Origin: Planctomycetota bacterium
GTDB taxonomy: Bacteria; Planctomycetota; Planctomycetia; Gemmatales; Gemmataceae
DNA: 64,000 bases
Direction: 5' to 3'
NCBI GenBank assembly: GCA_016191165.1
Contig: JACPPF010000183.1
Location: 1-64,000, forward strand
Shown: positions 1 to 64,000 of the stretch, one piece after another
Layout of the letters: every line of letters starts with the position of its first letter
Position numbering within the stretch: the stretch's first letter is position 1
Translations under genes and position numbers: made by a program
The notes under the pieces: model-generated
Told to the model about the DNA's origin: nothing
Seen by the model: the letters and a program-made list of their open reading frames with translations, nothing else
Databases searched by the model: none

Positions 1-84
1 CCGCAACAACCGAACCTCGCGGCGCCACAAGAGCATCGTCGCTTCGCGACTCATCAAGCCTGCGAAGTGCCCCTGAAAAAAACT

Positions 85-432
85 TCAAGAAAAAGGGGAA
101 GAATCAGCGTGCGCGCTCTTGACCGGCGGGCCATGATATGAGTTGGGCGGATAGGCGATGTCGTCGTCAAAGCAGAAATAGAGGCAGGGTTCCGGGTGCA
201 GCTCAGTCCCCAGAATTTTGCCGGCGCCACCAAGGCCACCGAATTCGGAGGGCAGGAGCGGTACAATCTTGGGATTCTTCGGTAGCGTGGCTGGAAGTTC
301 CGTGTACTTGTCCAGATAGAGATAGAGTCGGTCAACCTGGGGCAGAATCGTCTCGATGGCAATGCCGACGGTGTGCACTCTCGTCGGCATGGTCGCCATG
401 CCACCTACGCGCTGAATGGTCTGTTCAAGCAT
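85..432 (-). pseudogene. Truncated glycosyltransferase-like gene
   Basis: The 115-residue frame begins like a family of nucleotide-sugar glycosyltransferases: a MATMPTR start-like motif at residues 12-18, then a QVDRLYLYLD segment and a DDDIAYPP motif near residue 90, the position of the metal-binding Asp motif in GT-A folds. Just after this motif the similarity stops, and the protein ends in a short unrelated tail. Members of such families normally continue for well over 100 further residues, and no frame in the remaining 84 bp to the window edge restores the homology. I read it as a 5' fragment of a broken gene. The start could be at 432 or at the internal ATG near 399. Assignment rests on motif memory only. 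Confidence 0.5.
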
Positions 433-592
433 CGGGTTTTCTTCTTGTTTGAGGTGAGATGATTTTACCGTGCGGCCAACGCTCTCGCAATCAACTGAGG
501 GCCATCAGAAGGAAATTTGTCGCGTGTCAAATAATATCTAAAATGCCCGCTCGTGAGGAACCTTCCCACAACCAACAAAAGGGAGCACGAAC

Positions 593-964
593 ATGCAACT
601 CGGCGCATTTTCCATCAGCCTGACCGTTCAGGACATTGAAGCATCGCGGCAGTTTTACGAGAACTTCGGCTTCACGGTCTTCGGCGGCGATGCGGAACAG
701 AACTGGCTGATCCTGAAGAACGGCGATACGGTCATCGGGCTGTTCAAGGATATGTTCGACAAGAACATGCTAACCTTCAACCCCGGATGGGACAGCAACG
801 CACAGCCGCTGCCCAGTTTCACGGATGTACGCGAACTCCAGCGGCGGCTCAAGGCGCGAGGCGTGGAACTGGTGACCGAGGCCGACGAAAGCACGACCGG
901 CCCCGCCAGCTTCATGGCCGTGGACCCGGATGGCAATCCGATTCTTGTCGATCAGCATGTTTGA
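593..964 (+). CDS. VOC (glyoxalase/bleomycin-resistance) family protein
   Basis: A 123-residue single VOC module: the N-terminal beta strand (GAFSISLTVQDIEASRQFYE) is followed by FGF, a central LILKNGDTVIGLF segment and a C-terminal MAVDPDGNPILVDQ signature. This is the usual layout of small dioxygenase/glyoxalase-like proteins that pair two beta-alpha-beta-beta-beta units around a metal. A GGGAGC ribosome binding site lies just upstream of the ATG. The gene stands alone, convergent with the porin gene. The substrate cannot be told from sequence; the equivalents of the usual metal ligands are only partly evident. Confidence 0.85.
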   Translation: MQLGAFSISLTVQDIEASRQFYENFGFTVFGGDAEQNWLILKNGDTVIGLFKDMFDKNMLTFNPGWDSNAQPLPSFTDVRELQRRLKARGVELVTEADESTTGPASFMAVDPDGNPILVDQHV

Positions 965-967
965 AAA

Positions 968-1021
968 CGAGCCTGCCGCGTAAGCAAAGATTTGTTTTCC
1001 TTCGCTTACGCATCAGGCTCG
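968..1021. terminator. Bidirectional hairpin terminator between convergent genes
   Basis: Inverted arms CGAGCCTG..GCGTAAGC (968-985) and GCTTACGC..CAGGCTCG (1004-1021) pair over 16 of 18 positions around an 18 nt T-rich loop. The hairpin sits between the ends of the VOC gene (+) and the porin gene (-), so it can serve both transcripts. No long T-tract follows on either strand. Confidence 0.55.
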
Positions 1022-1033
1022 GAAACGTATCAC

Positions 1034-2566
1034 TCAAAAATCGAGCTGGGCCCGAATCGCCAAGGTGTCAGTGCCGCTCGGCAAGCCCGAGCCGGGGCTG
1101 AGGAACGTGTGAATCCAATTCGCCTGGAACTTTGTGTACTGGTTCAAATACCAGTTCAGGCCCAGGGTAGTATCGGTCAATTCGTTGGCAAATCCCGGAT
1201 TCACGTTGTTGTGGAAGTTGGCGTAGGAATAGCGGAACGCCAGCTCCCACGCGCCGATGCCGCCGGCGCTGCTGAAATTATGCAAGGGCTTGACGCGGCC
1301 AAACACGGCGTTGTTTTTGTTGTACGGGCGTTGTTCGCCGGTGAGGAAATAGCCCACCTGGGCGTACATCGTCGGCAGGGTCGTGTAGTTGCCGTTTTGC
1401 AGACGGACGAAAGCATAGCGCACTTCGGACTGGGCATAGAGCGACCCCGCGGCGAAGGCGACTTCACCGTTGACCATTTGGGTGATGCTGGCAGGCAGGA
1501 CCCCGGTATCCACGAAGAACGGCACGTTGGTAATGACGGTGTTGCCCAGGCCGAGCGGGCCGAACTGGCCGCCGTATTCCGCCTGGTTGCGAAAGCGGAA
1601 GTTTCCGGTGGACGTATCGAGGTAGGTGTAATCCAGACCGACATGGACAAGGCGATGGTCTTCCTCGTCAAAGTAGGGCAGCGCGGTGATGCGTCCCGCC
1701 ATGCCATAACCACGGTCACCAGTCGAATTGCCGAAGAAGTCGGAGGGATAGCCGAAGCCATCGACGGCCCAGGTCACGGTTTTTTCTTCGTTGGCGTTGT
1801 GAAAGCCAACGGCCATCTGGCGGAAGGGGGCCAGGCCGAAGGTGATGCCACGTTCGATGAACTGAAGCTCGCGGACCGAGGTGAGTTCGTCCATGCCGAA
1901 GTTGACACGATATTGGCCGACGCGGACGTTGCCAAGAACGGGAAGCTTATGAACATCGAGCCAGACGTCCATGAAGCTCGGCCGGCCCGGGAAGGCGAAG
2001 TCCATTTCCAGCATGTAGCTGACGTTGTCCATGACATCGCCAACCGCAGCGAGGCGGGCGCGGCGGAAACCGCGATCGTCCTGGATGTTGCCAAGCGATT
2101 TCACACTATTGGCATCCTGGGCAAACCAGGCGAAATCGGCTTGAAAAAAGCCGGTCAACTTCACGGTCGGATAGCCCGGGGTCTTGGCGGCGTCAGCGGG
2201 ATTCAGAATGTCGGTGGAGCGCTTGCGATCGCCGAGGATGTCATAAAGCGGATAAGGCGAGGTGTAGCCGGGCGGCGGCATCGTGTCCACTTTTTTGGGT
2301 TCAACCTGTTGAACAGGCAACAGCCGAGCATCCCCAGAATTGACGACGCCTGCCTGGACCGGAAATCGCGGCGCCGCGATGTATTCCAGGTTTACTCGCG
2401 GCGCGGAAGGCTCACGTGAGTTGATCGGCCCAACCGCATCGGTAGGCTGGGGAGCGTCCGGCGCCACCTGAACCGGCATTCGCAGGTCCGGCGCCTGACC
2501 GCACGCCTGGCCGGCGACCGTGGACAAGATCATCAAAACCGAAAGCCAAAGTCTTTTGCCTGACAT
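1034..2566 (-). CDS. Outer-membrane porin, OprO/OprP (phosphate-selective porin) type
   Basis: A 510-residue protein with an N-terminal signal peptide (basic start, hydrophobic stretch to about residue 22, then AxG-type cleavage), a proline-rich linker of about 100 residues, and from about residue 133 a beta-barrel segment with alternating aromatic strands ending in aromatic/Asp residues. The TVKLTGFFQADF opening, the RRARL motif with YMLEMDF, and the C-terminal IRAQLDF ending on Phe are typical of the phosphate-selective porin O/P family. The final Phe is the usual Bam recognition residue. Planctomycete genomes carry many such porins, and the actual substrate is unknown. Convergent with the VOC gene. 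Confidence 0.85.
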   Translation of the reverse strand: MSGKRLWLSVLMILSTVAGQACGQAPDLRMPVQVAPDAPQPTDAVGPINSREPSAPRVNLEYIAAPRFPVQAGVVNSGDARLLPVQQVEPKKVDTMPPPGYTSPYPLYDILGDRKRSTDILNPADAAKTPGYPTVKLTGFFQADFAWFAQDANSVKSLGNIQDDRGFRRARLAAVGDVMDNVSYMLEMDFAFPGRPSFMDVWLDVHKLPVLGNVRVGQYRVNFGMDELTSVRELQFIERGITFGLAPFRQMAVGFHNANEEKTVTWAVDGFGYPSDFFGNSTGDRGYGMAGRITALPYFDEEDHRLVHVGLDYTYLDTSTGNFRFRNQAEYGGQFGPLGLGNTVITNVPFFVDTGVLPASITQMVNGEVAFAAGSLYAQSEVRYAFVRLQNGNYTTLPTMYAQVGYFLTGEQRPYNKNNAVFGRVKPLHNFSSAGGIGAWELAFRYSYANFHNNVNPGFANELTDTTLGLNWYLNQYTKFQANWIHTFLSPGSGLPSGTDTLAIRAQLDF

Positions 2567-2878
2567 CTCAACCTCCTCGGTTCAACCCGGTGCAGGCGCG
2601 CTTTCGCCCGTCAGACCTCCAAACCCAATGCACCCGCTCGGCATTCCTTGTTGGGTAGATGACCAAGTGCGATAAGAATTTTGATGAGGCCTGTCAAGCC
2701 CGAGTGAACGTCAAACACCTGCTCGCGGCTGGTTGTAACGGGCCGCGCGGTCAGGAAATGCGCACACGATCCGCGCTTTCACGACGGGCATGCCTCACCC
2801 CGGAATGACGGCGGATTTGCCGGCCTCGAAAGCTGCACCTATCATGGCATCTTCCACCCATTTTCCAGGATCAAAGAA

Positions 2879-3337
2879 ATGACCGACACCGGCATTCCCG
2901 CATCGATCACCAATCCCGATCACCTTTACGCTCCGGGGTCGATAACCTTTTTCGTCGATCTTCGCACCAGCAGGGTCGATTGCGAGGACCATCCCGCCCG
3001 ACACGCCGACATGCTCAACCGCGACGGTTGTGCGCTTGGGAAGAAATATCTAACAGCGGATCAGCATGATTTCGAGGGCATTCCGTTAACGCGATCCAAG
3101 GTGACCTATTTCGGAATCATCGCGGGCCGCTTTGCCTTCTGCCAGGGTCGATTGCTCATCAGCATCTGGAATGAGTTGGACGAGCAGACGGCTCGTAAGG
3201 CGATTCAGGCCCTGATCGAACATGTCCCCGCCGTGCGCGACAACCGGGCCATGGCATTCGTGACGACGCATGGGTACAAGAATGTCGCAAAATGGTTTCC
3301 GGTCGCCGAATCAGAAAGCGGTGCTGCCAGTTATTGA
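2879..3337 (+). CDS. Hypothetical protein
   Basis: A 152-residue frame from an ATG, not recognised. It has no signal peptide or membrane segment, a Cys/His-containing N-terminal third, and a helical stretch (DEQTARKAIQALIEHVP) in the second half. No strong ribosome binding site is visible and the start is uncertain. Gene status is supported by length, consistent third-position GC and absence of a better frame. It is flanked downstream by palindromic repeats. Confidence 0.5.
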   Translation: MTDTGIPASITNPDHLYAPGSITFFVDLRTSRVDCEDHPARHADMLNRDGCALGKKYLTADQHDFEGIPLTRSKVTYFGIIAGRFAFCQGRLLISIWNELDEQTARKAIQALIEHVPAVRDNRAMAFVTTHGYKNVAKWFPVAESESGAASY

Positions 3338-3408
3338 AATCTACCGCCTCAACTTTCCCGCACGATGCGGAACGCTCTTGGGGCAGCCGACATCGAGTGT
3401 TTGCTTCT

Positions 3409-3534
3409 CGCAAAGCCGCAAAGGACGCAAAGAAAGGCAGGAGAACTGAGGAACGAGGAATAAAAAACCAGGCGGGACATCCAGGCGATTCCCTCGCCTG
3501 AATCCCTTGGCGTCCTTTGCGCCTTTGCAAGAAC
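3409..3534. repeat. Palindromic intergenic repeat, GCAAAG/GGACG type
   Basis: The left arm (about 3409-3432, GCAAAGCCGCAAAGGACGC) is mirrored by the right arm (about 3509-3534, TCCTTTGCGCCTTTGC). Between them lies a purine-rich spacer and a smaller inverted pair around 3475-3500. It looks like a dispersed, non-coding REP-like element. Confidence 0.55.
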
Positions 3535-3616
3535 TCATGTTCTGGGTCCTCGGCGACCCGGTTGCGGCCGCGACGAGGCGCCCCGCCCAGCACCATCCCA
3601 ATCACGGCTTCCCACG

Positions 3617-3734
3617 CCGGCCCCGGGTAGTGGTACAATTTGAGGTAGGTCAGGCATTCTTGCCTGACAGAAGCCGCGAAACGTCAGGCTGGAAAGCCTG
3701 ACCTACGGCAACCTGTACCACCACCCGGCCCCGG
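3617..3734. repeat. Nested palindromic intergenic repeat
   Basis: Outer arms 3617-3637 and 3714-3734 (CCGG..CCGGGTAGTGGTACA against TGTACCACCACCCGG..CCGG) enclose an inner palindrome at 3645-3706 whose arms read GTAGGTCAGGC and GCCTGACCTAC. A nested structure like this is typical of REP/MITE-like elements. It ends about 75 bp before the ppdK start codon. Confidence 0.6.
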
Positions 3735-3810
3735 CGAACTTTGCCGGCAACTCTCTCTGTTCGTATACTTCCTTCAATTGTCAAGCAAATTCTCCTCACA
3801 GGGATCAAAA

Positions 3811-6468
<2,658 letters not shown>

Positions 6469-6528
6469 GTTCGATGCGGCGAGCCGAGCGGCGTAGATTG
6501 CCGATTGAATGGGAAGGAGTTTCCGCCA

Positions 6529-6812
6529 TGAAGACGCTGGCGCTCGAAAGGGAGAAGCGAACTCTCTCCGAGTTGCTTGCCAAGGAAAATGGGGCGGAGG
6601 TCATCTACCTGACCAGGAAGAGACGGCCAACTCACGCGCTGGTCCCCCTGGACGACATGGATCGCGAAGTCCTCGCCATCCGCGCCAACGCTGAGTTGAT
6701 GGCATACATCGACGCCTGCTCCGAGCGCGCCCGCAAGGGACCACGTAAAACCATCGAGCAAATCAGGGAGCAGTTTGGCATGCCGCGGACCAAACGCAAA
6801 GGGCGGTGGTGA
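6529..6812 (+). CDS. Small antitoxin-like protein (Phd/prevent-host-death type), orphan
   Basis: A 94-residue protein from an ATG preceded by AAGGAG at good spacing. The N-terminal part (TLSELLAKENGAEVIYLTRKRRPTHALVPLD) resembles the N-terminal strand-helix of Phd/YefM-like antitoxins, which place a gene-regulatory fold there and a toxin-neutralising tail at the C-terminus; here the tail is basic. No toxin-sized partner follows in the same operon. It is the first gene of the segment inserted between the two ppdK ends. It could also be an unrelated small DNA-binding protein. Confidence 0.6.
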
Positions 6813-6860
6813 TTGGGCTTGGCCGGAATCGAAAATGTTCTATGACACGTGCGATCCGAT

Positions 6861-7319
6861 ATGGCCAACATCTTTTGCAATAACTGCGGGCTAATCTTTG
6901 CCAGCCACATCGAGCCTTGCCCGCGCTGTAGGCGGTGTTGGCGGTGTGGATCAAAGTGCCCAGAAACATCGGACCGCTGCCCGATGGGTGGCCACGACAT
7001 GAGCGACGATGCCATCGCTGAGTTGGAGCAACGACTCGATCCGAGTTTGCCAAGGAATCAAAGGGCAATTGCCAGTTGCCAGTGGACGTGGGAAAATGGA
7101 CTGTTGATGGCGCGTCTCAACATTTGGGGCTACCTGGCCGTTGGGATTCTGGTTACTTCGTGTATTTTTCTGAAGGACCTGCTCATGGCCATCGGGATAG
7201 AGAACTTGTGGGTGCGCGTATTCATCGGCGCGGCTGCGTTCATGGTTTCCGGCTACGGGTTCTTGGCTTTTCTTCGAAGTGGATGGGCGAAAGGGCTGCT
7301 CCGTAGGCGCGAGTCGTAG
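6861..7319 (+). CDS. Zinc-ribbon membrane protein, unknown function
   Basis: A 152-residue protein starting at ATG 6861 (an in-frame GTG lies at 6849). The N-terminus has several Cys pairs (CNNC, CPRC, CWRC, CPETSDRC), suggesting two zinc ribbons, followed by a short acidic stretch and two hydrophobic segments (about LAVGILVTSCIFL and FIGAAAFMVSGYGFLAF). Second gene of the inserted segment. Function unknown; the double zinc ribbon plus two membrane spans suggests a membrane-tethered binding protein. Confidence 0.6.
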   Translation: MANIFCNNCGLIFASHIEPCPRCRRCWRCGSKCPETSDRCPMGGHDMSDDAIAELEQRLDPSLPRNQRAIASCQWTWENGLLMARLNIWGYLAVGILVTSCIFLKDLLMAIGIENLWVRVFIGAAAFMVSGYGFLAFLRSGWAKGLLRRRES

Positions 7320-7384
7320 CCGCGGCCGCAACCCCGACAGCGTCCAGTTTTTCACGAACCGACGATTGACGCTCGGAGATAGGC

Positions 7385-8899
7385 ATGCCGCGAAAACGAA
7401 GGACACGCGACGAACCCCCAGGCGATTCTCTGCCCGCGGCATTGTCGCGCAGTGTTCGCGACATTAATCCGTGGTGGAGCGAAGCTGAGCGTGTCCTGTT
7501 GCCGACGTTTAGGCGGTGGCTATTTCCACGCCTGCTAAAGTCCTTGAAGAATGGCATCGCGCCGGCTACGGTAATGCGAGGCCCCCGGCGCGTTGGCAAG
7601 ACAGTCCTGCTGCGCCAATTGATCGAGGCCCTGTTGGCCGACGGGGTGGAAGCGTCGCACATTTTATACGTTGCATTCGACGAACTGCCGACGATTCGCG
7701 GCTTGCAAGAACCCATTCTGGCAATTACGCGTTGGTACGAAACCGAAATCCTGGGTGAGACATTCAATCGAGCGGCTCGGAATAAGAAGCCCGCCTACGT
7801 TTTTTTTGACGAGGTCCAGAATCTTGACGCCTGGGCGCCCCAGATCAAACATTTTGTTGACAACCACACCGTCCGCGTGATGGTTACCGGAAGCTCTTCA
7901 CTGCGAATCGAAGCTGGGCGTGACAGTTTGGCGGGGAGAATATCTTCACTTGATCTCGGTCCGCTGCATCTGAGGGAAATTGCCGAATTGAGGTTTGGTC
8001 ATCGCATCGACGCCTATTGGACCGACAACGGTTCGGAAAAAATTGCAGACACCAAATTCTGGCAGGAAGCAAGGGAATTCGGGCAGGTTCACCAAGCCGC
8101 GCGCATAGAAGCATTTCGTGCATTCTCCGAACGAGGCGCCTACCCCGTCGCGCAGGGTCCGGCTGACCAGGAATGGAATGACATCGCCGCACATCTCACC
8201 GAAACGGTCGTAAAGCGGGCCATACAACACGATTTGCGCATGGGACCACGCAGCAGAAGGCGAGATGAGGGCCTCCTGGAAGAAGTATTCCGCCTTTGTT
8301 GCCGGTATGCGGGTCAATGCCCGGGGCAAGACGTATTTGTCCCAGAGATAAACCAAGCTCTGGGAGGCGGGATCGGCTGGCAACGGATATTGAGTTACTT
8401 GCGATTCCTCGACGGAACCCTGTTGGTAAACCTCATTCCACCGTTGGAACTGCGGCTCAAGCGGCGCAAGTCACCGCCCAAAATCTGCCTTTGCGATCAC
8501 GCCCTTCGAGCAAGCTGGCTACAGGAGATTATTCCGCTTGACCCGGACGTACTCGTCGAATCCTCGCACCTGGCCGATTTGGCAGGGCATCTTGCCGAGA
8601 GTACTTTGGGGTATTTCCTGAGTGGCATTCCCAATCTTGAGATCGCTCATTTTCCGCCGCGTGGCAATGAACCGGAAGTAGATTTTGTGATCACCGTGGG
8701 CACAAAGCGCATTCCGGTCGAAGTGAAATATCGCCGACAGATTCGATCCCATGACGATACGCTTGGCTTGCGGGCGTTTTTGGAGAAAACGGTTTATAAT
8801 GCGCCGTTCGGTTTGCTGGTAACGCAGAACGACGATGTCACAGTCGCCGATCCGCGAATTATTTCGATTTCCCTTTCTACGCTTCTTTGGACACGCTAG
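7385..8899 (+). CDS. AAA ATPase with C-terminal DUF4143 (AAA_14 family)
   Basis: A 504-residue P-loop ATPase. Walker A GPRRVGKT is at residues 66-73, Walker B with YVFFDEVQ near residue 140, and sensor-like [10 protein letters not shown] about 40 residues later. The C-terminal half fits DUF4143, with a restriction-endonuclease-like core (EVDFVI ... PVEVKYR, the E/D-(x)n-ExK pattern). Such proteins are widespread, patchily distributed and often sit in mobile or defence-associated DNA; their function is unsettled. The ATG is preceded by GGAG. It is noticeably less GC-rich than ppdK, consistent with acquisition. It is the last gene of the inserted segment; only 26 bp separate its stop from the second ppdK end. 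Confidence 0.85.
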
Positions 8900-8925
8900 G
8901 CTCAGGCAAGGGGATGAAGGTGTCC

Positions 8926-9074
8926 TCTGTGGCGAACACGGCGGCGATCCCGATAGCGTCGTCTTCTGCCACCAGGTCGGCATGGATTACGTGAGCTGCT
9001 CGCCGTTCCGCGTGCCGATCGCACGGCTGGCGGCGGCGCAGGCGGCGCTGGGAGTGTCAGCACGCGACAAGTAG
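8926..9074 (+). pseudogene. Duplicated 3' end of ppdK (last ~48 codons)
   Basis: Reads [16 protein letters not shown] through to SARDK and a TAG stop in the ppdK frame, but has no start or upstream domains. It is identical to the ppdK C-terminus at protein level. A GNRA-loop terminator follows 34 bp later, as expected for the original end of ppdK. I infer that this is the displaced native end, and that the segment 6467-8925 entered together with, or next to, a replacement end. Confidence 0.9.
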
Positions 9075-9107
9075 ACACGCCAGGGATAACACGCGCGCAA
9101 CGCGAGG

Positions 9108-9130
9108 GCCGGGAGCAATCCTGGCTTTTT
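9108..9130 (+). terminator. Rho-independent terminator
   Basis: Stem GCCGGGA (9108-9114) pairs with TCCTGGC (9119-9125) across a GCAA tetraloop and is followed by TTTTT. It sits just downstream of the orphan ppdK 3' end, so it was probably the terminator of ppdK before the insertion. Confidence 0.75.
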
Positions 9131-9195
9131 GCGTTTTAACATTCATCGCCTCTCCTGGGCCCCAAATACTCCGCACGTTGAGAAATCGCACATTC

Positions 9196-9275
9196 GTTTA
9201 GCCGCGACCCTGACGGGAGCGCGGGCGCGCCCGTGCGTTATCCCGCTCGCGCTTCCTTTCGGGTCGCGGCGAAAC
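9196..9275. repeat. Palindromic repeat, GTTTAGCCGCGACCC family
   Basis: Arms GTTTAGCCGCGACCC (9196-9210) and GGGTCGCGGCGAAAC (9261-9275) bracket a GC-rich centre. The same arm sequence recurs at 21682-21770. The surrounding gap 9133-9582 otherwise shows no credible gene; the open frame there is produced by the GC-rich repeat. Confidence 0.7.
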
Positions 9276-9582
9276 GGGTCAAACCCTCCCGTGGGTGGTA
9301 AAAGATTCCCTGTGCGTTTTCGCACTGCGCCCCTGGTCATTTCAGGAAATGCCGACCGGCCCCGCCGGGATCCCCGTTTGGCAAAACAGCGTAACTGCCA
9401 AATAAATAATACGTTGCAGCTTTGGCCCTGCCGGGAAGGTTGCGGCATGGGATGTGCCACAGGAACCCAGGGATTATCAGCCGCCCATGTCAAGGGAATC
9501 GCGGCGCCGGCGGATTGGCCGACCGCTTACTTCCGCTGATGGCTTAAATTGAGTAGGACCACAATTTGCGGAGGAACAAACC

Positions 9583-9984
9583 ATGATCGACTTCAGAAAA
9601 ACGGAAAACGCCATCCTCGCGAACGGGCGGGTCGATGGCCCGGAACTCAAGAACCTGCGGCAGGACGTCTACGCGGGCGGCACGGTCGGACGCGTGGAGG
9701 CCGACTTTCTCGTTGCCTTGCGCAAGCGAGTGCAACACCGGACCCCGGCCTTCGACCAGTTCTTTTATCAGGCCATCAAGGACCACATCCTGGCGGACGG
9801 CCGGATTGACGCCGAAGAAACCGCCTGGCTGCGGCAAATGCTGGACGCCGACGGCAACATCAAGGATGAAGAGCGTAAGCTCCTCCACGAACTCAAAGGC
9901 GAAGCCAAGGCGGCGTGCGAGGAGTTCGGGGTGTTGTTCAGGCAGTGCATGAAGCAGGCGCCGGAGCAGCACACCTGTGGATAG
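9583..9984 (+). CDS. TerB-like/EF-hand-like small acidic helical protein
   Basis: A 133-residue cytosolic, mainly helical protein with two similar segments: LANGRVDGPELKNLRQD near the N-terminus and LADGRIDAEETAWLRQML about 60 residues later, with a third DADGNIKDEERKLL. The repeated xDGxID/xxE loops followed by helices recall TerB-type tellurite-resistance-associated domains or degenerate EF-hands. It ends with a small Cys-containing tail. GGAGG precedes the ATG. Function unknown. Confidence 0.65.
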   Translation: MIDFRKTENAILANGRVDGPELKNLRQDVYAGGTVGRVEADFLVALRKRVQHRTPAFDQFFYQAIKDHILADGRIDAEETAWLRQMLDADGNIKDEERKLLHELKGEAKAACEEFGVLFRQCMKQAPEQHTCG

Positions 9985-10105
9985 ACGACGTGGGGGTCCG
10001 GAGTGCGCCTCGTTGTGAACCAACGGTTGCCACGCGAATTTCCCGCTTGCTTTTCCTCGCCACCGCCTTAGGCTGATGGGGTCGTACCAATCGAGGACCC
10101 CCACG

Positions 10106-11101
10106 ATGACGTCCGTGGTAATGATTGCCGGCGATGGCATTGGACCGGAGGTGATGGCTGCCACGCGGCAAGTTCTGCAAGCCGCCGGCGCGCGCCTCGA
10201 CTGGGTCGAAGGCCACGCCGGTCTCGGCGCCATCGAACGGTTTGGCGATCCGCTTCCCGATCAAACCCTGGAACTCATCCGCAAGCACCGCGTCGCCATC
10301 AAGGGGCCTTGCACGACGCCCGTCGGCAAGGGGTTTCGTTCGATCAACGTTCGCCTGCGCAAGGAACTCGACCTCTTCGCCAGCCTTCGGCCCGTCAAGA
10401 CGTTGCCGGGCATCAAGGTTCCCTACACCAACGTCGATTTGATCGTGGTGCGAGAAAACACCGAGGGGCTTTACGCCGGCATGGAGCACGTCATCGTGCC
10501 GGGCGTGGTCGAGAGCCTGCGTCTGGTCACGCGCGACGCGGCAGAACGGATTTTGCGTTACGCCTTCGAGATGGCGCGCAACCTGGGGCGGCGCAAGGTA
10601 ACGGTCGTTCACAAGGCGAGTGTCCTGCCCTTGAGCGACGGCATGTTTTTGCGCATCGCCGACAGCATTGCCGACGATTACCCCTTCCTGGAATACCAGC
10701 AACAGACCATCGATCACGTGTCGCTCGACCTCGCCCTGGATCCGACCGCCTATGACGTCCTGGTGATGGAGAATCTGTTCGGCGACGTGATGAGCGACCT
10801 GTGCGCCGGCCTCGTGGGTGGGCTGGGCGTCGTGCCCGGCGCGAACATCGGCAAGCGCTATGCCGTATTCGAGGCCGTTCATGGAAGCGCGCCCGACATC
10901 GCGGGTAAGGGGCTGGCGAATCCGATCGCGCTGTTGCGTTCCGCCGCCATGATGCTGGACCACATCGGCCAGCGCGTCAGCGCCGAGCGCATCGAGCATT
11001 CGGTTCACCGCACGCTCGAAGCCGGAGTCGGCTTGACGGGCGACCTGGGTGGAAATGGCAACACCGTGAGCATCACGGCCCAGTTGATTGCGAATTTGTA
11101 A
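10106..11101 (+). CDS. NAD-dependent isocitrate dehydrogenase (catalytic-type subunit)
   Basis: A 331-residue beta-decarboxylating dehydrogenase. GDGIGPEV opens the protein; substrate residues lie in FRSINVRLRKELDLFASLRP (Ser, Asn, Arg, Arg), the catalytic Tyr in ENTEGLYAGME, the catalytic Lys in VHKAS, and the metal Asp in NLFGDVMSDLCAG. The coenzyme motif EAVHGSAPDIAGK, with Asp where NADP enzymes carry Lys, indicates NAD. It resembles IDH3-alpha-type enzymes; isopropylmalate dehydrogenase is the main alternative but the substrate loop fits isocitrate better. The ATG at 10106 is chosen over the in-frame ATG at 10076 because homologues start just before the GDGIGPE motif. A paralogue follows 16 bp downstream, suggesting a two-subunit enzyme. 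Confidence 0.85.
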   Translation: MTSVVMIAGDGIGPEVMAATRQVLQAAGARLDWVEGHAGLGAIERFGDPLPDQTLELIRKHRVAIKGPCTTPVGKGFRSINVRLRKELDLFASLRPVKTLPGIKVPYTNVDLIVVRENTEGLYAGMEHVIVPGVVESLRLVTRDAAERILRYAFEMARNLGRRKVTVVHKASVLPLSDGMFLRIADSIADDYPFLEYQQQTIDHVSLDLALDPTAYDVLVMENLFGDVMSDLCAGLVGGLGVVPGANIGKRYAVFEAVHGSAPDIAGKGLANPIALLRSAAMMLDHIGQRVSAERIEHSVHRTLEAGVGLTGDLGGNGNTVSITAQLIANL

Positions 11102-11117
11102 AAGGGCGGGAAACCCT

Positions 11118-12119
11118 ATGTCTTTGCATGTCACCTTGATCCAGGGCGGCGAGATCGGACAAGACATCGTGCCCGCCGTCAAACGCATCATCGAGGCCGC
11201 CGGCGTTTCCATCGCCTGGGACGAGTTCGTCGCCGGGCACGAGGCGATCCAGCAAGGCCTCGATCCGCTCCCGGCGCCCATGCTGGAATCCGTTCGCCGC
11301 AATGGGTTGGCGCTCAAGACCAAGCTGATGTCCTCGCCCGATAAGCCGAATGTCAACTTCAACGTTCAGTTGCGGCGCACCCTGCAACTTTTCGCGACGG
11401 TACGGCCGCTGAAGAACATCCCCGGGCTGAAGGCGCGATTCGACAAGGTGGACATGCTGGTCATTCGCGAGATCACGGAGGACCTCTACGCCGCCATTGA
11501 ACATGAAGTCGTGCCCGGCGTCGTGCAAAGCATCAAGGTGGTCACCGAAGCGGCGTCGCGCCGATTCTTCCGATTTGCCTTTCGCTGGACGCGCGAAGCC
11601 GGGCGCAAGGTGATCACCTGCGTTCACAAGGCCAATATCCTCAAGCTGGCGGATGGGTTGTTCCTGGAATCGTTTCGCGCCACCGCCAAGGAATTCCCGG
11701 AATTGCAGGCCAAGGAAATCATTGTGGACAACTGCTGCATGCAGATGGTCTCCAGGCCCCAGCAATTCGACGTTCTGGTTATGGGCAACCTCTACGGCGA
11801 CATCGTGAGCGACTTGGGCGCGGGTCTGGTCGGCGGCATCAGTGCCACGGCCGGGATCAACCTCGGCGATGGCATCCAGTGTTACGAGTGCTTTCACGGC
11901 GCGGGCCGCCAGCGCATCGGTTTGGATCGGGCCAATCCCCTGCCCCTGTTGATCCCCGCCATCGATTTGCTTGTTGGCGTCGGACAGAAGGAGGCCGCCG
12001 CTCGAGTTCAGGCAGCCCTGGAGAAGGTCCTGGTGGAAGGGAAGAACTGTACCGTCGATCTGGGCGGGGATTCCACCACGTCGGCGATGACCGACGCGAT
12101 CATTGCCGCTCTGGATTGA
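11118..12119 (+). CDS. Isocitrate dehydrogenase paralogue, probable regulatory subunit
   Basis: A 333-residue homologue of the upstream gene, but divergent. The Gly loop reads GGEIGQD instead of GDGIGPE, the isocitrate-binding Ser is replaced (NFNVQLRR), and the NAD adenine motif HGSAPDIAGK has become HGAGRQRIGL. The Tyr (ITEDLYAAIE), Lys (VHKAN) and Asp (NLYGDIVSDLGAG) positions are kept. The segment VDNCCMQMVSRPQQFDVLVM is strikingly like eukaryotic IDH3 beta/gamma subunits. I infer an NAD-IDH heteromer in which this chain binds isocitrate or an effector. It may instead have a different 2-hydroxyacid substrate. Confidence 0.7.
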   Translation: MSLHVTLIQGGEIGQDIVPAVKRIIEAAGVSIAWDEFVAGHEAIQQGLDPLPAPMLESVRRNGLALKTKLMSSPDKPNVNFNVQLRRTLQLFATVRPLKNIPGLKARFDKVDMLVIREITEDLYAAIEHEVVPGVVQSIKVVTEAASRRFFRFAFRWTREAGRKVITCVHKANILKLADGLFLESFRATAKEFPELQAKEIIVDNCCMQMVSRPQQFDVLVMGNLYGDIVSDLGAGLVGGISATAGINLGDGIQCYECFHGAGRQRIGLDRANPLPLLIPAIDLLVGVGQKEAAARVQAALEKVLVEGKNCTVDLGGDSTTSAMTDAIIAALD

Positions 12120-12317
12120 ACCAGGCCGGGCGCCCCCGCCGCGAAGCCGCGAGCGGACCGCGTGGGGATTGTAACGATCGCGACGCTTCCGTCGTCTGTT
12201 CCGGCCCCCGCGGGAATGCCTGACCCTTGACAGCCTTTCCGCAAACGAAGTAGAATTCATATGATAGTTTGATTCGATTGGCCTTGCTCCATGCCAATGC
12301 GGGGAGATTGTGACGCC

Positions 12318-13079
12318 GTGAAAGCCATCATCAGCGATATCCATAGCAACCTGGAAGCCCTCCAGGCCGTCCTCGCGGACATTGCGCAACAAAACATTAG
12401 CGAGATTTATTGTCTCGGCGACATCATCGGTTATGGCCCAAATCCTCGCGAATGCATCGATCTGGCCATGAAGTGCAACATGGTCCTTCTTGGCAATCAC
12501 GATCAAGGGGCCATGTTCGATCCCGACGGCTTCAATCCACCCGCCGAACGCGCCATCTTCTGGACTCGCACCCAGCTCGAAACCTCCGGCGAAAACCACC
12601 TGCAACGCGAGAAACGCTGGGAATTCCTGGCTGATCGGCCCCGCACCTTCAAGGAAAATGGCCGACTATTCGTTCACGGCTCCGCGCGCAACCCGCTCAA
12701 TGAATACGTCTTCCCGGAGGACATCTACAACCAGCGCAAGATGGATCGCATCTTCGCGCTGATCGATCACTATTGTTTTCAGGGGCACACGCACGTGCCC
12801 GGGGTGTTCATGGAAAGCCTTCAGGACGATTCGTATCTGTTTCATTCCCCGGAAGAAATCGACAGCGTCCACAAGCTCGACGAACACAAGACGATGATCA
12901 ACGTCGGCTCGGTGGGCCAGCCGCGCGACGGAAACTGGCGTGCCTGTTACGTCCTTCTCGACGACAAGGAAGTCAAATTTCGCCGCGTCGAATACGACAT
13001 CGATACGACCATTCGCAAGATTCACGACATTCCCGATCTCGACAACTTTTTGGGCGACCGCCTGCGCGACGGCCGCTGA
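12318..13079 (+). CDS. Calcineurin-like metallophosphoesterase
   Basis: A 253-residue phosphoesterase with the complete dimetal motif set: SDIHSN at the N-terminus, [16 protein letters not shown], and later QGHTH followed by [10 protein letters not shown]. The order and the [12 protein letters not shown] signatures match the family of bacterial diadenosine-tetraphosphatase-like/YfcE-like phosphodiesterases. The GTG at 12318 directly before KAIISDIH is chosen because homologues begin there and a GGGGAG lies 12 nt upstream; an ATG at 12291 lacks a ribosome binding site. Substrate undetermined. Confidence 0.85.
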
Positions 13080-13243
13080 CGTCTGCCCCGGGTGTGGCTT
13101 TACGCTCGCGCGCGCATCTCCCCCTTTTTCCCGCCATCCCTATCCTTAACCTTAACGTCGTGAGTTCTTTCTCCATTCCAAGATGGCCCTTCGCCTGGCG
13201 AATAGCTTGTGGATGGTAATTCCTTCTTCTGATGTACCCATCA

Positions 13244-15649
13244 ATGCAGCGAAACAACCTACTCTTGTTCATATTTCTCTCGGCCCTTATCCTGGCCGCG
13301 TGGTACTGGCTGGCCGTGCCGCCGAGCAAAACAAAGGACCAAGACGCCGACGAGGACAAGGTCGCCAAAGTAGACAAGGACAAAAAAACCAAGGCGACCC
13401 AGACCAAGACCAAGGACGACAAGGAAAAGAAACCCACGAAGAAAACCGAGCCAGCGAAGAAGCCCGCCGTGAAACCGCCCGTCCAGCAGGCGAAGGCGAC
13501 GGTCGAAACCATCGGCGGCGCCGGCTTCCACCTGACCTGCGATCTCACCACGCGCGGCGCGGCCGTGCGGCGGGTCGTCCTCAATCACTTCAAAGCCGCC
13601 AACTGGCGCGGCGAACCGACCGACCGCGAACTCGAGCTCGTCCAGGACGACGAGTTCGCCCCGTCCTATCGCATGTATCACTACCTCGATCCCGGGGACG
13701 CCAACCCGGTCCTGGGTCTTGGCGAGTTGATCTGGATTGCGGAGGGTAAAAAAGCGGTCACGAATGAACAGGGCGCTGTCCGCCACCACGAAGCCCGCTA
13801 CTGGGCGCTCGTGCCCAACCTGGAACAAGTCAAAATCGTGAAAACCTATCGCCTGGCGCCTACGGACTACCACGTCACGCTTGTCGTCGAAATGCACGAT
13901 TTACGCCCGCCCAACAACGACAGCGAGCCACGCCCGTTTCGCTACCAGTTGACCGGCGCCCAGGGGCTGCCCGTCGAAGGGGAATGGTACACGGCCACGT
14001 TTCGCAATTCGTTCTGCGGGCTTGTCGATCCGCGCAACTCCCTCTGGCGCAAGTCGGAGGATTCCCTGCGTGTCAGCGGCCGAAATGGCGGCGATACCTG
14101 GCCCGACAGCAAGTACGACCGCGGCGCCAACCGCCTTCAATACGCTGGGGTCGCCAATCAATACTTCGGCGCCATGATCGTCGTCGACGATGAGCAACCC
14201 GACAAGAAGGCCGGCGGCGTCCTGGCCTGGGCCAGACCCACCCTCGAGACCACCGAGAAGCGTGGCATCCTGGTCAAGATTAACCCCAAGGACAAGTCGA
14301 TCCTGTTCCGGGATGCCAAGAACGCGGTGCGGCGGTATCATCTGCTGCCCCGCACCGAACGCCACATCGACGACCTGGGTCTCCGCGAAGGCGAAGACGC
14401 GGTGCTGAGCTTCTACGAGACCCCGGAACCGGAAAGCAAGCTGGTCGCCGCCTGGATTCGCACCGGCACCTCGCTCAAGCCGCAGTTCGACGACATGACC
14501 GTCCGCGTCAACAGCGAGAAGGTGGAGTTGTTCCCTGGCCGACCGCTCACGCATCAGTTCATGCTCTATCACGGGCCCGTCAAGGTGGCTTTGCTCGCGC
14601 AATTCCGCGGCGACCAGGAAGTCCCAAGCGAACGCGTCACGCGCTACGCCGACACGCTGCATCTGCGCACGCTGACCGATTACCCGTCCGACAACATTCT
14701 CGGGAAGATATCCTCGTTCATCCTGCTCACTAAGATCATCATCTGGTTCACCACGTTGATGCACTGGTTGTTGAACCAATTACACTACGTCTTCGGCTAT
14801 GGCCTGAGCATCGTCGTTCTGACCGTGATGGTGCGCGGCGCCATGTTTCCGATCAGTCGCCGCCAGGCGATGTTCAGCATCAAGATGCAGGAACTCGCGC
14901 CGGAGCTCAAGAAGATTCAGGCCAAATATCCCGACGACCCGCAGGCGCGCATGCAAGCCCAGCAGAAATTCTATCGCGAGCACGGCATCAACCCGCTGGC
15001 CAGCTGTTGGCCGATCTTCTTGCAAATGCCAATTTTCCTGGGCCTTTATTTCGCGCTCCAGGAGAGCATCGATTTTCGGCTCGCCGACTTCCTGTGGATC
15101 AAGAACCTGGCGGCGCCGGACATGCTGATCTACTGGACCGAGAACATTCCCGTCATCAGCTCGCCCGATCATGGCGGGTTTCTCGGCTTTCTCTACCTGG
15201 GGCCGTACCTGAACATCCTGCCGATGATCGCGGTGGTGTTCATGATGATTCAGCAAATTCAGACCATGCCGCCGCCAACGGATGAGCAAACGGCGATGCA
15301 GCAAAAGATGCTGAAGTACATGACGGTTTTCTTTGGTATCATGTTTTACAAGGTTGCCGCGGGGTTGTGCATCTATTTCATCGCCAGCAGCCTCTGGGGC
15401 ATGGCCGAGCGCAAGTTGCTGCCAAAGAAGAAGACGACGCCGGGGGTGCCCGAATCGCCCGGCGGCACGACTGGCGGCGGATCGTCTCCCGGCGGCGGCG
15501 GGAAGCCGTCGCCAAATGGGCCGATGTCGCCCAAGGACAAGGGCAAGTGGGCCAAGAAGGAAAAAGAAAAGGAAAAAGTTCCCGTCACGCCGCTTGAAAA
15601 GCTCAAGGCGCTCTGGAAGGAAATCCTCAAGGCGGCGGAGAAGAAATAG
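13244..15649 (+). CDS. yidC: Membrane protein insertase YidC/Oxa1
   Basis: About 801 residues. The N-terminal MQRNNLLLFIFLSALILAAWYWL is the expected first transmembrane segment. It is followed by a long Lys/Asp/Thr-rich linker, a periplasmic P1 domain (about residues 85-480), and the conserved 60 kDa inner-membrane domain with YGLSIVVLTVMVRGAMFPISRRQ, the hydrophilic-groove Arg in VRG, and CWPIFLQMPIFLGLYFAL. It inserts and folds inner-membrane proteins with or without Sec. The C-terminus is a Gly/Pro-rich and then Lys-rich tail that may contact ribosomes. A second in-frame ATG lies at 13232; 13244 fits the family start better. Confidence 0.95.
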   Translation: MQRNNLLLFIFLSALILAAWYWLAVPPSKTKDQDADEDKVAKVDKDKKTKATQTKTKDDKEKKPTKKTEPAKKPAVKPPVQQAKATVETIGGAGFHLTCDLTTRGAAVRRVVLNHFKAANWRGEPTDRELELVQDDEFAPSYRMYHYLDPGDANPVLGLGELIWIAEGKKAVTNEQGAVRHHEARYWALVPNLEQVKIVKTYRLAPTDYHVTLVVEMHDLRPPNNDSEPRPFRYQLTGAQGLPVEGEWYTATFRNSFCGLVDPRNSLWRKSEDSLRVSGRNGGDTWPDSKYDRGANRLQYAGVANQYFGAMIVVDDEQPDKKAGGVLAWARPTLETTEKRGILVKINPKDKSILFRDAKNAVRRYHLLPRTERHIDDLGLREGEDAVLSFYETPEPESKLVAAWIRTGTSLKPQFDDMTVRVNSEKVELFPGRPLTHQFMLYHGPVKVALLAQFRGDQEVPSERVTRYADTLHLRTLTDYPSDNILGKISSFILLTKIIIWFTTLMHWLLNQLHYVFGYGLSIVVLTVMVRGAMFPISRRQAMFSIKMQELAPELKKIQAKYPDDPQARMQAQQKFYREHGINPLASCWPIFLQMPIFLGLYFALQESIDFRLADFLWIKNLAAPDMLIYWTENIPVISSPDHGGFLGFLYLGPYLNILPMIAVVFMMIQQIQTMPPPTDEQTAMQQKMLKYMTVFFGIMFYKVAAGLCIYFIASSLWGMAERKLLPKKKTTPGVPESPGGTTGGGSSPGGGGKPSPNGPMSPKDKGKWAKKEKEKEKVPVTPLEKLKALWKEILKAAEKK

Positions 15650-15658
15650 CACTTTTCA

Positions 15659-15786
15659 CTCGTTCCCAGGCTCTGCCTGGGAAGGCACCGCTTGGCAGGC
15701 TCCGCCTGCCGTGATCGGTGTTGCCTGCGCCGCCGCGAGCCAGAGCCTCGCACGCCCGGCGTTCCCAGGCAGAGCCTGGGAACGAG
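15659..15786. repeat. Palindromic repeat, CTCGTTCCCAGGC family
   Basis: Arms CTCGTTCCCAGGCTCTGCCT (from 15659) and AGGCAGAGCCTGGGAACGAG (to 15786) enclose a smaller GGCAGGCTCCGCCTGCC hairpin. The same element occurs at 43806-43931 upstream of another gene, so it is a dispersed family. It fills the gap between yidC and the vWA gene. Confidence 0.8.
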
Positions 15787-15818
15787 GATGCCTGAGCAAT
15801 ACCCGCAGGGATTCCGTC

Positions 15819-17441
15819 ATGCGCAAACTCCCTCTCCTCACCCCGGTCCTTCTCGCCGCCGTCGTCTTCCAGGCCGCCGCGCAATCCGGCGACTCCGACT
15901 ACAAGCTTGAATTCGACCCGGCCCGGGACGTGACCAAACTCGATCGCGCGCCCGAAGGCAAGGACGGCATCTACATCGAGGTGCGCTTCTTCATCACCCA
16001 GGGGGGCAAACGTGTCGAGCAGCTCGACGACGATTACAAGGTCGTCATCGAGGAGAATGGCCGTTTCATCAAGGCGGTTACCCTGCCCCGCAAAAACGCT
16101 GCCGAGGAACTCACCGTCATGTTCGCCCTGGACACCAGCGGCAGCATGAAGGCGTTTGGGCGCATGGAGCAGGCCCGGGTCGCGGCCGACCTGTTCCTGA
16201 AGAAGCTGCCGCCCGTCGCCGACTGCGGGTTGATTCTATTCGATCACGAAGTGCGCAAGCAAATGCTGCCGATCCTGGAGCGCGAACCGCTCCTGCGCGA
16301 GATCGAGGCCATCGAACCCCGCGGCGGCACCGCCTACCTCGACGCCGCCTCCGAGGGCATCACCGCCCTGCAAGCCACGCGCCGCGGCCGAGGCCGGGCG
16401 GTCGTGCTCATGACCGACGGCATCGACCTCAATAGCAAGAAGTCTGTCGACCAGGTCATTCGCGAGGCGAATAGCAATCGCGTGCGCGTCTACACGATCG
16501 GCATCGGCGAGCCGGGCAAATTCGTGCCCGTGAACACCGTGCTCGCGCTCGATCATTCCGGCAGCATGAAGCCGCCCGCCGACGACAGCGATGCGACCCC
16601 GAAAATCGAGGCCCTGCACCTCGCCGCGCAGCGCTTCGTCGAATCGATCTCCTCCAAGGCGCGCGTGAGCATTGTGCCGTTTAGCACCTACGTCGGCAAG
16701 CCGCAGGAGTTCCGCGACAAGTCGGAGGTCAACAGCCTGATCGCCAGCATCAAAAAGCTCCAGCCGCGCGGCGAGACGGCCCTCTTTGACGCGACCTATG
16801 AAGCCGTCAGCGTCCTGGAAGCGGACAGCTCGACCGGCCGACGCGCCGTCGTCGCCATGACCGATGGCATCGACAACTCCAGCCGCCGCCGCGTGAAAGA
16901 GGTCATCGAGCACGCTCAGGAAGCCAACATCCCGCTCTACGTTCTCGGCTTCGGCCGGGCCAAGGAATTGGATGAAACGACCATGCGCAAGATGGCCGAA
17001 GAGACCAAGGGTAAATTCTACCATGCCAAGAACAAGAACGAACTCATCGAGATCTTCGAGAAAATCTCCAGTGAGCTCCACGACGACGGCATCGACGAGC
17101 AAACCCTGCGTCGCATTGCGACGGAAACGCGCGGCCAATACTACCCTGCCAAGAATGTCAGCGAATTGAAATTGATCTTCGAGAAGGTGGCCCAGGACAT
17201 CAAGCCCAAGCAACGCGAGGAGATTTTCAAGAGCCTGATTCAAAGCGCCGACGGCACGCTGCGCAACGTGACCCTGAAGCTCGCGCGCGGCACCGGCGAG
17301 ATCACCGACGTGCAGACCGGCAGCTACCAGATGCGCGGCCTGGTCGTCGCGGCCATGGACCCCTTCGTCTACCTGATCCTCCTGGCGGTCATCGCCGGCC
17401 TGATCGCCCTGCCAGGCTTGCTGCGCCGCTCGACGGCGTGA
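15819..17441 (+). CDS. Secreted/membrane protein with two von Willebrand factor A domains
   Basis: 540 residues. A signal peptide (MRKLPLLTPVLLAAVVFQAAAQ) precedes two vWA domains: the first MIDAS is DTSGSM near residue 104 with MTDGIDLNS, the second DHSGSM near residue 244 with MTDGIDNSS. Each keeps the metal-coordinating DxSxS-type loop. Two short repeated modules, TKGKFYHAKNKNELIEIFEKIS and RGQYYPAKNVSELKLIFEKV, follow, and a transmembrane helix (VYLILLAVIAGLIALPGLL) closes the protein just before a basic end. This suggests export with the domains held on the outer face. Start chosen at the ATG opening the signal peptide. Ligand unknown. Confidence 0.8.
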   Translation: MRKLPLLTPVLLAAVVFQAAAQSGDSDYKLEFDPARDVTKLDRAPEGKDGIYIEVRFFITQGGKRVEQLDDDYKVVIEENGRFIKAVTLPRKNAAEELTVMFALDTSGSMKAFGRMEQARVAADLFLKKLPPVADCGLILFDHEVRKQMLPILEREPLLREIEAIEPRGGTAYLDAASEGITALQATRRGRGRAVVLMTDGIDLNSKKSVDQVIREANSNRVRVYTIGIGEPGKFVPVNTVLALDHSGSMKPPADDSDATPKIEALHLAAQRFVESISSKARVSIVPFSTYVGKPQEFRDKSEVNSLIASIKKLQPRGETALFDATYEAVSVLEADSSTGRRAVVAMTDGIDNSSRRRVKEVIEHAQEANIPLYVLGFGRAKELDETTMRKMAEETKGKFYHAKNKNELIEIFEKISSELHDDGIDEQTLRRIATETRGQYYPAKNVSELKLIFEKVAQDIKPKQREEIFKSLIQSADGTLRNVTLKLARGTGEITDVQTGSYQMRGLVVAAMDPFVYLILLAVIAGLIALPGLLRRSTA

Positions 17442-17470
17442 ATGAAGAATGACGTCCCGATCTTGCGTTA

Positions 17471-17535
17471 CGAGCCGCGACCGTCAGGGAGCGGAGCATC
17501 AGCCGCCGTCACCGCTCCCTGACGGTCGCGGCTCG
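17471..17535. repeat. Perfect 24-bp inverted repeat in a convergent gap
   Basis: The arm CGAGCCGCGACCGTCAGGGA plus GCGG (17471-17494) is exactly mirrored at 17512-17535 around a 17 bp loop. It lies between two converging genes and may act as a bidirectional terminator. The GCCGCGACC core recalls the repeats at 9196 and 21682. Confidence 0.8.
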
Positions 17536-17586
17536 TTTGCGCATTGCGAATTCGGGAATCATTCTTTCCAGCGTTGCCAAGAGTTT

Positions 17587-20292
17587 CTACGGCATTCCCA
17601 TCACATCAAAGGCAATCGTGTTGGCGGTCAGGTCGGTGTCCGTGCCGCCGTTGGCGGTGCCGCCGTCGTCTTTCACGCGGAAGGTGAAGCTGGCCAGTCC
17701 GTTGCCGGATTGATTGGCGGGCGGCGTATACGTCAACGTTGAAAGGTCGGCCAACGAAATGAACTGGCCGGCGACCACCGCGTTGCCGTTCAAGAGCAAA
17801 ACGCCCACCGTCGGCAGCGAATCGATGTACACGCCCAGAAGGTTGTTGAACGGCATGTCACTGGAATCGCTGAAGCCGAAGCTGTATTGATTGAACGTGA
17901 AGGTCGTATTTTGGGACATGAAAATGTTGGCGTCAAAACCCGACGGCGCATCGTTCACCGAGTTGACGGTGATGCTGACCGAGTCCGTGTCGTAATAGAA
18001 GCCGCCGGACTGGGGCACGTCCGAAACCGTGATGTTCAGCGTGTCCTGTCCGTGGAAGTTTGGCGTCGGGGCAAACACGAGCCCTTCCAGCGCGGCGTTG
18101 ATGGCGTCAATGTCGCCGACAAACGTCATGGACATGTCGGCACTGCCATCGCCGCTGGAAAACGTCAACCCGGAGGTGCCGCTCAGCGTCAACGTCCCGT
18201 TGGCGACCCAGAGCGACATTTGCAGCGTCGCGGCGCCAGCGTCAGGGTCGGGGAAGTTGATGGAATTGCCATTGGCGGCGGAGAAGGCGAGGGTGGTGTC
18301 TTCGTTAACGATTTGCGGTCCCGGACGAATGATGTCGGGATTCTGTACGCGAACGGCCGCCTGAGTATAGCTCGGGGCCGAGAAGCCGAAAGGCTGATTG
18401 AATGTTGCGAACCGTTGCTGTCGTTGCCCGGTGATTACAGCCCAGGACCAATTGGTCGGAATCCCGACGCCGTTTGTCAACTGGACGGTTAGGTTTCCGC
18501 CCAGGGTGGCTGTCCCGTTTACGACGACGCGATCATTGGCGTCGTTAGCAGTTATGGTCAGGGACAAAGTTCCATTTGCACCTTGCGTAAAATTGCCGCC
18601 GCCCATGACGTTCGGCCTGGGGTTGACCGTCAAGGAGTAGGGCGTTACCGGCAGCCCCGCCAGTACAACCCGCGGCGAAAAATACATCTCATTGTTGTTG
18701 GTGAGCGTGTTGACGGCAAGCTGGACGTTGTCACTTACGGTGAGTGAGCCGTTGTTGATGAAATCGCCGTTCACCTGCAAATGCCCGCCCAAGAAGTAAA
18801 TCTGACCCCCAGCGTCCTGAGTCCAATCGTGATCAATCGTAAGAGTTCCAGATGAAACGCTAATGTCGCCATTGTTGTTTAACGTGGGACCGATTGTGCA
18901 AGACTTTCCGAAAACAAGTTCTCGGCTGTTTGTCAATGTACCGTTGCCTGTGATATTTCCCGCATTGCCGTTGATCTGGATTTCACCGCTGTTGTCAATC
19001 CGGCCACCTGCCTGAGTCGTGATATTACCGCCTGTCCATTCGATCGGCGCGGCAATCGATTCGTTCAACAAACGCCCGCCATCAATCGTGAGATTGCCGT
19101 GGATTTTCAACAGCGCCCCATTTTTGATTGTAATTTGTGAAGTGATCCCAGAAACCGTGACGGGCGCATCGAAAACAGCGCTGCCGTTTGGCCCGGCAAA
19201 TCCATTCCCCTGGATAAGCAGCAACCCGGAAATCGAAGTATTACCAGCGAAAACAGCCTCACCGTCCAGAATGGTAAGTGTATCCGAGATCGAAGCGCCG
19301 CCGTTGAATTGAAGTAATTTGACCGTGGAAGTGAGCGAGCCGGACACGGCAAAGCTCGCGCCTGTAAAGCCGAAGATTCCGCCGTTGCCCGTGAAGGTTG
19401 CCGCTTGCTGCGCGCTGGGCGTCCCACCTAAAAAGGTTGCGGAGGCATTGAAGGAAATCATGCCTTCCGCATTGAAGGTCCCTTGGTAACTCGTAGCTGG
19501 CACCGACAGATTCAAGGTGGTGTCCGCCGCCGCCTGGACAAACCCTGAATTGAAGAACGACCCCTGGCCGCTCAAAGTCGCAACGCCGCCCACCTGTCCT
19601 TGCAACAAAATACGTCCCGGCGCGAGGTTGTTTATGTATCCGCCATCACTGGTACTGATGACGCTGTCGGCGTTATTCACGTCCCAGTTGATCGTGCCGC
19701 TATTCTGGATGATTCGACCAGCGAGGGAAACGTTGTTGCTGACGTTGAGGGAAGCGTTCTGGGGAATGATCAGGTTGCTAGTTACTGGGTTGCCGGTGCC
19801 GCCCAGAATGCCGCCGCTCAGGTTTCCGTTTGCAGTGACCGTTAGCGAGGATGGGCCGGCGAATGCACCGTTGCTTTGGGTAAGGAATGCGACCGTCAGG
19901 GTCCGGTCCAAACTGATTGTACCCGAATACCCGGCCAAGATATCTAATCGGCCGACATTGCCAGCGAAATTAGCGTCAATTTTTGACGCGTTAACACTGG
20001 TGTTGTTGAACTGCACCGAGTCAAATGCGCCAGGAACCCCAGGCAGGCCTTGTTCATCTAGCCAGTTACCCGCGTTGCTCCACAAACCGTTGACTGGTCC
20101 GTTCCACGTGAGGGTTGCAGGGGCTGTACGATCTTCGAGGTACTCAAGAGTTGGCCTGAAACGCGCATTTGGCTTGCGATTTTTCCTTGTTGTATTGGTC
20201 AACAAGCGGCAGGCAAAAAGATGCTTTAATGTCGTGAACACGGCGCTTTCTCCCTGGCGGAATGAAAAGGAATACGAAAATCTCCGACTCAT
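17587..20292 (-). CDS. Large secreted surface protein with cadherin-like C-terminal repeats
   Basis: 901 residues. The N-terminus carries a basic/hydrophobic region and the LEDRTAPA motif (LEDR at 52-55), which recurs as LEDRLVPA in the subtilase further along the window. Next comes a long Gly/Asn/Thr-rich beta-helix-like region (about 60-640; many LxxxGxL/NxG repeats, autotransporter-like). Two Ig/cadherin-like modules follow (about 650-900) with NEDTTLAFS, VNDAPSGFD and a closing SFTFRVKDDGG. The ATG overlaps the stop of the upstream HEAT gene as ATGA, which supports this start and translational coupling. Probably an exported adhesive or envelope protein. The gene is somewhat less GC-rich than its neighbours. 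Confidence 0.75.
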   Translation of the reverse strand: MSRRFSYSFSFRQGESAVFTTLKHLFACRLLTNTTRKNRKPNARFRPTLEYLEDRTAPATLTWNGPVNGLWSNAGNWLDEQGLPGVPGAFDSVQFNNTSVNASKIDANFAGNVGRLDILAGYSGTISLDRTLTVAFLTQSNGAFAGPSSLTVTANGNLSGGILGGTGNPVTSNLIIPQNASLNVSNNVSLAGRIIQNSGTINWDVNNADSVISTSDGGYINNLAPGRILLQGQVGGVATLSGQGSFFNSGFVQAAADTTLNLSVPATSYQGTFNAEGMISFNASATFLGGTPSAQQAATFTGNGGIFGFTGASFAVSGSLTSTVKLLQFNGGASISDTLTILDGEAVFAGNTSISGLLLIQGNGFAGPNGSAVFDAPVTVSGITSQITIKNGALLKIHGNLTIDGGRLLNESIAAPIEWTGGNITTQAGGRIDNSGEIQINGNAGNITGNGTLTNSRELVFGKSCTIGPTLNNNGDISVSSGTLTIDHDWTQDAGGQIYFLGGHLQVNGDFINNGSLTVSDNVQLAVNTLTNNNEMYFSPRVVLAGLPVTPYSLTVNPRPNVMGGGNFTQGANGTLSLTITANDANDRVVVNGTATLGGNLTVQLTNGVGIPTNWSWAVITGQRQQRFATFNQPFGFSAPSYTQAAVRVQNPDIIRPGPQIVNEDTTLAFSAANGNSINFPDPDAGAATLQMSLWVANGTLTLSGTSGLTFSSGDGSADMSMTFVGDIDAINAALEGLVFAPTPNFHGQDTLNITVSDVPQSGGFYYDTDSVSITVNSVNDAPSGFDANIFMSQNTTFTFNQYSFGFSDSSDMPFNNLLGVYIDSLPTVGVLLLNGNAVVAGQFISLADLSTLTYTPPANQSGNGLASFTFRVKDDGGTANGGTDTDLTANTIAFDVMGMP

Positions 20293-21362
20293 TTTTTCCC
20301 TTCAATTACCTTGATTGCCTCCAGGGCTTGGCGTTGCAGGATCCCATCCCTACTGTGGGCCATGGCGCGAAGTACCGGAATCGCGTCTTTGGCAGCAGGT
20401 CCGATTGCCCGAAAGATGGCAACTATCCCAATTTGGTCGCTCACACTCTCGCGGATACTTTTTGCCTTGGCAATTGCCAAAAGCTCGGGAACGGCGTCCT
20501 TAGCGTGAACCCCAAGCTCCCCCAGGACACCTAGGGCGTTGGTGACCGATTCAGCGTTCCCGGGTTCTTTTAGCCACTTTCGAGCCACCTCCACGGACAA
20601 CCGCTCTTCCGGCGCAACGGCGGCCAATGCCAACAACGCGGAAAATCGGTATTTCTTTGAGCCCTTTTTCAAAGTGATGATTTTGATGAGTTTTGGCGCG
20701 GCTTCCTTCGCTGCGGATTTGCAATGAATCCGCAGGTCCACGAATGCCATGCGACTTATCGAACTGAGGTCGCCGTAAACGCCTGTGCCAATGTCCGGAT
20801 CGTCCAACGCGGCTATGACAACAGGAATCAATGTCTTGTCGTCCGGCAGCAAGCGAGAGAAAACCACGTAGGCCCCACGGCGGATGCCAGCGTTTTCACT
20901 TTTGAACTCTTCGCGAACCTTCGGCAAGGCTGGCCGAGCGTAGGGTCCCATCCGGGAAATCGCCAACAATACGCTGGCAACAACCTCGGGATCTCGATCC
21001 CTCAAGCTACTGCTCAACTTCTCTAAACGTCCCGCGGCCGAGAATGGGTTTACACCCATCGCCGCCAAGCTCATCGCCGCTTGTCGGCGAACGGTGGGAT
21101 CGCGATGCAGGAGCATGTCTTCGACGAAAAACGGGGTTCCCCCGTGGTGCATTTCGTAGGCGATTGCTTCCAGTCGTTTCAGCGAATCGACAACATCGGC
21201 GGCCGGTTTATCCCTTTTCAACTTTACCTGGAAGCCCTTCAGCAGCCGCTGCGCCTCCTCGCGCGGCGTCTCCTTCTTCGCCTTCAGCTCCTGCGCCTCC
21301 ACGAACAAAAGAGGCAAGAACAACACGCCAGCGCAAAGCAATCGAACCGTTGTCTTCTTCAT
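20289..21362 (-). CDS. Secreted HEAT-repeat protein
   Basis: 357 residues with a clear signal peptide (MKKTTVRLLCAGVLFLPLLFVEAQ). The remainder is alpha-solenoid: DPTVRRQAAMSLAAMG, DPEVVASVLLAISRMG, NAGIRRGAYVVFSRLL, ESVTNALGVLGELG and DGILQRQALEAIKVIEG mark successive HEAT units of 35-40 residues. It probably scaffolds proteins in the periplasm. Its stop overlaps the start of the surface-protein gene by 4 bp, so the two form an operon. A run of 12 consecutive C on the coding strand lies 35 bp upstream of the start codon. Confidence 0.8.
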   Translation of the reverse strand: MKKTTVRLLCAGVLFLPLLFVEAQELKAKKETPREEAQRLLKGFQVKLKRDKPAADVVDSLKRLEAIAYEMHHGGTPFFVEDMLLHRDPTVRRQAAMSLAAMGVNPFSAAGRLEKLSSSLRDRDPEVVASVLLAISRMGPYARPALPKVREEFKSENAGIRRGAYVVFSRLLPDDKTLIPVVIAALDDPDIGTGVYGDLSSISRMAFVDLRIHCKSAAKEAAPKLIKIITLKKGSKKYRFSALLALAAVAPEERLSVEVARKWLKEPGNAESVTNALGVLGELGVHAKDAVPELLAIAKAKSIRESVSDQIGIVAIFRAIGPAAKDAIPVLRAMAHSRDGILQRQALEAIKVIEGKK

Positions 21363-21396
21363 TGCATTTCTCCTGACATCGTTACTCTAACGGCGA

Positions 21397-21408
21397 GGGG
21401 GGGGGGGG
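21397..21408. repeat. Homopolymeric tract of 12 G
   Basis: Twelve consecutive G on the + strand, 35 bp in front of the HEAT-protein start codon (minus strand, therefore poly-C). Such tracts change length by slippage. The rest of the 435 bp gap 21363-21797 holds a palindromic repeat and presumably two divergent promoters that I cannot pinpoint. Confidence 0.7.
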
Positions 21409-21681
21409 CAGTCAATGACCTGATCAGGTCATTCTTGAATTTCTTGTCTCAACGTTTCAGTATATGCGCGCCGACCTGGGCGGTTGCGTCCTCACGGCCT
21501 ACCCCCCGCGCCCCGTGAGAAGCCCTCAAAAAAAACGCCGTAACATGATGCCCGTTTATTGCTTACGAACGGAGGGGGACTTCTCACTTCTTTTCGTCCA
21601 CTTGGCGGCTGAAGTACGCACTACGAAATGGGCGGTGCGGCGTATATTGGAGGTTAAGCCGCGCTGGGGGCGCACTTGAGT

Positions 21682-21770
21682 GTTTAGCCGCGACCCGAAG
21701 GGGAGCGCGGATTGCCTTCACTCCGACGGTGAGACGGATTGCCTGCGCTCCCTTCGGGTCGCGGCTAAAC
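21682..21770. repeat. Palindromic repeat, GTTTAGCCGCGACCC family (second copy)
   Basis: Arms GTTTAGCCGCGACCCGAAGG (from 21682) and CCTTCGGGTCGCGGCTAAAC (to 21770) pair perfectly over 20 bp. The centre holds a duplicated GCGGATTGCC/ACGGATTGCC. It is directly related to the copy at 9196-9275. It lies 27 bp upstream of the kinase start codon. Confidence 0.8.
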
Positions 21771-21797
21771 GAACGGGTCATTTCGCGGTTATTCGCC

Positions 21798-24700
21798 ATG
21801 AATGAAACGAATGTCTGCGTCAATGGTCATCCGCTGACCGATCAGGATCAGAACTGCCCGATCTGCGGGACGGTTCCGATGGGAGCGATGTTTGCGCCGC
21901 CGCGGCCGATGTTGCCGACCATTCCGGGATATGAGATTACCGAGGAGCTAGGCAAGGGCGGCATGGGAGTGGTGTACAAGGCCCGGCACGAGAAGTTGCA
22001 GCGCTGGGTCGCGCTCAAGATGATCCGCAACTGGAGTCTCGCCAGTGCCGAGGAGCAGGCGCGCTTCCGCGTCGAGGCGCAGGCGATCGCGCAATTGCAG
22101 CATCCGCATATCGTGCAAATCTTCGAGATCGGCGACTGGCAGGGGATGCCGTTCTTGTCGCTGGAATTCATCGAGGGGGGCACGCTGGAGTCCAAGCTGA
22201 AGGGCCAGCCGATGGCGCCGCTGGAGGCGGCCATGCTCATGCGGCGCATCGTCGAGCCGATTGCGTTTGCTCATCGGGAGGGCATCCTGCATCGCGATCT
22301 GAAACCGGCGAACATCTTGCTGACGGCGAACGGGGAGCCGAAGATCGGCGATTTCGGGCTGGCGAAGAAGATCGACTCCGGCGCCGGGCTGACGCATACC
22401 GACGCGGTGCTGGGGACGCCCTGTTACATGGCGCCCGAGCAGGCCCAGCGGCGCAATCGCACGATTGGGCCGACCGCGGACCTTTATGCCCTGGGGGTCA
22501 TCCTTTATCAGATGCTGACGGGCCGCCCGCCGTTTTTGGGTGAGAGCGCGCTGGAGACGCTGCGGCAAGTGCTGGAGGACGAGCCGGTCCCGCCGCGCCG
22601 CTTGCTGCCACGGGTGCCGCGCGACCTGGAAACGATTTGCCTGAAGTGTCTGCGCAAGGAGCCGGAGCATCGCTATGCCAGCGCGGCCGATCTTGCCCAC
22701 GACCTTGAGAACTTCGTTGAGGGGAAGCCGATCCTGGCGAGGCCGATCAGTCGCGGCGAGATCGCGTGGCGCTGGTGCCGGCGCAATCCTCTGCCGGCGT
22801 CGTTGACGGCGTTGTTGCTGACGGTTTTCCTGGTGGCCTTTGGCCTGGTCGCCTGGAAGTGGCAGGAGGCGGAACACGAGAGGGAGCTGAAGGACAACGC
22901 GCTCGGCCAGGCCCAGCAGCAGACCCAGACCGCCCAGGCGGCGACCTCGGCCATGAAACTGGCGCGCGACAACGCCAAGGAGGAGGCCCAGGCCAAGGCG
23001 ATCGCGCTGAAGGAAGCCGAGGAGGCGTCGAACGCCAAACAGAAAGCGCTCAAGGAAACCGAGGCGGCCTATGAACGCCTGGAGCAGACCAGCTACCTTT
23101 TTGCCGTGCGTACCGCCCATCGCGTCTGGGAAGACGGCGACGTGCTGCTCGCGGAAAGCCTGCTGTCGCAAATTCGGCCCGGCCTGCGCCGCTGGGAATG
23201 GGACTTCCTGCGCAATCTGCACCGCTCGCACCAGGTCAGCGCCTTTCGCAATTTCTCGCCTACGCGGTCCTGCGTGGTCCACAGTCCGGATGGGAAAACT
23301 TTCGCCTACGTAGGCAACAAGGGCTTCCTGGCAATTCGGGACGCGACGACCGGCGTTTTTTTGCACAGCCTGAAGGGCCACACGATGCAAGTCAACTGCC
23401 TGGCGTTTTCGCCGGATAGCAAACTCCTCGCCGCCGGCGACAGCAGCAAGACCGTAATCGTCTGGGACATTACATCACGTCAGATCAAGCAAAAGTTACA
23501 AGGCCTGCCGGGTCCCATTTCAAGCGTGGCAATCAGTCGCGACGGCAAGCGCCTGGCCTTTGGCTGGAAGCAGGGTTGCGCCGTTCGCTCGCTCGGTGAC
23601 CCTACCGCGCCTTTGCCAGGGCTGGCGTGGGAGTTCAATCGCTCGGATTTTACCAATTTGGTATTCAGTCCCGACTCGCGATTCCTCGCAACCGGGAACG
23701 CCAACGGCGAAGTCGAAATCCTTGATCTCGACAACGCGCGCAATCGCCAACAACTGGCGGCCCACGAAAATAATTGTCTCGCGGTGGCGTACGCGCCCGA
23801 TGGACAACACTTGATCACAGGCGGCGCCGATGGCCTGGTAAAGGTCTGGGACGCCGACAAAAAGACCTGGCTGCGCACCCACGAGGGCAATCTTTCGTTG
23901 ATTACCGGGCTGTCCATCAGTGCCGACGGTAGGCTTCTTGCGGTGGGAAGTCTCGACAGCGTGATCCGCGTATACGAATTCGGAAAGGGGACCGAGCTGG
24001 CGTTGCTGCGCGGACATGAGAGTGCCGTCACGTCGGTGAGTTTATCCTCGGACGGCCAGCACTTGCTCAGCACGGCCGACGATAATTCCGTGCGCACCTG
24101 GAGTCTCACGGATCGGGAAGGAGTCAGCGCCTACACCAATCGCAACGCCTGGCTTTTCACCGCGCTCGCGGCCAAAAGCCAGCGGTTGTTTGTCGCGGAA
24201 AGGGACCCGGAGCGTATCTGGTCAATCGATCTGAAGTCTTCCGAGCCGCTGGCCACGAAGAAGCCGGTGCCCATCGCGCTGGACCACGTGGGCGCGATCA
24301 CCCAGCGCCGGCTGGCGGCGAGCGCGGACGGCGAATGGCTCGCCCTGGCCGACGCCACACCCGCCGGCAGGGAAAACGCGACACACATCGTTGTCTGGAG
24401 CACGCGCACGGGCGAGGTGAAAACGATGCTCAACGTCGCCGCGAACTCTGTCTTGCAGATCGCGTTTCATCCGACCAGGCCCCACCTCCTGGCAACAAGT
24501 GAGAAGAAGGGCACCGTCACCCTCTGGAACCTTGACGATCCCAATGGGCATCGCACGTTCGACGGGTGCAAAGGTGATGTCCACGCGCTGGACTTCAGCT
24601 CCAACGGCCGCTGGTTGTTCGCGGGCGGGAAGGACAAGATTATCCACGTCTGGGATACCACGAAGCCGACCGAGGTTGCCCATCGCAAGATCACGACACC

Positions 24701-26030
24701 GGGAACGATCCATTGTATCGCCGTGAACCCCCAGGACGATCAGCGCGTGGCGTTCTGGGCCGGCAAGGACGGGCTGGCGGCCCACCCAATTCAGATTGCC
24801 GACTGGGAACGGGGAGTGATCGAAACGAATCTCCTGGGCCATCGCCAGGCCGTCGTCCGGCTCGCGTTTGACCAGACAGGTAAACGCCTGCTGTCCGCGG
24901 GCAGAGACAACCATTTGCGCATCTGGGATCTCGCCCTTGGCCAAGAACTCGTGCGCTGGCCGAGCCGAGATCGGCTTTTTCCCGGCGCCCCCAGCCTCGC
25001 GTTCAGCCCCGATGGACGCTTTGCGCTTTGTACCGGCCTTGACGCCGTCTCGCTCTGGAACGGCGCCTCCAACCACGAACTCTGGATCCTGCGCCGACAC
25101 ACCAGCACCACCACCGGCGTGGCCTTCAGCCCGGACGGCAGGCGCGTTATCTCCGGTAGCATCGATGCTTCCCTGCGCGCGTGGGATGCCGAGCGCGGCC
25201 GCGAAATTCGCGGCGCGGGCTTTCCACACCTGAAGGTCCACAAGAGTGTAGTCAACTCGGTCGCGTACAGTCCCGATGGAACGCTCCTGGCCACGGGAGG
25301 CGCCGATCGCACCGCGATCGTCTTGGATGCGCGCACCGGTCAAAAACGCTGGGACCTGATCGGGCATGAAAAATCCGTGCGCTGGGTGGCGTTTAACCCC
25401 GATGGCGGCATGCTGTTGACCGCCAGCAACGACAAGTCCATCAAGCTCTGGAATCCTCGCACCGGCAAGCACATTCACACCCTCCTCGGCCATGAGGAGG
25501 AAGTCAACACCGCCATATTTCATCCGAAAAAGAAGCTGCTCGCATCATGCAGCGTCGACGGGACGGTTCGGCTCTGGAATACGGCGACCGGCAAGGCAAC
25601 GCGGAAGTTGCCGGGCCGTGGCAAGAACATGACCGATGTCGCTTTTAGCTTGAACGGAACGTTGCTCGCGGGCGGCGACCGCGATGGCTGGATCATCGTC
25701 TGGGATGAAGGCGGAAAAGAACGGGCGCGTTTCCAGGCGCATCCACGCGTCTTGCAAAGCCTGGCTTTCCATCCCAAATTCCATCACGTCTTGCTTTCCG
25801 TGGGGGATGACGCCGCCGTCCGCATCTGGGATCTCCGCCCGGCCCTGGATAACGCCAAGGCTAATCCGATTGCCCTGGCGACCCTGCGCGGCCACTCCGG
25901 CAACGTGATGGGCCTGGCGATTCGGCACGATGGCCAACGCCTCGCCACGACCGGTTCAGACCGCACGGTCCGCATCTGGGACCTGAGCTTTCTCGAACGC
26001 CCAGCTCGCCTGGCTGAGACGCGAAAGTAG
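21798..26030 (+). CDS. Ser/Thr protein kinase with WD40 beta-propellers
   Basis: 1410 residues. A short N-terminal Cys motif (CVNGHPLTDQDQNCPICG) may bind zinc. The PknB-type kinase domain (about 44-315) has GKGGMGVVYKA, VALKMI, HRDLKPANILL, DFGLAKK and MAPEQA, all catalytic residues present. A transmembrane helix (about 333-352, LTALLLTVFLVAFGLVAW) is followed by a coiled coil rich in Ala/Lys/Glu. The C-terminal ~900 residues contain about fourteen WD40 units (for example LLAAGDSSKTVIVWDI, GSDRTVRIWDL). The propellers would be extracytoplasmic if the kinase is cytosolic, so a sensor role is plausible. This is a characteristic planctomycete architecture. ATG at 21798 chosen because it opens the Cys motif. 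Confidence 0.93.
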   Translation: MNETNVCVNGHPLTDQDQNCPICGTVPMGAMFAPPRPMLPTIPGYEITEELGKGGMGVVYKARHEKLQRWVALKMIRNWSLASAEEQARFRVEAQAIAQLQHPHIVQIFEIGDWQGMPFLSLEFIEGGTLESKLKGQPMAPLEAAMLMRRIVEPIAFAHREGILHRDLKPANILLTANGEPKIGDFGLAKKIDSGAGLTHTDAVLGTPCYMAPEQAQRRNRTIGPTADLYALGVILYQMLTGRPPFLGESALETLRQVLEDEPVPPRRLLPRVPRDLETICLKCLRKEPEHRYASAADLAHDLENFVEGKPILARPISRGEIAWRWCRRNPLPASLTALLLTVFLVAFGLVAWKWQEAEHERELKDNALGQAQQQTQTAQAATSAMKLARDNAKEEAQAKAIALKEAEEASNAKQKALKETEAAYERLEQTSYLFAVRTAHRVWEDGDVLLAESLLSQIRPGLRRWEWDFLRNLHRSHQVSAFRNFSPTRSCVVHSPDGKTFAYVGNKGFLAIRDATTGVFLHSLKGHTMQVNCLAFSPDSKLLAAGDSSKTVIVWDITSRQIKQKLQGLPGPISSVAISRDGKRLAFGWKQGCAVRSLGDPTAPLPGLAWEFNRSDFTNLVFSPDSRFLATGNANGEVEILDLDNARNRQQLAAHENNCLAVAYAPDGQHLITGGADGLVKVWDADKKTWLRTHEGNLSLITGLSISADGRLLAVGSLDSVIRVYEFGKGTELALLRGHESAVTSVSLSSDGQHLLSTADDNSVRTWSLTDREGVSAYTNRNAWLFTALAAKSQRLFVAERDPERIWSIDLKSSEPLATKKPVPIALDHVGAITQRRLAASADGEWLALADATPAGRENATHIVVWSTRTGEVKTMLNVAANSVLQIAFHPTRPHLLATSEKKGTVTLWNLDDPNGHRTFDGCKGDVHALDFSSNGRWLFAGGKDKIIHVWDTTKPTEVAHRKITTPGTIHCIAVNPQDDQRVAFWAGKDGLAAHPIQIADWERGVIETNLLGHRQAVVRLAFDQTGKRLLSAGRDNHLRIWDLALGQELVRWPSRDRLFPGAPSLAFSPDGRFALCTGLDAVSLWNGASNHELWILRRHTSTTTGVAFSPDGRRVISGSIDASLRAWDAERGREIRGAGFPHLKVHKSVVNSVAYSPDGTLLATGGADRTAIVLDARTGQKRWDLIGHEKSVRWVAFNPDGGMLLTASNDKSIKLWNPRTGKHIHTLLGHEEEVNTAIFHPKKKLLASCSVDGTVRLWNTATGKATRKLPGRGKNMTDVAFSLNGTLLAGGDRDGWIIVWDEGGKERARFQAHPRVLQSLAFHPKFHHVLLSVGDDAAVRIWDLRPALDNAKANPIALATLRGHSGNVMGLAIRHDGQRLATTGSDRTVRIWDLSFLERPARLAETRK

Positions 26031-26108
26031 TTTGTGCAATCGCCAAGCCCCGCCATGAGCGCAGCGATTGGCGGGGGTCAGTCTCCTGCCCATGCCGCCA
26101 GGTAAACC

Positions 26109-26876
26109 ATGCCTCAAGAACGTGCCACGGCTCTGATTATCCGCGCAAGCGACTTCAGCGAGACGAGTCGCGTCGTCACGCTCTGGACCAGAGAACTGGG
26201 CAAGGCACGCGCTCTCGCCAAGGGGGGGCGGCGGCTCAAATCCAATTTCGATGTTGCTCTTGACCTTCTCACCGTCTGCGGTATCGTCCTTCTTCGCAAA
26301 AGCTCCGGCAATCTCGATCTGTTGACCGAAGCGCGGGTGGAAGAGCGCTTCCCCGCGCTGACGCAGGATCTGTCCGCGCTTTACGCGGCCTATTACATCG
26401 CGGAAATGCTCAGCGACTGGACGCAAGATCACGATCCGCATCCGTCGCTTTTCGATGAGGTCGTCGCAACGCTGCGCAACCTGGGGCAACCGGGTATCCT
26501 CACGGGACCGTGTCTGGCGCACTTTGAGCTTGTGCTTTTGCGAGAACTTGGCTATGGGCCTGCGCTGGATTTTTGCGCCGATTGCGGCGAGACGTTTTCC
26601 TCCCCTCTCCCTCTGGGAGATGGAGGAAGTTTGAGACTGGCGTTCAGCGCCGCAGGCGGCGGGGTCTTGTGCGAGACGTGTCAGGCGAAACAGCGCGACC
26701 GACGGGCGCTAAACGAAGATACCTGGCGCGCCCTGGTTACCATGCAAAACGCCGGGGAAGGCTGGCGCGACGTTCACGACCCGCGCTTGCGCGGCGAGGT
26801 GAGGCAACTTTTGAACGATTACGTCACTTACCAGTTGGGCCGGCGGCCTCGACTGCTGCCTTACTTGGGGAGCTAA
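26109..26876 (+). CDS. recO: DNA repair protein RecO
   Basis: 255 residues. The N-terminal OB-fold is recognisable by ATALIIRASDFSETSRVVTLWTREL and GGRRLKSNFD; the helical C-terminal part includes a CADCGETF ... LCETC four-cysteine zinc site, and ends with NDYVTYQLGRRPRLLPYL. RecO acts with RecR to load RecA on SSB-coated single strands and can anneal ssDNA. Length and domain order match the family. It lies upstream of two envelope lipoprotein genes without obvious functional link. Confidence 0.92.
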   Translation: MPQERATALIIRASDFSETSRVVTLWTRELGKARALAKGGRRLKSNFDVALDLLTVCGIVLLRKSSGNLDLLTEARVEERFPALTQDLSALYAAYYIAEMLSDWTQDHDPHPSLFDEVVATLRNLGQPGILTGPCLAHFELVLLRELGYGPALDFCADCGETFSSPLPLGDGGSLRLAFSAAGGGVLCETCQAKQRDRRALNEDTWRALVTMQNAGEGWRDVHDPRLRGEVRQLLNDYVTYQLGRRPRLLPYLGS

Positions 26877-26880
26877 ACGT

Positions 26881-26998
26881 GAATTGCAAATTGCATATTG
26901 CAGATTGCAAATTGCAGAATTCGAATTGCCCATCGCAAACCTATGTGCGATTTGCAATTCGCCATTTGCGCTTTGCAATTTGCAATACGTGGAGGAGT
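26881..26998. repeat. AT-rich inverted repeat TTGCAAATTGCA
   Basis: Left half contains ATTGCAAATTGCATATTGCA and related short repeats; the right half has ATTTGCAATTCG and GCTTTGCAATTTGCAAT in inverted sense. It is much more AT-rich than the surroundings and fills the recO-bamD-like gap, ending just at the next gene's ribosome binding site. Confidence 0.7.
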
Positions 26999-27004
26999 CG
27001 CCTC

Positions 27005-28258
27005 ATGTCCGCCGCCGCTGTGCCTTTGATGTTCTGTCTCCTGACGGGCTGTGCCTCGACCGGCGGCGGCTTCACGCCGCCCTGGAAGAAGAGCGCCGCC
27101 AAGGTTGAACCGCCCAAGGACAGCATTGTGTTGACGGGCCGGACCTATGAGATGGAACCGGTCGATCCCAAGCTCCGCGCGGAGCTCGATGCGGCCCAGC
27201 GGCTGATGCACGAGAAAAAATATGGCGAGGCTGAAAGAATCTATCACATGCTCGCGATCCCGGGCCACGAGGCGAGCTGGTGGTCCAGTCTGAACATCTT
27301 CGATTCCGGCGAAGACTCGATCGCGAAAAAGCGAAGCAAGTACCCACGGTCCGTCTATGAGGAAGCGCTCTTCGGCGAAGCGGAAAGCCAGCGCATGCAG
27401 AAAAACTACCGCGACGCGGTCAACACCTACTCCAAGCTGCTCAACGAGTGCATCCGCACCAAGTACACCAACCGCGCCTGCCAGGGACTCTTCGAGATTG
27501 CCGACTACTGGCTCGAACCGACCCGCAAGCAAATGGACGAATACCAGGAGCAACTCAAGGGCAAACGCTGGTTCGTCACGCCGGCCGCCTACATCCACTT
27601 CGGCAAGGACATGCCCACCATGGATGCGCAAGGAAACGCCCTGTTGATCCTCAACACGATCTGGCAGCAGAACGTCAAGGGCGAGATGGCCAAACGCGCG
27701 CTGATGTACCTCGGCACCATCCACTTCTACAACAAGAGCTACCAGGAAGCCGACTTCTACTTCACCAAGCTCAAGAACGACTACGAGTTCACCCCCGAAG
27801 CCGCCAAGGCGATCAAGCAGTCGATCATCTGCAAGCAACTGATGACCGGCGGCTCGGCCTACGATCTGCGCGGCGTCGAGGAATCCAAGAAACTCCTCAT
27901 GCAGGCCCAGGGCGCCTATCCGGAATTTGGTAAAGACACCGAGTGGGTCAAGAAGCAACTGGTCAGCATCAACATCCAGCAGGCCGATCGTGATTTCAAG
28001 ATTGCCGAGTTTTATCAGCGCACCGGCCATCCGGGCTCAGCGTACTTCTACTTTGAGCTGGTATGCCGGCGTTACCCTGGAACACGCTTTGCCGAGGATG
28101 CGGCCAAGCGGAAGGATCAGCTTCGTGCTCGTGCCGAGCGCGAGCACCGCGAAGTAGGCGGCCCGGCGCCGCTGCAGGACGCCACGACCGCGCCGACGCC
28201 CGGATTGCAATCGCCTCGCTTGTTGCCTCGATTGCTCGCCCCGCCGGCGAAGAACTGA
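27005..28258 (+). CDS. Outer-membrane assembly lipoprotein, BamD-like TPR protein
   Basis: 417 residues beginning with a lipoprotein signal (MSAAAVPLMFCLLTGC; lipobox LTGC, lipidated Cys16). The mature part is helical with TPR-type repeats: YGEAERIYHMLAI, YRDAVNTYSKLLNE, YQEADFYFTKLKNDYEF and HPGSAYFYFELVCRRYPGT, the last closely resembling the BamD signature of small-to-large sequential tetratricopeptides. BamD assists BamA in beta-barrel insertion; the family is longer in planctomycetes. The ATG has GGAGGA upstream. It is followed by an LptE-like lipoprotein gene, so the two may serve outer-membrane biogenesis together. Confidence 0.8.
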   Translation: MSAAAVPLMFCLLTGCASTGGGFTPPWKKSAAKVEPPKDSIVLTGRTYEMEPVDPKLRAELDAAQRLMHEKKYGEAERIYHMLAIPGHEASWWSSLNIFDSGEDSIAKKRSKYPRSVYEEALFGEAESQRMQKNYRDAVNTYSKLLNECIRTKYTNRACQGLFEIADYWLEPTRKQMDEYQEQLKGKRWFVTPAAYIHFGKDMPTMDAQGNALLILNTIWQQNVKGEMAKRALMYLGTIHFYNKSYQEADFYFTKLKNDYEFTPEAAKAIKQSIICKQLMTGGSAYDLRGVEESKKLLMQAQGAYPEFGKDTEWVKKQLVSINIQQADRDFKIAEFYQRTGHPGSAYFYFELVCRRYPGTRFAEDAAKRKDQLRARAEREHREVGGPAPLQDATTAPTPGLQSPRLLPRLLAPPAKN

Positions 28259-28314
28259 GCCGCTTGCGGCGCGGCGTTCGCGCGGCGCCGTGCGAACGCT
28301 AAGCCGCAAGCGGC
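28259..28314. repeat. Long near-perfect hairpin GCCGCTTGCGGC
   Basis: Outer arms GCCGCTTGCGGC (28259-28270) and GCCGCAAGCGGC (28303-28314) and inner arms GCGTTCGC (28274-28281) and GCGAACGC (28292-28299) form one extended stem. It starts directly after the stop codon of the BamD-like gene and could be a terminator/attenuator or another REP-like element. Confidence 0.7.
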
Positions 28315-28332
28315 GAACCTTGGGTCTGATTC

Positions 28333-28947
28333 ATGTGCCACTTTCACCGACGAACTGGCTTTGCCGCGACTATTTTGGTGGTCGGATTGGTCTTCCTTTC
28401 CGGTTGCGAGAGCGGCGGACACTTCACGTTGCTGGGCTATTCGACGGCGCCGCCCATTCATGAAGGCATCCGCACCGTCTACGTGCCGATCGCCGCGAAC
28501 ACCACGTACTTGATCGGCATCGAGCAAATCCTGACTCGCGCCGTCGTCCAGGAAATTGGCGCATCGGGTTACCGCGTGACCTCCGATCGCAACCGGGCTG
28601 ACAGCGAACTTGTGATGAAGGTCGTGGCCAATCGCAAGAACACGATCATCCTCAATCAACTTGCTGAGAATCGGCAAGCGGAGATCGGCATCCAAATCGA
28701 GGTCGTGTGGCGCGATCTTCGCAAGGACCACGAGGGCAACATCCTGTCCAATCCCAAGGGCTTCGACCCGAAGGAAAAACCGTTGCCCGGCGAACCGCGC
28801 GCCCAGGCCCCGCAGGCGATCCCGCTCATCGTCACTCCGACCGCCACGTTCACGCCCGAAGTCGGCGGCTCCAACCAGTCCGCCTACCAGCTCGCGGTCA
28901 ACCGGGCGGCCAGACAAATCGTCAATATGATGGAAGTCTGGCGTTAG
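28333..28947 (+). CDS. LptE-like LPS-assembly lipoprotein
   Basis: 204 residues with a lipoprotein signal ending in LSGC (Cys about residue 25). The mature protein shows the LptE pattern: a beta strand with HEGIRTVYVPIAANTTYLIGIEQILTRAVVQEI, then ASGYRVTSDRNRADSELVMKVV, a basic-hydrophobic strand, and a C-terminal helix (QLAVNRAARQIVNMMEVW). LptE plugs the LptD barrel that delivers LPS to the cell surface. It sits downstream of the BamD-like gene, separated only by a hairpin. Confidence 0.75.
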   Translation: MCHFHRRTGFAATILVVGLVFLSGCESGGHFTLLGYSTAPPIHEGIRTVYVPIAANTTYLIGIEQILTRAVVQEIGASGYRVTSDRNRADSELVMKVVANRKNTIILNQLAENRQAEIGIQIEVVWRDLRKDHEGNILSNPKGFDPKEKPLPGEPRAQAPQAIPLIVTPTATFTPEVGGSNQSAYQLAVNRAARQIVNMMEVWR

Positions 28948-28953
28948 TTGGCA

Positions 28954-29023
28954 GTGGTTAGTGGTTAGTGGTTAGTGGATAGTGGATAGTGGTTAGTGGC
29001 TGGTGGTTAGTGGTTAGTGGGTA
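28954..29023 (+). repeat. Ten tandem heptamers GTGG(T/A)TA
   Basis: Seven-base units from 28954 to 29023: mainly GTGGTTA with GTGGATA and two variants (GTGGCTG, GTGGGTA). GTGGATA is the reverse complement of the TATCCAC units at 29089-29207, so the two arrays can pair into a long imperfect hairpin. Confidence 0.9.
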
Positions 29024-29088
29024 GCGAAGAGCTAGTGCTGGCCTTCAGCTCTAAAGACGAACCGCGCGCCGTCACTAACCCTATTCCT

Positions 29089-29207
29089 TATCCACTATCC
29101 ACTATCCACTATCCACTATCCACTATCCACTATCCACTATCCACTATCCACTATCCACTATCCACTATCCACTATCCACTATCCACTATCCACTATCCAC
29201 TATCCAC
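29089..29207 (+). repeat. Seventeen perfect tandem heptamers TATCCAC
   Basis: TATCCAC is repeated 17 times without error, ending 4 bp before the folP start codon at 29212. There is therefore no Shine-Dalgarno-like sequence in the usual place. The repeat frame is open and in phase with folP (a YPLSTIH peptide repeat), so N-terminally extended products are formally possible. Confidence 0.97.
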
Positions 29208-29211
29208 TACC

Positions 29212-30039
29212 ATGCGTCTGCGCAACCAAATCCTACCCATGAGTTCCCGCTGCCTGGTCATGGGCATCGTAAATGTGACGCCGGATAGCTTCTCCGACGG
29301 CGGACGGTTTTTGCAAACGCAGGTGGCTGTCGCCCATGCGCTGGAGTTGGTGCGGGAAGGTGCGGACCTCCTCGACATCGGCGGGGAATCGACCAGGCCT
29401 GGCAGTGAGCCGATCACGTTGGAGGAGGAGCTTCAGCGCGTCGTCCCCGTGGTGACGGAAGTGCTGAAGCAGACCGACGTGCCGATTTCGATCGATACGT
29501 CCAAAGCGGAAGTTGCGCGGGCGTGCCTGGAAGCCGGCGCTCATATCATCAACGACGTGACGGGCCTGACTGGCGATGCAGGCATGATTGAAGTGGTGCA
29601 ACGGCTGGGCGCCGGCGCGATCGTCATGCACATGCAGGGAACGCCCGCGACCATGCAGGTCGCGCCACATTATGACGATGTTGTCGCCGAAGTGATGCAA
29701 TTCTTCACCCAGCGGTTGCAAACCCTGACGGACGCCGGCATTCCCGTGGACGCCATCGCCCTCGATCCCGGCATCGGATTCGGCAAGACCCGCGAACACA
29801 ACATCGCCCTGCTGGCGCAACTAAGAAAAATCACCGAACTGGGCCGACCGATCTGCCTGGGCGTATCGCGCAAGGGGTTTCTGGGCAAATTGCTCGACCG
29901 CCCGGTGGAGGAGCGCCTGGCCGGTTCACTGGCTGCCGCCGCGTATGGGCTGGCGCAAAATGCCGTGCAAATTCTTCGCGTCCACGACGTGGCGGCGACG
30001 CGCGACCTGGTGCGCGTTTGGGAAGTGCTGAGCAAATGA
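29212..30039 (+). CDS. folP: Dihydropteroate synthase
   Basis: 275 residues. Condenses p-aminobenzoate with 6-hydroxymethyl-dihydropterin diphosphate in folate synthesis. The family signatures are complete: VMGIVNVTPDSFSDGGRF, DIGGESTRPGS, SIDTSKAEVA, IINDVTGL, MHMQGTPATMQ, ALDPGIGFGKT, GVSRKGFLG and a closing RVHDV. The ATG at 29212 abuts a heptamer array; a second in-frame ATG is at 29239. Upstream in-frame GTG 29017 would add the repeat-encoded peptide and is unlikely as the main start. Confidence 0.95.
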   Translation: MRLRNQILPMSSRCLVMGIVNVTPDSFSDGGRFLQTQVAVAHALELVREGADLLDIGGESTRPGSEPITLEEELQRVVPVVTEVLKQTDVPISIDTSKAEVARACLEAGAHIINDVTGLTGDAGMIEVVQRLGAGAIVMHMQGTPATMQVAPHYDDVVAEVMQFFTQRLQTLTDAGIPVDAIALDPGIGFGKTREHNIALLAQLRKITELGRPICLGVSRKGFLGKLLDRPVEERLAGSLAAAAYGLAQNAVQILRVHDVAATRDLVRVWEVLSK

Positions 30040-30047
30040 CATGGGAT

Positions 30048-30106
30048 ACCAGCCCGCGGCGCAAGCATCGGATTCCGTTCGACCCTTGCTCGCGCCGCGG
30101 GCTGGT
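30048..30106. terminator. Bidirectional hairpin between convergent genes
   Basis: Arms ACCAGCCCGCGGCGCAAGC (30048-30066) and TTGCTCGCGCCGCGGGCTGGT (to 30106) pair along almost their whole length. It lies between the ends of folP (+) and the large acidic TPR gene (-). Confidence 0.6.
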
Positions 30107-30115
30107 GGGCCAGGA

Positions 30116-33100
30116 TTACAACGCCTTCTTCGGGGTCTCTTCCTTGGCTTCGGCCGCGGCGGCCTTGTAGCGGAACGTGTTGATGTATTGACGCAACGGA
30201 CCTTGCACGCGCTCCAGGCTGGCGTTCACGTCGCGCACGACCAGCGGATTCGTGGACGACGCCTTCGCCTCCAGGCTCGCGCCTTTCTCGAAGGAGAAGA
30301 CGGCCGCGTCACGTTGCTTGCGCGTTTTCTGCGCCAGCTGGGACATGCCGAGGAAATACTGATACCGGGCATCCTTCTCGTAATACTTCACTGCCTGATG
30401 GAACTGCTTCTCCGCCTCGATATAGTTCTTCGCCCAGAAAAAGTGCAGCCCTTCGCCGAAGTGGCGCTCGGCCATGATCGGGTTCGGCACGTTGGAAACG
30501 TCCGGCCTCTGGAATGCGGGATGGTTGTCGATCAGGTCTTTCAACTCATCGGTCTTGATGCCGGGGAAGATGAGCTTGAGACCGTCGGAATAAGCCTTGA
30601 GCCCCTCGGTGCGCTTGCCAAGCTTGGAAAGCGCCTTGCCCAGGGCGAGGTAGCCTTCGCCCTTGAGTTTCTTGTTCTTGGACGCGATCAGCTTGTTGGC
30701 CTCTTCGATGACCTCCTTGAGGCGGTCGAGCGTCTCCTTGTCCTCGATCTCTTCGAGCGGCTCCTGGGCGATGACCGCACTGACGACGAGCATCGACCAG
30801 GGATGCAGAATCAGCGTGCGGCCTTCGTTGGCGGGCAGGGCGGCGTCCTTGTTGTCCTTTTTCTTTTCCTCCGCCGGGGCGGCGTCGCGGTCACGTAGGA
30901 GGATCCGCGCCAGCGCCACGCGGTATCGACCCGCGTCATCGGCCGAGCCTTTGGCGTCCTCGTTAAGCTTGATCGCCATGCGAAAGTCCTTCTCGGCTTC
31001 CGCCCACTGGTGCATCTCTTCTTGCAATCGGCCCAGGATGTAGGCCGATTCGCCGGCGAACTTGTCGTCCTTCTTGGCGGCATCGGCGTCGGCGCGAATC
31101 AACTTCTGCGCCTCGTCATCAATCTTCGGACCTTTGCCCTTGATCAGGTCAATGCGAATCAGCGCGCGGCGAGCATACAGCACGGCTTCAGCCGGCATCG
31201 CCTTGAGGGCGACATTGGCCTCGGCCAGCGCATCGGTCAGCTTCTCGTCGGCGCGGAATCGGTCCATGCGCGGAATGTAGTAGACATGCGGGTCGGTAAT
31301 TTCGGCATGCGACTTCCGGGCTTGCGCCGTCCAGACGCCTGCTTTGGGCAACGTCTGTACGATCTTCTGGGTTTCATCAAACGCGGTTTTCGCAGCGGCG
31401 AATTTTTCCTGATTACGCAACGCAAGCCCCTGGACGTAACGCGCCTTGCCACGGGCCTCGTCGTCGGACTTGGATTCCTTGGTCAACACCCAGTCCGCCT
31501 CGCGGGTGATGTCGGCGAGTTTCTTGGCATCGGTCTGCGCGCGATCCTGAAGCAGCGTGATGTAGGTGTTCATTTTCTGCTGCGGCGATTCGACGAATGG
31601 TTCGCGGGCGCGGAAGTAGCTGATTTCGGTGAACACCTTGGCCAGGCTGAAGCTTTGTTCGACGGCCTTGCTGGTCCCGGAACCGACTCCGCCCAGCGAC
31701 AGTCCAAGCTGGGCCAATGGAATGGACAGCGGCGACTCGGCCTTCTCGCGGGCCATCTTCACGCCCTCCACCAGGTCCTTGCGCGGCTCTGAATTGGGCT
31801 TGGTCCAGATCTTGCCAACCACCAGTTCTGTGAACGCCGTGTTGATGGTCTTGAGCAGGCCATCGCGATCGGCGGCCAATTCGTTTACGCCCTTGGCGCC
31901 GCTGGAACTCTTGGGGTTGGCGATCTTGAGTTCCTTGTTGACGGCAGCCACGTCGGCGAGAAGCCCGGTTTTGTCTTTCTCTAGCGCCGCCTTGACTTTG
32001 AGAACCTGGTTGATGCCTTCGGCGCCGGTCTTGAATTCGGCGTCCTTGAGGATCTTGTTGACGGCGTCGAACCCGGCTCGATCGGCGCTGAGGCCTTGCA
32101 AGATCGTCTGCAACGCCGCGACTCCGAACTTCGTTTTGTCGTCGATGTGTTTGCCTTTCACGAGCACGTCCGCGACGCTGTCGATCAGCTTTTCCGCCTT
32201 CAGCTTGTCGGCCGTGGTGCTGGCGAGTTGTTTGTCAAGCGCGCCTTTCTCAGCCGTGAGTTTCGCCAGTTGATCGCCGAGGTCCTTTTCCCTGGCCGCG
32301 GCAGCGAGCTGGGAGTCGATCTGGCCGAGGAGGACATCGTTTTTGCCCTTGCTCAGGTCCTCCCTAGCCGCCTTGATTTCCGGGGTATCCTTGTCGAGCG
32401 GCGCCTTCTTGTCCACGAGGAAGGCGAACCATTTCGCCTCGCCGCGCACACTGAGCTCGGCCTCCTCCTTGGCATCCTGGAGGATCGTGAGCACCTCGGC
32501 GTATTGGCGTTGATCAAGCGCCTTGTGGGCTTTTTCCAGGGGCGTTTCGACATGTTCTTTCGGCACGGGAATCGGCGTCGCATTTTCGGACATCTGGGCG
32601 ATCTTTTTGATTTCATCCGGCGCAAACCACCAGGTGGCGGCAAGACCCCCGCCGATCAGCAGCAGCATCAGGAACATGCCGACCATGATGCGCAATAGCG
32701 AGCTGGGCCGAGCTGCTGCTGGCGCGACAATCGCTTTCTCTTTGCCCTTCTTCTTTTTCTTGGTGCTCAGGTCCTCGTCGTCGTCCAACGCCTCGGCCAC
32801 TTCGTCGTCGTCAAACGCTTCGGCGACTTCCTCGTCGTCGTCGATGGCCATGCGGCTCTTCTTGCCTGCGGTCGTCTTCGGTTTTTTGGTCGGCTTGACG
32901 TCGTCGTCATCTTCCTGGAAGAACTCGGCTGCTTCGTCCTCGTCCACGGCGACCGCCTCGTCGGCGTCTTCGGCCTCGACGGCTTCCATTTCTTCGTCGA
33001 AGGCTTCCGCGGCCTCGGCCTCGGCGGCCTCTTCCTCATCGACGGCCTCCGCGGCTTCGGCGTCATCGAATGCCTCTACCGCTTCGGCGGCCTCGGCCTC

Positions 33101-35041
33101 GTCGGCTTCATCCGCGGCGAACAGGTCGTCCAGGTCGATGTCATCGCCCGTCGCTTTGACGGCGGCCTTGGCCTTCTTGCCGTCGCGCTTCACGTCTTTC
33201 TTTTGAACCGGAGCCTCGTCCTCGTCGAACTCGGCCGCTTCCTCGATTGCTTCCTCCGCCTCTTCCACCGCATCCGCGTCCATTTCGGTTGCGGCATCTT
33301 CGAAGCTGCGCGTCGGCTTCTTTTTGGCGACGGGCATTTCTCCTTCAGACGAATCGCCCAGGTCGTCGAGCAATTCGTCGAATTCGACGCTTGAGGCGGC
33401 CTTCGCCGGCCGTTTCTTGGCGACGGCATCCTCGATGTCCACGCCCGACTCGATCGATTCGGCCACCGGATCGATACCGCTGACGGCGGAGCTTTTTCGC
33501 GCGGGCATTTCGCCGAGATCGACGGCGGAAGCTTCGGTCGTTTCCTCGAGTTCCTCTTCGGTCACGAGGATGTCGCTGTCAGGTTTTTTCGCGCGGCTGG
33601 AAGGAGGTTCGAAGGCGATGGTCTGATCAAAGGCCGCCGCCTTGGCGCCGCCCGCCGCGGCTTTTTTGGTCGCCGACCCCGGCTCCATGAACTCGGTCTC
33701 GCCGCCAAACACCTCGGCGCCGCTGGCTTCCTGGACCGGCGCTTCCATTTCGTCCGCGAGAACCGCTTCCGCCTGGCGCGTGGCGCTGGAGGGTTCGTCC
33801 GTCGCCTCGGCAACTTCTTCCGCCAGTTCCGCGCTGTGCGCCTCCGAAGCCGGCGCCGCCTCGGCTACTTCATCGTCGTCGAAGAGAACGTCCTCGGCCG
33901 TGGTCGCTGACGCGGGAACCTCGGCGACCTCCTCGACGGCCTCATCCGCCGCGATCACCGCGGAGTCCGCGACCGCGTCGACCGCTTCTTCCACCGGTTC
34001 CTCGGCAACGACATCGGACGCGGGAGATGCCGCTTCCACTTTTTCCTCGGCCGCGATCACCGCGGAGTCCGCGACCGCCTCGACCGCTTCTTCCACCGGT
34101 TCCTCGGCAACGACATCGGACGCGGGGGATGCCGCTTCCACGTCTTCCTCGGCCGCGATCACCGCGGAGTCCGCAGCCGCTTCAACCGCTTCTTCCACCG
34201 GTTCCTCGGCAACGACGTCGGACGCGGGAGATGCCGCTTCCACTTCTTCCTCGGCCGCGATCACCGCGGAGTCCGCAGCCGCTTCGACCGCTTCTTCCAC
34301 CGCCTCCTCGGCAACGACGTCGGACGCGGGAGATGCCGCTTCCACTTCTTCCTCGGCCACGATCACCGCGGAGTCCGCTACCGCCTCGACCGCTTCTTCC
34401 ACCGGTTCCTCGGCAACGACGTCGGACGCGGGAGATGCCGCTTCCACTTCTTCCTCGGCCGCGATCACGACGGAATCGGGCATCGCGTCCGGGGTGGCGG
34501 GTTCGGCCACGGCGTCATCGAAGACGATTTCATCAGCGATTACGCCGGACGCTGGCGCCGCCTGCTCGATTTCCTCGGCAGCGGCTGCTTCAGGAGACTT
34601 GGCCGCATCGGAGCGGGGCGGAGCGGGGGCGTCCTCGAACATCTTCATCAGATCGACATCCGACGTTGGCGCCGCGGCGATTGGTGCGGACGGGGGCTCG
34701 ACGCCGGCCGCCGTCGCGTCCTGGGTCTCGACGATCGCGCTGTCGGCCATCGCCTCCAGTAGAACTGCGGACGATCCGGCGGGAGACGTTCCCTCTGCCG
34801 CGAGCACCTCTTCGTCTGACACCACCTCGACGACGTCCTCGATCACGTCGGCATCGGAAAGCACCAGCGCATCGGAATCCGGCGCGGCCTTGACGACGGG
34901 GATGGCCTCATCCTCGATGACCTCCTCGACAACGAGCGGTTCCTCGTGCGGGTCATCCACCGAAAGATTCGGAATGGCCGGCTTCGCCGCGCCGTTGGCT
35001 TTTTTGGCCTGATCGTCGTCATGGTGCGGATGAGTTGCCAT
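30116..35041 (-). CDS. Giant acidic, membrane-anchored TPR/coiled-coil protein
   Basis: 1641 residues. The first ~775 are extremely acidic and Ala/Glu/Val/Asp-rich, with six 34-residue repeats (about residues 187-370; consensus starts xADSAVIAAEEEVEAASPAS), then Lys-rich stretches alternating with poly-acidic blocks. One transmembrane helix follows (near 785-806, IMVGMFLMLLLIGGGLAATWW). The extracytoplasmic part is coiled coil (AKLTAEKGALDKQL) followed by TPR-like repeats (KARYVQGLALRNQEKFAAAKTAF, AERHFGEGLHFFWAKNYIEAE). Start at ATG 35041, which has GGAG nine nt upstream, rather than GTG 35056. Function unknown; probably an envelope scaffold with a disordered cytoplasmic arm. Confidence 0.8.
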   Translation of the reverse strand: MATHPHHDDDQAKKANGAAKPAIPNLSVDDPHEEPLVVEEVIEDEAIPVVKAAPDSDALVLSDADVIEDVVEVVSDEEVLAAEGTSPAGSSAVLLEAMADSAIVETQDATAAGVEPPSAPIAAAPTSDVDLMKMFEDAPAPPRSDAAKSPEAAAAEEIEQAAPASGVIADEIVFDDAVAEPATPDAMPDSVVIAAEEEVEAASPASDVVAEEPVEEAVEAVADSAVIVAEEEVEAASPASDVVAEEAVEEAVEAAADSAVIAAEEEVEAASPASDVVAEEPVEEAVEAAADSAVIAAEEDVEAASPASDVVAEEPVEEAVEAVADSAVIAAEEKVEAASPASDVVAEEPVEEAVDAVADSAVIAADEAVEEVAEVPASATTAEDVLFDDDEVAEAAPASEAHSAELAEEVAEATDEPSSATRQAEAVLADEMEAPVQEASGAEVFGGETEFMEPGSATKKAAAGGAKAAAFDQTIAFEPPSSRAKKPDSDILVTEEELEETTEASAVDLGEMPARKSSAVSGIDPVAESIESGVDIEDAVAKKRPAKAASSVEFDELLDDLGDSSEGEMPVAKKKPTRSFEDAATEMDADAVEEAEEAIEEAAEFDEDEAPVQKKDVKRDGKKAKAAVKATGDDIDLDDLFAADEADEAEAAEAVEAFDDAEAAEAVDEEEAAEAEAAEAFDEEMEAVEAEDADEAVAVDEDEAAEFFQEDDDDVKPTKKPKTTAGKKSRMAIDDDEEVAEAFDDDEVAEALDDDEDLSTKKKKKGKEKAIVAPAAARPSSLLRIMVGMFLMLLLIGGGLAATWWFAPDEIKKIAQMSENATPIPVPKEHVETPLEKAHKALDQRQYAEVLTILQDAKEEAELSVRGEAKWFAFLVDKKAPLDKDTPEIKAAREDLSKGKNDVLLGQIDSQLAAAAREKDLGDQLAKLTAEKGALDKQLASTTADKLKAEKLIDSVADVLVKGKHIDDKTKFGVAALQTILQGLSADRAGFDAVNKILKDAEFKTGAEGINQVLKVKAALEKDKTGLLADVAAVNKELKIANPKSSSGAKGVNELAADRDGLLKTINTAFTELVVGKIWTKPNSEPRKDLVEGVKMAREKAESPLSIPLAQLGLSLGGVGSGTSKAVEQSFSLAKVFTEISYFRAREPFVESPQQKMNTYITLLQDRAQTDAKKLADITREADWVLTKESKSDDEARGKARYVQGLALRNQEKFAAAKTAFDETQKIVQTLPKAGVWTAQARKSHAEITDPHVYYIPRMDRFRADEKLTDALAEANVALKAMPAEAVLYARRALIRIDLIKGKGPKIDDEAQKLIRADADAAKKDDKFAGESAYILGRLQEEMHQWAEAEKDFRMAIKLNEDAKGSADDAGRYRVALARILLRDRDAAPAEEKKKDNKDAALPANEGRTLILHPWSMLVVSAVIAQEPLEEIEDKETLDRLKEVIEEANKLIASKNKKLKGEGYLALGKALSKLGKRTEGLKAYSDGLKLIFPGIKTDELKDLIDNHPAFQRPDVSNVPNPIMAERHFGEGLHFFWAKNYIEAEKQFHQAVKYYEKDARYQYFLGMSQLAQKTRKQRDAAVFSFEKGASLEAKASSTNPLVVRDVNASLERVQGPLRQYINTFRYKAAAAEAKEETPKKAL
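33930..34483 (-). repeat. Coding tandem repeat, 102-bp unit (34 aa)
   Basis: Five complete 102 bp units and a partial sixth inside the acidic gene, differing at only a few positions. The near identity of several copies at DNA level suggests recent expansion or gene conversion. Confidence 0.9.
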
Positions 35042-35537
35042 AGCTGAACACTCCACGTAGCACAGGTCAGAGTCGCCGGCCGGATTGGAAACAGGGGCCG
35101 GGGTTCACAAGCGATACTGATCATCCATTTTCGCGCATCGTTGCCTGAAGAGCAATGTCATTCTTTGATTAAAATTGCCAAGATTACCCCCTTGCGCCGG
35201 GCGTGGCCGGGATTCTTTGCGTTTCGTGAAACGTTGATGGAATGCAAGCAACAGGCGTGGCGAGTATTTGAGGAATAATCGCCCCAGGACGAAAGGGCTT
35301 GTTTCTGCAAGCCTGAAGCGTCAACGAAGGAGTGGATACGGTCGTATACCTTTCAGGCCGGGCAACAGCATCGGCAAAATCGGCACAGGCCGAGCCTGCA
35401 GCAATGAATTAAGGAACGGTCTGGGTAGATGGCTTCGTCTTGCGACTTCGCTGCAACGGTTTCGGGAGATCTTTTTTAGTCAAGCCGATGCAGGCACGGT
35501 ATAATCTGACTTGTCGCTCGGCTGTTTGGGTATCACC

Positions 35538-38081
35538 ATGACGCATCAACTTCGCAATGCCACCCTCGTGTACTCGATTCTTTTGGCCCTCGTGTCCGGA
35601 GCGAACGGCGACGAGCCTCGCTTCAGCCGGCATGTGGCCGCGGTCTTCAGTAAGCTGGGCTGCAACAGCGGCGGCTGCCACGGGGCGGTCAACGGGCAGA
35701 ACGGGTTCCGCCTGACGCTCTTCGGCGCCGATCCCGCGCTCGATCATGCCCGGTTGTTGCGCGAGGTCGGTGGGCGCCGCCTCAACCTCAACGCGCCCGA
35801 GCGCAGCCTGCTCCTGCTCAAGGCGACCGGTGGGGCGCCCCACGCCGGCGGCAAGCGCATGGACGTCGGCAGCCCCGAGTACGAGGTGGTGCGCAAGTGG
35901 ATTGCCGCGGGCGCCCCGCTCGATCCGGTCGAGCAGTCGCGCTTGAAGAAACTCACCATTACGCCGGCCCAACACACTGCCAAGCTTGGGGATGCCTATC
36001 GCCTCAAGGCTGTAGCGACCTTTGATGACGGCTCAGTCGAAGACGTGACGGCCGTTTGTTCCTACGAGTCCGGGGATCGGCATGTCGCCCAGATCGATCG
36101 CGCCGGCACGGTGCAAATCAAAAGCCCCGGCGATGCCGCGCTGATCGTGCGCTTTCGCGCCGAGCCGGTCGTCGCGGTCGTCCTGGTCCCGCGCGCCGGC
36201 AAGGAGGTCTTCCCCAAGGTGGCGCCGCACAATTTTATTGACGCGCACATCCTGGCAAAATTGAAACGTTTGAACCTTCCGCCCGCGGCCCTGGCCGACG
36301 ATGTGACCTTCCTGCGCCGCGTCTCACTCGATGTGACCGGCGCGTTGCCGAGGGCCGACGAGATTCGCGCATTTCTTGCCGACAAGCGCGCGGACCGGCG
36401 CGCGCGCAAGATCGACGAACTGCTGAAACGCCCAGGGTACGCCGCCCTGTGGGCGCTGAAGTTTTGCGACATCCTCAACGCCAGCGACTACGGCGTTTAT
36501 GCCGACGGCATGAGCCAGGAGCAGGACGCGCCGCGTTTTCAGCAATGGGTGCGCGCGCGTCTGGAAGAGAACACGCCTTACAATGAATTCGTCGAACGCA
36601 TCCTCACCGCGACGAGCCGGGAAGGCCGCGATCTCGACACCTGGGGCAAGGAAGTGATTGCCGTCAACGACGGCTACACGACGCCGCGAACCGACACCAC
36701 GCTTTATGCGAAGCGCAAGACGCTCGACCTCTACTGGCAACGCCGGGCATCGGCAGGAGTGCCGGGGACCTTGCAGATCGCGCACGCCTTCCTGGGTCTT
36801 CGCCTCGAATGCGCCCAGTGCCATCGCCATCCGCATGACGTTTGGCAACAGGACGACCTGTTGAGCTTCGCGAATTTCTTCATGCACGTCCGCCAGCCGG
36901 GCTTTCAGGGCGGCAACGAGAAGCAATTCCCGGAAGCCGCCGCCTATGTCAAAAACCTGAATGCCGACGCCAAGAGGCTGACCGAACAGGCGAATAATCT
37001 ACGCGCCACCGTTGGCAAGAAACTTGACATGGAGGCAAAGCAAACCAGGACGAAACAGGCTCAGGAGGCGCTGAAGAAGGTCCAGCAGGAAATTGCGCTG
37101 CTGGAGCGCCGCGCCAAGGCGCTGCCCGAGTATGGCCGGCGCATCATGCACGCGGAGGTGCAGCATCTGCCAGGCGGAAAGGATCGGATCGCCAAGGTCG
37201 CCAGCCCGCTCGGCACGCAAGAGTCGCGCGTCTTCCGCCTGCTCGGTGAATCGAAAAATCTCGACATGCCGAAGGATCAAGATCCGCGCGGCCTCGTCGT
37301 CGCCTGGATGCGCCAGCCGGACAACCGGTTCTTTGCCAAGGCGATCGTCAATCGCGTCTGGGCCCATTATTTTGGTCGCGGCATCATCGACCCACCGGAT
37401 CATCTGTCGCCGCTCAATCCGCCGACGCATCCGGAGTTGCTAGACGAATTATGCAGGGGCTTCATCCAGAAAAAGTACGACCTGAAGTGGCTGCACCGGG
37501 CGATCCTGAACAGCCGGACGTATCAGCAGGCGAGCGAGGCGGCGCCGGAAAGCCGGACGGATCGCTCGAACTACGCTTACTTCTACTATCGCCGTTTGCC
37601 CGCGGAGGTTTTGGTGGACGCGCTCAATCATGCCACCGGCGTCCGCGAGGACATGGACATGAAGTATTACCACTGGCGACCGGAGTGGACGACGGTCGAA
37701 ATTCCGTATCCGCCGCGCAACGCGTTCGTGACCTTCATGCTCGAGCAGTTCGGCCGGCCCCAGCGCAACAGCGGCGCCCAGTGTGATTGCGAGCGCGACT
37801 CAAACGCATCGGTATTGCAGGTGTTGAGCCTGGCGAATCATCCGCGCGTTCGTCAAAAAATCGCCGCTGAAAAGGGCCGGGTGGCGCAAATCCTGAAGCT
37901 TCATGCCGACAACGAGCGACGCGTCGAAGAGATTTTTCTGGCCACACTGTGCCGTCCGCCGAGCGACTCGGAGCGTCAGGCGTGCCTGAAATACGTGCGT
38001 GCGTCCGCATCCCCCGCCGACGGTTTTCGCGGCGTAATGTGGAGTTTGCTGAACACGCGAGAGTTCTTGCTACAGCATTGA
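35538..38081 (+). CDS. Planctomycete cytochrome-like DUF1549/DUF1553 protein
   Basis: 847 residues. After a signal peptide (LVYSILLALVSGANG) comes a PSCyt1-like motif LGCNSGGCHG with the rest of a haem-c-type region, then a BIG_2 Ig-like module (FDDGSVEDVTAVCSYES ... SPGDAALIVRF). DUF1549 follows with LADDVTFLRRVSLDVTGALP and LRLECAQCHRHPHDVW, and the C-terminal DUF1553 with NRFFAKAIVNRVWAHYFGRGI and LSLANHP. These proteins are abundant in planctomycetes and are normally paired with DUF1501 genes; a role in extracellular polysaccharide breakdown has been suggested but not proven. ATG 35538 begins the signal peptide. The 480 bp gap upstream (35057-35537) holds divergent promoter space with nothing I can assign. 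Confidence 0.92.
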   Translation: MTHQLRNATLVYSILLALVSGANGDEPRFSRHVAAVFSKLGCNSGGCHGAVNGQNGFRLTLFGADPALDHARLLREVGGRRLNLNAPERSLLLLKATGGAPHAGGKRMDVGSPEYEVVRKWIAAGAPLDPVEQSRLKKLTITPAQHTAKLGDAYRLKAVATFDDGSVEDVTAVCSYESGDRHVAQIDRAGTVQIKSPGDAALIVRFRAEPVVAVVLVPRAGKEVFPKVAPHNFIDAHILAKLKRLNLPPAALADDVTFLRRVSLDVTGALPRADEIRAFLADKRADRRARKIDELLKRPGYAALWALKFCDILNASDYGVYADGMSQEQDAPRFQQWVRARLEENTPYNEFVERILTATSREGRDLDTWGKEVIAVNDGYTTPRTDTTLYAKRKTLDLYWQRRASAGVPGTLQIAHAFLGLRLECAQCHRHPHDVWQQDDLLSFANFFMHVRQPGFQGGNEKQFPEAAAYVKNLNADAKRLTEQANNLRATVGKKLDMEAKQTRTKQAQEALKKVQQEIALLERRAKALPEYGRRIMHAEVQHLPGGKDRIAKVASPLGTQESRVFRLLGESKNLDMPKDQDPRGLVVAWMRQPDNRFFAKAIVNRVWAHYFGRGIIDPPDHLSPLNPPTHPELLDELCRGFIQKKYDLKWLHRAILNSRTYQQASEAAPESRTDRSNYAYFYYRRLPAEVLVDALNHATGVREDMDMKYYHWRPEWTTVEIPYPPRNAFVTFMLEQFGRPQRNSGAQCDCERDSNASVLQVLSLANHPRVRQKIAAEKGRVAQILKLHADNERRVEEIFLATLCRPPSDSERQACLKYVRASASPADGFRGVMWSLLNTREFLLQH

Positions 38082-38128
38082 GGCGCGGCCGAAAAGGCAG
38101 GCCCCCCCCAGTCGAACCCGAGACACTT

Positions 38129-38929
38129 TCAGGAGCGAGTCGTGGTGGGCGCCAGCGTATCCTTCAGCCACGTCAAAACCTCCGCAGGCAACGGCGGAAT
38201 CAGCGGCCTGGAGTAGTCGATGCTCGGTCGATAACGCCACCGGGAATAAATCGCGTTGATGAGCGGTTGCAACTCCAGTAACCCGTCCGGATCGGGTTGC
38301 AACAACGGAATCGGGATGACCGGCAAGGGGCGGTCGAAATAGACGTCCCAGACCTGACAGTACGGCATCCTCTGCCGCCGCGCAACCAGCAGACGATAGG
38401 GGCTGTCGGGCCATGCGTCCACGATCGGCATGGCCTGCCCGCCGCGAAGCAAGTCGATCTCGACCAGATGGGCGTTGTGTCCCATGAACAAGCTTTGGCG
38501 TTTGCGTTGGTAGAGGCCCCAGCCAGGCGAGTTCGGTTTCTTGTTGGAGGGCGATAGAACCTCAATGCAGGTGACCAGCTGGCCCCTGTCATCGTTTTCC
38601 CTTATTTCAATGAACCGCTCGCGAAACTCGTCCTCGACATACGCCCGCAGGGAAAACGGCGCCGCCAGCGGCTCCGCGATTGCCGTCGCGGTTTCCCCGG
38701 CGGTTGGGTCGCCCGTCAGCACGCTAACGTCCGGCTTGAATGAATGCTCCGCCCGCCGATCGTCCTCGGCCAACACGACATAACTTCTTTCGCCAGTCCG
38801 AACGACATACTTTGGAGGCAGATGATCTGTTAGCGTCTCGCCGATTTTCTCGATTAGATGTCCGTGAAAATCCTCCCAGAGGCCACAGCCTTCGATGAAC
38901 GGATCCAGGCCCGGAAATGGTGATTTCAT
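38129..38929 (-). CDS. DUF4058 family protein
   Basis: 266 residues beginning MKSPFPGLDPFIEGCGLWEDFHGHL, the hallmark opening of DUF4058, a family common in planctomycetes and cyanobacteria. It continues with the family's KPDVSVL, RFIEIRENDDRGQLVTCIEVLSPSNK and SLFMGHNAHLVEIDLLRGG segments; the EVLSPxNK and EIDLLRG blocks resemble restriction-endonuclease-like cores. Function unknown. It lies in opposite orientation between the DUF1549/DUF1553 and DUF1501 genes, which are usually adjacent. The open frame extends upstream to 39319, but the family start is at 38929. Confidence 0.88.
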   Translation of the reverse strand: MKSPFPGLDPFIEGCGLWEDFHGHLIEKIGETLTDHLPPKYVVRTGERSYVVLAEDDRRAEHSFKPDVSVLTGDPTAGETATAIAEPLAAPFSLRAYVEDEFRERFIEIRENDDRGQLVTCIEVLSPSNKKPNSPGWGLYQRKRQSLFMGHNAHLVEIDLLRGGQAMPIVDAWPDSPYRLLVARRQRMPYCQVWDVYFDRPLPVIPIPLLQPDPDGLLELQPLINAIYSRWRYRPSIDYSRPLIPPLPAEVLTWLKDTLAPTTTRS

Positions 38930-39124
38930 TTTGAAAATCCACTGACGTTTCGAGGGTTTGTATCTTGCAGAATACCGCGTGCTTGCAGGTCCTTCCAGTG
39001 CAAACGAAATTCGCCCTGAATTTTCACTTGCATCTTTTACGATGGCTGACAAAATAGGACGAAGAGGAAACATTCCGCCGATAGACTTCACTCGCCTGTG
39101 GGTTTTCGGATTAAAGGGGGGGCC

Positions 39125-40489
39125 ATGACCATCGGCTGTGACGGTTTCAAACGAACCAATCGGCGCGACTTTCTGCGCATCGGCGGCGCGACGCTCTGCG
39201 GCGTGAACCTGCTCGACATTTTGAGCGCGCAAACCCCAATCCGGCCCGTCACGGGGCGCGGCTCGCCGCGCCGGGCCATGCAAATGATCTGCGTGTGGAT
39301 GGCCGGCGGGCCGCCGCACACCGACATGTTTGACATGAAGCCCGATTCGCCCGTCGATTATCGCGGCGAGTTTCGGCCCATCCGTTCAAACCTGCCCGGG
39401 CTTGACGTGTGCGAACTGATGCCTCGGCTTGCGCAGCAGGCGAACAAGTACACGATCATCCGCTCGGTGACGACGATGAATCGCCCCGGCGATCATTCGC
39501 GTGCGCCGATGTACTGGCTTACTGGCAACCCGCGTCTGCCGTCGGGCACGCCGCAATATCCGATGTATGGCAGCGTCGTATCGCGCCTGCGTCCCGGGCC
39601 GGACGATCTGCCGACATTCACGGTGCTTGGCAAAATCGATCACCACATTAACAATGCGATCGCGCCGAGTTTCTTGGGCCCGGCGTACAATCCGTTTATC
39701 TTCGATCCGCTCCAGGGTCGCGATGACGTTGCCCGGATGTTGACGCCGCAAATCGAGTTGCCGTCGTTCCAGCGCGACGCCGATCTCTTGCGCGCGGTCG
39801 ATACGCGGCTGCGCCGGCAGGATGCGCTGGATCCGGTGATTGCCGGGCTGGACCGCAATCAGCAGACCGCGTTTGACCTGTTGCGCTCACCGAGGCTGCG
39901 TGAAGCGCTTGACTTGTCGCGTGAGCCTCGCCGTAATCTCGAACGTTATACTGGCGGCGAAATGGCGCGCACCCGCTATCCCGCGGGCAACGTCCGCCAC
40001 TTCCTCATGGCGCGCCGGCTAATCGAGGCGGGAGTGCCGAACGTCCACTTCAGTTTCGGTTACTGGGACTGGCATGGCGAAAATTTCATCGCCGGCCGCC
40101 AGCAGATTCCGATGTTCGATGTCGCGTTGTCCGCCTTGCTCGAAGATCTCGATCAGCGCGGCCTGCTCGACACCACCATTGTTCTCGCTCTGGGAGAAAT
40201 GGGCCGCAAGCCACAATGCGGCACCGCGCAGGGCGCTGGCCGCGACCATTGGGACTACGCCCAGTTCGCGCTCTGCGCCGGCGGCGGTTTCCGGCGCGGC
40301 TGTATCGTCGGCGCCACGGACCGCAAGGGCGAACAGGTCACCGACGCGTTTTACAAAGTCGAGAGCTTCGGCGCGACGCTCTATCACCTGCTCGGCATCG
40401 ATCCCAGCACCGTGGTTAACACGCTCAACAATCGGCCGATTCGCCTGATCAACGAAGACGCGCCGCTCATTCGCGAGGCGATCGCGTAA
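39125..40489 (+). CDS. DUF1501 sulfatase-like protein, Tat-exported
   Basis: 454 residues. The N-terminus has a twin-arginine signal (NRRDFLRIGGATLCG). The DUF1501 core is recognisable by MICVWMAGGPPHTDMFDMKPD, RSVTTMNRPGDHSRAPMYWLTG and LGEMGRKPQ ... GRDHWDYAQF, resembling an alkaline-phosphatase/sulfatase fold with His/Asp metal-site motifs. It is the usual partner of DUF1549/DUF1553 proteins, here separated from one by a reversed DUF4058 gene. A GGGGGGG ribosome binding site lies just before the ATG. Confidence 0.92.
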   Translation: MTIGCDGFKRTNRRDFLRIGGATLCGVNLLDILSAQTPIRPVTGRGSPRRAMQMICVWMAGGPPHTDMFDMKPDSPVDYRGEFRPIRSNLPGLDVCELMPRLAQQANKYTIIRSVTTMNRPGDHSRAPMYWLTGNPRLPSGTPQYPMYGSVVSRLRPGPDDLPTFTVLGKIDHHINNAIAPSFLGPAYNPFIFDPLQGRDDVARMLTPQIELPSFQRDADLLRAVDTRLRRQDALDPVIAGLDRNQQTAFDLLRSPRLREALDLSREPRRNLERYTGGEMARTRYPAGNVRHFLMARRLIEAGVPNVHFSFGYWDWHGENFIAGRQQIPMFDVALSALLEDLDQRGLLDTTIVLALGEMGRKPQCGTAQGAGRDHWDYAQFALCAGGGFRRGCIVGATDRKGEQVTDAFYKVESFGATLYHLLGIDPSTVVNTLNNRPIRLINEDAPLIREAIA

Positions 40490-40518
40490 CCTCCCCAGGG
40501 CCGGCGCGTCCCGGTGAA

Positions 40519-40551
40519 TAAAAAGAACGGCAGGTCTCGCGATCTGCCGTT
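40519..40551 (-). terminator. Rho-independent terminator (minus strand)
   Basis: Stem AACGGCAG (40526-40533) and CTGCCGTT (40544-40551) with a 10 nt loop. On the minus strand the hairpin is followed by TCTTTTTATT, suiting the small secreted protein gene; it may also stop the DUF1501 transcript from the other side. Confidence 0.65.
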
Positions 40552-40601
40552 CTGCTCTTGCCGCCATGTCACTTCGGTTTTGCATATCAACTTCGCGGGC
40601 G

Positions 40602-40916
40602 TCAGTTGAGGCGACGGCATTCGATCCTCGTGGCGACCAATTCGCCATCAACGCGGTCATAGGTGACCGTGATCCGGTCTCCGGGCTGAATGTCCCAGAA
40701 CGTGGCTTCCTGGTCGTCGATCAGGATCTGACCAGTGAGGAAGAAACGCATCTCCAGGACGTTGTTATCGTCGTCCACCAGGGTGAAGGTGTGGTCATCG
40801 GGTTCAATCCAGGCGACGTTGCCGCGCGTTTCCGCGGCCATTACCGGCGCGGCAATGGCAAGTAGCAACGCCAGGGCCAGGATTGCCAGACAGTAGTTTT
40901 TCATGAAGCGATTCAT
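40602..40916 (-). CDS. Small secreted OB-like protein
   Basis: 104 residues: a signal peptide (CLAILALALLLAIAAPVMAA) and one small beta-rich module (GNVAWIEPDDHTFTLVDDDNN ... DIQPGDRITVTYDRVDGELVAT), comparable to DUF5666-like/OB modules. The same type of module is repeated four times in the protein encoded at 61382-62521. Start at ATG 40916 with GGAGG eight nt upstream. Probably periplasmic. Confidence 0.7.
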   Translation of the reverse strand: MNRFMKNYCLAILALALLLAIAAPVMAAETRGNVAWIEPDDHTFTLVDDDNNVLEMRFFLTGQILIDDQEATFWDIQPGDRITVTYDRVDGELVATRIECRRLN

Positions 40917-41130
40917 GGAATGGTCCTCCAAACATGCGAGTCACGCGCGGCAAGGTCATTCCCAATGTGAGGAAGCGCGTTGCTCGTTTCGGTCCAGGTC
41001 AAGCATCAGGTGACATGGCATCTCGGGCTGACCTTGACAGAGAGGAGTCTAGCACTTTCCGTGCCAGTCGCGCGGGTCGCCGGGAATCGTGTCCGTGTTG
41101 AGCTTGACTCCAATTTCCGGCCGCTATAGG

Positions 41131-42003
41131 ATGCCTGGCCGAGCATGGAAGTTCCTTCGCGAAAACGAAGATAGGAAAGATTCCTTGAATACCGACCGAT
41201 TGCGGTGGCTGGCCAATCGGCACTCCGCGTTTTATATTCTGAGCCACGGCTGGCTGCTTTGGCGGATCACGACGACCGAGTTGGCAAGCCGCTACGCGGG
41301 CGCCGTCCTCGGCCTGGCGTGGGCGCTGCTGGCGCCGTTGTTCATCCTGAGCCTTTATGCCGCGACCTACACGATGATCCTGCGCGTGCAGGTGCAGGAT
41401 TTGAGCTCTCTTCAGTACACGCTTTTTATTTTTGCCGGCTTGGTTCCCTTTCTTTCCACCGCGGAAGCATTGACGCAGGGTGTCAGCTCGGTGGTCGCCA
41501 ATCGCACGCTCCTCACGAATACGGTTTTTCCGATCGATCTGGCGCCGGTCAAGGCAGTCTTGCTAAGCCAGGTCGTGATGGCGGTCGGCATGGCGGCGCT
41601 AGTGCTGGGGCTGTGCGTCACCGGCGAAGTTCGAGCAACCGTGGTGTTGTTGCCGATCGTCTGGCTGCTGCAGGTGTTTGCCATCACGGGAGTGGTCTGG
41701 TTCCTGTCGCTATTGAACGTGATCTTGCGCGACCTGCAAATGTTCCTGGCCGTGTTGACGATGACGCTGATGATCGCCTCGCCCATCGCCTACGGACCGG
41801 AAAACGTGCCCGAGCGGTTGCGGTTTCTGCTCCTGGTCAATCCTTTTGCCTGGTTTGTGATGGCGTATCAGAAAATACTCGTATTCGGCGAATGGCTGAC
41901 TCCTGGCGACTGGCTGGCCCTGGTCGCCTGCTCGGCGGTGTTGTTCTGCGCGGGCGGTTATTTTTTTTCGTGCATGAAGAAAGCGATCATCGATCATGCC
42001 TGA
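41131..42003 (+). CDS. ABC-2 type polysaccharide export permease (Wzm/KpsM-like)
   Basis: About 290 residues with six predicted transmembrane segments (for example LGLAWALLAPLFILSLYAATYTM, ALVLGLCVTG, LLPIVWLLQVFAITGVVWFL, LVACSAVLFCAGGYFF), an N-terminal amphipathic region (RITTTELASRYAGAVLGLAW) and the NPFAWFVMAYQKILVFGEW loop typical of O-antigen/capsule exporters. It would carry a lipid-linked glycan across the inner membrane with the ATPase encoded next, which overlaps it by 8 bp. The start is uncertain: GTG 41089, ATG 41131 and TTG 41185 are all possible. Confidence 0.88.
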   Translation: MPGRAWKFLRENEDRKDSLNTDRLRWLANRHSAFYILSHGWLLWRITTTELASRYAGAVLGLAWALLAPLFILSLYAATYTMILRVQVQDLSSLQYTLFIFAGLVPFLSTAEALTQGVSSVVANRTLLTNTVFPIDLAPVKAVLLSQVVMAVGMAALVLGLCVTGEVRATVVLLPIVWLLQVFAITGVVWFLSLLNVILRDLQMFLAVLTMTLMIASPIAYGPENVPERLRFLLLVNPFAWFVMAYQKILVFGEWLTPGDWLALVACSAVLFCAGGYFFSCMKKAIIDHA

Positions 42004-43786
42004 GCGGCCGGCCATCAATCTGAAGGGCATTGGCAAGCGATATACGCTTTGCAAATCCCCGCTGGACAGCGCGTGTACGGCGCTTGGTCTGGGCTGGCTC
42101 ATGCCCGGACTTTCCAAACGGGTACGCCAATTCTGGGCTCTGCGCAACATTAACCTCACCTTGCCGCGCGGCGCACGCATCGGCATCATTGGCCGGAACG
42201 GCGCAGGCAAGAGCACGCTGCTCAAGCTGATCACGCGCAACATCGATCCGACCGAGGGCGAGATCGAAGTCAACGGCGAAGTTCAGGCCCTCCTGCAAGC
42301 CGGCACCGGCATGCACCCCGAATTCACCGGGCATGAAAATATCGAAGCCTCACTCACCTATCAGGGTTTGACTCGGGCCGAGATTCTCGCCGCCGTCGAT
42401 GACATCAAGGACTTTACTGAACTCGGGCCCTTCCTCGATCAACCCTTCAAGACCTATTCCACCGGCATGCAAGCGCGGCTCGCCTTCGCCACCGCGACCG
42501 TCGCCAAGCCGGACATCTTGATCATCGACGAAGTGCTCGGCGTCGGCGATGGCTACTTCCTGAGCAAATCGACCGAGCGCATTCAGAAATTGATTCACAG
42601 CGGCGCATCGGTGTTGCTGGTTTCTCACGCCATGGAGCACATCATCCGTTTCTGCGAGCATGCCGTCTGGGTCGATCGCGGCCAGATTGTGCGCCAGGGG
42701 CCAACGCTCGAAGTGGTGCGCGAATACGAGCGCTATTTGCGTTTGCTCGACGAACGCCGCATCAAGGCCAGCAACATCAAACGTCAGGCTCGCTCGCCGG
42801 AAGCCGATGGGCAGGAACCCGAGACCCAGTTCACCGACGCCTTGACTGTTCGTTTTCACATTCCCAGCAACGCCAGGCTCAAGGTTGGCGAGATCATCCT
42901 TTTGGAAAATGATCGGCAACAGGATCGCCTGCACGTTGGTGGCCCGCAGGATAGCGCCCCGGGCAATGCGGCGGTGCTGGCGCCGGAAACGCTCGACGCC
43001 TGGTCGGCGCCGTTGTGCTCTGACAATCGCATGTACCGCGAACTGGAAGGGACACGAAAGGAGGGCGTGGCCGACGTCGCCTTTTTGCTTTACCTTTTTG
43101 ACGCGACGGTCACCTACGCCTTCGACATCGACTGCCGAGTGGAAGGCGCAGACGCGACGGTGGAGGTACGGCGCGGCGACACGGTGCTGCAAACCGCCAC
43201 GGTAACGCCGTCAGCCGACTGGCAGCGCGTGCTCCTCGCGAGCCCCGCGCAGGAGCAAGCCCAGGCCGCGAATGGCAAGGGCGACCGTGTCGGGCCCAAG
43301 GCCGTGCATTGGCCAGGCCTCGGGGGATTGCACATCGAACAAGTGCGGCTTCTCGACGACGACGGCAACGAGGCCGCCCTGTTTGAATTCGGCAAGCCGA
43401 TGACGTTCGACATTCGCATCCGTGCCGACGTGGGAGGCGTATTTCCATTGACTCCCGTGCTGAACGTTTATCGACGGTCGGATGGCATTGGCGTAACGCA
43501 GCAGGTCGGGCCGCGCGAGACGTGGACCCTGGGCGCGGGGGAAACGTTCACGGCATCGCTGCGCATGGGGCCGCTGCAACTCGGCTGCGATACGTATGTC
43601 GTGTCGGTCGGGTTGTATCGCAAGCTCGATCCGATGCAGATCGAGCCGGCTGAAAGATACGACAGCCTGGATCGCAGTGTTGAGTTCAAAGTCCACGGGC
43701 GCGAACCCTTTCGGCGCGGCGTGTTTCAACATCCCGCGGAATGGGACATTCGCAAAGACGCTGGGCTGTTGTTGAAGTCGGCGTAA
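41996..43786 (+). CDS. ABC transporter ATPase with Wzt-like C-terminal extension
   Basis: 596 residues. The nucleotide-binding domain (about 1-250) has Walker A GRNGAGKST, signature YSTGMQARL in place of LSGGQ, Walker B ILIIDEVLGVGD and the H-loop SHAMEH. The YSTGM signature is typical of Wzt/TagH-type glycan exporters. The remaining ~340 residues include a beta-rich inserted region (about 280-440) and a Wzt-C-like domain (about 445-575, VRLLDDDGNEAALFEFGKPMTFDIRIRA), which in known systems reads the terminus of the finished O-polysaccharide. Coupled to the permease by overlap. Confidence 0.9.
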   Translation: MPERPAINLKGIGKRYTLCKSPLDSACTALGLGWLMPGLSKRVRQFWALRNINLTLPRGARIGIIGRNGAGKSTLLKLITRNIDPTEGEIEVNGEVQALLQAGTGMHPEFTGHENIEASLTYQGLTRAEILAAVDDIKDFTELGPFLDQPFKTYSTGMQARLAFATATVAKPDILIIDEVLGVGDGYFLSKSTERIQKLIHSGASVLLVSHAMEHIIRFCEHAVWVDRGQIVRQGPTLEVVREYERYLRLLDERRIKASNIKRQARSPEADGQEPETQFTDALTVRFHIPSNARLKVGEIILLENDRQQDRLHVGGPQDSAPGNAAVLAPETLDAWSAPLCSDNRMYRELEGTRKEGVADVAFLLYLFDATVTYAFDIDCRVEGADATVEVRRGDTVLQTATVTPSADWQRVLLASPAQEQAQAANGKGDRVGPKAVHWPGLGGLHIEQVRLLDDDGNEAALFEFGKPMTFDIRIRADVGGVFPLTPVLNVYRRSDGIGVTQQVGPRETWTLGAGETFTASLRMGPLQLGCDTYVVSVGLYRKLDPMQIEPAERYDSLDRSVEFKVHGREPFRRGVFQHPAEWDIRKDAGLLLKSA

Positions 43787-43805
43787 GGGTAACCCGCCCG
43801 TCGTC

Positions 43806-43931
43806 CTCGTTCCCAGGCTCTGCCTGGGAACGCACCGTCGGCGAGTCTGCCTCGCGCAGCCAGACCGGTGCCAAGTTTCGGCAGGCAGAGCCTGCCATGC
43901 TATGCGTTCCCAGGCGGAGCCTGGGAACGAG
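43806..43931. repeat. Palindromic repeat, CTCGTTCCCAGGC family (second copy)
   Basis: Same arms as the element at 15659-15786: CTCGTTCCCAGGCTCTGCCT at the left and a matching AGCCTGGGAACGAG at the right end, with a smaller CAGGCAGAGCCTGCC between. It ends 18 bp before the SGNH hydrolase start, so it covers the operon gap. Confidence 0.8.
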
Positions 43932-43949
43932 ACAAACGGAACCTCAACC

Positions 43950-44618
43950 ATGAAAGTCCTTTTTTTCGGCGACTCGATCTGCAATGGCCAGGGCATTGCC
44001 ATACACAAGGGCTGGGTCACGCGTCTGTCTCAGTCGCTCAACGACCTGGGCCAGCAGTTCGGGCAGTCGATCGTCGTCACCAACTCCTCCGTCAATGGCC
44101 GCACCACTCGGCAAGCTCTGGAGACGATGGCCTACGAGGTTCAGGGATACTCCCCGCAGGTGTTGATCGTGCAGTTTGGCATGAATGACTGCAACATTTG
44201 GGAGACCGACCGCGGCCACCCGCGAGTCAGTCCGGCTGCGTTCGAGGCGAATCTGCACGAGATACTCGGTCGGGCCCGGACGTTCGGCGCGGAGGCGATT
44301 TTCCTGAACACGAATCATCCGACGGGGCGCGATCAGAAACCGTGCCCGCACACCGCGGTCACCTACGAGGCGCAGAACCGGCGCTACAACCAGATCATCC
44401 GCAATGTCGCCCGTACTGCCGGGGACGGCGTTTACTTCAACGACATCGAGCAGGCCTTCCGTCAGGTCACTGGCGATGACCGATCGCGCGTTCTGCCGCT
44501 GGTTCTACCCGACCTGTTGCACCTTTCGGAGAAAGGTCATGATCTCTACTACGACATCGTCTACCCCGCCATCGCCGCTTGTGTCCAGCAACGTCTCGGC
44601 CAGCGATGTGCCGCCTGA
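43950..44618 (+). CDS. SGNH/GDSL-family hydrolase
   Basis: 222 residues. Block I FFGDSICNGQG holds the nucleophilic Ser, block II NSSVNGRTTRQ supplies the Gly/Asn oxyanion residues, block III FGMNDCNIWE, and block V DLLHLSEKGHDLYYDIVYP the catalytic Asp-x-x-His. No signal peptide, so cytosolic. Such enzymes often remove or transfer acyl groups on glycans or lipids. Placement after a Wzm/Wzt-type exporter suggests glycan editing. The ATG is chosen just before the KVLFFGDS strand. Confidence 0.85.
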   Translation: MKVLFFGDSICNGQGIAIHKGWVTRLSQSLNDLGQQFGQSIVVTNSSVNGRTTRQALETMAYEVQGYSPQVLIVQFGMNDCNIWETDRGHPRVSPAAFEANLHEILGRARTFGAEAIFLNTNHPTGRDQKPCPHTAVTYEAQNRRYNQIIRNVARTAGDGVYFNDIEQAFRQVTGDDRSRVLPLVLPDLLHLSEKGHDLYYDIVYPAIAACVQQRLGQRCAA

Positions 44619-44625
44619 CGAAACG

Positions 44626-45585
44626 ATGCAACGGCAGGCGGAAGGCGAGTTGTTTGCGTGTCTTTTGAAAAGCGGCATCGTGCCGTCGGACACGCCGGTG
44701 ATTTTCATTCTCGGCTCGCCGCGCACGGGGAGCACGCCGTTTTATCAAGGCGTGGTACGTTCGCTCGGCTTGCCCTACCTGTCGAACCTGGCCAATAGCC
44801 TGTTTCCGCGTCATCCCGCGCTGGCAGCGCCGATCTTGCGTGCCGCGCAAGGGCGATTCGAAATCGAGTTCACCAGTGCCTATGGCAAGACGAACGGCGC
44901 ATTCCAGCCCTCGGAAGCCTCGGCCGTCATGCGGCACTGGTTCGGCGGCGAACATCCCTCCCAAGAAAAGAGCACGGGCATCCTGGCGGGCGAAGAGGGG
45001 CATTTCCTGCGCACAGCAACGGCATACTTTCGTGTCTTCGGCGCGCCGCTCGTCATCAAGAATGCGTGGAATTGCTTCCGTATCGCCAGTCTGGCAAGGC
45101 TCCTGCCCCAGGCGTTCTTCATCTGGATTCGCCGCGACCTGGTGCAAAGCGCGCTCTCCGATCTGGCGGCGCGCTACGTCGTGCAACGGGATCCGCAGGC
45201 GTGGAATTCGGCCACACCGGCGAACGTCGAGGCGCTGCGCAAACTGCCACCCTGGGCGCAAGTGGTGGAAAACCAATACGAGTTCGCCCGGGCGATGTCC
45301 GCCGCGCTGGGCCAACACGCACGCCGACGGCACGCCGAGGTTTGGTACGAAGATTTTCTGACCGATCCGAACATGACGCTCACGTGCCTGACCCAGGCGA
45401 TGCGCGAAGTTCACGGATTCAACCCGCCGGCGCCGCTGGTGTTGACAAGGACGGCGCGCAGCCCGCGCCCCTATCCGGACAGCGACGAGGCCAACCTGCG
45501 CCGCCATGTCGCGGAACACGCCGATCGCTTTGCGACGTTGCGTTACCTAACCGATTCGGCATCCCGCCATACCGATGCCGCGTGA
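44626..45585 (+). CDS. Sulfotransferase family protein
   Basis: About 319 residues. The 5'-phosphosulfate loop FILGSPRTGSTPFYQ is at residues 28-42, and a second PAPS-binding segment with a conserved Arg and Ser is at FFIWIRRDLVQSALSDLAARY; the remainder is helical as in Sulfotransfer_3 enzymes. It would transfer sulfate from PAPS to a carbohydrate or other hydroxyl. The reading frame is open far upstream, but it overlaps the hydrolase gene; starts at GTG 44581, GTG 44608 or ATG 44626 are possible. In the glycan-export cluster it implies a sulfated product. Confidence 0.8.
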   Translation: MQRQAEGELFACLLKSGIVPSDTPVIFILGSPRTGSTPFYQGVVRSLGLPYLSNLANSLFPRHPALAAPILRAAQGRFEIEFTSAYGKTNGAFQPSEASAVMRHWFGGEHPSQEKSTGILAGEEGHFLRTATAYFRVFGAPLVIKNAWNCFRIASLARLLPQAFFIWIRRDLVQSALSDLAARYVVQRDPQAWNSATPANVEALRKLPPWAQVVENQYEFARAMSAALGQHARRRHAEVWYEDFLTDPNMTLTCLTQAMREVHGFNPPAPLVLTRTARSPRPYPDSDEANLRRHVAEHADRFATLRYLTDSASRHTDAA

Positions 45586-45717
45586 ACGACCCCGGCATTG
45601 GTAATCTTGTCCAGCTTTCCCGGTCCACATGGGCTTGACAGCGCGGCGACAAAGCGATTATCGTTCTCACTCTCGGACAGCATCGAAACATCGACGTCTC
45701 CCTGAGCGAATTCCTTC

Positions 45718-46452
45718 ATGTTGCACCTCGAGCACTTCTCCCCCGCCGTCTTTGAAAGCTGGCGTACCGACGCGGACGCCTGGCTGGTGCCACTCGTTCA
45801 AGAATCGGCGGCGCGATTTCAAACGCTGGGCATTCAAGCCGTGGCCAACGACTGGCTGCTGCGGCAGGACTGGAAACGCGCCCTGGCTTACCGGCTGTTC
45901 CACGATCTGCTGAGCGAAGCCGCGCCGCGCCGGCGCATCCTGGAAATCGGCGGCGGCCTGTCCGCCGTGAGTGAATTGCTCGCACGCAAACACGATTACA
46001 CCCTCGTCGAACTCGCAACGCACGAGACCGAGGACAACTACCGCAAACTGGAAGCCCAGTTGGGCCGATCGTTTATCACGCTCGGCGACTGGAGCGAGGC
46101 GCGGCTGGATGGCAGCTACGACGTCCTCATTGCCAACGACCTGTTCCCCAATGTCGATCAGCGCCTCTACGCCTTCATGGACTGGGCCTGGCCTCACTGC
46201 CGTGAAATTCGCATGACGCTGACCTATTACGAGAACACCGTCTGGAAGGTACGGCGCACAACCTCCAACGAGTTCCTGACCGTTTGTCCCTGGGGGCTGC
46301 GCGAGATGCGAGTTTTCCTGGACCACCTGGTCGCCCAGCACCCGCAAGCTTGCCCGAACTACGATGCGCGCCAGCTCGTGTATCAGGACTACGAAAAGGT
46401 GCTGTTCACCAATCGCCGAAATGTGATGTACTTTCGGGTGACCAAGGTTTGA
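45718..46452 (+). CDS. Putative SAM-dependent methyltransferase
   Basis: 244 residues with a class I motif I, RRRILEIGGGLSAVSELL, followed by an acidic strand end (YTLVELATHE), and later DVLIANDLFPNVDQR as motif IV. The C-terminal part (MTLTYYENTVWKV, FTNRRNVMYFRV) is beta-rich as in the family fold. The substrate is unknown; the setting between sulfotransferase and asparagine synthase in a surface-glycan cluster suggests modification of that product. Confidence 0.7.
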   Translation: MLHLEHFSPAVFESWRTDADAWLVPLVQESAARFQTLGIQAVANDWLLRQDWKRALAYRLFHDLLSEAAPRRRILEIGGGLSAVSELLARKHDYTLVELATHETEDNYRKLEAQLGRSFITLGDWSEARLDGSYDVLIANDLFPNVDQRLYAFMDWAWPHCREIRMTLTYYENTVWKVRRTTSNEFLTVCPWGLREMRVFLDHLVAQHPQACPNYDARQLVYQDYEKVLFTNRRNVMYFRVTKV

Positions 46453-46544
46453 CGAAAGAAGATCGGTGGGTTTTGCCGATCTTAACGACGATGGCGGATA
46501 CCACGGAGGTTCCGCCCTGCGCTCGTTCGTTCAAAGGAGCCGCC

Positions 46545-48476
46545 ATGTGTGGCATTGCGGGGATTATCAATCTTCAGGATCGGCCTGTTCCAAATCTGGA
46601 GCGAAGCCTGGACCTGATGAACACGCTTCAGAAGCATCGCGGTCCCGACGGCGTCGGCTGCTGGTCCCACCCCGCGAAACTGGTCGGCCTGGCCCATCGC
46701 CGGCTCAGCATCATCGACCTGGGCACCGGCGATCAACCGATGACCGACCACGCCGGCAACTGGCTGGTGTTCAACGGCGAGATCTACAACTACCGCGAAC
46801 TCCGCACCGAGCTGGGCGAACACAACTTCCGCACGACTTCCGACACCGAAGTCATCCTGCAATCCTACCTGCGCTGGGGGCCTGATTGCGTCAAGCGTCT
46901 GCGCGGCATGTTCGCCTTCGCGCTTTGGGATGAGCGGCGCCGACAGCTCTTCTGCGCCCGCGATCGTTTCGGCATCAAGCCGTTCTACTTCACGCAGGTG
47001 GACGATCGCGTCATCTTTGCCTCCGAGATCAAGGCGCTGCTTCCGTTTCTCAAAGACGTGGACGTCGATACCAATGCGTTCAAGGAATATTTGACCTTTC
47101 AGTTCTGCCTCGCGGGCAAGACGCTTTTCCGTAATGTCGCCGAACTCGCGCCGGCTCACACGCTGACGGTTCGCAACGGCGCCGCGACGGTCGCGCGTTA
47201 CTGGGAGGTCTATTACCATTACGACTACGATCACACCGAGGCCTATTTCGAGCAGGAACTGACTCGCCTCACGCTCGAATCGGTTGACCTCCACACACGC
47301 GCCGACGTCCCCATCGGCGGGTACATCAGCGGTGGACTCGATTCCAGCATTGTCTCCTGCGCGGCCACGCGCGCCGAGCCGAGCGGCTACGAGGGGTTTA
47401 CGGGAAAATTCTCATTCGACTCCCGCTACGACGAGAGCGGCTACGCACGGCAGGTCGCCCAGAAGCAAGGCTTCCCGCTGCACGAGGTCGATATCACCGC
47501 GCGTGATTTCATCGACAACTTGCAAAAGGTCATCTATCACCTCGACTATCCGGTGGCCGGGCCTGGGTCGTTTCCGCAGTACATGGTTTCCAAGCTAGCG
47601 AGCACGCGCCGCAAAGTCGTCCTGGGGGGACAGGGCGGCGACGAAATCTTCGGCGGCTACGCCCGTTACCTCATCGCCTACTTCGAGCAGTGCATCAAGT
47701 CCGCCATTGACGGGACGATGCACAACGGCAACTTCGTCGTTACCTACGAGTCGATCATTCCCAACCTGGCAACCTTGCGCGAGTACAAGCCGCTCCTGCA
47801 AGAATTCTGGCGCGAAGGGCTATTCGAATCGCACGACCGCCGCTACTTCCGGCTCGTGAATCGCGCTCCCTCGCTCGGCAATGAGGTCAACTGGGAGGCG
47901 CTTGACGGCTACGAAGTCTTCGACACGTTCCAGACGATCTTTCACGCCGGCAATGTAAGGAAAGAGTCGTATTTCGATTCGATGACCCATTTCGACTTCA
48001 AGACGCTGCTGCCCGCGCTCTTGCAGGTGGAGGATCGCGTCAGCATGGCCCACGGCATCGAATCGCGCGTGCCCTTCCTCGACCATCCCCTCGTGGAATT
48101 CGCCGCGTCGATCCCGTCCAACGTCAAGTTCAAGAACGGGTCGATGAAGAACGTCCTCCGCAATGCCATGGGTTCCTACCTACCCGGCGGGATTCTCAAT
48201 CGCAAGGACAAGATGGGCTTCCCGGTTCCGCTCAACGAGTGGATCAAGGGCGAGGCACGTGATTTTGTGTGGGACATCCTGTCGAGCAAGTCGGCCATGC
48301 AACGCGGGTTGATCAACAACCGCACGGTGCTCTCAAAACTGGAAAGCGAGTCCCAGTTCAGCCGGAAGATCTGGGGCCTGCTGTCGCTGGAGATCTGGCA
48401 GCAGCAGTTCCTGGATCGCGCTCATGAATTCCGCAAGATGCTGTCGAATGGCGTATGCGCCCAGCGGGCCGCGTGA
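46545..48476 (+). CDS. asnB: Asparagine synthase (glutamine-hydrolysing)
   Basis: 643 residues. After Met the nucleophile Cys2 opens the Ntn glutaminase domain (CGIAGIINLQD, RGPDGVG, HRRLSIIDL, NGEIYNYRELR). The synthetase domain has the PP-loop YISGGLDSSIVS near residue 262 and GGQGGDEIFGGYARY. It amidates Asp, or a related carboxylate on a surface glycan as in several O-antigen clusters. The ATG has AAAGGAG upstream. Closes the cluster beginning at 41131. Confidence 0.92.
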   Translation: MCGIAGIINLQDRPVPNLERSLDLMNTLQKHRGPDGVGCWSHPAKLVGLAHRRLSIIDLGTGDQPMTDHAGNWLVFNGEIYNYRELRTELGEHNFRTTSDTEVILQSYLRWGPDCVKRLRGMFAFALWDERRRQLFCARDRFGIKPFYFTQVDDRVIFASEIKALLPFLKDVDVDTNAFKEYLTFQFCLAGKTLFRNVAELAPAHTLTVRNGAATVARYWEVYYHYDYDHTEAYFEQELTRLTLESVDLHTRADVPIGGYISGGLDSSIVSCAATRAEPSGYEGFTGKFSFDSRYDESGYARQVAQKQGFPLHEVDITARDFIDNLQKVIYHLDYPVAGPGSFPQYMVSKLASTRRKVVLGGQGGDEIFGGYARYLIAYFEQCIKSAIDGTMHNGNFVVTYESIIPNLATLREYKPLLQEFWREGLFESHDRRYFRLVNRAPSLGNEVNWEALDGYEVFDTFQTIFHAGNVRKESYFDSMTHFDFKTLLPALLQVEDRVSMAHGIESRVPFLDHPLVEFAASIPSNVKFKNGSMKNVLRNAMGSYLPGGILNRKDKMGFPVPLNEWIKGEARDFVWDILSSKSAMQRGLINNRTVLSKLESESQFSRKIWGLLSLEIWQQQFLDRAHEFRKMLSNGVCAQRAA

Positions 48477-48500
48477 CGGTTTCGGGACAGGAAACATTTC

Positions 48501-48645
48501 GTAGGGTGCGTCAAGCGCAGCGCGGACGCACCATTCGTTTGCAAGGGCGTGGTGCGTCCGCGCTGCGCTTGACGCACCCTACATCTTCTTGTCAACAGGA
48601 GATATTTCGTAGGGTGCGTCAAGCGCAGCGCGGACGCACCATTCG
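48501..48645. repeat. Three copies of GTAGGGTGCGTCAAGCGCAG repeat
   Basis: Copies at 48501 (+), 48549-48582 (reverse complement) and 48609 (+). The first two form a hairpin with perfect 20-plus bp arms. It fills the gap between convergent asnB and the subtilase gene, and could terminate both. A distinct REP-like family from the other repeats in the window. Confidence 0.85.
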
Positions 48646-48650
48646 CTTGA

Positions 48651-51587
48651 TTACTTGACACCCGCGCCCAGCGGTGGCGTGGCCGCGCTCCAGAGTTGGG
48701 TATCGAAGCGGTCGCCGGTGGAATAGGCGACGTACCAGTTGCCATCCTTGTTCCGGCCGAGGAAGTCAACCAGGCCGTTGCCATCGATGTCGGCCACTTG
48801 AAGCGTGGACCAATTTCGAGCCGCGGACCACTGGGCCCAGGACGAGGTGTCGAACTGAATGCCGTTGGAAAGCCCAACCTGGACGCTTCCATCCTTGTTG
48901 AAGCCGAGCACATCAATCAGGCCATCGCCGTTGAAATCGCCGACGCGGACCGTGCGCCAGGTGGAGGCGGCGGCCCAGCGCGCCCAGGGCTGAATGGTGA
49001 ACGATTCTCCGGTGGAGACGCCGACGCGCCACTGGCCCCCCAGACTGAAGCCGAGGACGTCCGTCTTGCCATCGCCGTTGACATCGCCGACCTGAATGGT
49101 GGACCAGTTGGTGGAGGCCGACCATTGCGACCAGAGCCGGGTGGAGAAGCCCGTGCCGGTGGAGAGTCCAACCCACCACCCGCCGTAAACGCTGAAGCCA
49201 GACACGTCGGTCTTGCCATCGCCGTCGAAATCACCGACCTGAAGTGAAGACCAAACGCTTGCGTTTGACCACCTGGCGAAGGAAATGTTGACGAACGAAT
49301 CGCCCGTGGAAAGCCCGACGCGCCAGACCCCGCCGGTGCTGAAGCCGACGACGTCGGTCTTGCCATCGGCGTTGAAATCGCCGACCTGAATCGAGCGCCA
49401 GGATGTGGCCGGCGCCCACACGGCCCATTTCTGATTGACGAATGTGCCGTCCGCATTCGCGAGGCTGACCCACCAGGCGCCGCCCGTGTTGAAAAGAGCG
49501 ACGTCCTGTCGGCCATCGCCGTTGAAGTCGCCACTGAAGCGCTTCACGCCCGGGGCGGCCGTGATCGTGACCTGGAAAGTGGTAAACGTCTGGAGCGAGC
49601 CATCCGAGCCCGCGACCTGGATCGACAGCCTGCCCGCGAAGTCGGGGGCGGCATGGATTGTCAATTGATCGCCGACGACCAAAAGGGTGGCCGGTGGCGT
49701 GGCGAACGAGCCGACCAGAGTTGCGGTGTAAGTGATGGCGTCGCCATTGGCATCCGCGCTGTTGAGCGAGACCGTCAAGCTTCGGCCGGCGAACATCGTC
49801 TGATCGGAAATGGCGCCGATCTGCGGTGCGGCGTTGCCTTGAATGGTGAGCCCAAACGTCTTGACCGAGGATAACTGGCCATCGGACGCGGTGACTTCGA
49901 CCTGGACGCTGCCGCTGCCATCCGCGGGAGCTTGAATCGTCAGGCGGTTGCCCGCGATGGATACCGTCGGAATGGCTCCGCTGCCGGGCTGGGCGTTCCA
50001 CAATAGACTTGGATCGGCATAAAAAGAAGCGTCGAGAGTCGCCACGAGATTGGCGGGGGACATCGTGGTTGCCATCGAGCCTTCCCAGCGGCGCACTTCG
50101 CCATTGGGCAAAATGCAGTACCAGGTTCCGCTGGTGCTCGTCATCCATTTTTCGTTTTCGCCCCAGCTATTCTGAAAGTAATCTCCCGCGAAGGTCAGGC
50201 CGAGTTGCTGTTGAAGCTGATACGCCTGAGACGACGAACCGCCGAGGACGCGGGCGCTGAAAGTGATGGCATCGCCGTTGGCGTCCGTCGCGTTGAGCGT
50301 GAGCGTCAACGTGCCGCCCGGCGCGACGTTTTGAGCCGCGATATCCTGGAGCACTGGCGCGGAGTTCGTCGGCGTACCCAGCGAATTGAGGGCGGCGTAT
50401 AGATCGAGCCGTTTGTAGGTTCGGCCGGTGTTGGCGACGTTGTCGTCCTCGTCGTCCCCGTCCACGATGCTAACGCCGGTCGTTTTCATGACATTGAGAA
50501 TTGTGTCCTGGTTGGCGGCCATGCCCAGCGAATCCATGGCTTGATGGATGAGCACGGCAGAGCCAGCGACGACGGGGGTCGCCATCGACGTACCCGCCAT
50601 GCCGCGGAACGTGTTGTTCAGGTAGGTGCTGGTGATGATGGCGCCAGGCGCCATGATGCTCAGGGCGGGGCCTCGCTGCGAGAAGCTGGCGACCCGATCC
50701 GCGGCCGTGGTGTTGTCGCGAGCGCCGGAACCCCAGGCCACGGCGCCGAAGTCGCCGGAATAAACCGCGCCGACCGAAGCCACCAACGGGCTGACCGCGG
50801 GATAGCTCATGCCGATCGCGCTGCTGTTGGAGTAAAAGCTGTTCCCCGCCGCGACAGAGATGAACACGCCGCCATTCTTGAGCGACGTGAATTCGTCGTC
50901 AAGGAACGTAAACGGATTCGTGGTGTAGTTGCCCGACCCGAGCGACAGGTTGACGGCGACGATGTTGTATTGGGCACGATAAGAGACAACCCATTGCAAG
51001 GCCGACTCGACGCTGCCGTAGGAACCCGAGCCATCGGCGCCCAGCACTTTGAGAGCGATGAGGTTGACGTCGGGCGCGACGCCGGAATAGGACTGGTTCG
51101 AGCTGCCGATGATGCCGGCGACGTGGGTGCCGTGGCCGTTGTCGTCCATCGGATTGGCGTCGTTATTGGCGAAATCCCAGCCGGCGATGACGCGAAAGCC
51201 CGGGCCGAACCCGCCGCCGAGATTGGGATTGTTGTAATCGATGCCGGTGTCGATGACGGCGACGCTGTAGCCCGCGCCGCGATAAGAAGTATTGCTGAAG
51301 ACGTTGGGCAGGCCGATGAGCGGGCCGAACGTGGGATTTTGTCCCGACAGCGCGCTCGCGGAGGCCAGCGTCGCATCGCCGGTCTGCACGCTGGAATCGA
51401 CGACACTCACGTCATCCACGCGAAAGGTTTGCTGACTCCAGGCTTCATGTACGGGGTCGATCGGACCAACGACGGCGGGAACGAGACGATCTTCGAGGCA
51501 TTCCACGGCTAGACGCGCCGTGGTGGGACGGCGACGGACGGGGGCCTTCGGCGCGCGGCGCCACGGCCATAGTTTGGACCAAAACAT
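48651..51587 (-). CDS. Secreted subtilisin-like protease with FG-GAP/VCBS-like repeats
   Basis: 978 residues. An N-terminal basic region and the LEDRLVPA motif (LEDR 31-34) precede a full S8 catalytic domain: Asp113 in VAVIDTGID, His152 in NGHGTHVAG, oxyanion Asn249 in AAGNS, Ser334 in GTSMATPVVAG. Two Ig-like modules (about 460-680) follow, and then about six FG-GAP-like repeats of 45-50 residues (VGDFNGDGKTDVxGFS), likely a calcium-binding propeller. Start at ATG 51587 with AAGGA upstream; the longer frame to 51821 is not needed. The gap 51588-52129 upstream shows nothing I can assign besides promoter space for divergent genes. Confidence 0.88.
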   Translation of the reverse strand: MFWSKLWPWRRAPKAPVRRRPTTARLAVECLEDRLVPAVVGPIDPVHEAWSQQTFRVDDVSVVDSSVQTGDATLASASALSGQNPTFGPLIGLPNVFSNTSYRGAGYSVAVIDTGIDYNNPNLGGGFGPGFRVIAGWDFANNDANPMDDNGHGTHVAGIIGSSNQSYSGVAPDVNLIALKVLGADGSGSYGSVESALQWVVSYRAQYNIVAVNLSLGSGNYTTNPFTFLDDEFTSLKNGGVFISVAAGNSFYSNSSAIGMSYPAVSPLVASVGAVYSGDFGAVAWGSGARDNTTAADRVASFSQRGPALSIMAPGAIITSTYLNNTFRGMAGTSMATPVVAGSAVLIHQAMDSLGMAANQDTILNVMKTTGVSIVDGDDEDDNVANTGRTYKRLDLYAALNSLGTPTNSAPVLQDIAAQNVAPGGTLTLTLNATDANGDAITFSARVLGGSSSQAYQLQQQLGLTFAGDYFQNSWGENEKWMTSTSGTWYCILPNGEVRRWEGSMATTMSPANLVATLDASFYADPSLLWNAQPGSGAIPTVSIAGNRLTIQAPADGSGSVQVEVTASDGQLSSVKTFGLTIQGNAAPQIGAISDQTMFAGRSLTVSLNSADANGDAITYTATLVGSFATPPATLLVVGDQLTIHAAPDFAGRLSIQVAGSDGSLQTFTTFQVTITAAPGVKRFSGDFNGDGRQDVALFNTGGAWWVSLANADGTFVNQKWAVWAPATSWRSIQVGDFNADGKTDVVGFSTGGVWRVGLSTGDSFVNISFARWSNASVWSSLQVGDFDGDGKTDVSGFSVYGGWWVGLSTGTGFSTRLWSQWSASTNWSTIQVGDVNGDGKTDVLGFSLGGQWRVGVSTGESFTIQPWARWAAASTWRTVRVGDFNGDGLIDVLGFNKDGSVQVGLSNGIQFDTSSWAQWSAARNWSTLQVADIDGNGLVDFLGRNKDGNWYVAYSTGDRFDTQLWSAATPPLGAGVK

Positions 51588-52129
51588 GGAAAGATTCCTT
51601 CGGCAACCTGGCGACCACCAATGCCGCGGCGGGAAGCGGCAACGTTGGCCCATGGCTTTGCGTCCCCACGTCACCGTGGGTTTGCTCTTGTCGGGAATCA
51701 GCAATTTACTGATTCTGACAAAACCATAGCTCATGACGACTATGCAGGCAAATCCGATGATGCCGATCCGGGCGCAAATGCCGGTAGGATCGACGCACCC
51801 GCGCGCCGCACAAGCGTTCAACGGTGACGATTACGTGGGAAATGCCAACGTTGCAGCCACGTTGGGGGAGATCCATTCCGTTTCCAGGCGTCCTGCCCGC
51901 CGAGCGTATTGTACAAATGCACCGTGGTGGGGATATTCTTGAAATGCGGATATTGGCAGAAAATCAAAGAATAGCTTGTCAACGCAATCCGATCACGGGA
52001 AGTCTGTCGATTGGGTTCCCGGCGCCGGGCATTGCCTGGCGACAACAACTGCGCTTGCTCGATCCGCGGTTTCCGCTAAATTGGAATAGGGCGCCGGTTC
52101 GATTGAACGATAGACTCTGGGGATTGTGA

Positions 52130-52468
52130 ATGGCGGCAAAGCGTTATTTGATGAATGCAGGCCGAACCACCAAGCAGGGCCAGCAGATCAACATCGGCAA
52201 GGACTCCCCGGAATACCTGGCGCTCACGACCACCATCTTCATGAATGCCGACGACATGAAAGAGGCCGGCATCACTTCGGGCGTGAACGTGCGGGTCGTC
52301 TCCGACAACGGCGAGGCGATCTTTCTGTGCAAGGAAGGCAAGATTCCGGCGGGGATCATCTTCGTCGCCTACGGCCCGCCGACCTGCAAGTTGATGGGCC
52401 AAACCACGGACGGAACCGGCATGCCAACGTCGAAGGGCTGGGAAGTTGAAGTCGAACCCATCGTTTAG
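52130..52468 (+). CDS. fmdD: Formylmethanofuran dehydrogenase subunit D-like (molybdopterin-binding)
   Basis: 112 residues fitting FmdD/FwdD: MNAGRTTKQGQQINIGKDSPEYL, a beta barrel with GVNVRVVSDNGEAIFLCKEG, and PAGIIFVAYGPPTCKLMG, which in the archaeal enzyme helps hold the bis-pterin cofactor against subunit B. Subunit D is separate in methanogens and is not part of the aerobic-methylotroph Fhc complex. Located 1.6 kb upstream of fmdB on the same strand, with three unrelated-looking genes between. Confidence 0.85.
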   Translation: MAAKRYLMNAGRTTKQGQQINIGKDSPEYLALTTTIFMNADDMKEAGITSGVNVRVVSDNGEAIFLCKEGKIPAGIIFVAYGPPTCKLMGQTTDGTGMPTSKGWEVEVEPIV

Positions 52469-52487
52469 CCGCGTGCCTCTGGCACGC
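52469..52487. other. Short hairpin after fmdD
   Basis: GCGTGCC-TCT-GGCACGC forms a 7 bp stem with a 3 nt loop immediately after the fmdD stop codon, overlapping the region ahead of the next ribosome binding site. No T-tract. May attenuate or protect the fmdD message. Confidence 0.35.
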
Positions 52488-52499
52488 GAGGAGTGCAAT

Positions 52500-52655
52500 G
52501 TGAACCCCAACGAACTCGAAATCAGCGGCCCCGATCCCAGGCCCTCGCCGGACTTGGCCGACGCGCAAGACGTGCTGGCGTGGGAAGAAATTAGCGCCGG
52601 CCGCTACATGCCGCGCCGCATCCGCGGCAGTTTGCGTGGTCGCGTGCTGGGCTGA
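52500..52655 (+). CDS. Small hypothetical protein in the fmd locus
   Basis: About 51 residues from GTG 52500, with GAGGAG six nt upstream. Reads NPNELEISGPDPRPSPDL near its start and RYMPRRIRGSLRGRVLG at the end: a Pro-rich acidic first half and a strongly basic tail. No recognisable family. It lies 31 bp after fmdD and is read in the same direction, so it could be a small subunit or assembly peptide of the complex. Confidence 0.5.
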   Translation: MNPNELEISGPDPRPSPDLADAQDVLAWEEISAGRYMPRRIRGSLRGRVLG

Positions 52656-52727
52656 ACGTTTCTGGTGCCGCCCGGTCCGGGCGAACAAGAGGTGTTGCGA
52701 CCTAATCGTTGAAAACCCGGAGAATCC

Positions 52728-53453
52728 ATGAGCACAACTACATCCACTGAATTGGAAGAAGAACTGGAGAGCAAAAAATTCCAAGACGCCGTTCAGGCGG
52801 TGGCATTCCTCACGACTCGCTCAGGCTCTGATCGGAGGATTTCGCTTCCAAACCCATTTTTAGGAGGCCTGGAGGGGCAGTTCTGGAGGTGGAATAGGAT
52901 AGCCGGTCAGTTCATTAAACAGGACAAGGCCGACCAAGCACTTGAGGTATGGTCGGCCATGTACCTCTCTCTTCTGGCGATTCAGGGCCGTTACCACCAG
53001 CGATTGCACAAGGGGATGGCGTTGTGCAACATTGGATATGCCCTAGGTAAAATCCACGGGGAAAGGGCTAACCAAGCCAAAAGTTGGATCCTTGGAATTA
53101 TCGAGGACATTTTCACGGATGTTGACAGCGTCGAGGAAGGACTCAATCACAAAAACCTCCTGTCGATGCAGAACGTTACGGCTCCACGAATTCGTCAACT
53201 CGTTTCCGCAGTTCGCCTTCGTGTCTTCGATGAGGCGATAACGCCCTTATTCCCAGAATCGTGTGTCGATTTCATTGTGACGCCCGCGGTTGATGCTCCT
53301 TCCATCGTTGCTCTCAAGTATATTGGCGACCTTCAGTCGTGCATCAATAGCGCCTCCCCGGATTTGCCAAGGGAGGACGGAACGTACTGGAACGTGCTCA
53401 AGAAATGCTGGTCGTTCCTGGATTGGTCAAAGGGGGTGATCAGTGACGACTGA
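52728..53453 (+). CDS. Hypothetical protein inserted in the fmd locus
   Basis: 241 residues, not recognised. It begins STTTSTELEEELESKKFQD and is largely helical, with an aromatic-rich segment (GQFWRWNRIAGQFIKQDKADQALEVW) that resembles a solitary TPR-like pair, and an internal Cys. No signal or membrane segment. GC content is lower than in fmdD/fmdB. Its stop overlaps the start of the next gene by 11 bp, so the two are probably co-translated partners brought in together. Confidence 0.6.
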   Translation: MSTTTSTELEEELESKKFQDAVQAVAFLTTRSGSDRRISLPNPFLGGLEGQFWRWNRIAGQFIKQDKADQALEVWSAMYLSLLAIQGRYHQRLHKGMALCNIGYALGKIHGERANQAKSWILGIIEDIFTDVDSVEEGLNHKNLLSMQNVTAPRIRQLVSAVRLRVFDEAITPLFPESCVDFIVTPAVDAPSIVALKYIGDLQSCINSASPDLPREDGTYWNVLKKCWSFLDWSKGVISDD

Positions 53454-53868
53454 CCCCAGCGCGAAGGCAGCCGGACCGGAAAAACCCAAATCCCAACCGG
53501 TTCCACAGCAGGATGGGCCGACTCGGGCAAACGTTCCTAAACCCCGTGCGCCGAGGCGGTCCCATGCGGAGGCAGTAGAACGGCATCTTGCCGATCTTCA
53601 ACAAAGACTTTCCAATCGCGAGCAGGAAATTGAACGTAATCGAAAAGAACTTGCCGATGCACAGGAACGAGAACGTGCACTCCAGAAACAAATCCTACCA
53701 TTGTCGAACGCACAGGCAGCGAGAACTTGGACTTCGTTCTGGCTGGGGTTGCTCATTAGTATTGTTACCGTCGCGATGATCATCGGCGGCGCGTTGATAA
53801 GAGGGTGTTTTGCAATTGAACGCTTGTTCACAACAGGCGCTACTTCAATACGATTTTTCCCCTACTAA
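53443..53868 (+). CDS. Coiled-coil membrane protein, unknown
   Basis: 141 residues from GTG 53443. A Pro-rich, basic N-terminus precedes a coiled coil (about 45-85: EAVERHLADLQQRLSNREQE and onwards) and one transmembrane helix (about 100-125, WLGLLISIVTVAMIIGGALI). It would be a small membrane-tethered partner of the preceding overlapping gene. Not recognised; AT content is raised. Confidence 0.55.
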   Translation: MTTDPSAKAAGPEKPKSQPVPQQDGPTRANVPKPRAPRRSHAEAVERHLADLQQRLSNREQEIERNRKELADAQERERALQKQILPLSNAQAARTWTSFWLGLLISIVTVAMIIGGALIRGCFAIERLFTTGATSIRFFPY

Positions 53869-53869
53869 A

Positions 53870-54061
53870 ATGGCCGTTTCCCGGCTCGAAAAGTCGTTTC
53901 GATGCGGCAAACTGGGCAAGAAATCGAATTCAAAAACAAGAAATCGAATTCAAAAACACCCTCTAAGTTCGGACGCTCAACAGGGCGCAGGTTTTGGGGC
54001 CGGTTGGGCATTGATTTGTCTTGGCGGACTCATTCAAGTGGTGTTTGGTTGGCTCAAATAG
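53870..54061 (+). CDS. Possible small membrane protein
   Basis: A 63-codon frame beginning MAVSRLEKSFRCGKLGKKSN and ending with a hydrophobic stretch GAGWALICLGGLIQVVFGWL. It includes a 20 bp tandem duplication (53918-53957). Doubtful; it may be decayed sequence between the unknown pair and fmdB. Confidence 0.25.
   Translation: MAVSRLEKSFRCGKLGKKSNSKTRNRIQKHPLSSDAQQGAGFGAGWALICLGGLIQVVFGWLK
53918..53957 (+). repeat. 20-bp tandem duplication
   Basis: AAGAAATCGAATTCAAAAAC occurs twice head to tail. AT-rich, and located just upstream of fmdB. Confidence 0.9.
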
Positions 54062-54078
54062 AGCTTCGGAGTACAGGA

Positions 54079-55407
54079 ATGCCTCTAACCATCGTCAAAA
54101 ACGCCACCTGCACTTTTTGTGGCTGCGTCTGCGATGACATCGAGTTGCATGCCGACGGTATACGAATCACCGAGACCAAACGAGCGTGCAGCCTCGGCGA
54201 ATCGTGGTTCAAGAATCACACCGCGGAACACCTCTATCCCGACGCGCTGATTGATGGCCATCCCGCCACCGTGGATGACGCGGTTGAGGCCGCCGCCGAT
54301 TACTTGCTGAACGCGGACATGCCGCTCGTTTATGGCATGAGCAATATCACCTGTGAGGCTCAGCGGGAAGCGGTGTCGCTGGCCGAGTTGGTTGGCGCGG
54401 TTGTCGATAGCCACACCTCGCTCTGACACGGGCCAACCGAGATTGCCGCCCAGTTGGGCGGAAAGGTGACCTGCACGCTGGGCGAAGTGAAAAACCGGGC
54501 CGACTTCATGATCTACTGGGGAGGCAACCCGGCCGAATGCCACCCCCGGCACTTCACGAAATATTCCCTCACGCAAAAAGGCAAGTTCACGCCCAAGGGA
54601 CGCAAAGACCGCACCATGGTCCTTGTCGATATCCGCGAGACTCCCAGCGCCAAGGCGGCCGACGTATTCTTGCAGGTTCGGCCCGGCAAGGACTTCGAAC
54701 TCGTCACCGCGCTGCGTGCGATCGTCAAGGGCCAGCGCGTCAACGAGGCCGCCGTCGCCGAGACGGGACTGCCTCTTGAAAAGCTGCACGAGCTCGTCGC
54801 CATGATGAAGGCGGCCCGCTTCGGCATCATCTTCTTCGGCATGGGCCTGTCGATGACGCGCGGCAAGCACATGAACTCCGCCGCCGTCCTGATGCTCGCC
54901 GCCGAGATGAACGCGTTCACGAAATTCGTGGCCATGCCGATGCGAGGCCACGGCAACGTCACCGGCGCCGATGTCGTCATGCGCTACACGACGGGCTATC
55001 CGTTCGGCGTCAACCTGTGCCGTGGGTATCCGCGTTTCAATCCTGGCGAGTTTTCGACGGTGGACCTGCTTGTGCGCGGCGACAACGACGCCTGCCTGGT
55101 ACTCGGCGCCGACCCGGGCGCGACGATGCCGCAGCCGGCGATTAACCATCTGGCGCGCATCCCGACGATCACCCTCGATCCCAAGGTTACGCACACGAGC
55201 CGGCTATCGCGCGTTCACATCACGACGGCGGTGACCGGCGTCAGCGCCCCGGGAACCGCGTACCGCATGGACGAGATCCCGCTGCCGTTGCGACCAGCGC
55301 TGAAGTCGCCGTACCCGACGGATGAAGAGGTCGTGCGACGCATTCGCGAGGCAGTCATGCGCCGGCCGGCGTGGCTGCCGGAGCGCAATGCGGAGATGGT
55401 GGTGTAG
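54079..55407 (+). CDS. fmdB: Formylmethanofuran dehydrogenase subunit B, probable selenoprotein (in-frame UGA = Sec116)
   Basis: 442 residues if TGA 54424-54426 is read as Sec116. The N-terminal [4Fe-4S] motif is CTFCGCVC (Cys11, 14, 16, 18) with Cys37 in RACSLG. Next is NITCEAQREAVSLAELVGAV, then the TGA, then HGPTEIAAQLGGKVTCTLGE and RADFMIYWGGNPAE, a continuous match to the Mo/W-bis-PGD catalytic subunit. Family members have Cys (or Sec in some methanogens) before HGP as the metal ligand. No frameshift or other stop occurs, and a hairpin follows at SECIS distance. The alternatives are a nonsense mutation or a sequencing error at exactly this codon. Forms a complex with FmdA, C and D that interconverts CO2 or formate and formyl-methanofuran. 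Confidence 0.88.
54424..54470 (+). promoter_or_regulatory. UGA(Sec) codon with candidate bacterial SECIS hairpin
   Basis: TGA at 54424-54426 is followed by CCGCCC (54446-54451), an AGTT loop (54452-54455) and GGGCGG (54456-54461). The loop lies 25 nt after the UGA, within the 16-37 nt range usual for bacterial SECIS, and contains the G-U typical of SelB-recognised loops. The first bases after UGA (CACGGGCC) also resemble those after the Sec codon of formate dehydrogenase genes. Confidence 0.65.
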
Positions 55408-55437
55408 CGCGCGGATAAGATGAAAGGAGGGTGTTCC

Positions 55438-55794
55438 ATGGTCAGCGAAATCACGCTAATCGATAAGGGCCGAGGACTGCAGCTCTCAACGAGCCGCATT
55501 ACGGTGATGGACTTGGTCCAGTACTTCAAACATGATTGGTCCTACGAAGAAATCATGCAGTGGATTCCTTCGCTGACTCGCGAAGAGATCGCTGTGGTCG
55601 AAGCATACTATCGCGAACACAAGAACGAGCTGGACGAGGAAGATCGAAAGATCGACGAGTATCGCGAAGAGCAAGCACGGCTTCAGGCCCTCCGTTTCCC
55701 GATTCCCGACGAAACCAGGGAGGAAAAACTTGCTCGCTTCCGGAAGTTGCTGAAGGCGCGTGAGGAGAAAAACGGTGAAGGGAATCCTCGCTGA
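55438..55794 (+). CDS. DUF433-type antitoxin (module 1)
   Basis: 118 residues; ATG 55438 has AAGGAGG upstream, so the in-frame ATG at 55420 is not used. The core STSRITVMDLVQYFKHDWSYEEIMQWIPSLTREEI is the DUF433 helix-turn-helix-like fold, with a long acidic helical C-terminus that would contact the toxin. It overlaps the downstream toxin gene by 20 bp. Paralogous to the gene at 62615-62992 (same STSRITV core, same overlap). Placed 30 bp after fmdB. Confidence 0.8.
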   Translation: MVSEITLIDKGRGLQLSTSRITVMDLVQYFKHDWSYEEIMQWIPSLTREEIAVVEAYYREHKNELDEEDRKIDEYREEQARLQALRFPIPDETREEKLARFRKLLKAREEKNGEGNPR

Positions 55795-56191
55795 TGCCAA
55801 CATCACCGGCCCGATCGAATCGCTCGTCCACCAGATGCAATCCGGTACGTGGGTCGAGTTCTGGACGGCGCTCGGTCTGCAATTCAAACGATTCGACGAC
55901 TTGGGGCTGTCGCCGGATGCGTCCGACTTCACCGTCTGGCAGACTTGCCAATCCGAGCATTTAATTCTGATTACCGCCAATCGCAATAAGAAGTCTGCGG
56001 ATTCCCTGGAAGAGACGATTCTTCAGTACAATCAGCCTGATAGCCTACCGGTGTTTACAATCTCTAATATGGAAGCGTTTGGCGCTAGCCGAACCTACGC
56101 GGAAAAGGTTCTGGAGCATCTGTACGATTACCTGCTGCGCATCGACGAATTCCGCGGCACCGGGCGGTTGTATTTGCCGCAGAAGCAATAG
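55775..56191 (+). CDS. DUF5615 PIN-like toxin (module 1)
   Basis: 138 residues from GTG 55775 inside the antitoxin's end. Starts KGILADANITGPIESLV: an early acidic pair (AD-x-N) typical of PIN-like DUF5615 proteins. The second block is HLILITANRNKKSADSLEETI (acidic residues after ITANR), and RGTGRLYLP closes the protein. Paralogous to 62973-63380 over the whole length. Likely an RNase toxin neutralised by the DUF433 protein; activity unproven. Confidence 0.75.
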   Translation: MKGILADANITGPIESLVHQMQSGTWVEFWTALGLQFKRFDDLGLSPDASDFTVWQTCQSEHLILITANRNKKSADSLEETILQYNQPDSLPVFTISNMEAFGASRTYAEKVLEHLYDYLLRIDEFRGTGRLYLPQKQ

Positions 56192-56241
56192 TACAACTCC
56201 AGAAAGCTGATTGAAAAACACTTTCTCACCAGAACCGAGAA

Positions 56242-56667
56242 ATGACGCATTTCCTTGATGAGTGGCTGATTCGAAAACGTGGTCGTCCGTTGCTCTCGAT
56301 ACGAGAGGCGAGGACATCGCGTTTCAAGTATACGCGACAACTAGGAGCGCGCGGCCATTTTGCCGTAGTTCAACTTCGAGGTGAGCCAGCCAGTGATTTC
56401 GCGTTCCGATCCCGCGTAAACTGGCTGGTACGAGGAGCGGATTACTCCACCGCCGTGCTGGACGGGATCCTCGACGAACTATTCGCGTCTAACCTTGGGC
56501 ATGTCGTAGCGAAAGTTCACTTTACACTGGAAGCGATCGAATGGCACGAAGTGGATTCCTGCGCGGTCGCGTTCTACCACGCGGCTCGTGGTGCCGTGCG
56601 TGAAATCCTCGGACTTGATACCTACAAAGATCATAACGTAGAATTACCCTACCCAAGGCGAGATTAG
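56242..56667 (+). CDS. Stand-alone EF-G domain IV-like protein
   Basis: 141 residues. The middle and C-terminal part follow the order of translation factor EF-G domain IV: KYTRQLGARGHFAVVQL (compare the QTGGRGQFA strand), YSTAVLDGILDELFASN, and AKVHFTLEAIEWHEVDSCAV with a helix (AARGAVREIL), where EF-G has VDVKVTLxDGSYHEVDS. No GTPase or other EF-G domains are present, so it may act on ribosomes as a fragment-like factor. Assignment is by pattern only. The gene sits between a toxin gene and the fmdA remnant. Confidence 0.5.
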   Translation: MTHFLDEWLIRKRGRPLLSIREARTSRFKYTRQLGARGHFAVVQLRGEPASDFAFRSRVNWLVRGADYSTAVLDGILDELFASNLGHVVAKVHFTLEAIEWHEVDSCAVAFYHAARGAVREILGLDTYKDHNVELPYPRRD

Positions 56668-56673
56668 ACCGGC

Positions 56674-56826
56674 ATGCTTCGCATCAAAGGCGGCAAAGTC
56701 TACGACCCCGCCCACAATATCAACGGCGTCGTCCAGGACATCTGCATGGACAATGGCCTTCACGATTCCGTCCCAGCGCGTACACGAAGGTCCTCGCCCG
56801 GCACCCTCAATGACCCATTTGCCTGA
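56674..56826 (+). pseudogene. 5' remnant of fmdA (formylmethanofuran dehydrogenase subunit A)
   Basis: A 50-codon frame starting MLRIKGGKVYDPAHNINGVV, the characteristic amidohydrolase start of FmdA/FhcA, with QDICMDNG next. Similarity ends around codon 29 (near 56760), and the rest (LHDSVPARTRRSS...) is unrelated before a stop. FmdA is normally well over 500 residues with His/Asp/Lys zinc ligands, all absent. The gene was therefore truncated by rearrangement, and a complete copy must exist elsewhere if the pathway is functional. Confidence 0.8.
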
Positions 56827-56895
56827 TAAGGAATTACGTCAATTGGGTGAAGATAATTAATGCTGAAAATCGAATGCCCTCCTCAAAATACCCGC

Positions 56896-58038
56896 ATGAA
56901 ATCGCACTATGACGTCGCCGTGGTCGGCGCCGGGGTTCTCGGTTTGGCGCACGCCTACCACCTGGCACGCCGCGGCTTGAAGACCGTGGTCTTCGAACGC
57001 ACGCCGCACGCCCGGGGCGCGTCGGTGCGCAACTTCGGCATGTTGTGGCCCATCGGTCAGCCACCCGGCCCGCGCTATCGGCTGGCGCGGCGCAGTCTGG
57101 AGATCTGGCGCGAAGTCCTGCAAGCCAGTGGCCTTTGGTACGATTCGACCGGCTCGCTCCACCTGGCATACCATGACGACGAGGCGCAAGTCCTTGACGA
57201 ATTCGTCCATCTTGCCGGCGACGATTGCTCCGTTTCACTCCTTGACGCTTCGGCGGTCACCAGGCGATTCCCCGCGCTAAACCCGGAAGGCCTGCGCGGC
57301 GGCATGTGGAGCGACACCGAGGTGACCGTCGATCCGCGCCAGGTCATCGCCGGTTTGCCAGGCTGGCTAAACCGAACGCTCGCCATCGATTTCGTGTTCG
57401 GCACGTCCGTGCTTGGCTATGATCGGCCGGTAATACGGACCACGGGCCCGGAATGCCGGGCTGACCGCCTGGTGGTATGCACCGGCGCCGATTTTCGTGA
57501 GCTGGCGCCGCAGTCCTTCGCCGAGGCGGGATTGGTCCCGTGCAAGCTGCAGATGATGCGCTCGGCGCCTTATGGTCCCGAATTCCGCGTTGGCACCATG
57601 CTCGCCGCCGGCCTGACGCTGCGCCATTATCAGGCTTTTTCCGCGTGTCCGAGCTTGCCCGCCTTGATTCAGCGCTTCGATTCCGAAATGCCCGAGTATG
57701 GCAAGTTCGGCATTCATGTGCTGCTGTCGCAAAACGGCCTCGGTGAACTGGTGATCGGCGATTCCCATGAATATGGCGCGGCGATTTCGCCGTTCGACAA
57801 TTCACGTATCGACGAACTGGTCTTACAATACCTGCGGACGTTCATCAACATTCCGGACCTACGCATTGCCGCGCGCTGGCATGGCGTCTATGTCAAGCAT
57901 CCAACGGACCTCTACGTGGTGGCGCATCCCCAGCCCGGGATGATGGCGGTGACCGGCGTCGGCGGCGCTGGCATGACCCTCTCGTTCGGGCTCGCGGAGC
58001 AGACCATCCATGCGTGGCTTGGAGATTCTCATGGTTGA
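56896..58038 (+). CDS. FAD-dependent oxidoreductase, phosphonate-associated (TIGR03364-type)
   Basis: 380 residues. The Rossmann motif VAVVGAGVLGLAHAYHLARRG at the N-terminus and TGVGGAGMTLSFGLAE at the C-terminus show a DAO-type (D-amino-acid oxidase-like) flavoenzyme; SVRNFGMLWPIGQPPG is a marker of the TIGR03364 group found beside phosphonatase-like hydrolases. Members are reported to oxidise N-methyl-2-aminoethylphosphonate-like substrates. It overlaps the downstream HAD gene by 8 bp. The ATG at 56896 is the family-type start (MKSHYDVAVVG); the longer frame from 56860 is less likely. Confidence 0.85.
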   Translation: MKSHYDVAVVGAGVLGLAHAYHLARRGLKTVVFERTPHARGASVRNFGMLWPIGQPPGPRYRLARRSLEIWREVLQASGLWYDSTGSLHLAYHDDEAQVLDEFVHLAGDDCSVSLLDASAVTRRFPALNPEGLRGGMWSDTEVTVDPRQVIAGLPGWLNRTLAIDFVFGTSVLGYDRPVIRTTGPECRADRLVVCTGADFRELAPQSFAEAGLVPCKLQMMRSAPYGPEFRVGTMLAAGLTLRHYQAFSACPSLPALIQRFDSEMPEYGKFGIHVLLSQNGLGELVIGDSHEYGAAISPFDNSRIDELVLQYLRTFINIPDLRIAARWHGVYVKHPTDLYVVAHPQPGMMAVTGVGGAGMTLSFGLAEQTIHAWLGDSHG

Positions 58039-58708
58039 CCTGGTCGTTTTCGATATGGCGGGGACCACGGTATACGACGGTGACGCCGTCAGCGATTCGT
58101 TTCGCGCGGCCCTGTCGGCGGTCGGCGTCGTTCCCGACCCGATCGCGGTCAACAACGTCATGGGCCTCCACAAGCCAGAGGCGATTCGCATCCTGCTCGC
58201 GGCGGCTGGCCGTACCGTTTCAGACCAGGTCGTCGATGCCATTCACGCCGACTTCGTTCAGCGCATGACACATTATTACAAGACCGATCCCGCAGTCCGG
58301 GAAGTGCCCGGGGCCGCCGCGGTTTTCAGACAACTCCGCGCGGCTGGAATCAAGGTCGCGCTCAACAGCGGGTTCAGCCGAGGAATTGTGGACGTGATTC
58401 TCGATCGGCTGGGCTGGACGCACGCCATCGACGCCAGTGTCGCCAGCGATGAGGTGCCGAAAGGCAGGCCCGATCCCGCGATGATTCGCACGCTGATGCA
58501 AAAGCTCAACCTCCAGGACGCGGGCCGAGTCGCCAAGGTCGGTGACACACCGGTCGATCTGGCGGAAGGTTTCGCGGCCGGCTGCGGCGTGGTGATCGGC
58601 GTCACCACGGGAAGCTTCAGCCGAGCCCAACTCGAAGAGCATCGGCACACCCGCATCCTGGATTCGGTTATCCTGTTGCCGGATTTGCTGCTTCACGCGC
58701 CCGCCTGA
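58031..58708 (+). CDS. Phosphonatase-like HAD hydrolase (TIGR03351-type)
   Basis: 225 residues of HAD fold: motif I DMAGTT (nucleophile Asp), NSGFSRG (motif II), KGRPDPAM with Lys (motif III) and KVGDTPVDLAEG with acidic residues (motif IV). It lacks the cap lysine context expected of true phosphonoacetaldehyde hydrolase only in part; the family is labelled phosphonatase-like. Overlaps the FAD oxidase gene (ATGGTTGA) and has GGAG six nt upstream, so the pair is coupled: oxidase to aldehyde, then hydrolase cleaving the C-P bond or a phosphate. Other phosphonate genes are not seen. Confidence 0.85.
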   Translation: MVDLVVFDMAGTTVYDGDAVSDSFRAALSAVGVVPDPIAVNNVMGLHKPEAIRILLAAAGRTVSDQVVDAIHADFVQRMTHYYKTDPAVREVPGAAAVFRQLRAAGIKVALNSGFSRGIVDVILDRLGWTHAIDASVASDEVPKGRPDPAMIRTLMQKLNLQDAGRVAKVGDTPVDLAEGFAAGCGVVIGVTTGSFSRAQLEEHRHTRILDSVILLPDLLLHAPA

Positions 58709-58877
58709 TGCTCGATTATTCGCGCTCTCTTTCGTACAATGATCCCAGGTGCGACGCGCGTCCAGTTTTCGCGTCGGCGCGATCCTACACGTTTCCGGCT
58801 GCCTCGAAAACGTCACGTCTGGCTACGAAAAGACTCCGTAACAAGTGTCGCCCGGGCCACTTACCAAGGAGCCAGTG

Positions 58878-60359
58878 ATGTGGACGAAGAAAGCCCTGCA
58901 CAATCTCATCGAGGAAAAACTCCAGAACCACCAGTTGATTGTCGTCGCCAATCGCGAGCCGTACATTCATCGCTTCGCGGGCGATCAGGTCGAGTGCATC
59001 AAGCCGGCCAGCGGCATGACCACGGCGCTGGATCCGATATTGCAGGCCTGTGGCGGGACCTGGGTAGCGCACGGAAGTGGCAACGCCGACCGCCATTCCG
59101 TGGACACCAAAAATCAAGTGCGTGTACCTCCCGAGAACCCCAGTTATACACTCCGCCGCGTCTGGCTAACCAAAAAACAAGAACAGGGCTACTACTATGG
59201 CCTCGCCAATGAAGGGCTTTGGCCTTTGTGCCACGTCGCGTTTACGCGCCCCACCTTCAATCCGGCTGATTGGGAAATTTATCGGGAGGTCAACCAGCTC
59301 TTTGCCAAGGCGGTCCTGGAGGATGCGAATGACAAACCCGCGTTCGTCTTCATCCAGGATTACCATTTTGCTCTTCTGCCGCGCATGTTAAAAATGGCCA
59401 ATCCCAACCTCATCGTCGCCCAATTCTGGCATATTCCCTGGCCCAACCGGGAAATCATGCGCGTTTTTCCCTGGGGCGAAGAGATGCTCGACGGCCTGCT
59501 GGGCAACGACCTGCTCGGCTTTCACCTGCGTCACCATTGCCAAAACTTTCTCGACACCGTTGACCGCGCCATCGAGGCGAAGGTGGATCAAGAGAACTCG
59601 CAGATCACCTGTGGTGGAAAGCTGACCGTCGTCCGCCCGTTTCCCATCAGCATCGACTACGACGCCCACGTTGAGCTGGCACAGACCGCCAAGGTTGAAA
59701 ACGAAATGGCACGCTGGCGTCTTCGCATTGGCCTCAAGGACAAACTCCTCGGGATCGGCATTGAACGTCTGGACTATACCAAGGGCATTCCGGAGCGACT
59801 GCGTGCAATCGATTATTTTCTGGAGCACAACGCGGAATATCGGGAACGCCTGGTGTTCGTGCAAATTGCCGTGCCCAGTCGGGCGCACATTCCGCAGTAT
59901 CAACGCCTCGACGAGGAGGTCGATCGCATCACCGAGCAAATCAACTGGAAATGGAGCACGGATGACTGGCGCCCCATTTTGCTTCTGAAGGAACACCACA
60001 ACCAGATCGAAATGATCGCGCTACACCGGCTGGCGAATTTTTGCATCGTCAGTTCCTTGCACGACGGCATGAACCTCGTGGCCAAGGAGCACGTCGCCAG
60101 CCGTTGCGACGAGGATGGCGTGTTGATCCTGAGCCAGTTCACGGGGACCGCTCGCGAGTTGACCGATGCCCTGCTGGTGAATCCCTATTCCATGGAGGCC
60201 ATGGCGGACGCCATTCGCCTGGCCCTTGAGTTGCCAGAAAGCGAACGGTGTAAACGCATGCAAAAAATGCGCGCCGCCGTCGCAAATAACAACATCTACC
60301 GCTGGGCGGGAAAGGTGTTCTCTGCCCTGGTGCGTTTCGATTTTCCCGAGGATGTTTGA
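58878..60359 (+). CDS. otsA: Trehalose-6-phosphate synthase (GT20)
   Basis: 493 residues. Family marks are IVVANREPY at the N-terminus, FIQDYHFALLPRML, FWHIPWPNREIMRVFPW, GFHLRHHCQNFLD and a C-terminal SLHDGMNLVAKEHVASR. It makes trehalose-6-phosphate from UDP-glucose (or GDP-glucose) and glucose-6-phosphate. Unlike E. coli OtsA, the N-terminal nucleotide loop is preceded by ~15 residues and lacks the usual GG motif, but the catalytic segments are present. The ATG at 58878 has AAGGAG upstream. The phosphatase otsB follows. Confidence 0.88.
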   Translation: MWTKKALHNLIEEKLQNHQLIVVANREPYIHRFAGDQVECIKPASGMTTALDPILQACGGTWVAHGSGNADRHSVDTKNQVRVPPENPSYTLRRVWLTKKQEQGYYYGLANEGLWPLCHVAFTRPTFNPADWEIYREVNQLFAKAVLEDANDKPAFVFIQDYHFALLPRMLKMANPNLIVAQFWHIPWPNREIMRVFPWGEEMLDGLLGNDLLGFHLRHHCQNFLDTVDRAIEAKVDQENSQITCGGKLTVVRPFPISIDYDAHVELAQTAKVENEMARWRLRIGLKDKLLGIGIERLDYTKGIPERLRAIDYFLEHNAEYRERLVFVQIAVPSRAHIPQYQRLDEEVDRITEQINWKWSTDDWRPILLLKEHHNQIEMIALHRLANFCIVSSLHDGMNLVAKEHVASRCDEDGVLILSQFTGTARELTDALLVNPYSMEAMADAIRLALELPESERCKRMQKMRAAVANNNIYRWAGKVFSALVRFDFPEDV

Positions 60360-60427
60360 CCGACGCGCTGCTTCCACCGTGGCCCACGCATCTGGGTCCA
60401 CAATGGTTTCGCTTCAGGAGTGTTGCC

Positions 60428-61282
60428 GTGAGTTTGCCATTCTTTGACGACTTGCCAAATCTGACTGAGCGGCTCGTCAGCGCAGTCCACCTCGACGTTT
60501 TTTTGGACTTTGACGGCACGTTGGCTCCCCTGGTGGAGCACCCGGCGGATGCCAGTTTACCAGCGGTGACCAGGCGCCTGCTCGAAGCCCTTGCCACCGA
60601 GCCAAACGTCACGCTTGCCATCATCAGCGGTCGCGCCATCGATGACGTGGAGCATCGCCTCGGGATCGAGAATATTTTTTATTCCGGCAATCATGGCCAT
60701 GAAATTCGCGACGCCGCGTTGCGCTTCCAGGCGCCCATCCCGGCGTCAGCACAGGCGGCTATGCGCGCTTTGGCCGGCACGTTGACGAAACGATTTCAAA
60801 CCACGTCGGGCGTCCTGGTCGAGGACAAGGGGCCGACGATTAGCATTCACTATCGGCTGGCGCCGGAAGCCGAGTGGCCTGGCATCGCTCGCATGGTTCA
60901 GGAGGACCTGAAGGCGGCGAAACACCCGTTTCGCATCACCCACGGCAATAAGGTTTACGAAATCCGCGCCAGCACGGAGTGCGACAAGGGGACGGCATGC
61001 CGCTGGCTTTGCGAACAAATCGGCCAAGACGCATTGCCAATCTACGTGGGCGACGACGCGACCGACGAGGACGCGTTCGCCGCGCTGCCCGAGGGCATCA
61101 CCGTTCGCGTCAAGCCGAGCGGAGTCACGCTTGCCACGCATCACCTCGACGACCAGGCGGATGTGAATCGTTTCCTGAGCTGGCTTGCCGCCACGGTCAA
61201 ACGCGTAGGTGAGCCCAAGACAAGGGTGCAGAGCAGGCCGGGCCAAGCGGGGACCAGCAACGCCATCGCGAACCTTTTGTGA
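60428..61282 (+). CDS. otsB: Trehalose-6-phosphate phosphatase
   Basis: 284 residues of HAD type IIB: DFDGTLAP with nucleophile Asp near residue 28, IISGRAIDDVE, GNHGHEI, EDKGPTISIHYR and YVGDDATDEDAFAAL. Dephosphorylates trehalose-6-phosphate to trehalose, an osmolyte. The GTG at 60428, with GGAG eight nt upstream, is the preferred start; an in-frame TTG at 60356 overlapping the otsA stop would add 24 residues. The two genes form an operon. Confidence 0.9.
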   Translation: MSLPFFDDLPNLTERLVSAVHLDVFLDFDGTLAPLVEHPADASLPAVTRRLLEALATEPNVTLAIISGRAIDDVEHRLGIENIFYSGNHGHEIRDAALRFQAPIPASAQAAMRALAGTLTKRFQTTSGVLVEDKGPTISIHYRLAPEAEWPGIARMVQEDLKAAKHPFRITHGNKVYEIRASTECDKGTACRWLCEQIGQDALPIYVGDDATDEDAFAALPEGITVRVKPSGVTLATHHLDDQADVNRFLSWLAATVKRVGEPKTRVQSRPGQAGTSNAIANLL

Positions 61283-61381
61283 ATCCGGTCTGGGAGGTCG
61301 TTTTTACTGGCATGACGCAGCTTCTTCGGTTCTAATAGGTGGAGTTCTGAACATCGCAGGAACCCAACGCGGGAGGTTTTC

Positions 61382-62521
61382 ATGTCGAACAGGTCACGGA
61401 TTCTATTCGCCAGTCTTTTGTGCATGTTGATTCTGGCAAACGCCCCGGGCGTCCACGGCCAAGGGCGCGACGGCGGGCGCCGACCGGGTCAAGAAGTGCG
61501 CGGGCCGATCAAGTCAATCGATGCGACCAGCATCACGCTAACCTTTAGCGCCGGCCGGGATGCCGCGCCCACCGAGAAGACCTATGCGCTGGCCAAGGAT
61601 GTCGAGATCTGCACGGGCATCGGGGGTTTCCGCTTCGGCGGGGCGTTCAAGGAGGCCAAGCGTGCCGACCTGAGCGAGGGCGTTCTGGTCGCGCTTGTCT
61701 TGAGCGCCGATCAAAAAAGCGTCGAGAGCATCGTCGCCGAGGAGCCGCTGGTGCGTGGCCAAATCAAGGCGGTTGACGCCAAGAAGAAAACAATTACCGT
61801 CACCCTCCAGGGCCGCGGACGCGAGGAGGCGGCTCCCGAAAAATCCTACACCATCGCCGCTGACGCCGAGGTTGGCATCGATGACGGGCGCGGGCGACGC
61901 TTCTCCATCCGCGAGGGCAAGCTCGATGACCTGAGCGAAGGCGCCATCGTCACCCTGCGGCTCTCGCTCGATAAGAAGCTGGTCAACAGCATCCAGGCCG
62001 AGGGAGCGATGGTGTTTGGCACGCTCAAGTCGATCGACGCCGCCAAGCGCTCGCTGACGATCACCACGCGCCCGGCGCGCGGCGATGACGCTGCCGAGGA
62101 ACGCACCGTGTCGGTTGCCAAGGAAGCCGTGGTCACGATGGATGACGGTCGAGGCCGACGGCTCTCCGTCAAGGAAGTCAAGCTCGCCGACCTTCCGGTC
62201 GGCTCAAATGTCATGGTTCGCATGGCCGTGGACCAGACGTTTGCCATGATGCTGCGAGCGGAAGGCCCGATGCTGAGCGGCATGCTAAAGGGGATTGATG
62301 CCGCCAAGAACACGATCACGATCGGCATTCCAAAAAGTCGGACCGAGTTTGATGAGAAGACGTACACGCTCATCAAGGGCGCCCGCGTCATGCTCGACGG
62401 CAAGGAAACCAAGCTCGGCGATCTCAAAGTCGAAGACAATGGCCCGTTTTTGCAACTGCGTCTGACGCTCGATCAAAAGTCGGTTCAGAGCGTGCAGGCC
62501 CGCCAGCCCGGCTCCCGCTAA
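61382..62521 (+). CDS. Secreted protein with four OB-like repeats
   Basis: 379 residues. Signal peptide (SLLCMLILANAPGVHGQG), then four similar modules of about 85 residues, each with (I)KSIDAxxxxIT(I/L)T ... KDVE, a VxxxDGRGRR/LSVKEGKLxDL insertion and a closing V...LSLDQKxVxSIQAE. Same module type as the small protein at 40602-40916. Modular beta structure suggests binding to polymer or metal in the periplasm; function unknown. GGGAGG precedes the ATG. Confidence 0.7.
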   Translation: MSNRSRILFASLLCMLILANAPGVHGQGRDGGRRPGQEVRGPIKSIDATSITLTFSAGRDAAPTEKTYALAKDVEICTGIGGFRFGGAFKEAKRADLSEGVLVALVLSADQKSVESIVAEEPLVRGQIKAVDAKKKTITVTLQGRGREEAAPEKSYTIAADAEVGIDDGRGRRFSIREGKLDDLSEGAIVTLRLSLDKKLVNSIQAEGAMVFGTLKSIDAAKRSLTITTRPARGDDAAEERTVSVAKEAVVTMDDGRGRRLSVKEVKLADLPVGSNVMVRMAVDQTFAMMLRAEGPMLSGMLKGIDAAKNTITIGIPKSRTEFDEKTYTLIKGARVMLDGKETKLGDLKVEDNGPFLQLRLTLDQKSVQSVQARQPGSR

Positions 62522-62531
62522 TCCATCGAAG

Positions 62532-62561
62532 CCCGCAGGCGAGCGCGAGCGAGCCTGCGGG
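62532..62561. terminator. Hairpin after the repeat-protein gene
   Basis: CCCGCAGGC (62532-62540) and GCCTGCGGG (62553-62561) form a perfect 9 bp stem, 11 bp beyond the stop codon; no T-tract. It could be a terminator or another small palindromic repeat. Confidence 0.45.
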
Positions 62562-62614
62562 ATCGATCCCGAGAAAGGCGCGCCCTTTCCAGGTGGCCTG
62601 CAACAGGAAAAACA

Positions 62615-62992
62615 ATGAAAACCGATGAAATCCAGATTGTCGATCACGGCCGCGGGCCTCAGCTATCGACCAGCCGGATCACCGTGCTGGATGTGTTTTT
62701 CTACCTGCACCGCGGCTACGACTTTGATTTCATTCACCGCGCCATGCCGAGTCTGACGGCTGAGGAATTTGCAGCGCTCGTCGCCTATGTCGAGGTTCAC
62801 CGTGACGAACTCGTGGAGCAAGACCGGCGTGCTGAGGAATTTCACCGGCGCGGCATGGAGGCCCAACACGCCCGCGGCGGGATCTTCGCGGCGAGCGACG
62901 AAACGCTTACCACCGAGGAACGGATTGCCCGCCTGAAGGAAAAAATGAGGGCGCGCTTGACGGAGAAAAACGGTGCCCGTCATTCTGATTGA
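62615..62992 (+). CDS. DUF433-type antitoxin (module 2)
   Basis: 125 residues; core STSRITVLDVFFYLHRGYDFDFI and IARLKEKMRARLTEKNG tail resemble module 1 closely. The helical, charged C-terminal extension is longer. It overlaps the toxin gene by 20 bp exactly as in module 1, so the pair was probably duplicated as a unit. AGGA lies upstream of the ATG. Confidence 0.8.
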   Translation: MKTDEIQIVDHGRGPQLSTSRITVLDVFFYLHRGYDFDFIHRAMPSLTAEEFAALVAYVEVHRDELVEQDRRAEEFHRRGMEAQHARGGIFAASDETLTTEERIARLKEKMRARLTEKNGARHSD

Positions 62993-63380
62993 CACAAACA
63001 TCGAGGGCCACGGCGCTCACATCTGGATGCACATGAGAACCGCCACGTGGCAAGATCTGACCGATGCCCTCGGTGTAACGATGCGTCAATTTTGCGATGT
63101 CGGTCTCGACGCAGCCTCCCCTGACGATGTCGTATGGCGTTTTTGCCAGGCAGAAGAGTTCTATTTGCTGACCAGCAACCGTAATGAGGAATCGGATAAT
63201 TCTCTTGAAGCAACGTTGCGTCGCGAAGGTACGCCGACGAGCCTGCCTGTGATCACACTGCCATTGCCTGACCGCGTTTTCCAAAGCTCCTCCTTTTGTG
63301 ATCGTGTGGTGGAAAAACTCTTCGACTACTTGCTATACGCCGAGAACATCCGCGGAGCGGGAAGACTTTATTTGCCATGA
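62973..63380 (+). CDS. DUF5615 PIN-like toxin (module 2)
   Basis: 135 residues from GTG 62973 within the antitoxin. PVILIDTNIEGHG replaces the KGILADANITG start of module 1; the middle keeps LLTSNRNEESDNSLEATL and the end RGAGRLYLP. The early acidic residue and the second Asp/Glu cluster are preserved, so an active PIN-like nuclease is plausible. It converges with the fmdC end 30 bp away. Confidence 0.75.
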   Translation: MPVILIDTNIEGHGAHIWMHMRTATWQDLTDALGVTMRQFCDVGLDAASPDDVVWRFCQAEEFYLLTSNRNEESDNSLEATLRREGTPTSLPVITLPLPDRVFQSSSFCDRVVEKLFDYLLYAENIRGAGRLYLP

Positions 63381-63410
63381 ATTGGCCTTGTCCACAAAGG
63401 ATCGTGCAAA

Positions 63411-64000
63411 TCATCCGACATTCCACACCAAAATCTCCCCATGCCCCGGCACCGACGAGTCGCCGCAGTAACGCTCGTACATCCCGTCATGCGGAATCGA
63501 AAGCCCAAGCAACTTGAGGTGTTTGGCATACAGGCCAAGGAACGTGGGATCGTAAGAACACGAATAGGAGAAGGTCGGCAACAGCTTGAGCGGCTTCATG
63601 GACACGATGGTGCCGCGAAACATCCAGGCGCCGGTGCGGATCTCGGCGCCGCTCATGAGGAAGATGGTCCCGCCCTTCATTTGCAGGCCGGCGAAGTCAC
63701 GCGCCACGCCGCCGATGACGATGATGCCGCGTTTCATGCGCATGCCGACTTCGAGCCCCGCGGCCCCGCCGACGAGGATGGCGCCGCCGTTCATACCGGC
63801 CAAACTGCCGCGATAGGCGGCGCCGACCTGCCCGCCGGCATTGCCCGCGATGCGGATCAGGCCATTCCTCATCTCGGCGCCGACCCAGTCCGAAGCGTTG
63901 CCGGTGACCTCGATGGTCCCGCCTTTCATGTAAGCACCCAGGTGCATGCCCACGTTACCGTGGATCTTGATGTGGCCGCGCGTCATGGCCCGGCCGATCC
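63411..64000 (-). CDS. fmdC: Formylmethanofuran dehydrogenase subunit C (partial, 5' end outside window)
   Basis: About 196 visible residues of the C-terminal part. The GxxxxGxxMxxGxIxIxGNA repeat of subunit C beta-helices is obvious: GMHLGAYMKGGTIEVTGNA, WVGAEMRNGLIRIAGNAG, GMRMKRGIIVIGGVA, FAGLQMKGGTIFLM. The frame is open to the window edge. Subunit C is related to glutamate synthase alpha-subunit C-terminal domains and binds next to FmdA. It is on the opposite strand and 8 kb from fmdB, showing a rearranged locus. Confidence 0.9.
   Translation of the reverse strand, partial: IGRAMTRGHIKIHGNVGMHLGAYMKGGTIEVTGNASDWVGAEMRNGLIRIAGNAGGQVGAAYRGSLAGMNGGAILVGGAAGLEVGMRMKRGIIVIGGVARDFAGLQMKGGTIFLMSGAEIRTGAWMFRGTIVSMKPLKLLPTFSYSCSYDPTFLGLYAKHLKLLGLSIPHDGMYERYCGDSSVPGHGEILVWNVG

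Follow-up and report, generated by a model that had tools for sequence, protein, structure and literature searches.

A probable selenocysteine-containing formylmethanofuran dehydrogenase subunit B in a Gemmataceae genome and its bacterial relatives

The gene fmdB, coding for the catalytic subunit B of formylmethanofuran dehydrogenase, occupies positions 54079-55407 of the forward strand in the window, a stretch of 64,000 nucleotides from a Planctomycetota (Gemmataceae) draft MAG. Its frame spans 442 codons, ends with TAG and has a sole internal stop, the TGA of codon 116 (54424-54426, forward strand), which is predicted to code for selenocysteine (Sec). When this codon is read through, the product scores 503 bits against TIGR03129 (cut-off 327.8), with residues 8-426 aligned to positions 1-421 of the 421 in the profile, and it matches the tungsten FwdB of PDB entry 5t5i (chain 5t5i_B) with 372 bits over nearly its full length. 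The residues around codon 116 are DSHTSLUHGPTEIAAQLGG, the UGA being followed by HGP. Methanothermobacter FwdB has Cys118 (residue counted from the alignment) where the window has the Sec codon, and this cysteine is its tungsten ligand. The first-pass annotation had described a single FmdB frame broken by one TGA that falls on the metal-ligating cysteine position before His-Gly-Pro, and both points agree with these alignments. In the best solved-structure match, 9sfi_Q, a non-standard residue X stands opposite codon 116 and may be Sec. The cysteines of the [4Fe-4S] site near the amino terminus (Cys 11, 14, 18 and 37) are intact in the window protein and are kept in each of the 46 Sec relatives whose sequence extends over those positions. 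A family search of the window genome gave no second FmdB above the family cut-off.

The partner subunits A, C and D of the complex are all encoded in the genome, the FwdD-like protein scoring below the strict cut-off. A gene for an fmdD-like subunit with a molybdopterin dinucleotide-binding domain (PF01568, 38.7 bits) lies at 52130-52468 of the forward strand; its product reaches 78.7 bits (E 3.9e-22) against NF042908 FwdD, whose cut-off is 175, and two small genes stand between it and fmdB. The reverse strand carries fmdC at 63411-64000; its start falls outside the window, near contig base 64217, and the portion within the window scores 176 bits against TIGR03122 (cut-off 130.65). The fmdA gene is found just past the window on the same strand (contig 65825-67507; L090 1825-3507) and scores 703 bits as FmdA. 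Both fmdA and fmdC are thus on the strand opposite to fmdB and about 8-10 kb from it, with unrelated genes between. Two relatives, strain K23_9 (L138) and another MAG (L170), have fmdB, fmdA and fmdC next to one another. The genome also codes for Ftr (twice), Mch and Fae.

The interval between fmdB and fmdC is flanked by two similar two-gene units on the forward strand, at 55420-56191 and 62615-63380. In each unit the gene for a DUF433 protein precedes that for a DUF5615-like protein, an arrangement resembling toxin-antitoxin pairs, and the proteins of the two units align mutually over most of their length. These units may have been involved in rearranging the fmd genes. A large subtilase (Peptidase_S8) with FG-GAP repeats, encoded on the reverse strand at 48651-51821, is unrelated to the fmdB finding.

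The in-frame TGA is shared by many relatives. In the window's order, 102 genomes were covered by a family search that was unbiased as to TGA, and 46 of them have an FmdB with one TGA, always at codon 116. All 47 genes that were fetched from this clade, the window's included, have TGA followed by HGP at this codon, never TAA or TAG, and none has a second stop. The suggestion that related planctomycetes be compared at this codon, other stops in their fmdB being taken as contrary evidence, thus led to the same TGA in relatives and to no other stop within the TGA clade. Among the non-TGA FmdB genes of the order codon 116 specifies Cys in 22, Gly in 27 and other residues in 13. A scan of named genomes, made with a pattern that itself contains TGA and over contigs that overlap the order set, gave at least 117 stretches, at least 112 of which encode FmdB and have their TGA at codon 116. 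Five pattern matches (Gordonia, Chitinophagaceae twice, Ignavibacteriae and Heteroscilispira) showed no resemblance to FmdB and were discarded as chance hits. Among the matches listed, with MAG taxon names taken as deposited, most are from Planctomycetota, with Gemmataceae, Pirellulaceae, Rhodopirellula, Rubripirellula and the complete K23_9 genome (CP036526) among them, and several are from Acidobacteriota MAGs.

A tree of 105 sequences, built with the Sec position masked and by a quick method without bootstrap, groups the Sec sequences, 35 in all, into a single clade (SH-aLRT 99). Reversion to Cys was not seen within the Sec clade, where the named-genome matches listed had been chosen by TGA. 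Some genomes carry the Sec-fmdB gene next to a second fmdB-like gene, which has Cys at the ligand position in one case (L060, genome G017) and Thr in two others (L046 and L052, genomes G053 and G054).

A SECIS-type hairpin, CCGCCC-AGUU-GGGCGG, is found shortly after the UGA at 54446-54461 of the forward strand. Its stem has 6 bp in the window and 7 bp in many relatives, and the loop of 4 nt (AGUU) begins 25 nt past the UGA. The model of bacterial SECIS elements (bSECIS) has a loop of 3-9 nt, a stem of 4-16 bp, a distance of 16-37 nt from the UGA and a G among the first two loop bases (PMC13188914). The window hairpin is within these limits for loop size, stem length, loop G and spacing, so that the stretch 54424-54480, proposed by the first-pass annotation for a SECIS search, does hold a hairpin of bSECIS type. 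The six pairs are kept in 113 of 118 distinct sequences, in 112 of them together with the AGUU loop, and the seven-bp stem in 103. When codons were redrawn synonymously from each gene's own usage the seven-bp stem with AGUU appeared in 2.9% of draws; for this stem regardless of the loop the figure was 13%. Leu126, whose codon contributes to loop and stem, is TTG in 47/47 sequences, while TTG makes up 14.8% of the remaining Leu codons, and Leu126 is the sole conserved Leu column of the 47 sequences that has a fixed codon; Gln125 is likewise CAG in 47/47. All 77 distinct non-TGA paralogs lack the stem at this location, though 33 of them have looser bSECIS-like hairpins nearby. A double compensatory change was seen at one stem pair only, in one sequence. 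The folding energy of the window's 57-nt stretch alone is unexceptional (z -1.1), and the case for a SECIS element rests on conservation of stem and loop; the mean folding z against synonymous shuffles is -0.84. The most divergent SECIS, in an Acidobacteriota MAG (L226), codes for the residues AVQVGG and has an AGGU loop with the stem still kept.

Most components for Sec synthesis and insertion are encoded in the window genome, which has a tRNA-Sec (73 bits, anticodon TCA), SelA (560 bits) and SelB (362 bits). A search for the four sel genes had been put forward earlier as a check on the Sec reading; selA, selB and the tRNA-Sec gene were recovered and selD was not, the best match to it in this MAG of about 95% completeness scoring 57.9 bits against a cut-off of 125. 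A selD above the cut-off is present in 88 of the 102 genomes of the order. Weak selD-like matches occur across the order beside the true SelD, and those of about 60 bits are probably relatives of the family such as ThiL. At the estimated completeness of 95% the simplest reading of the missing selD is an assembly gap. A full selA is missing from the assemblies of 4 of the 46 TGA genomes, and across the order TGA-fmdB and selA show no association (42/46 versus 48/56, Fisher p 0.54) because selA is nearly universal there. The selD genes of the order are themselves diverse: in many genomes selD itself contains one TGA and likely codes for a Sec-containing SelD, and in others selD matches lie in open frames of about 630-850 codons that are possible fusions. 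Both the TGA-selD and the long-frame selD are found within the window's genus.

A single stop within the otherwise intact frame of a draft MAG could result from a nonsense mutation that left a decaying pseudogene, or from an assembly error in a Cys codon. Independent genomes refute this reading, since TGA recurs at codon 116 in 46 genomes of the order and in over 100 named contigs from different studies; the reading retains practically no probability. The conserved hairpin, the lack of other stops and the substitution pattern also speak against it: in comparisons of fmdB with eight close relatives dN/dS is 0.05-0.11 upstream of the TGA and 0.06-0.14 downstream, which shows that both parts are under purifying selection. 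The earlier argument that conservation past the TGA is at odds with decay is thereby upheld, the downstream part having no further stop. Purifying selection on both sides would equally fit a split gene, in which translation truly ends at the TGA and two polypeptides are made, the second by an internal restart such as TTG 54454, from which an ORF of 317 amino acids runs on after the stop. It is very improbable that the gene is organised in this way, since the stop is invariably TGA in the 47 genes and always sits at the metal-ligand codon. Two polypeptides would lose the ligand and cut the motif SHTSLUHGPTEIAA, which is conserved on either side of the codon, and the supposed restart TTG is the loop codon of Leu126, fixed as a SECIS loop would require. 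The frame that continues unchanged past the TGA might also be decoded by a near-cognate or suppressor tRNA that inserts Trp or Cys, or under a partly reassigned code. The TGA is an ordinary stop in 11 of 16 neighbouring reading frames examined, which argues against a general change of code; the presence of tRNA-Sec, SelA and SelB, the conserved SECIS-type hairpin and the Cys found at codon 116 in paralogs make such decoding highly unlikely as well. As judged from sequence, it is very probable that UGA codon 116 encodes Sec in a full-length FmdB of 442 residues that would belong to a genuine formylmethanofuran dehydrogenase.

According to the Sec reading, SelB carrying Sec-tRNA-Sec and GTP would bind the AGUU-loop hairpin of the mRNA just past the UGA. 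Sec would be made on tRNA-Sec by SelA with selenophosphate supplied by SelD, the protein not found in the assembly. The inserted residue would take the place of Cys as protein ligand of a W or Mo bis-pyranopterin centre, and FmdB would form the dehydrogenase together with FmdD, which brings a cofactor domain, FmdC and FmdA. The complex would act alongside Ftr, Mch and Fae in C1 metabolism linked to tetrahydromethanopterin, where formyl groups carried by formylmethanofuran would be oxidised to CO2 or the reaction would run in the reverse direction. Sec insertion, the metal, the direction of the reaction and the activity of the window FmdB on methanofuran and on CO2 or formate are deduced from these features.

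In planctomycetes, the C1 metabolism based on tetrahydromethanopterin makes use of Fhc-type genes. This usage, the Ftr/FhcD encoded in the genome and the 27 Gly-type paralogs of the order, which have no ligand, would fit a Sec protein that belongs to a formyltransferase/hydrolase (Fhc-like) complex and not to a dehydrogenase active on CO2 or formate. Such a role appears unlikely, since the Sec clade fully conserves the ligand position together with His-Gly-Pro and the four Fe-S cysteines, and the genome encodes a FwdD-like cofactor subunit. The Gly paralogs also keep the Fe-S cysteines, hence it is the ligand that separates the two functions. The retention of the Sec ligand throughout the clade suggests a real redox enzyme acting on formyl groups or CO2, beyond the ligand-less Fhc type. 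The broader proposal is that one Sec-FmdB lineage, spread over Planctomycetota and Acidobacteriota, is a true CO2/formate-active enzyme outside methanogenic settings, with Sec always kept and the protein being the sole FmdB in some genomes; it is put forward tentatively, with its chances set a little under even.

A literature search for Sec-FmdB in Acidobacteria and Gemmata turned up a single relevant paper, Kim et al. 2016 (PMC4807772). The first-pass annotation had held that a Sec-containing FmdB in a planctomycete would extend this selenoprotein family to bacteria. A bacterial Sec-FmdB is supported here but is not new: that paper reported that fmdB codes for a selenoprotein in Rhodopirellula sp. 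P2 and two unclassified bacteria, the closest match being in a Lake Washington fosmid (PMC4807772). As far as the literature search shows, the new elements are its wide distribution, which takes in the window's order as well as Acidobacteriota, the tests of the hairpin and the single Sec clade. A text search of two recent reviews (PMC13188914 and PMC9312934) found planctomycetes in neither, and the review that discusses the subunit assigns it to methanogens. Under table 11, gene callers split fmdB at its UGA, and the main catalytic subunit can then easily be overlooked or labelled a pseudogene in reconstructions of the C1 metabolism of planctomycetes and acidobacteria. Cultured planctomycetes offer a setting to ask why selenium was retained in FmdB.

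The closest known Sec-FmdB proteins are those of Rhodopirellula sp. P2 and the Lake Washington fosmid. As described in PMC4807772, P2 resembles the window genome in having an fmdB with an in-frame UGA, further fmd genes and Sec machinery, and the Rhodopirellula sequences from the scan share the clade of the window FmdB. The P2 genome, which codes for the Sec machinery, has the operon order fmdD-fmdB-fmdA-fmdC (PMC4807772), in contrast to the distant and opposite fmdA and fmdC of the window genome. Glycine-type homologs were listed for Gemmata obscuriglobus and others (PMC4807772), whereas in the window's order, Gemmataceae MAGs included, the Sec form is widespread. A selenium-dependent formylmethanofuran dehydrogenase is described for Methanopyrus kandleri (Vorholt et al. 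1997, as cited in PMC13188914). The methanogen Sec enzyme is of the same family as the window FmdB and also has Sec-His-x-Pro at the metal ligand. Archaeal SECIS elements are mostly in the 3' UTR (PMC13188914), while the window hairpin lies directly past the UGA in the bacterial manner. The bacterial Sec formate dehydrogenase FdhA (for example E. coli FdnG, PDB 1kqf) shares with the window protein the Mo/W superfamily, Sec-His-x-Pro and a SECIS element past the UGA, but it is of a different family with different subunits and its similarity to the window FmdB is weak (36.8 bits).
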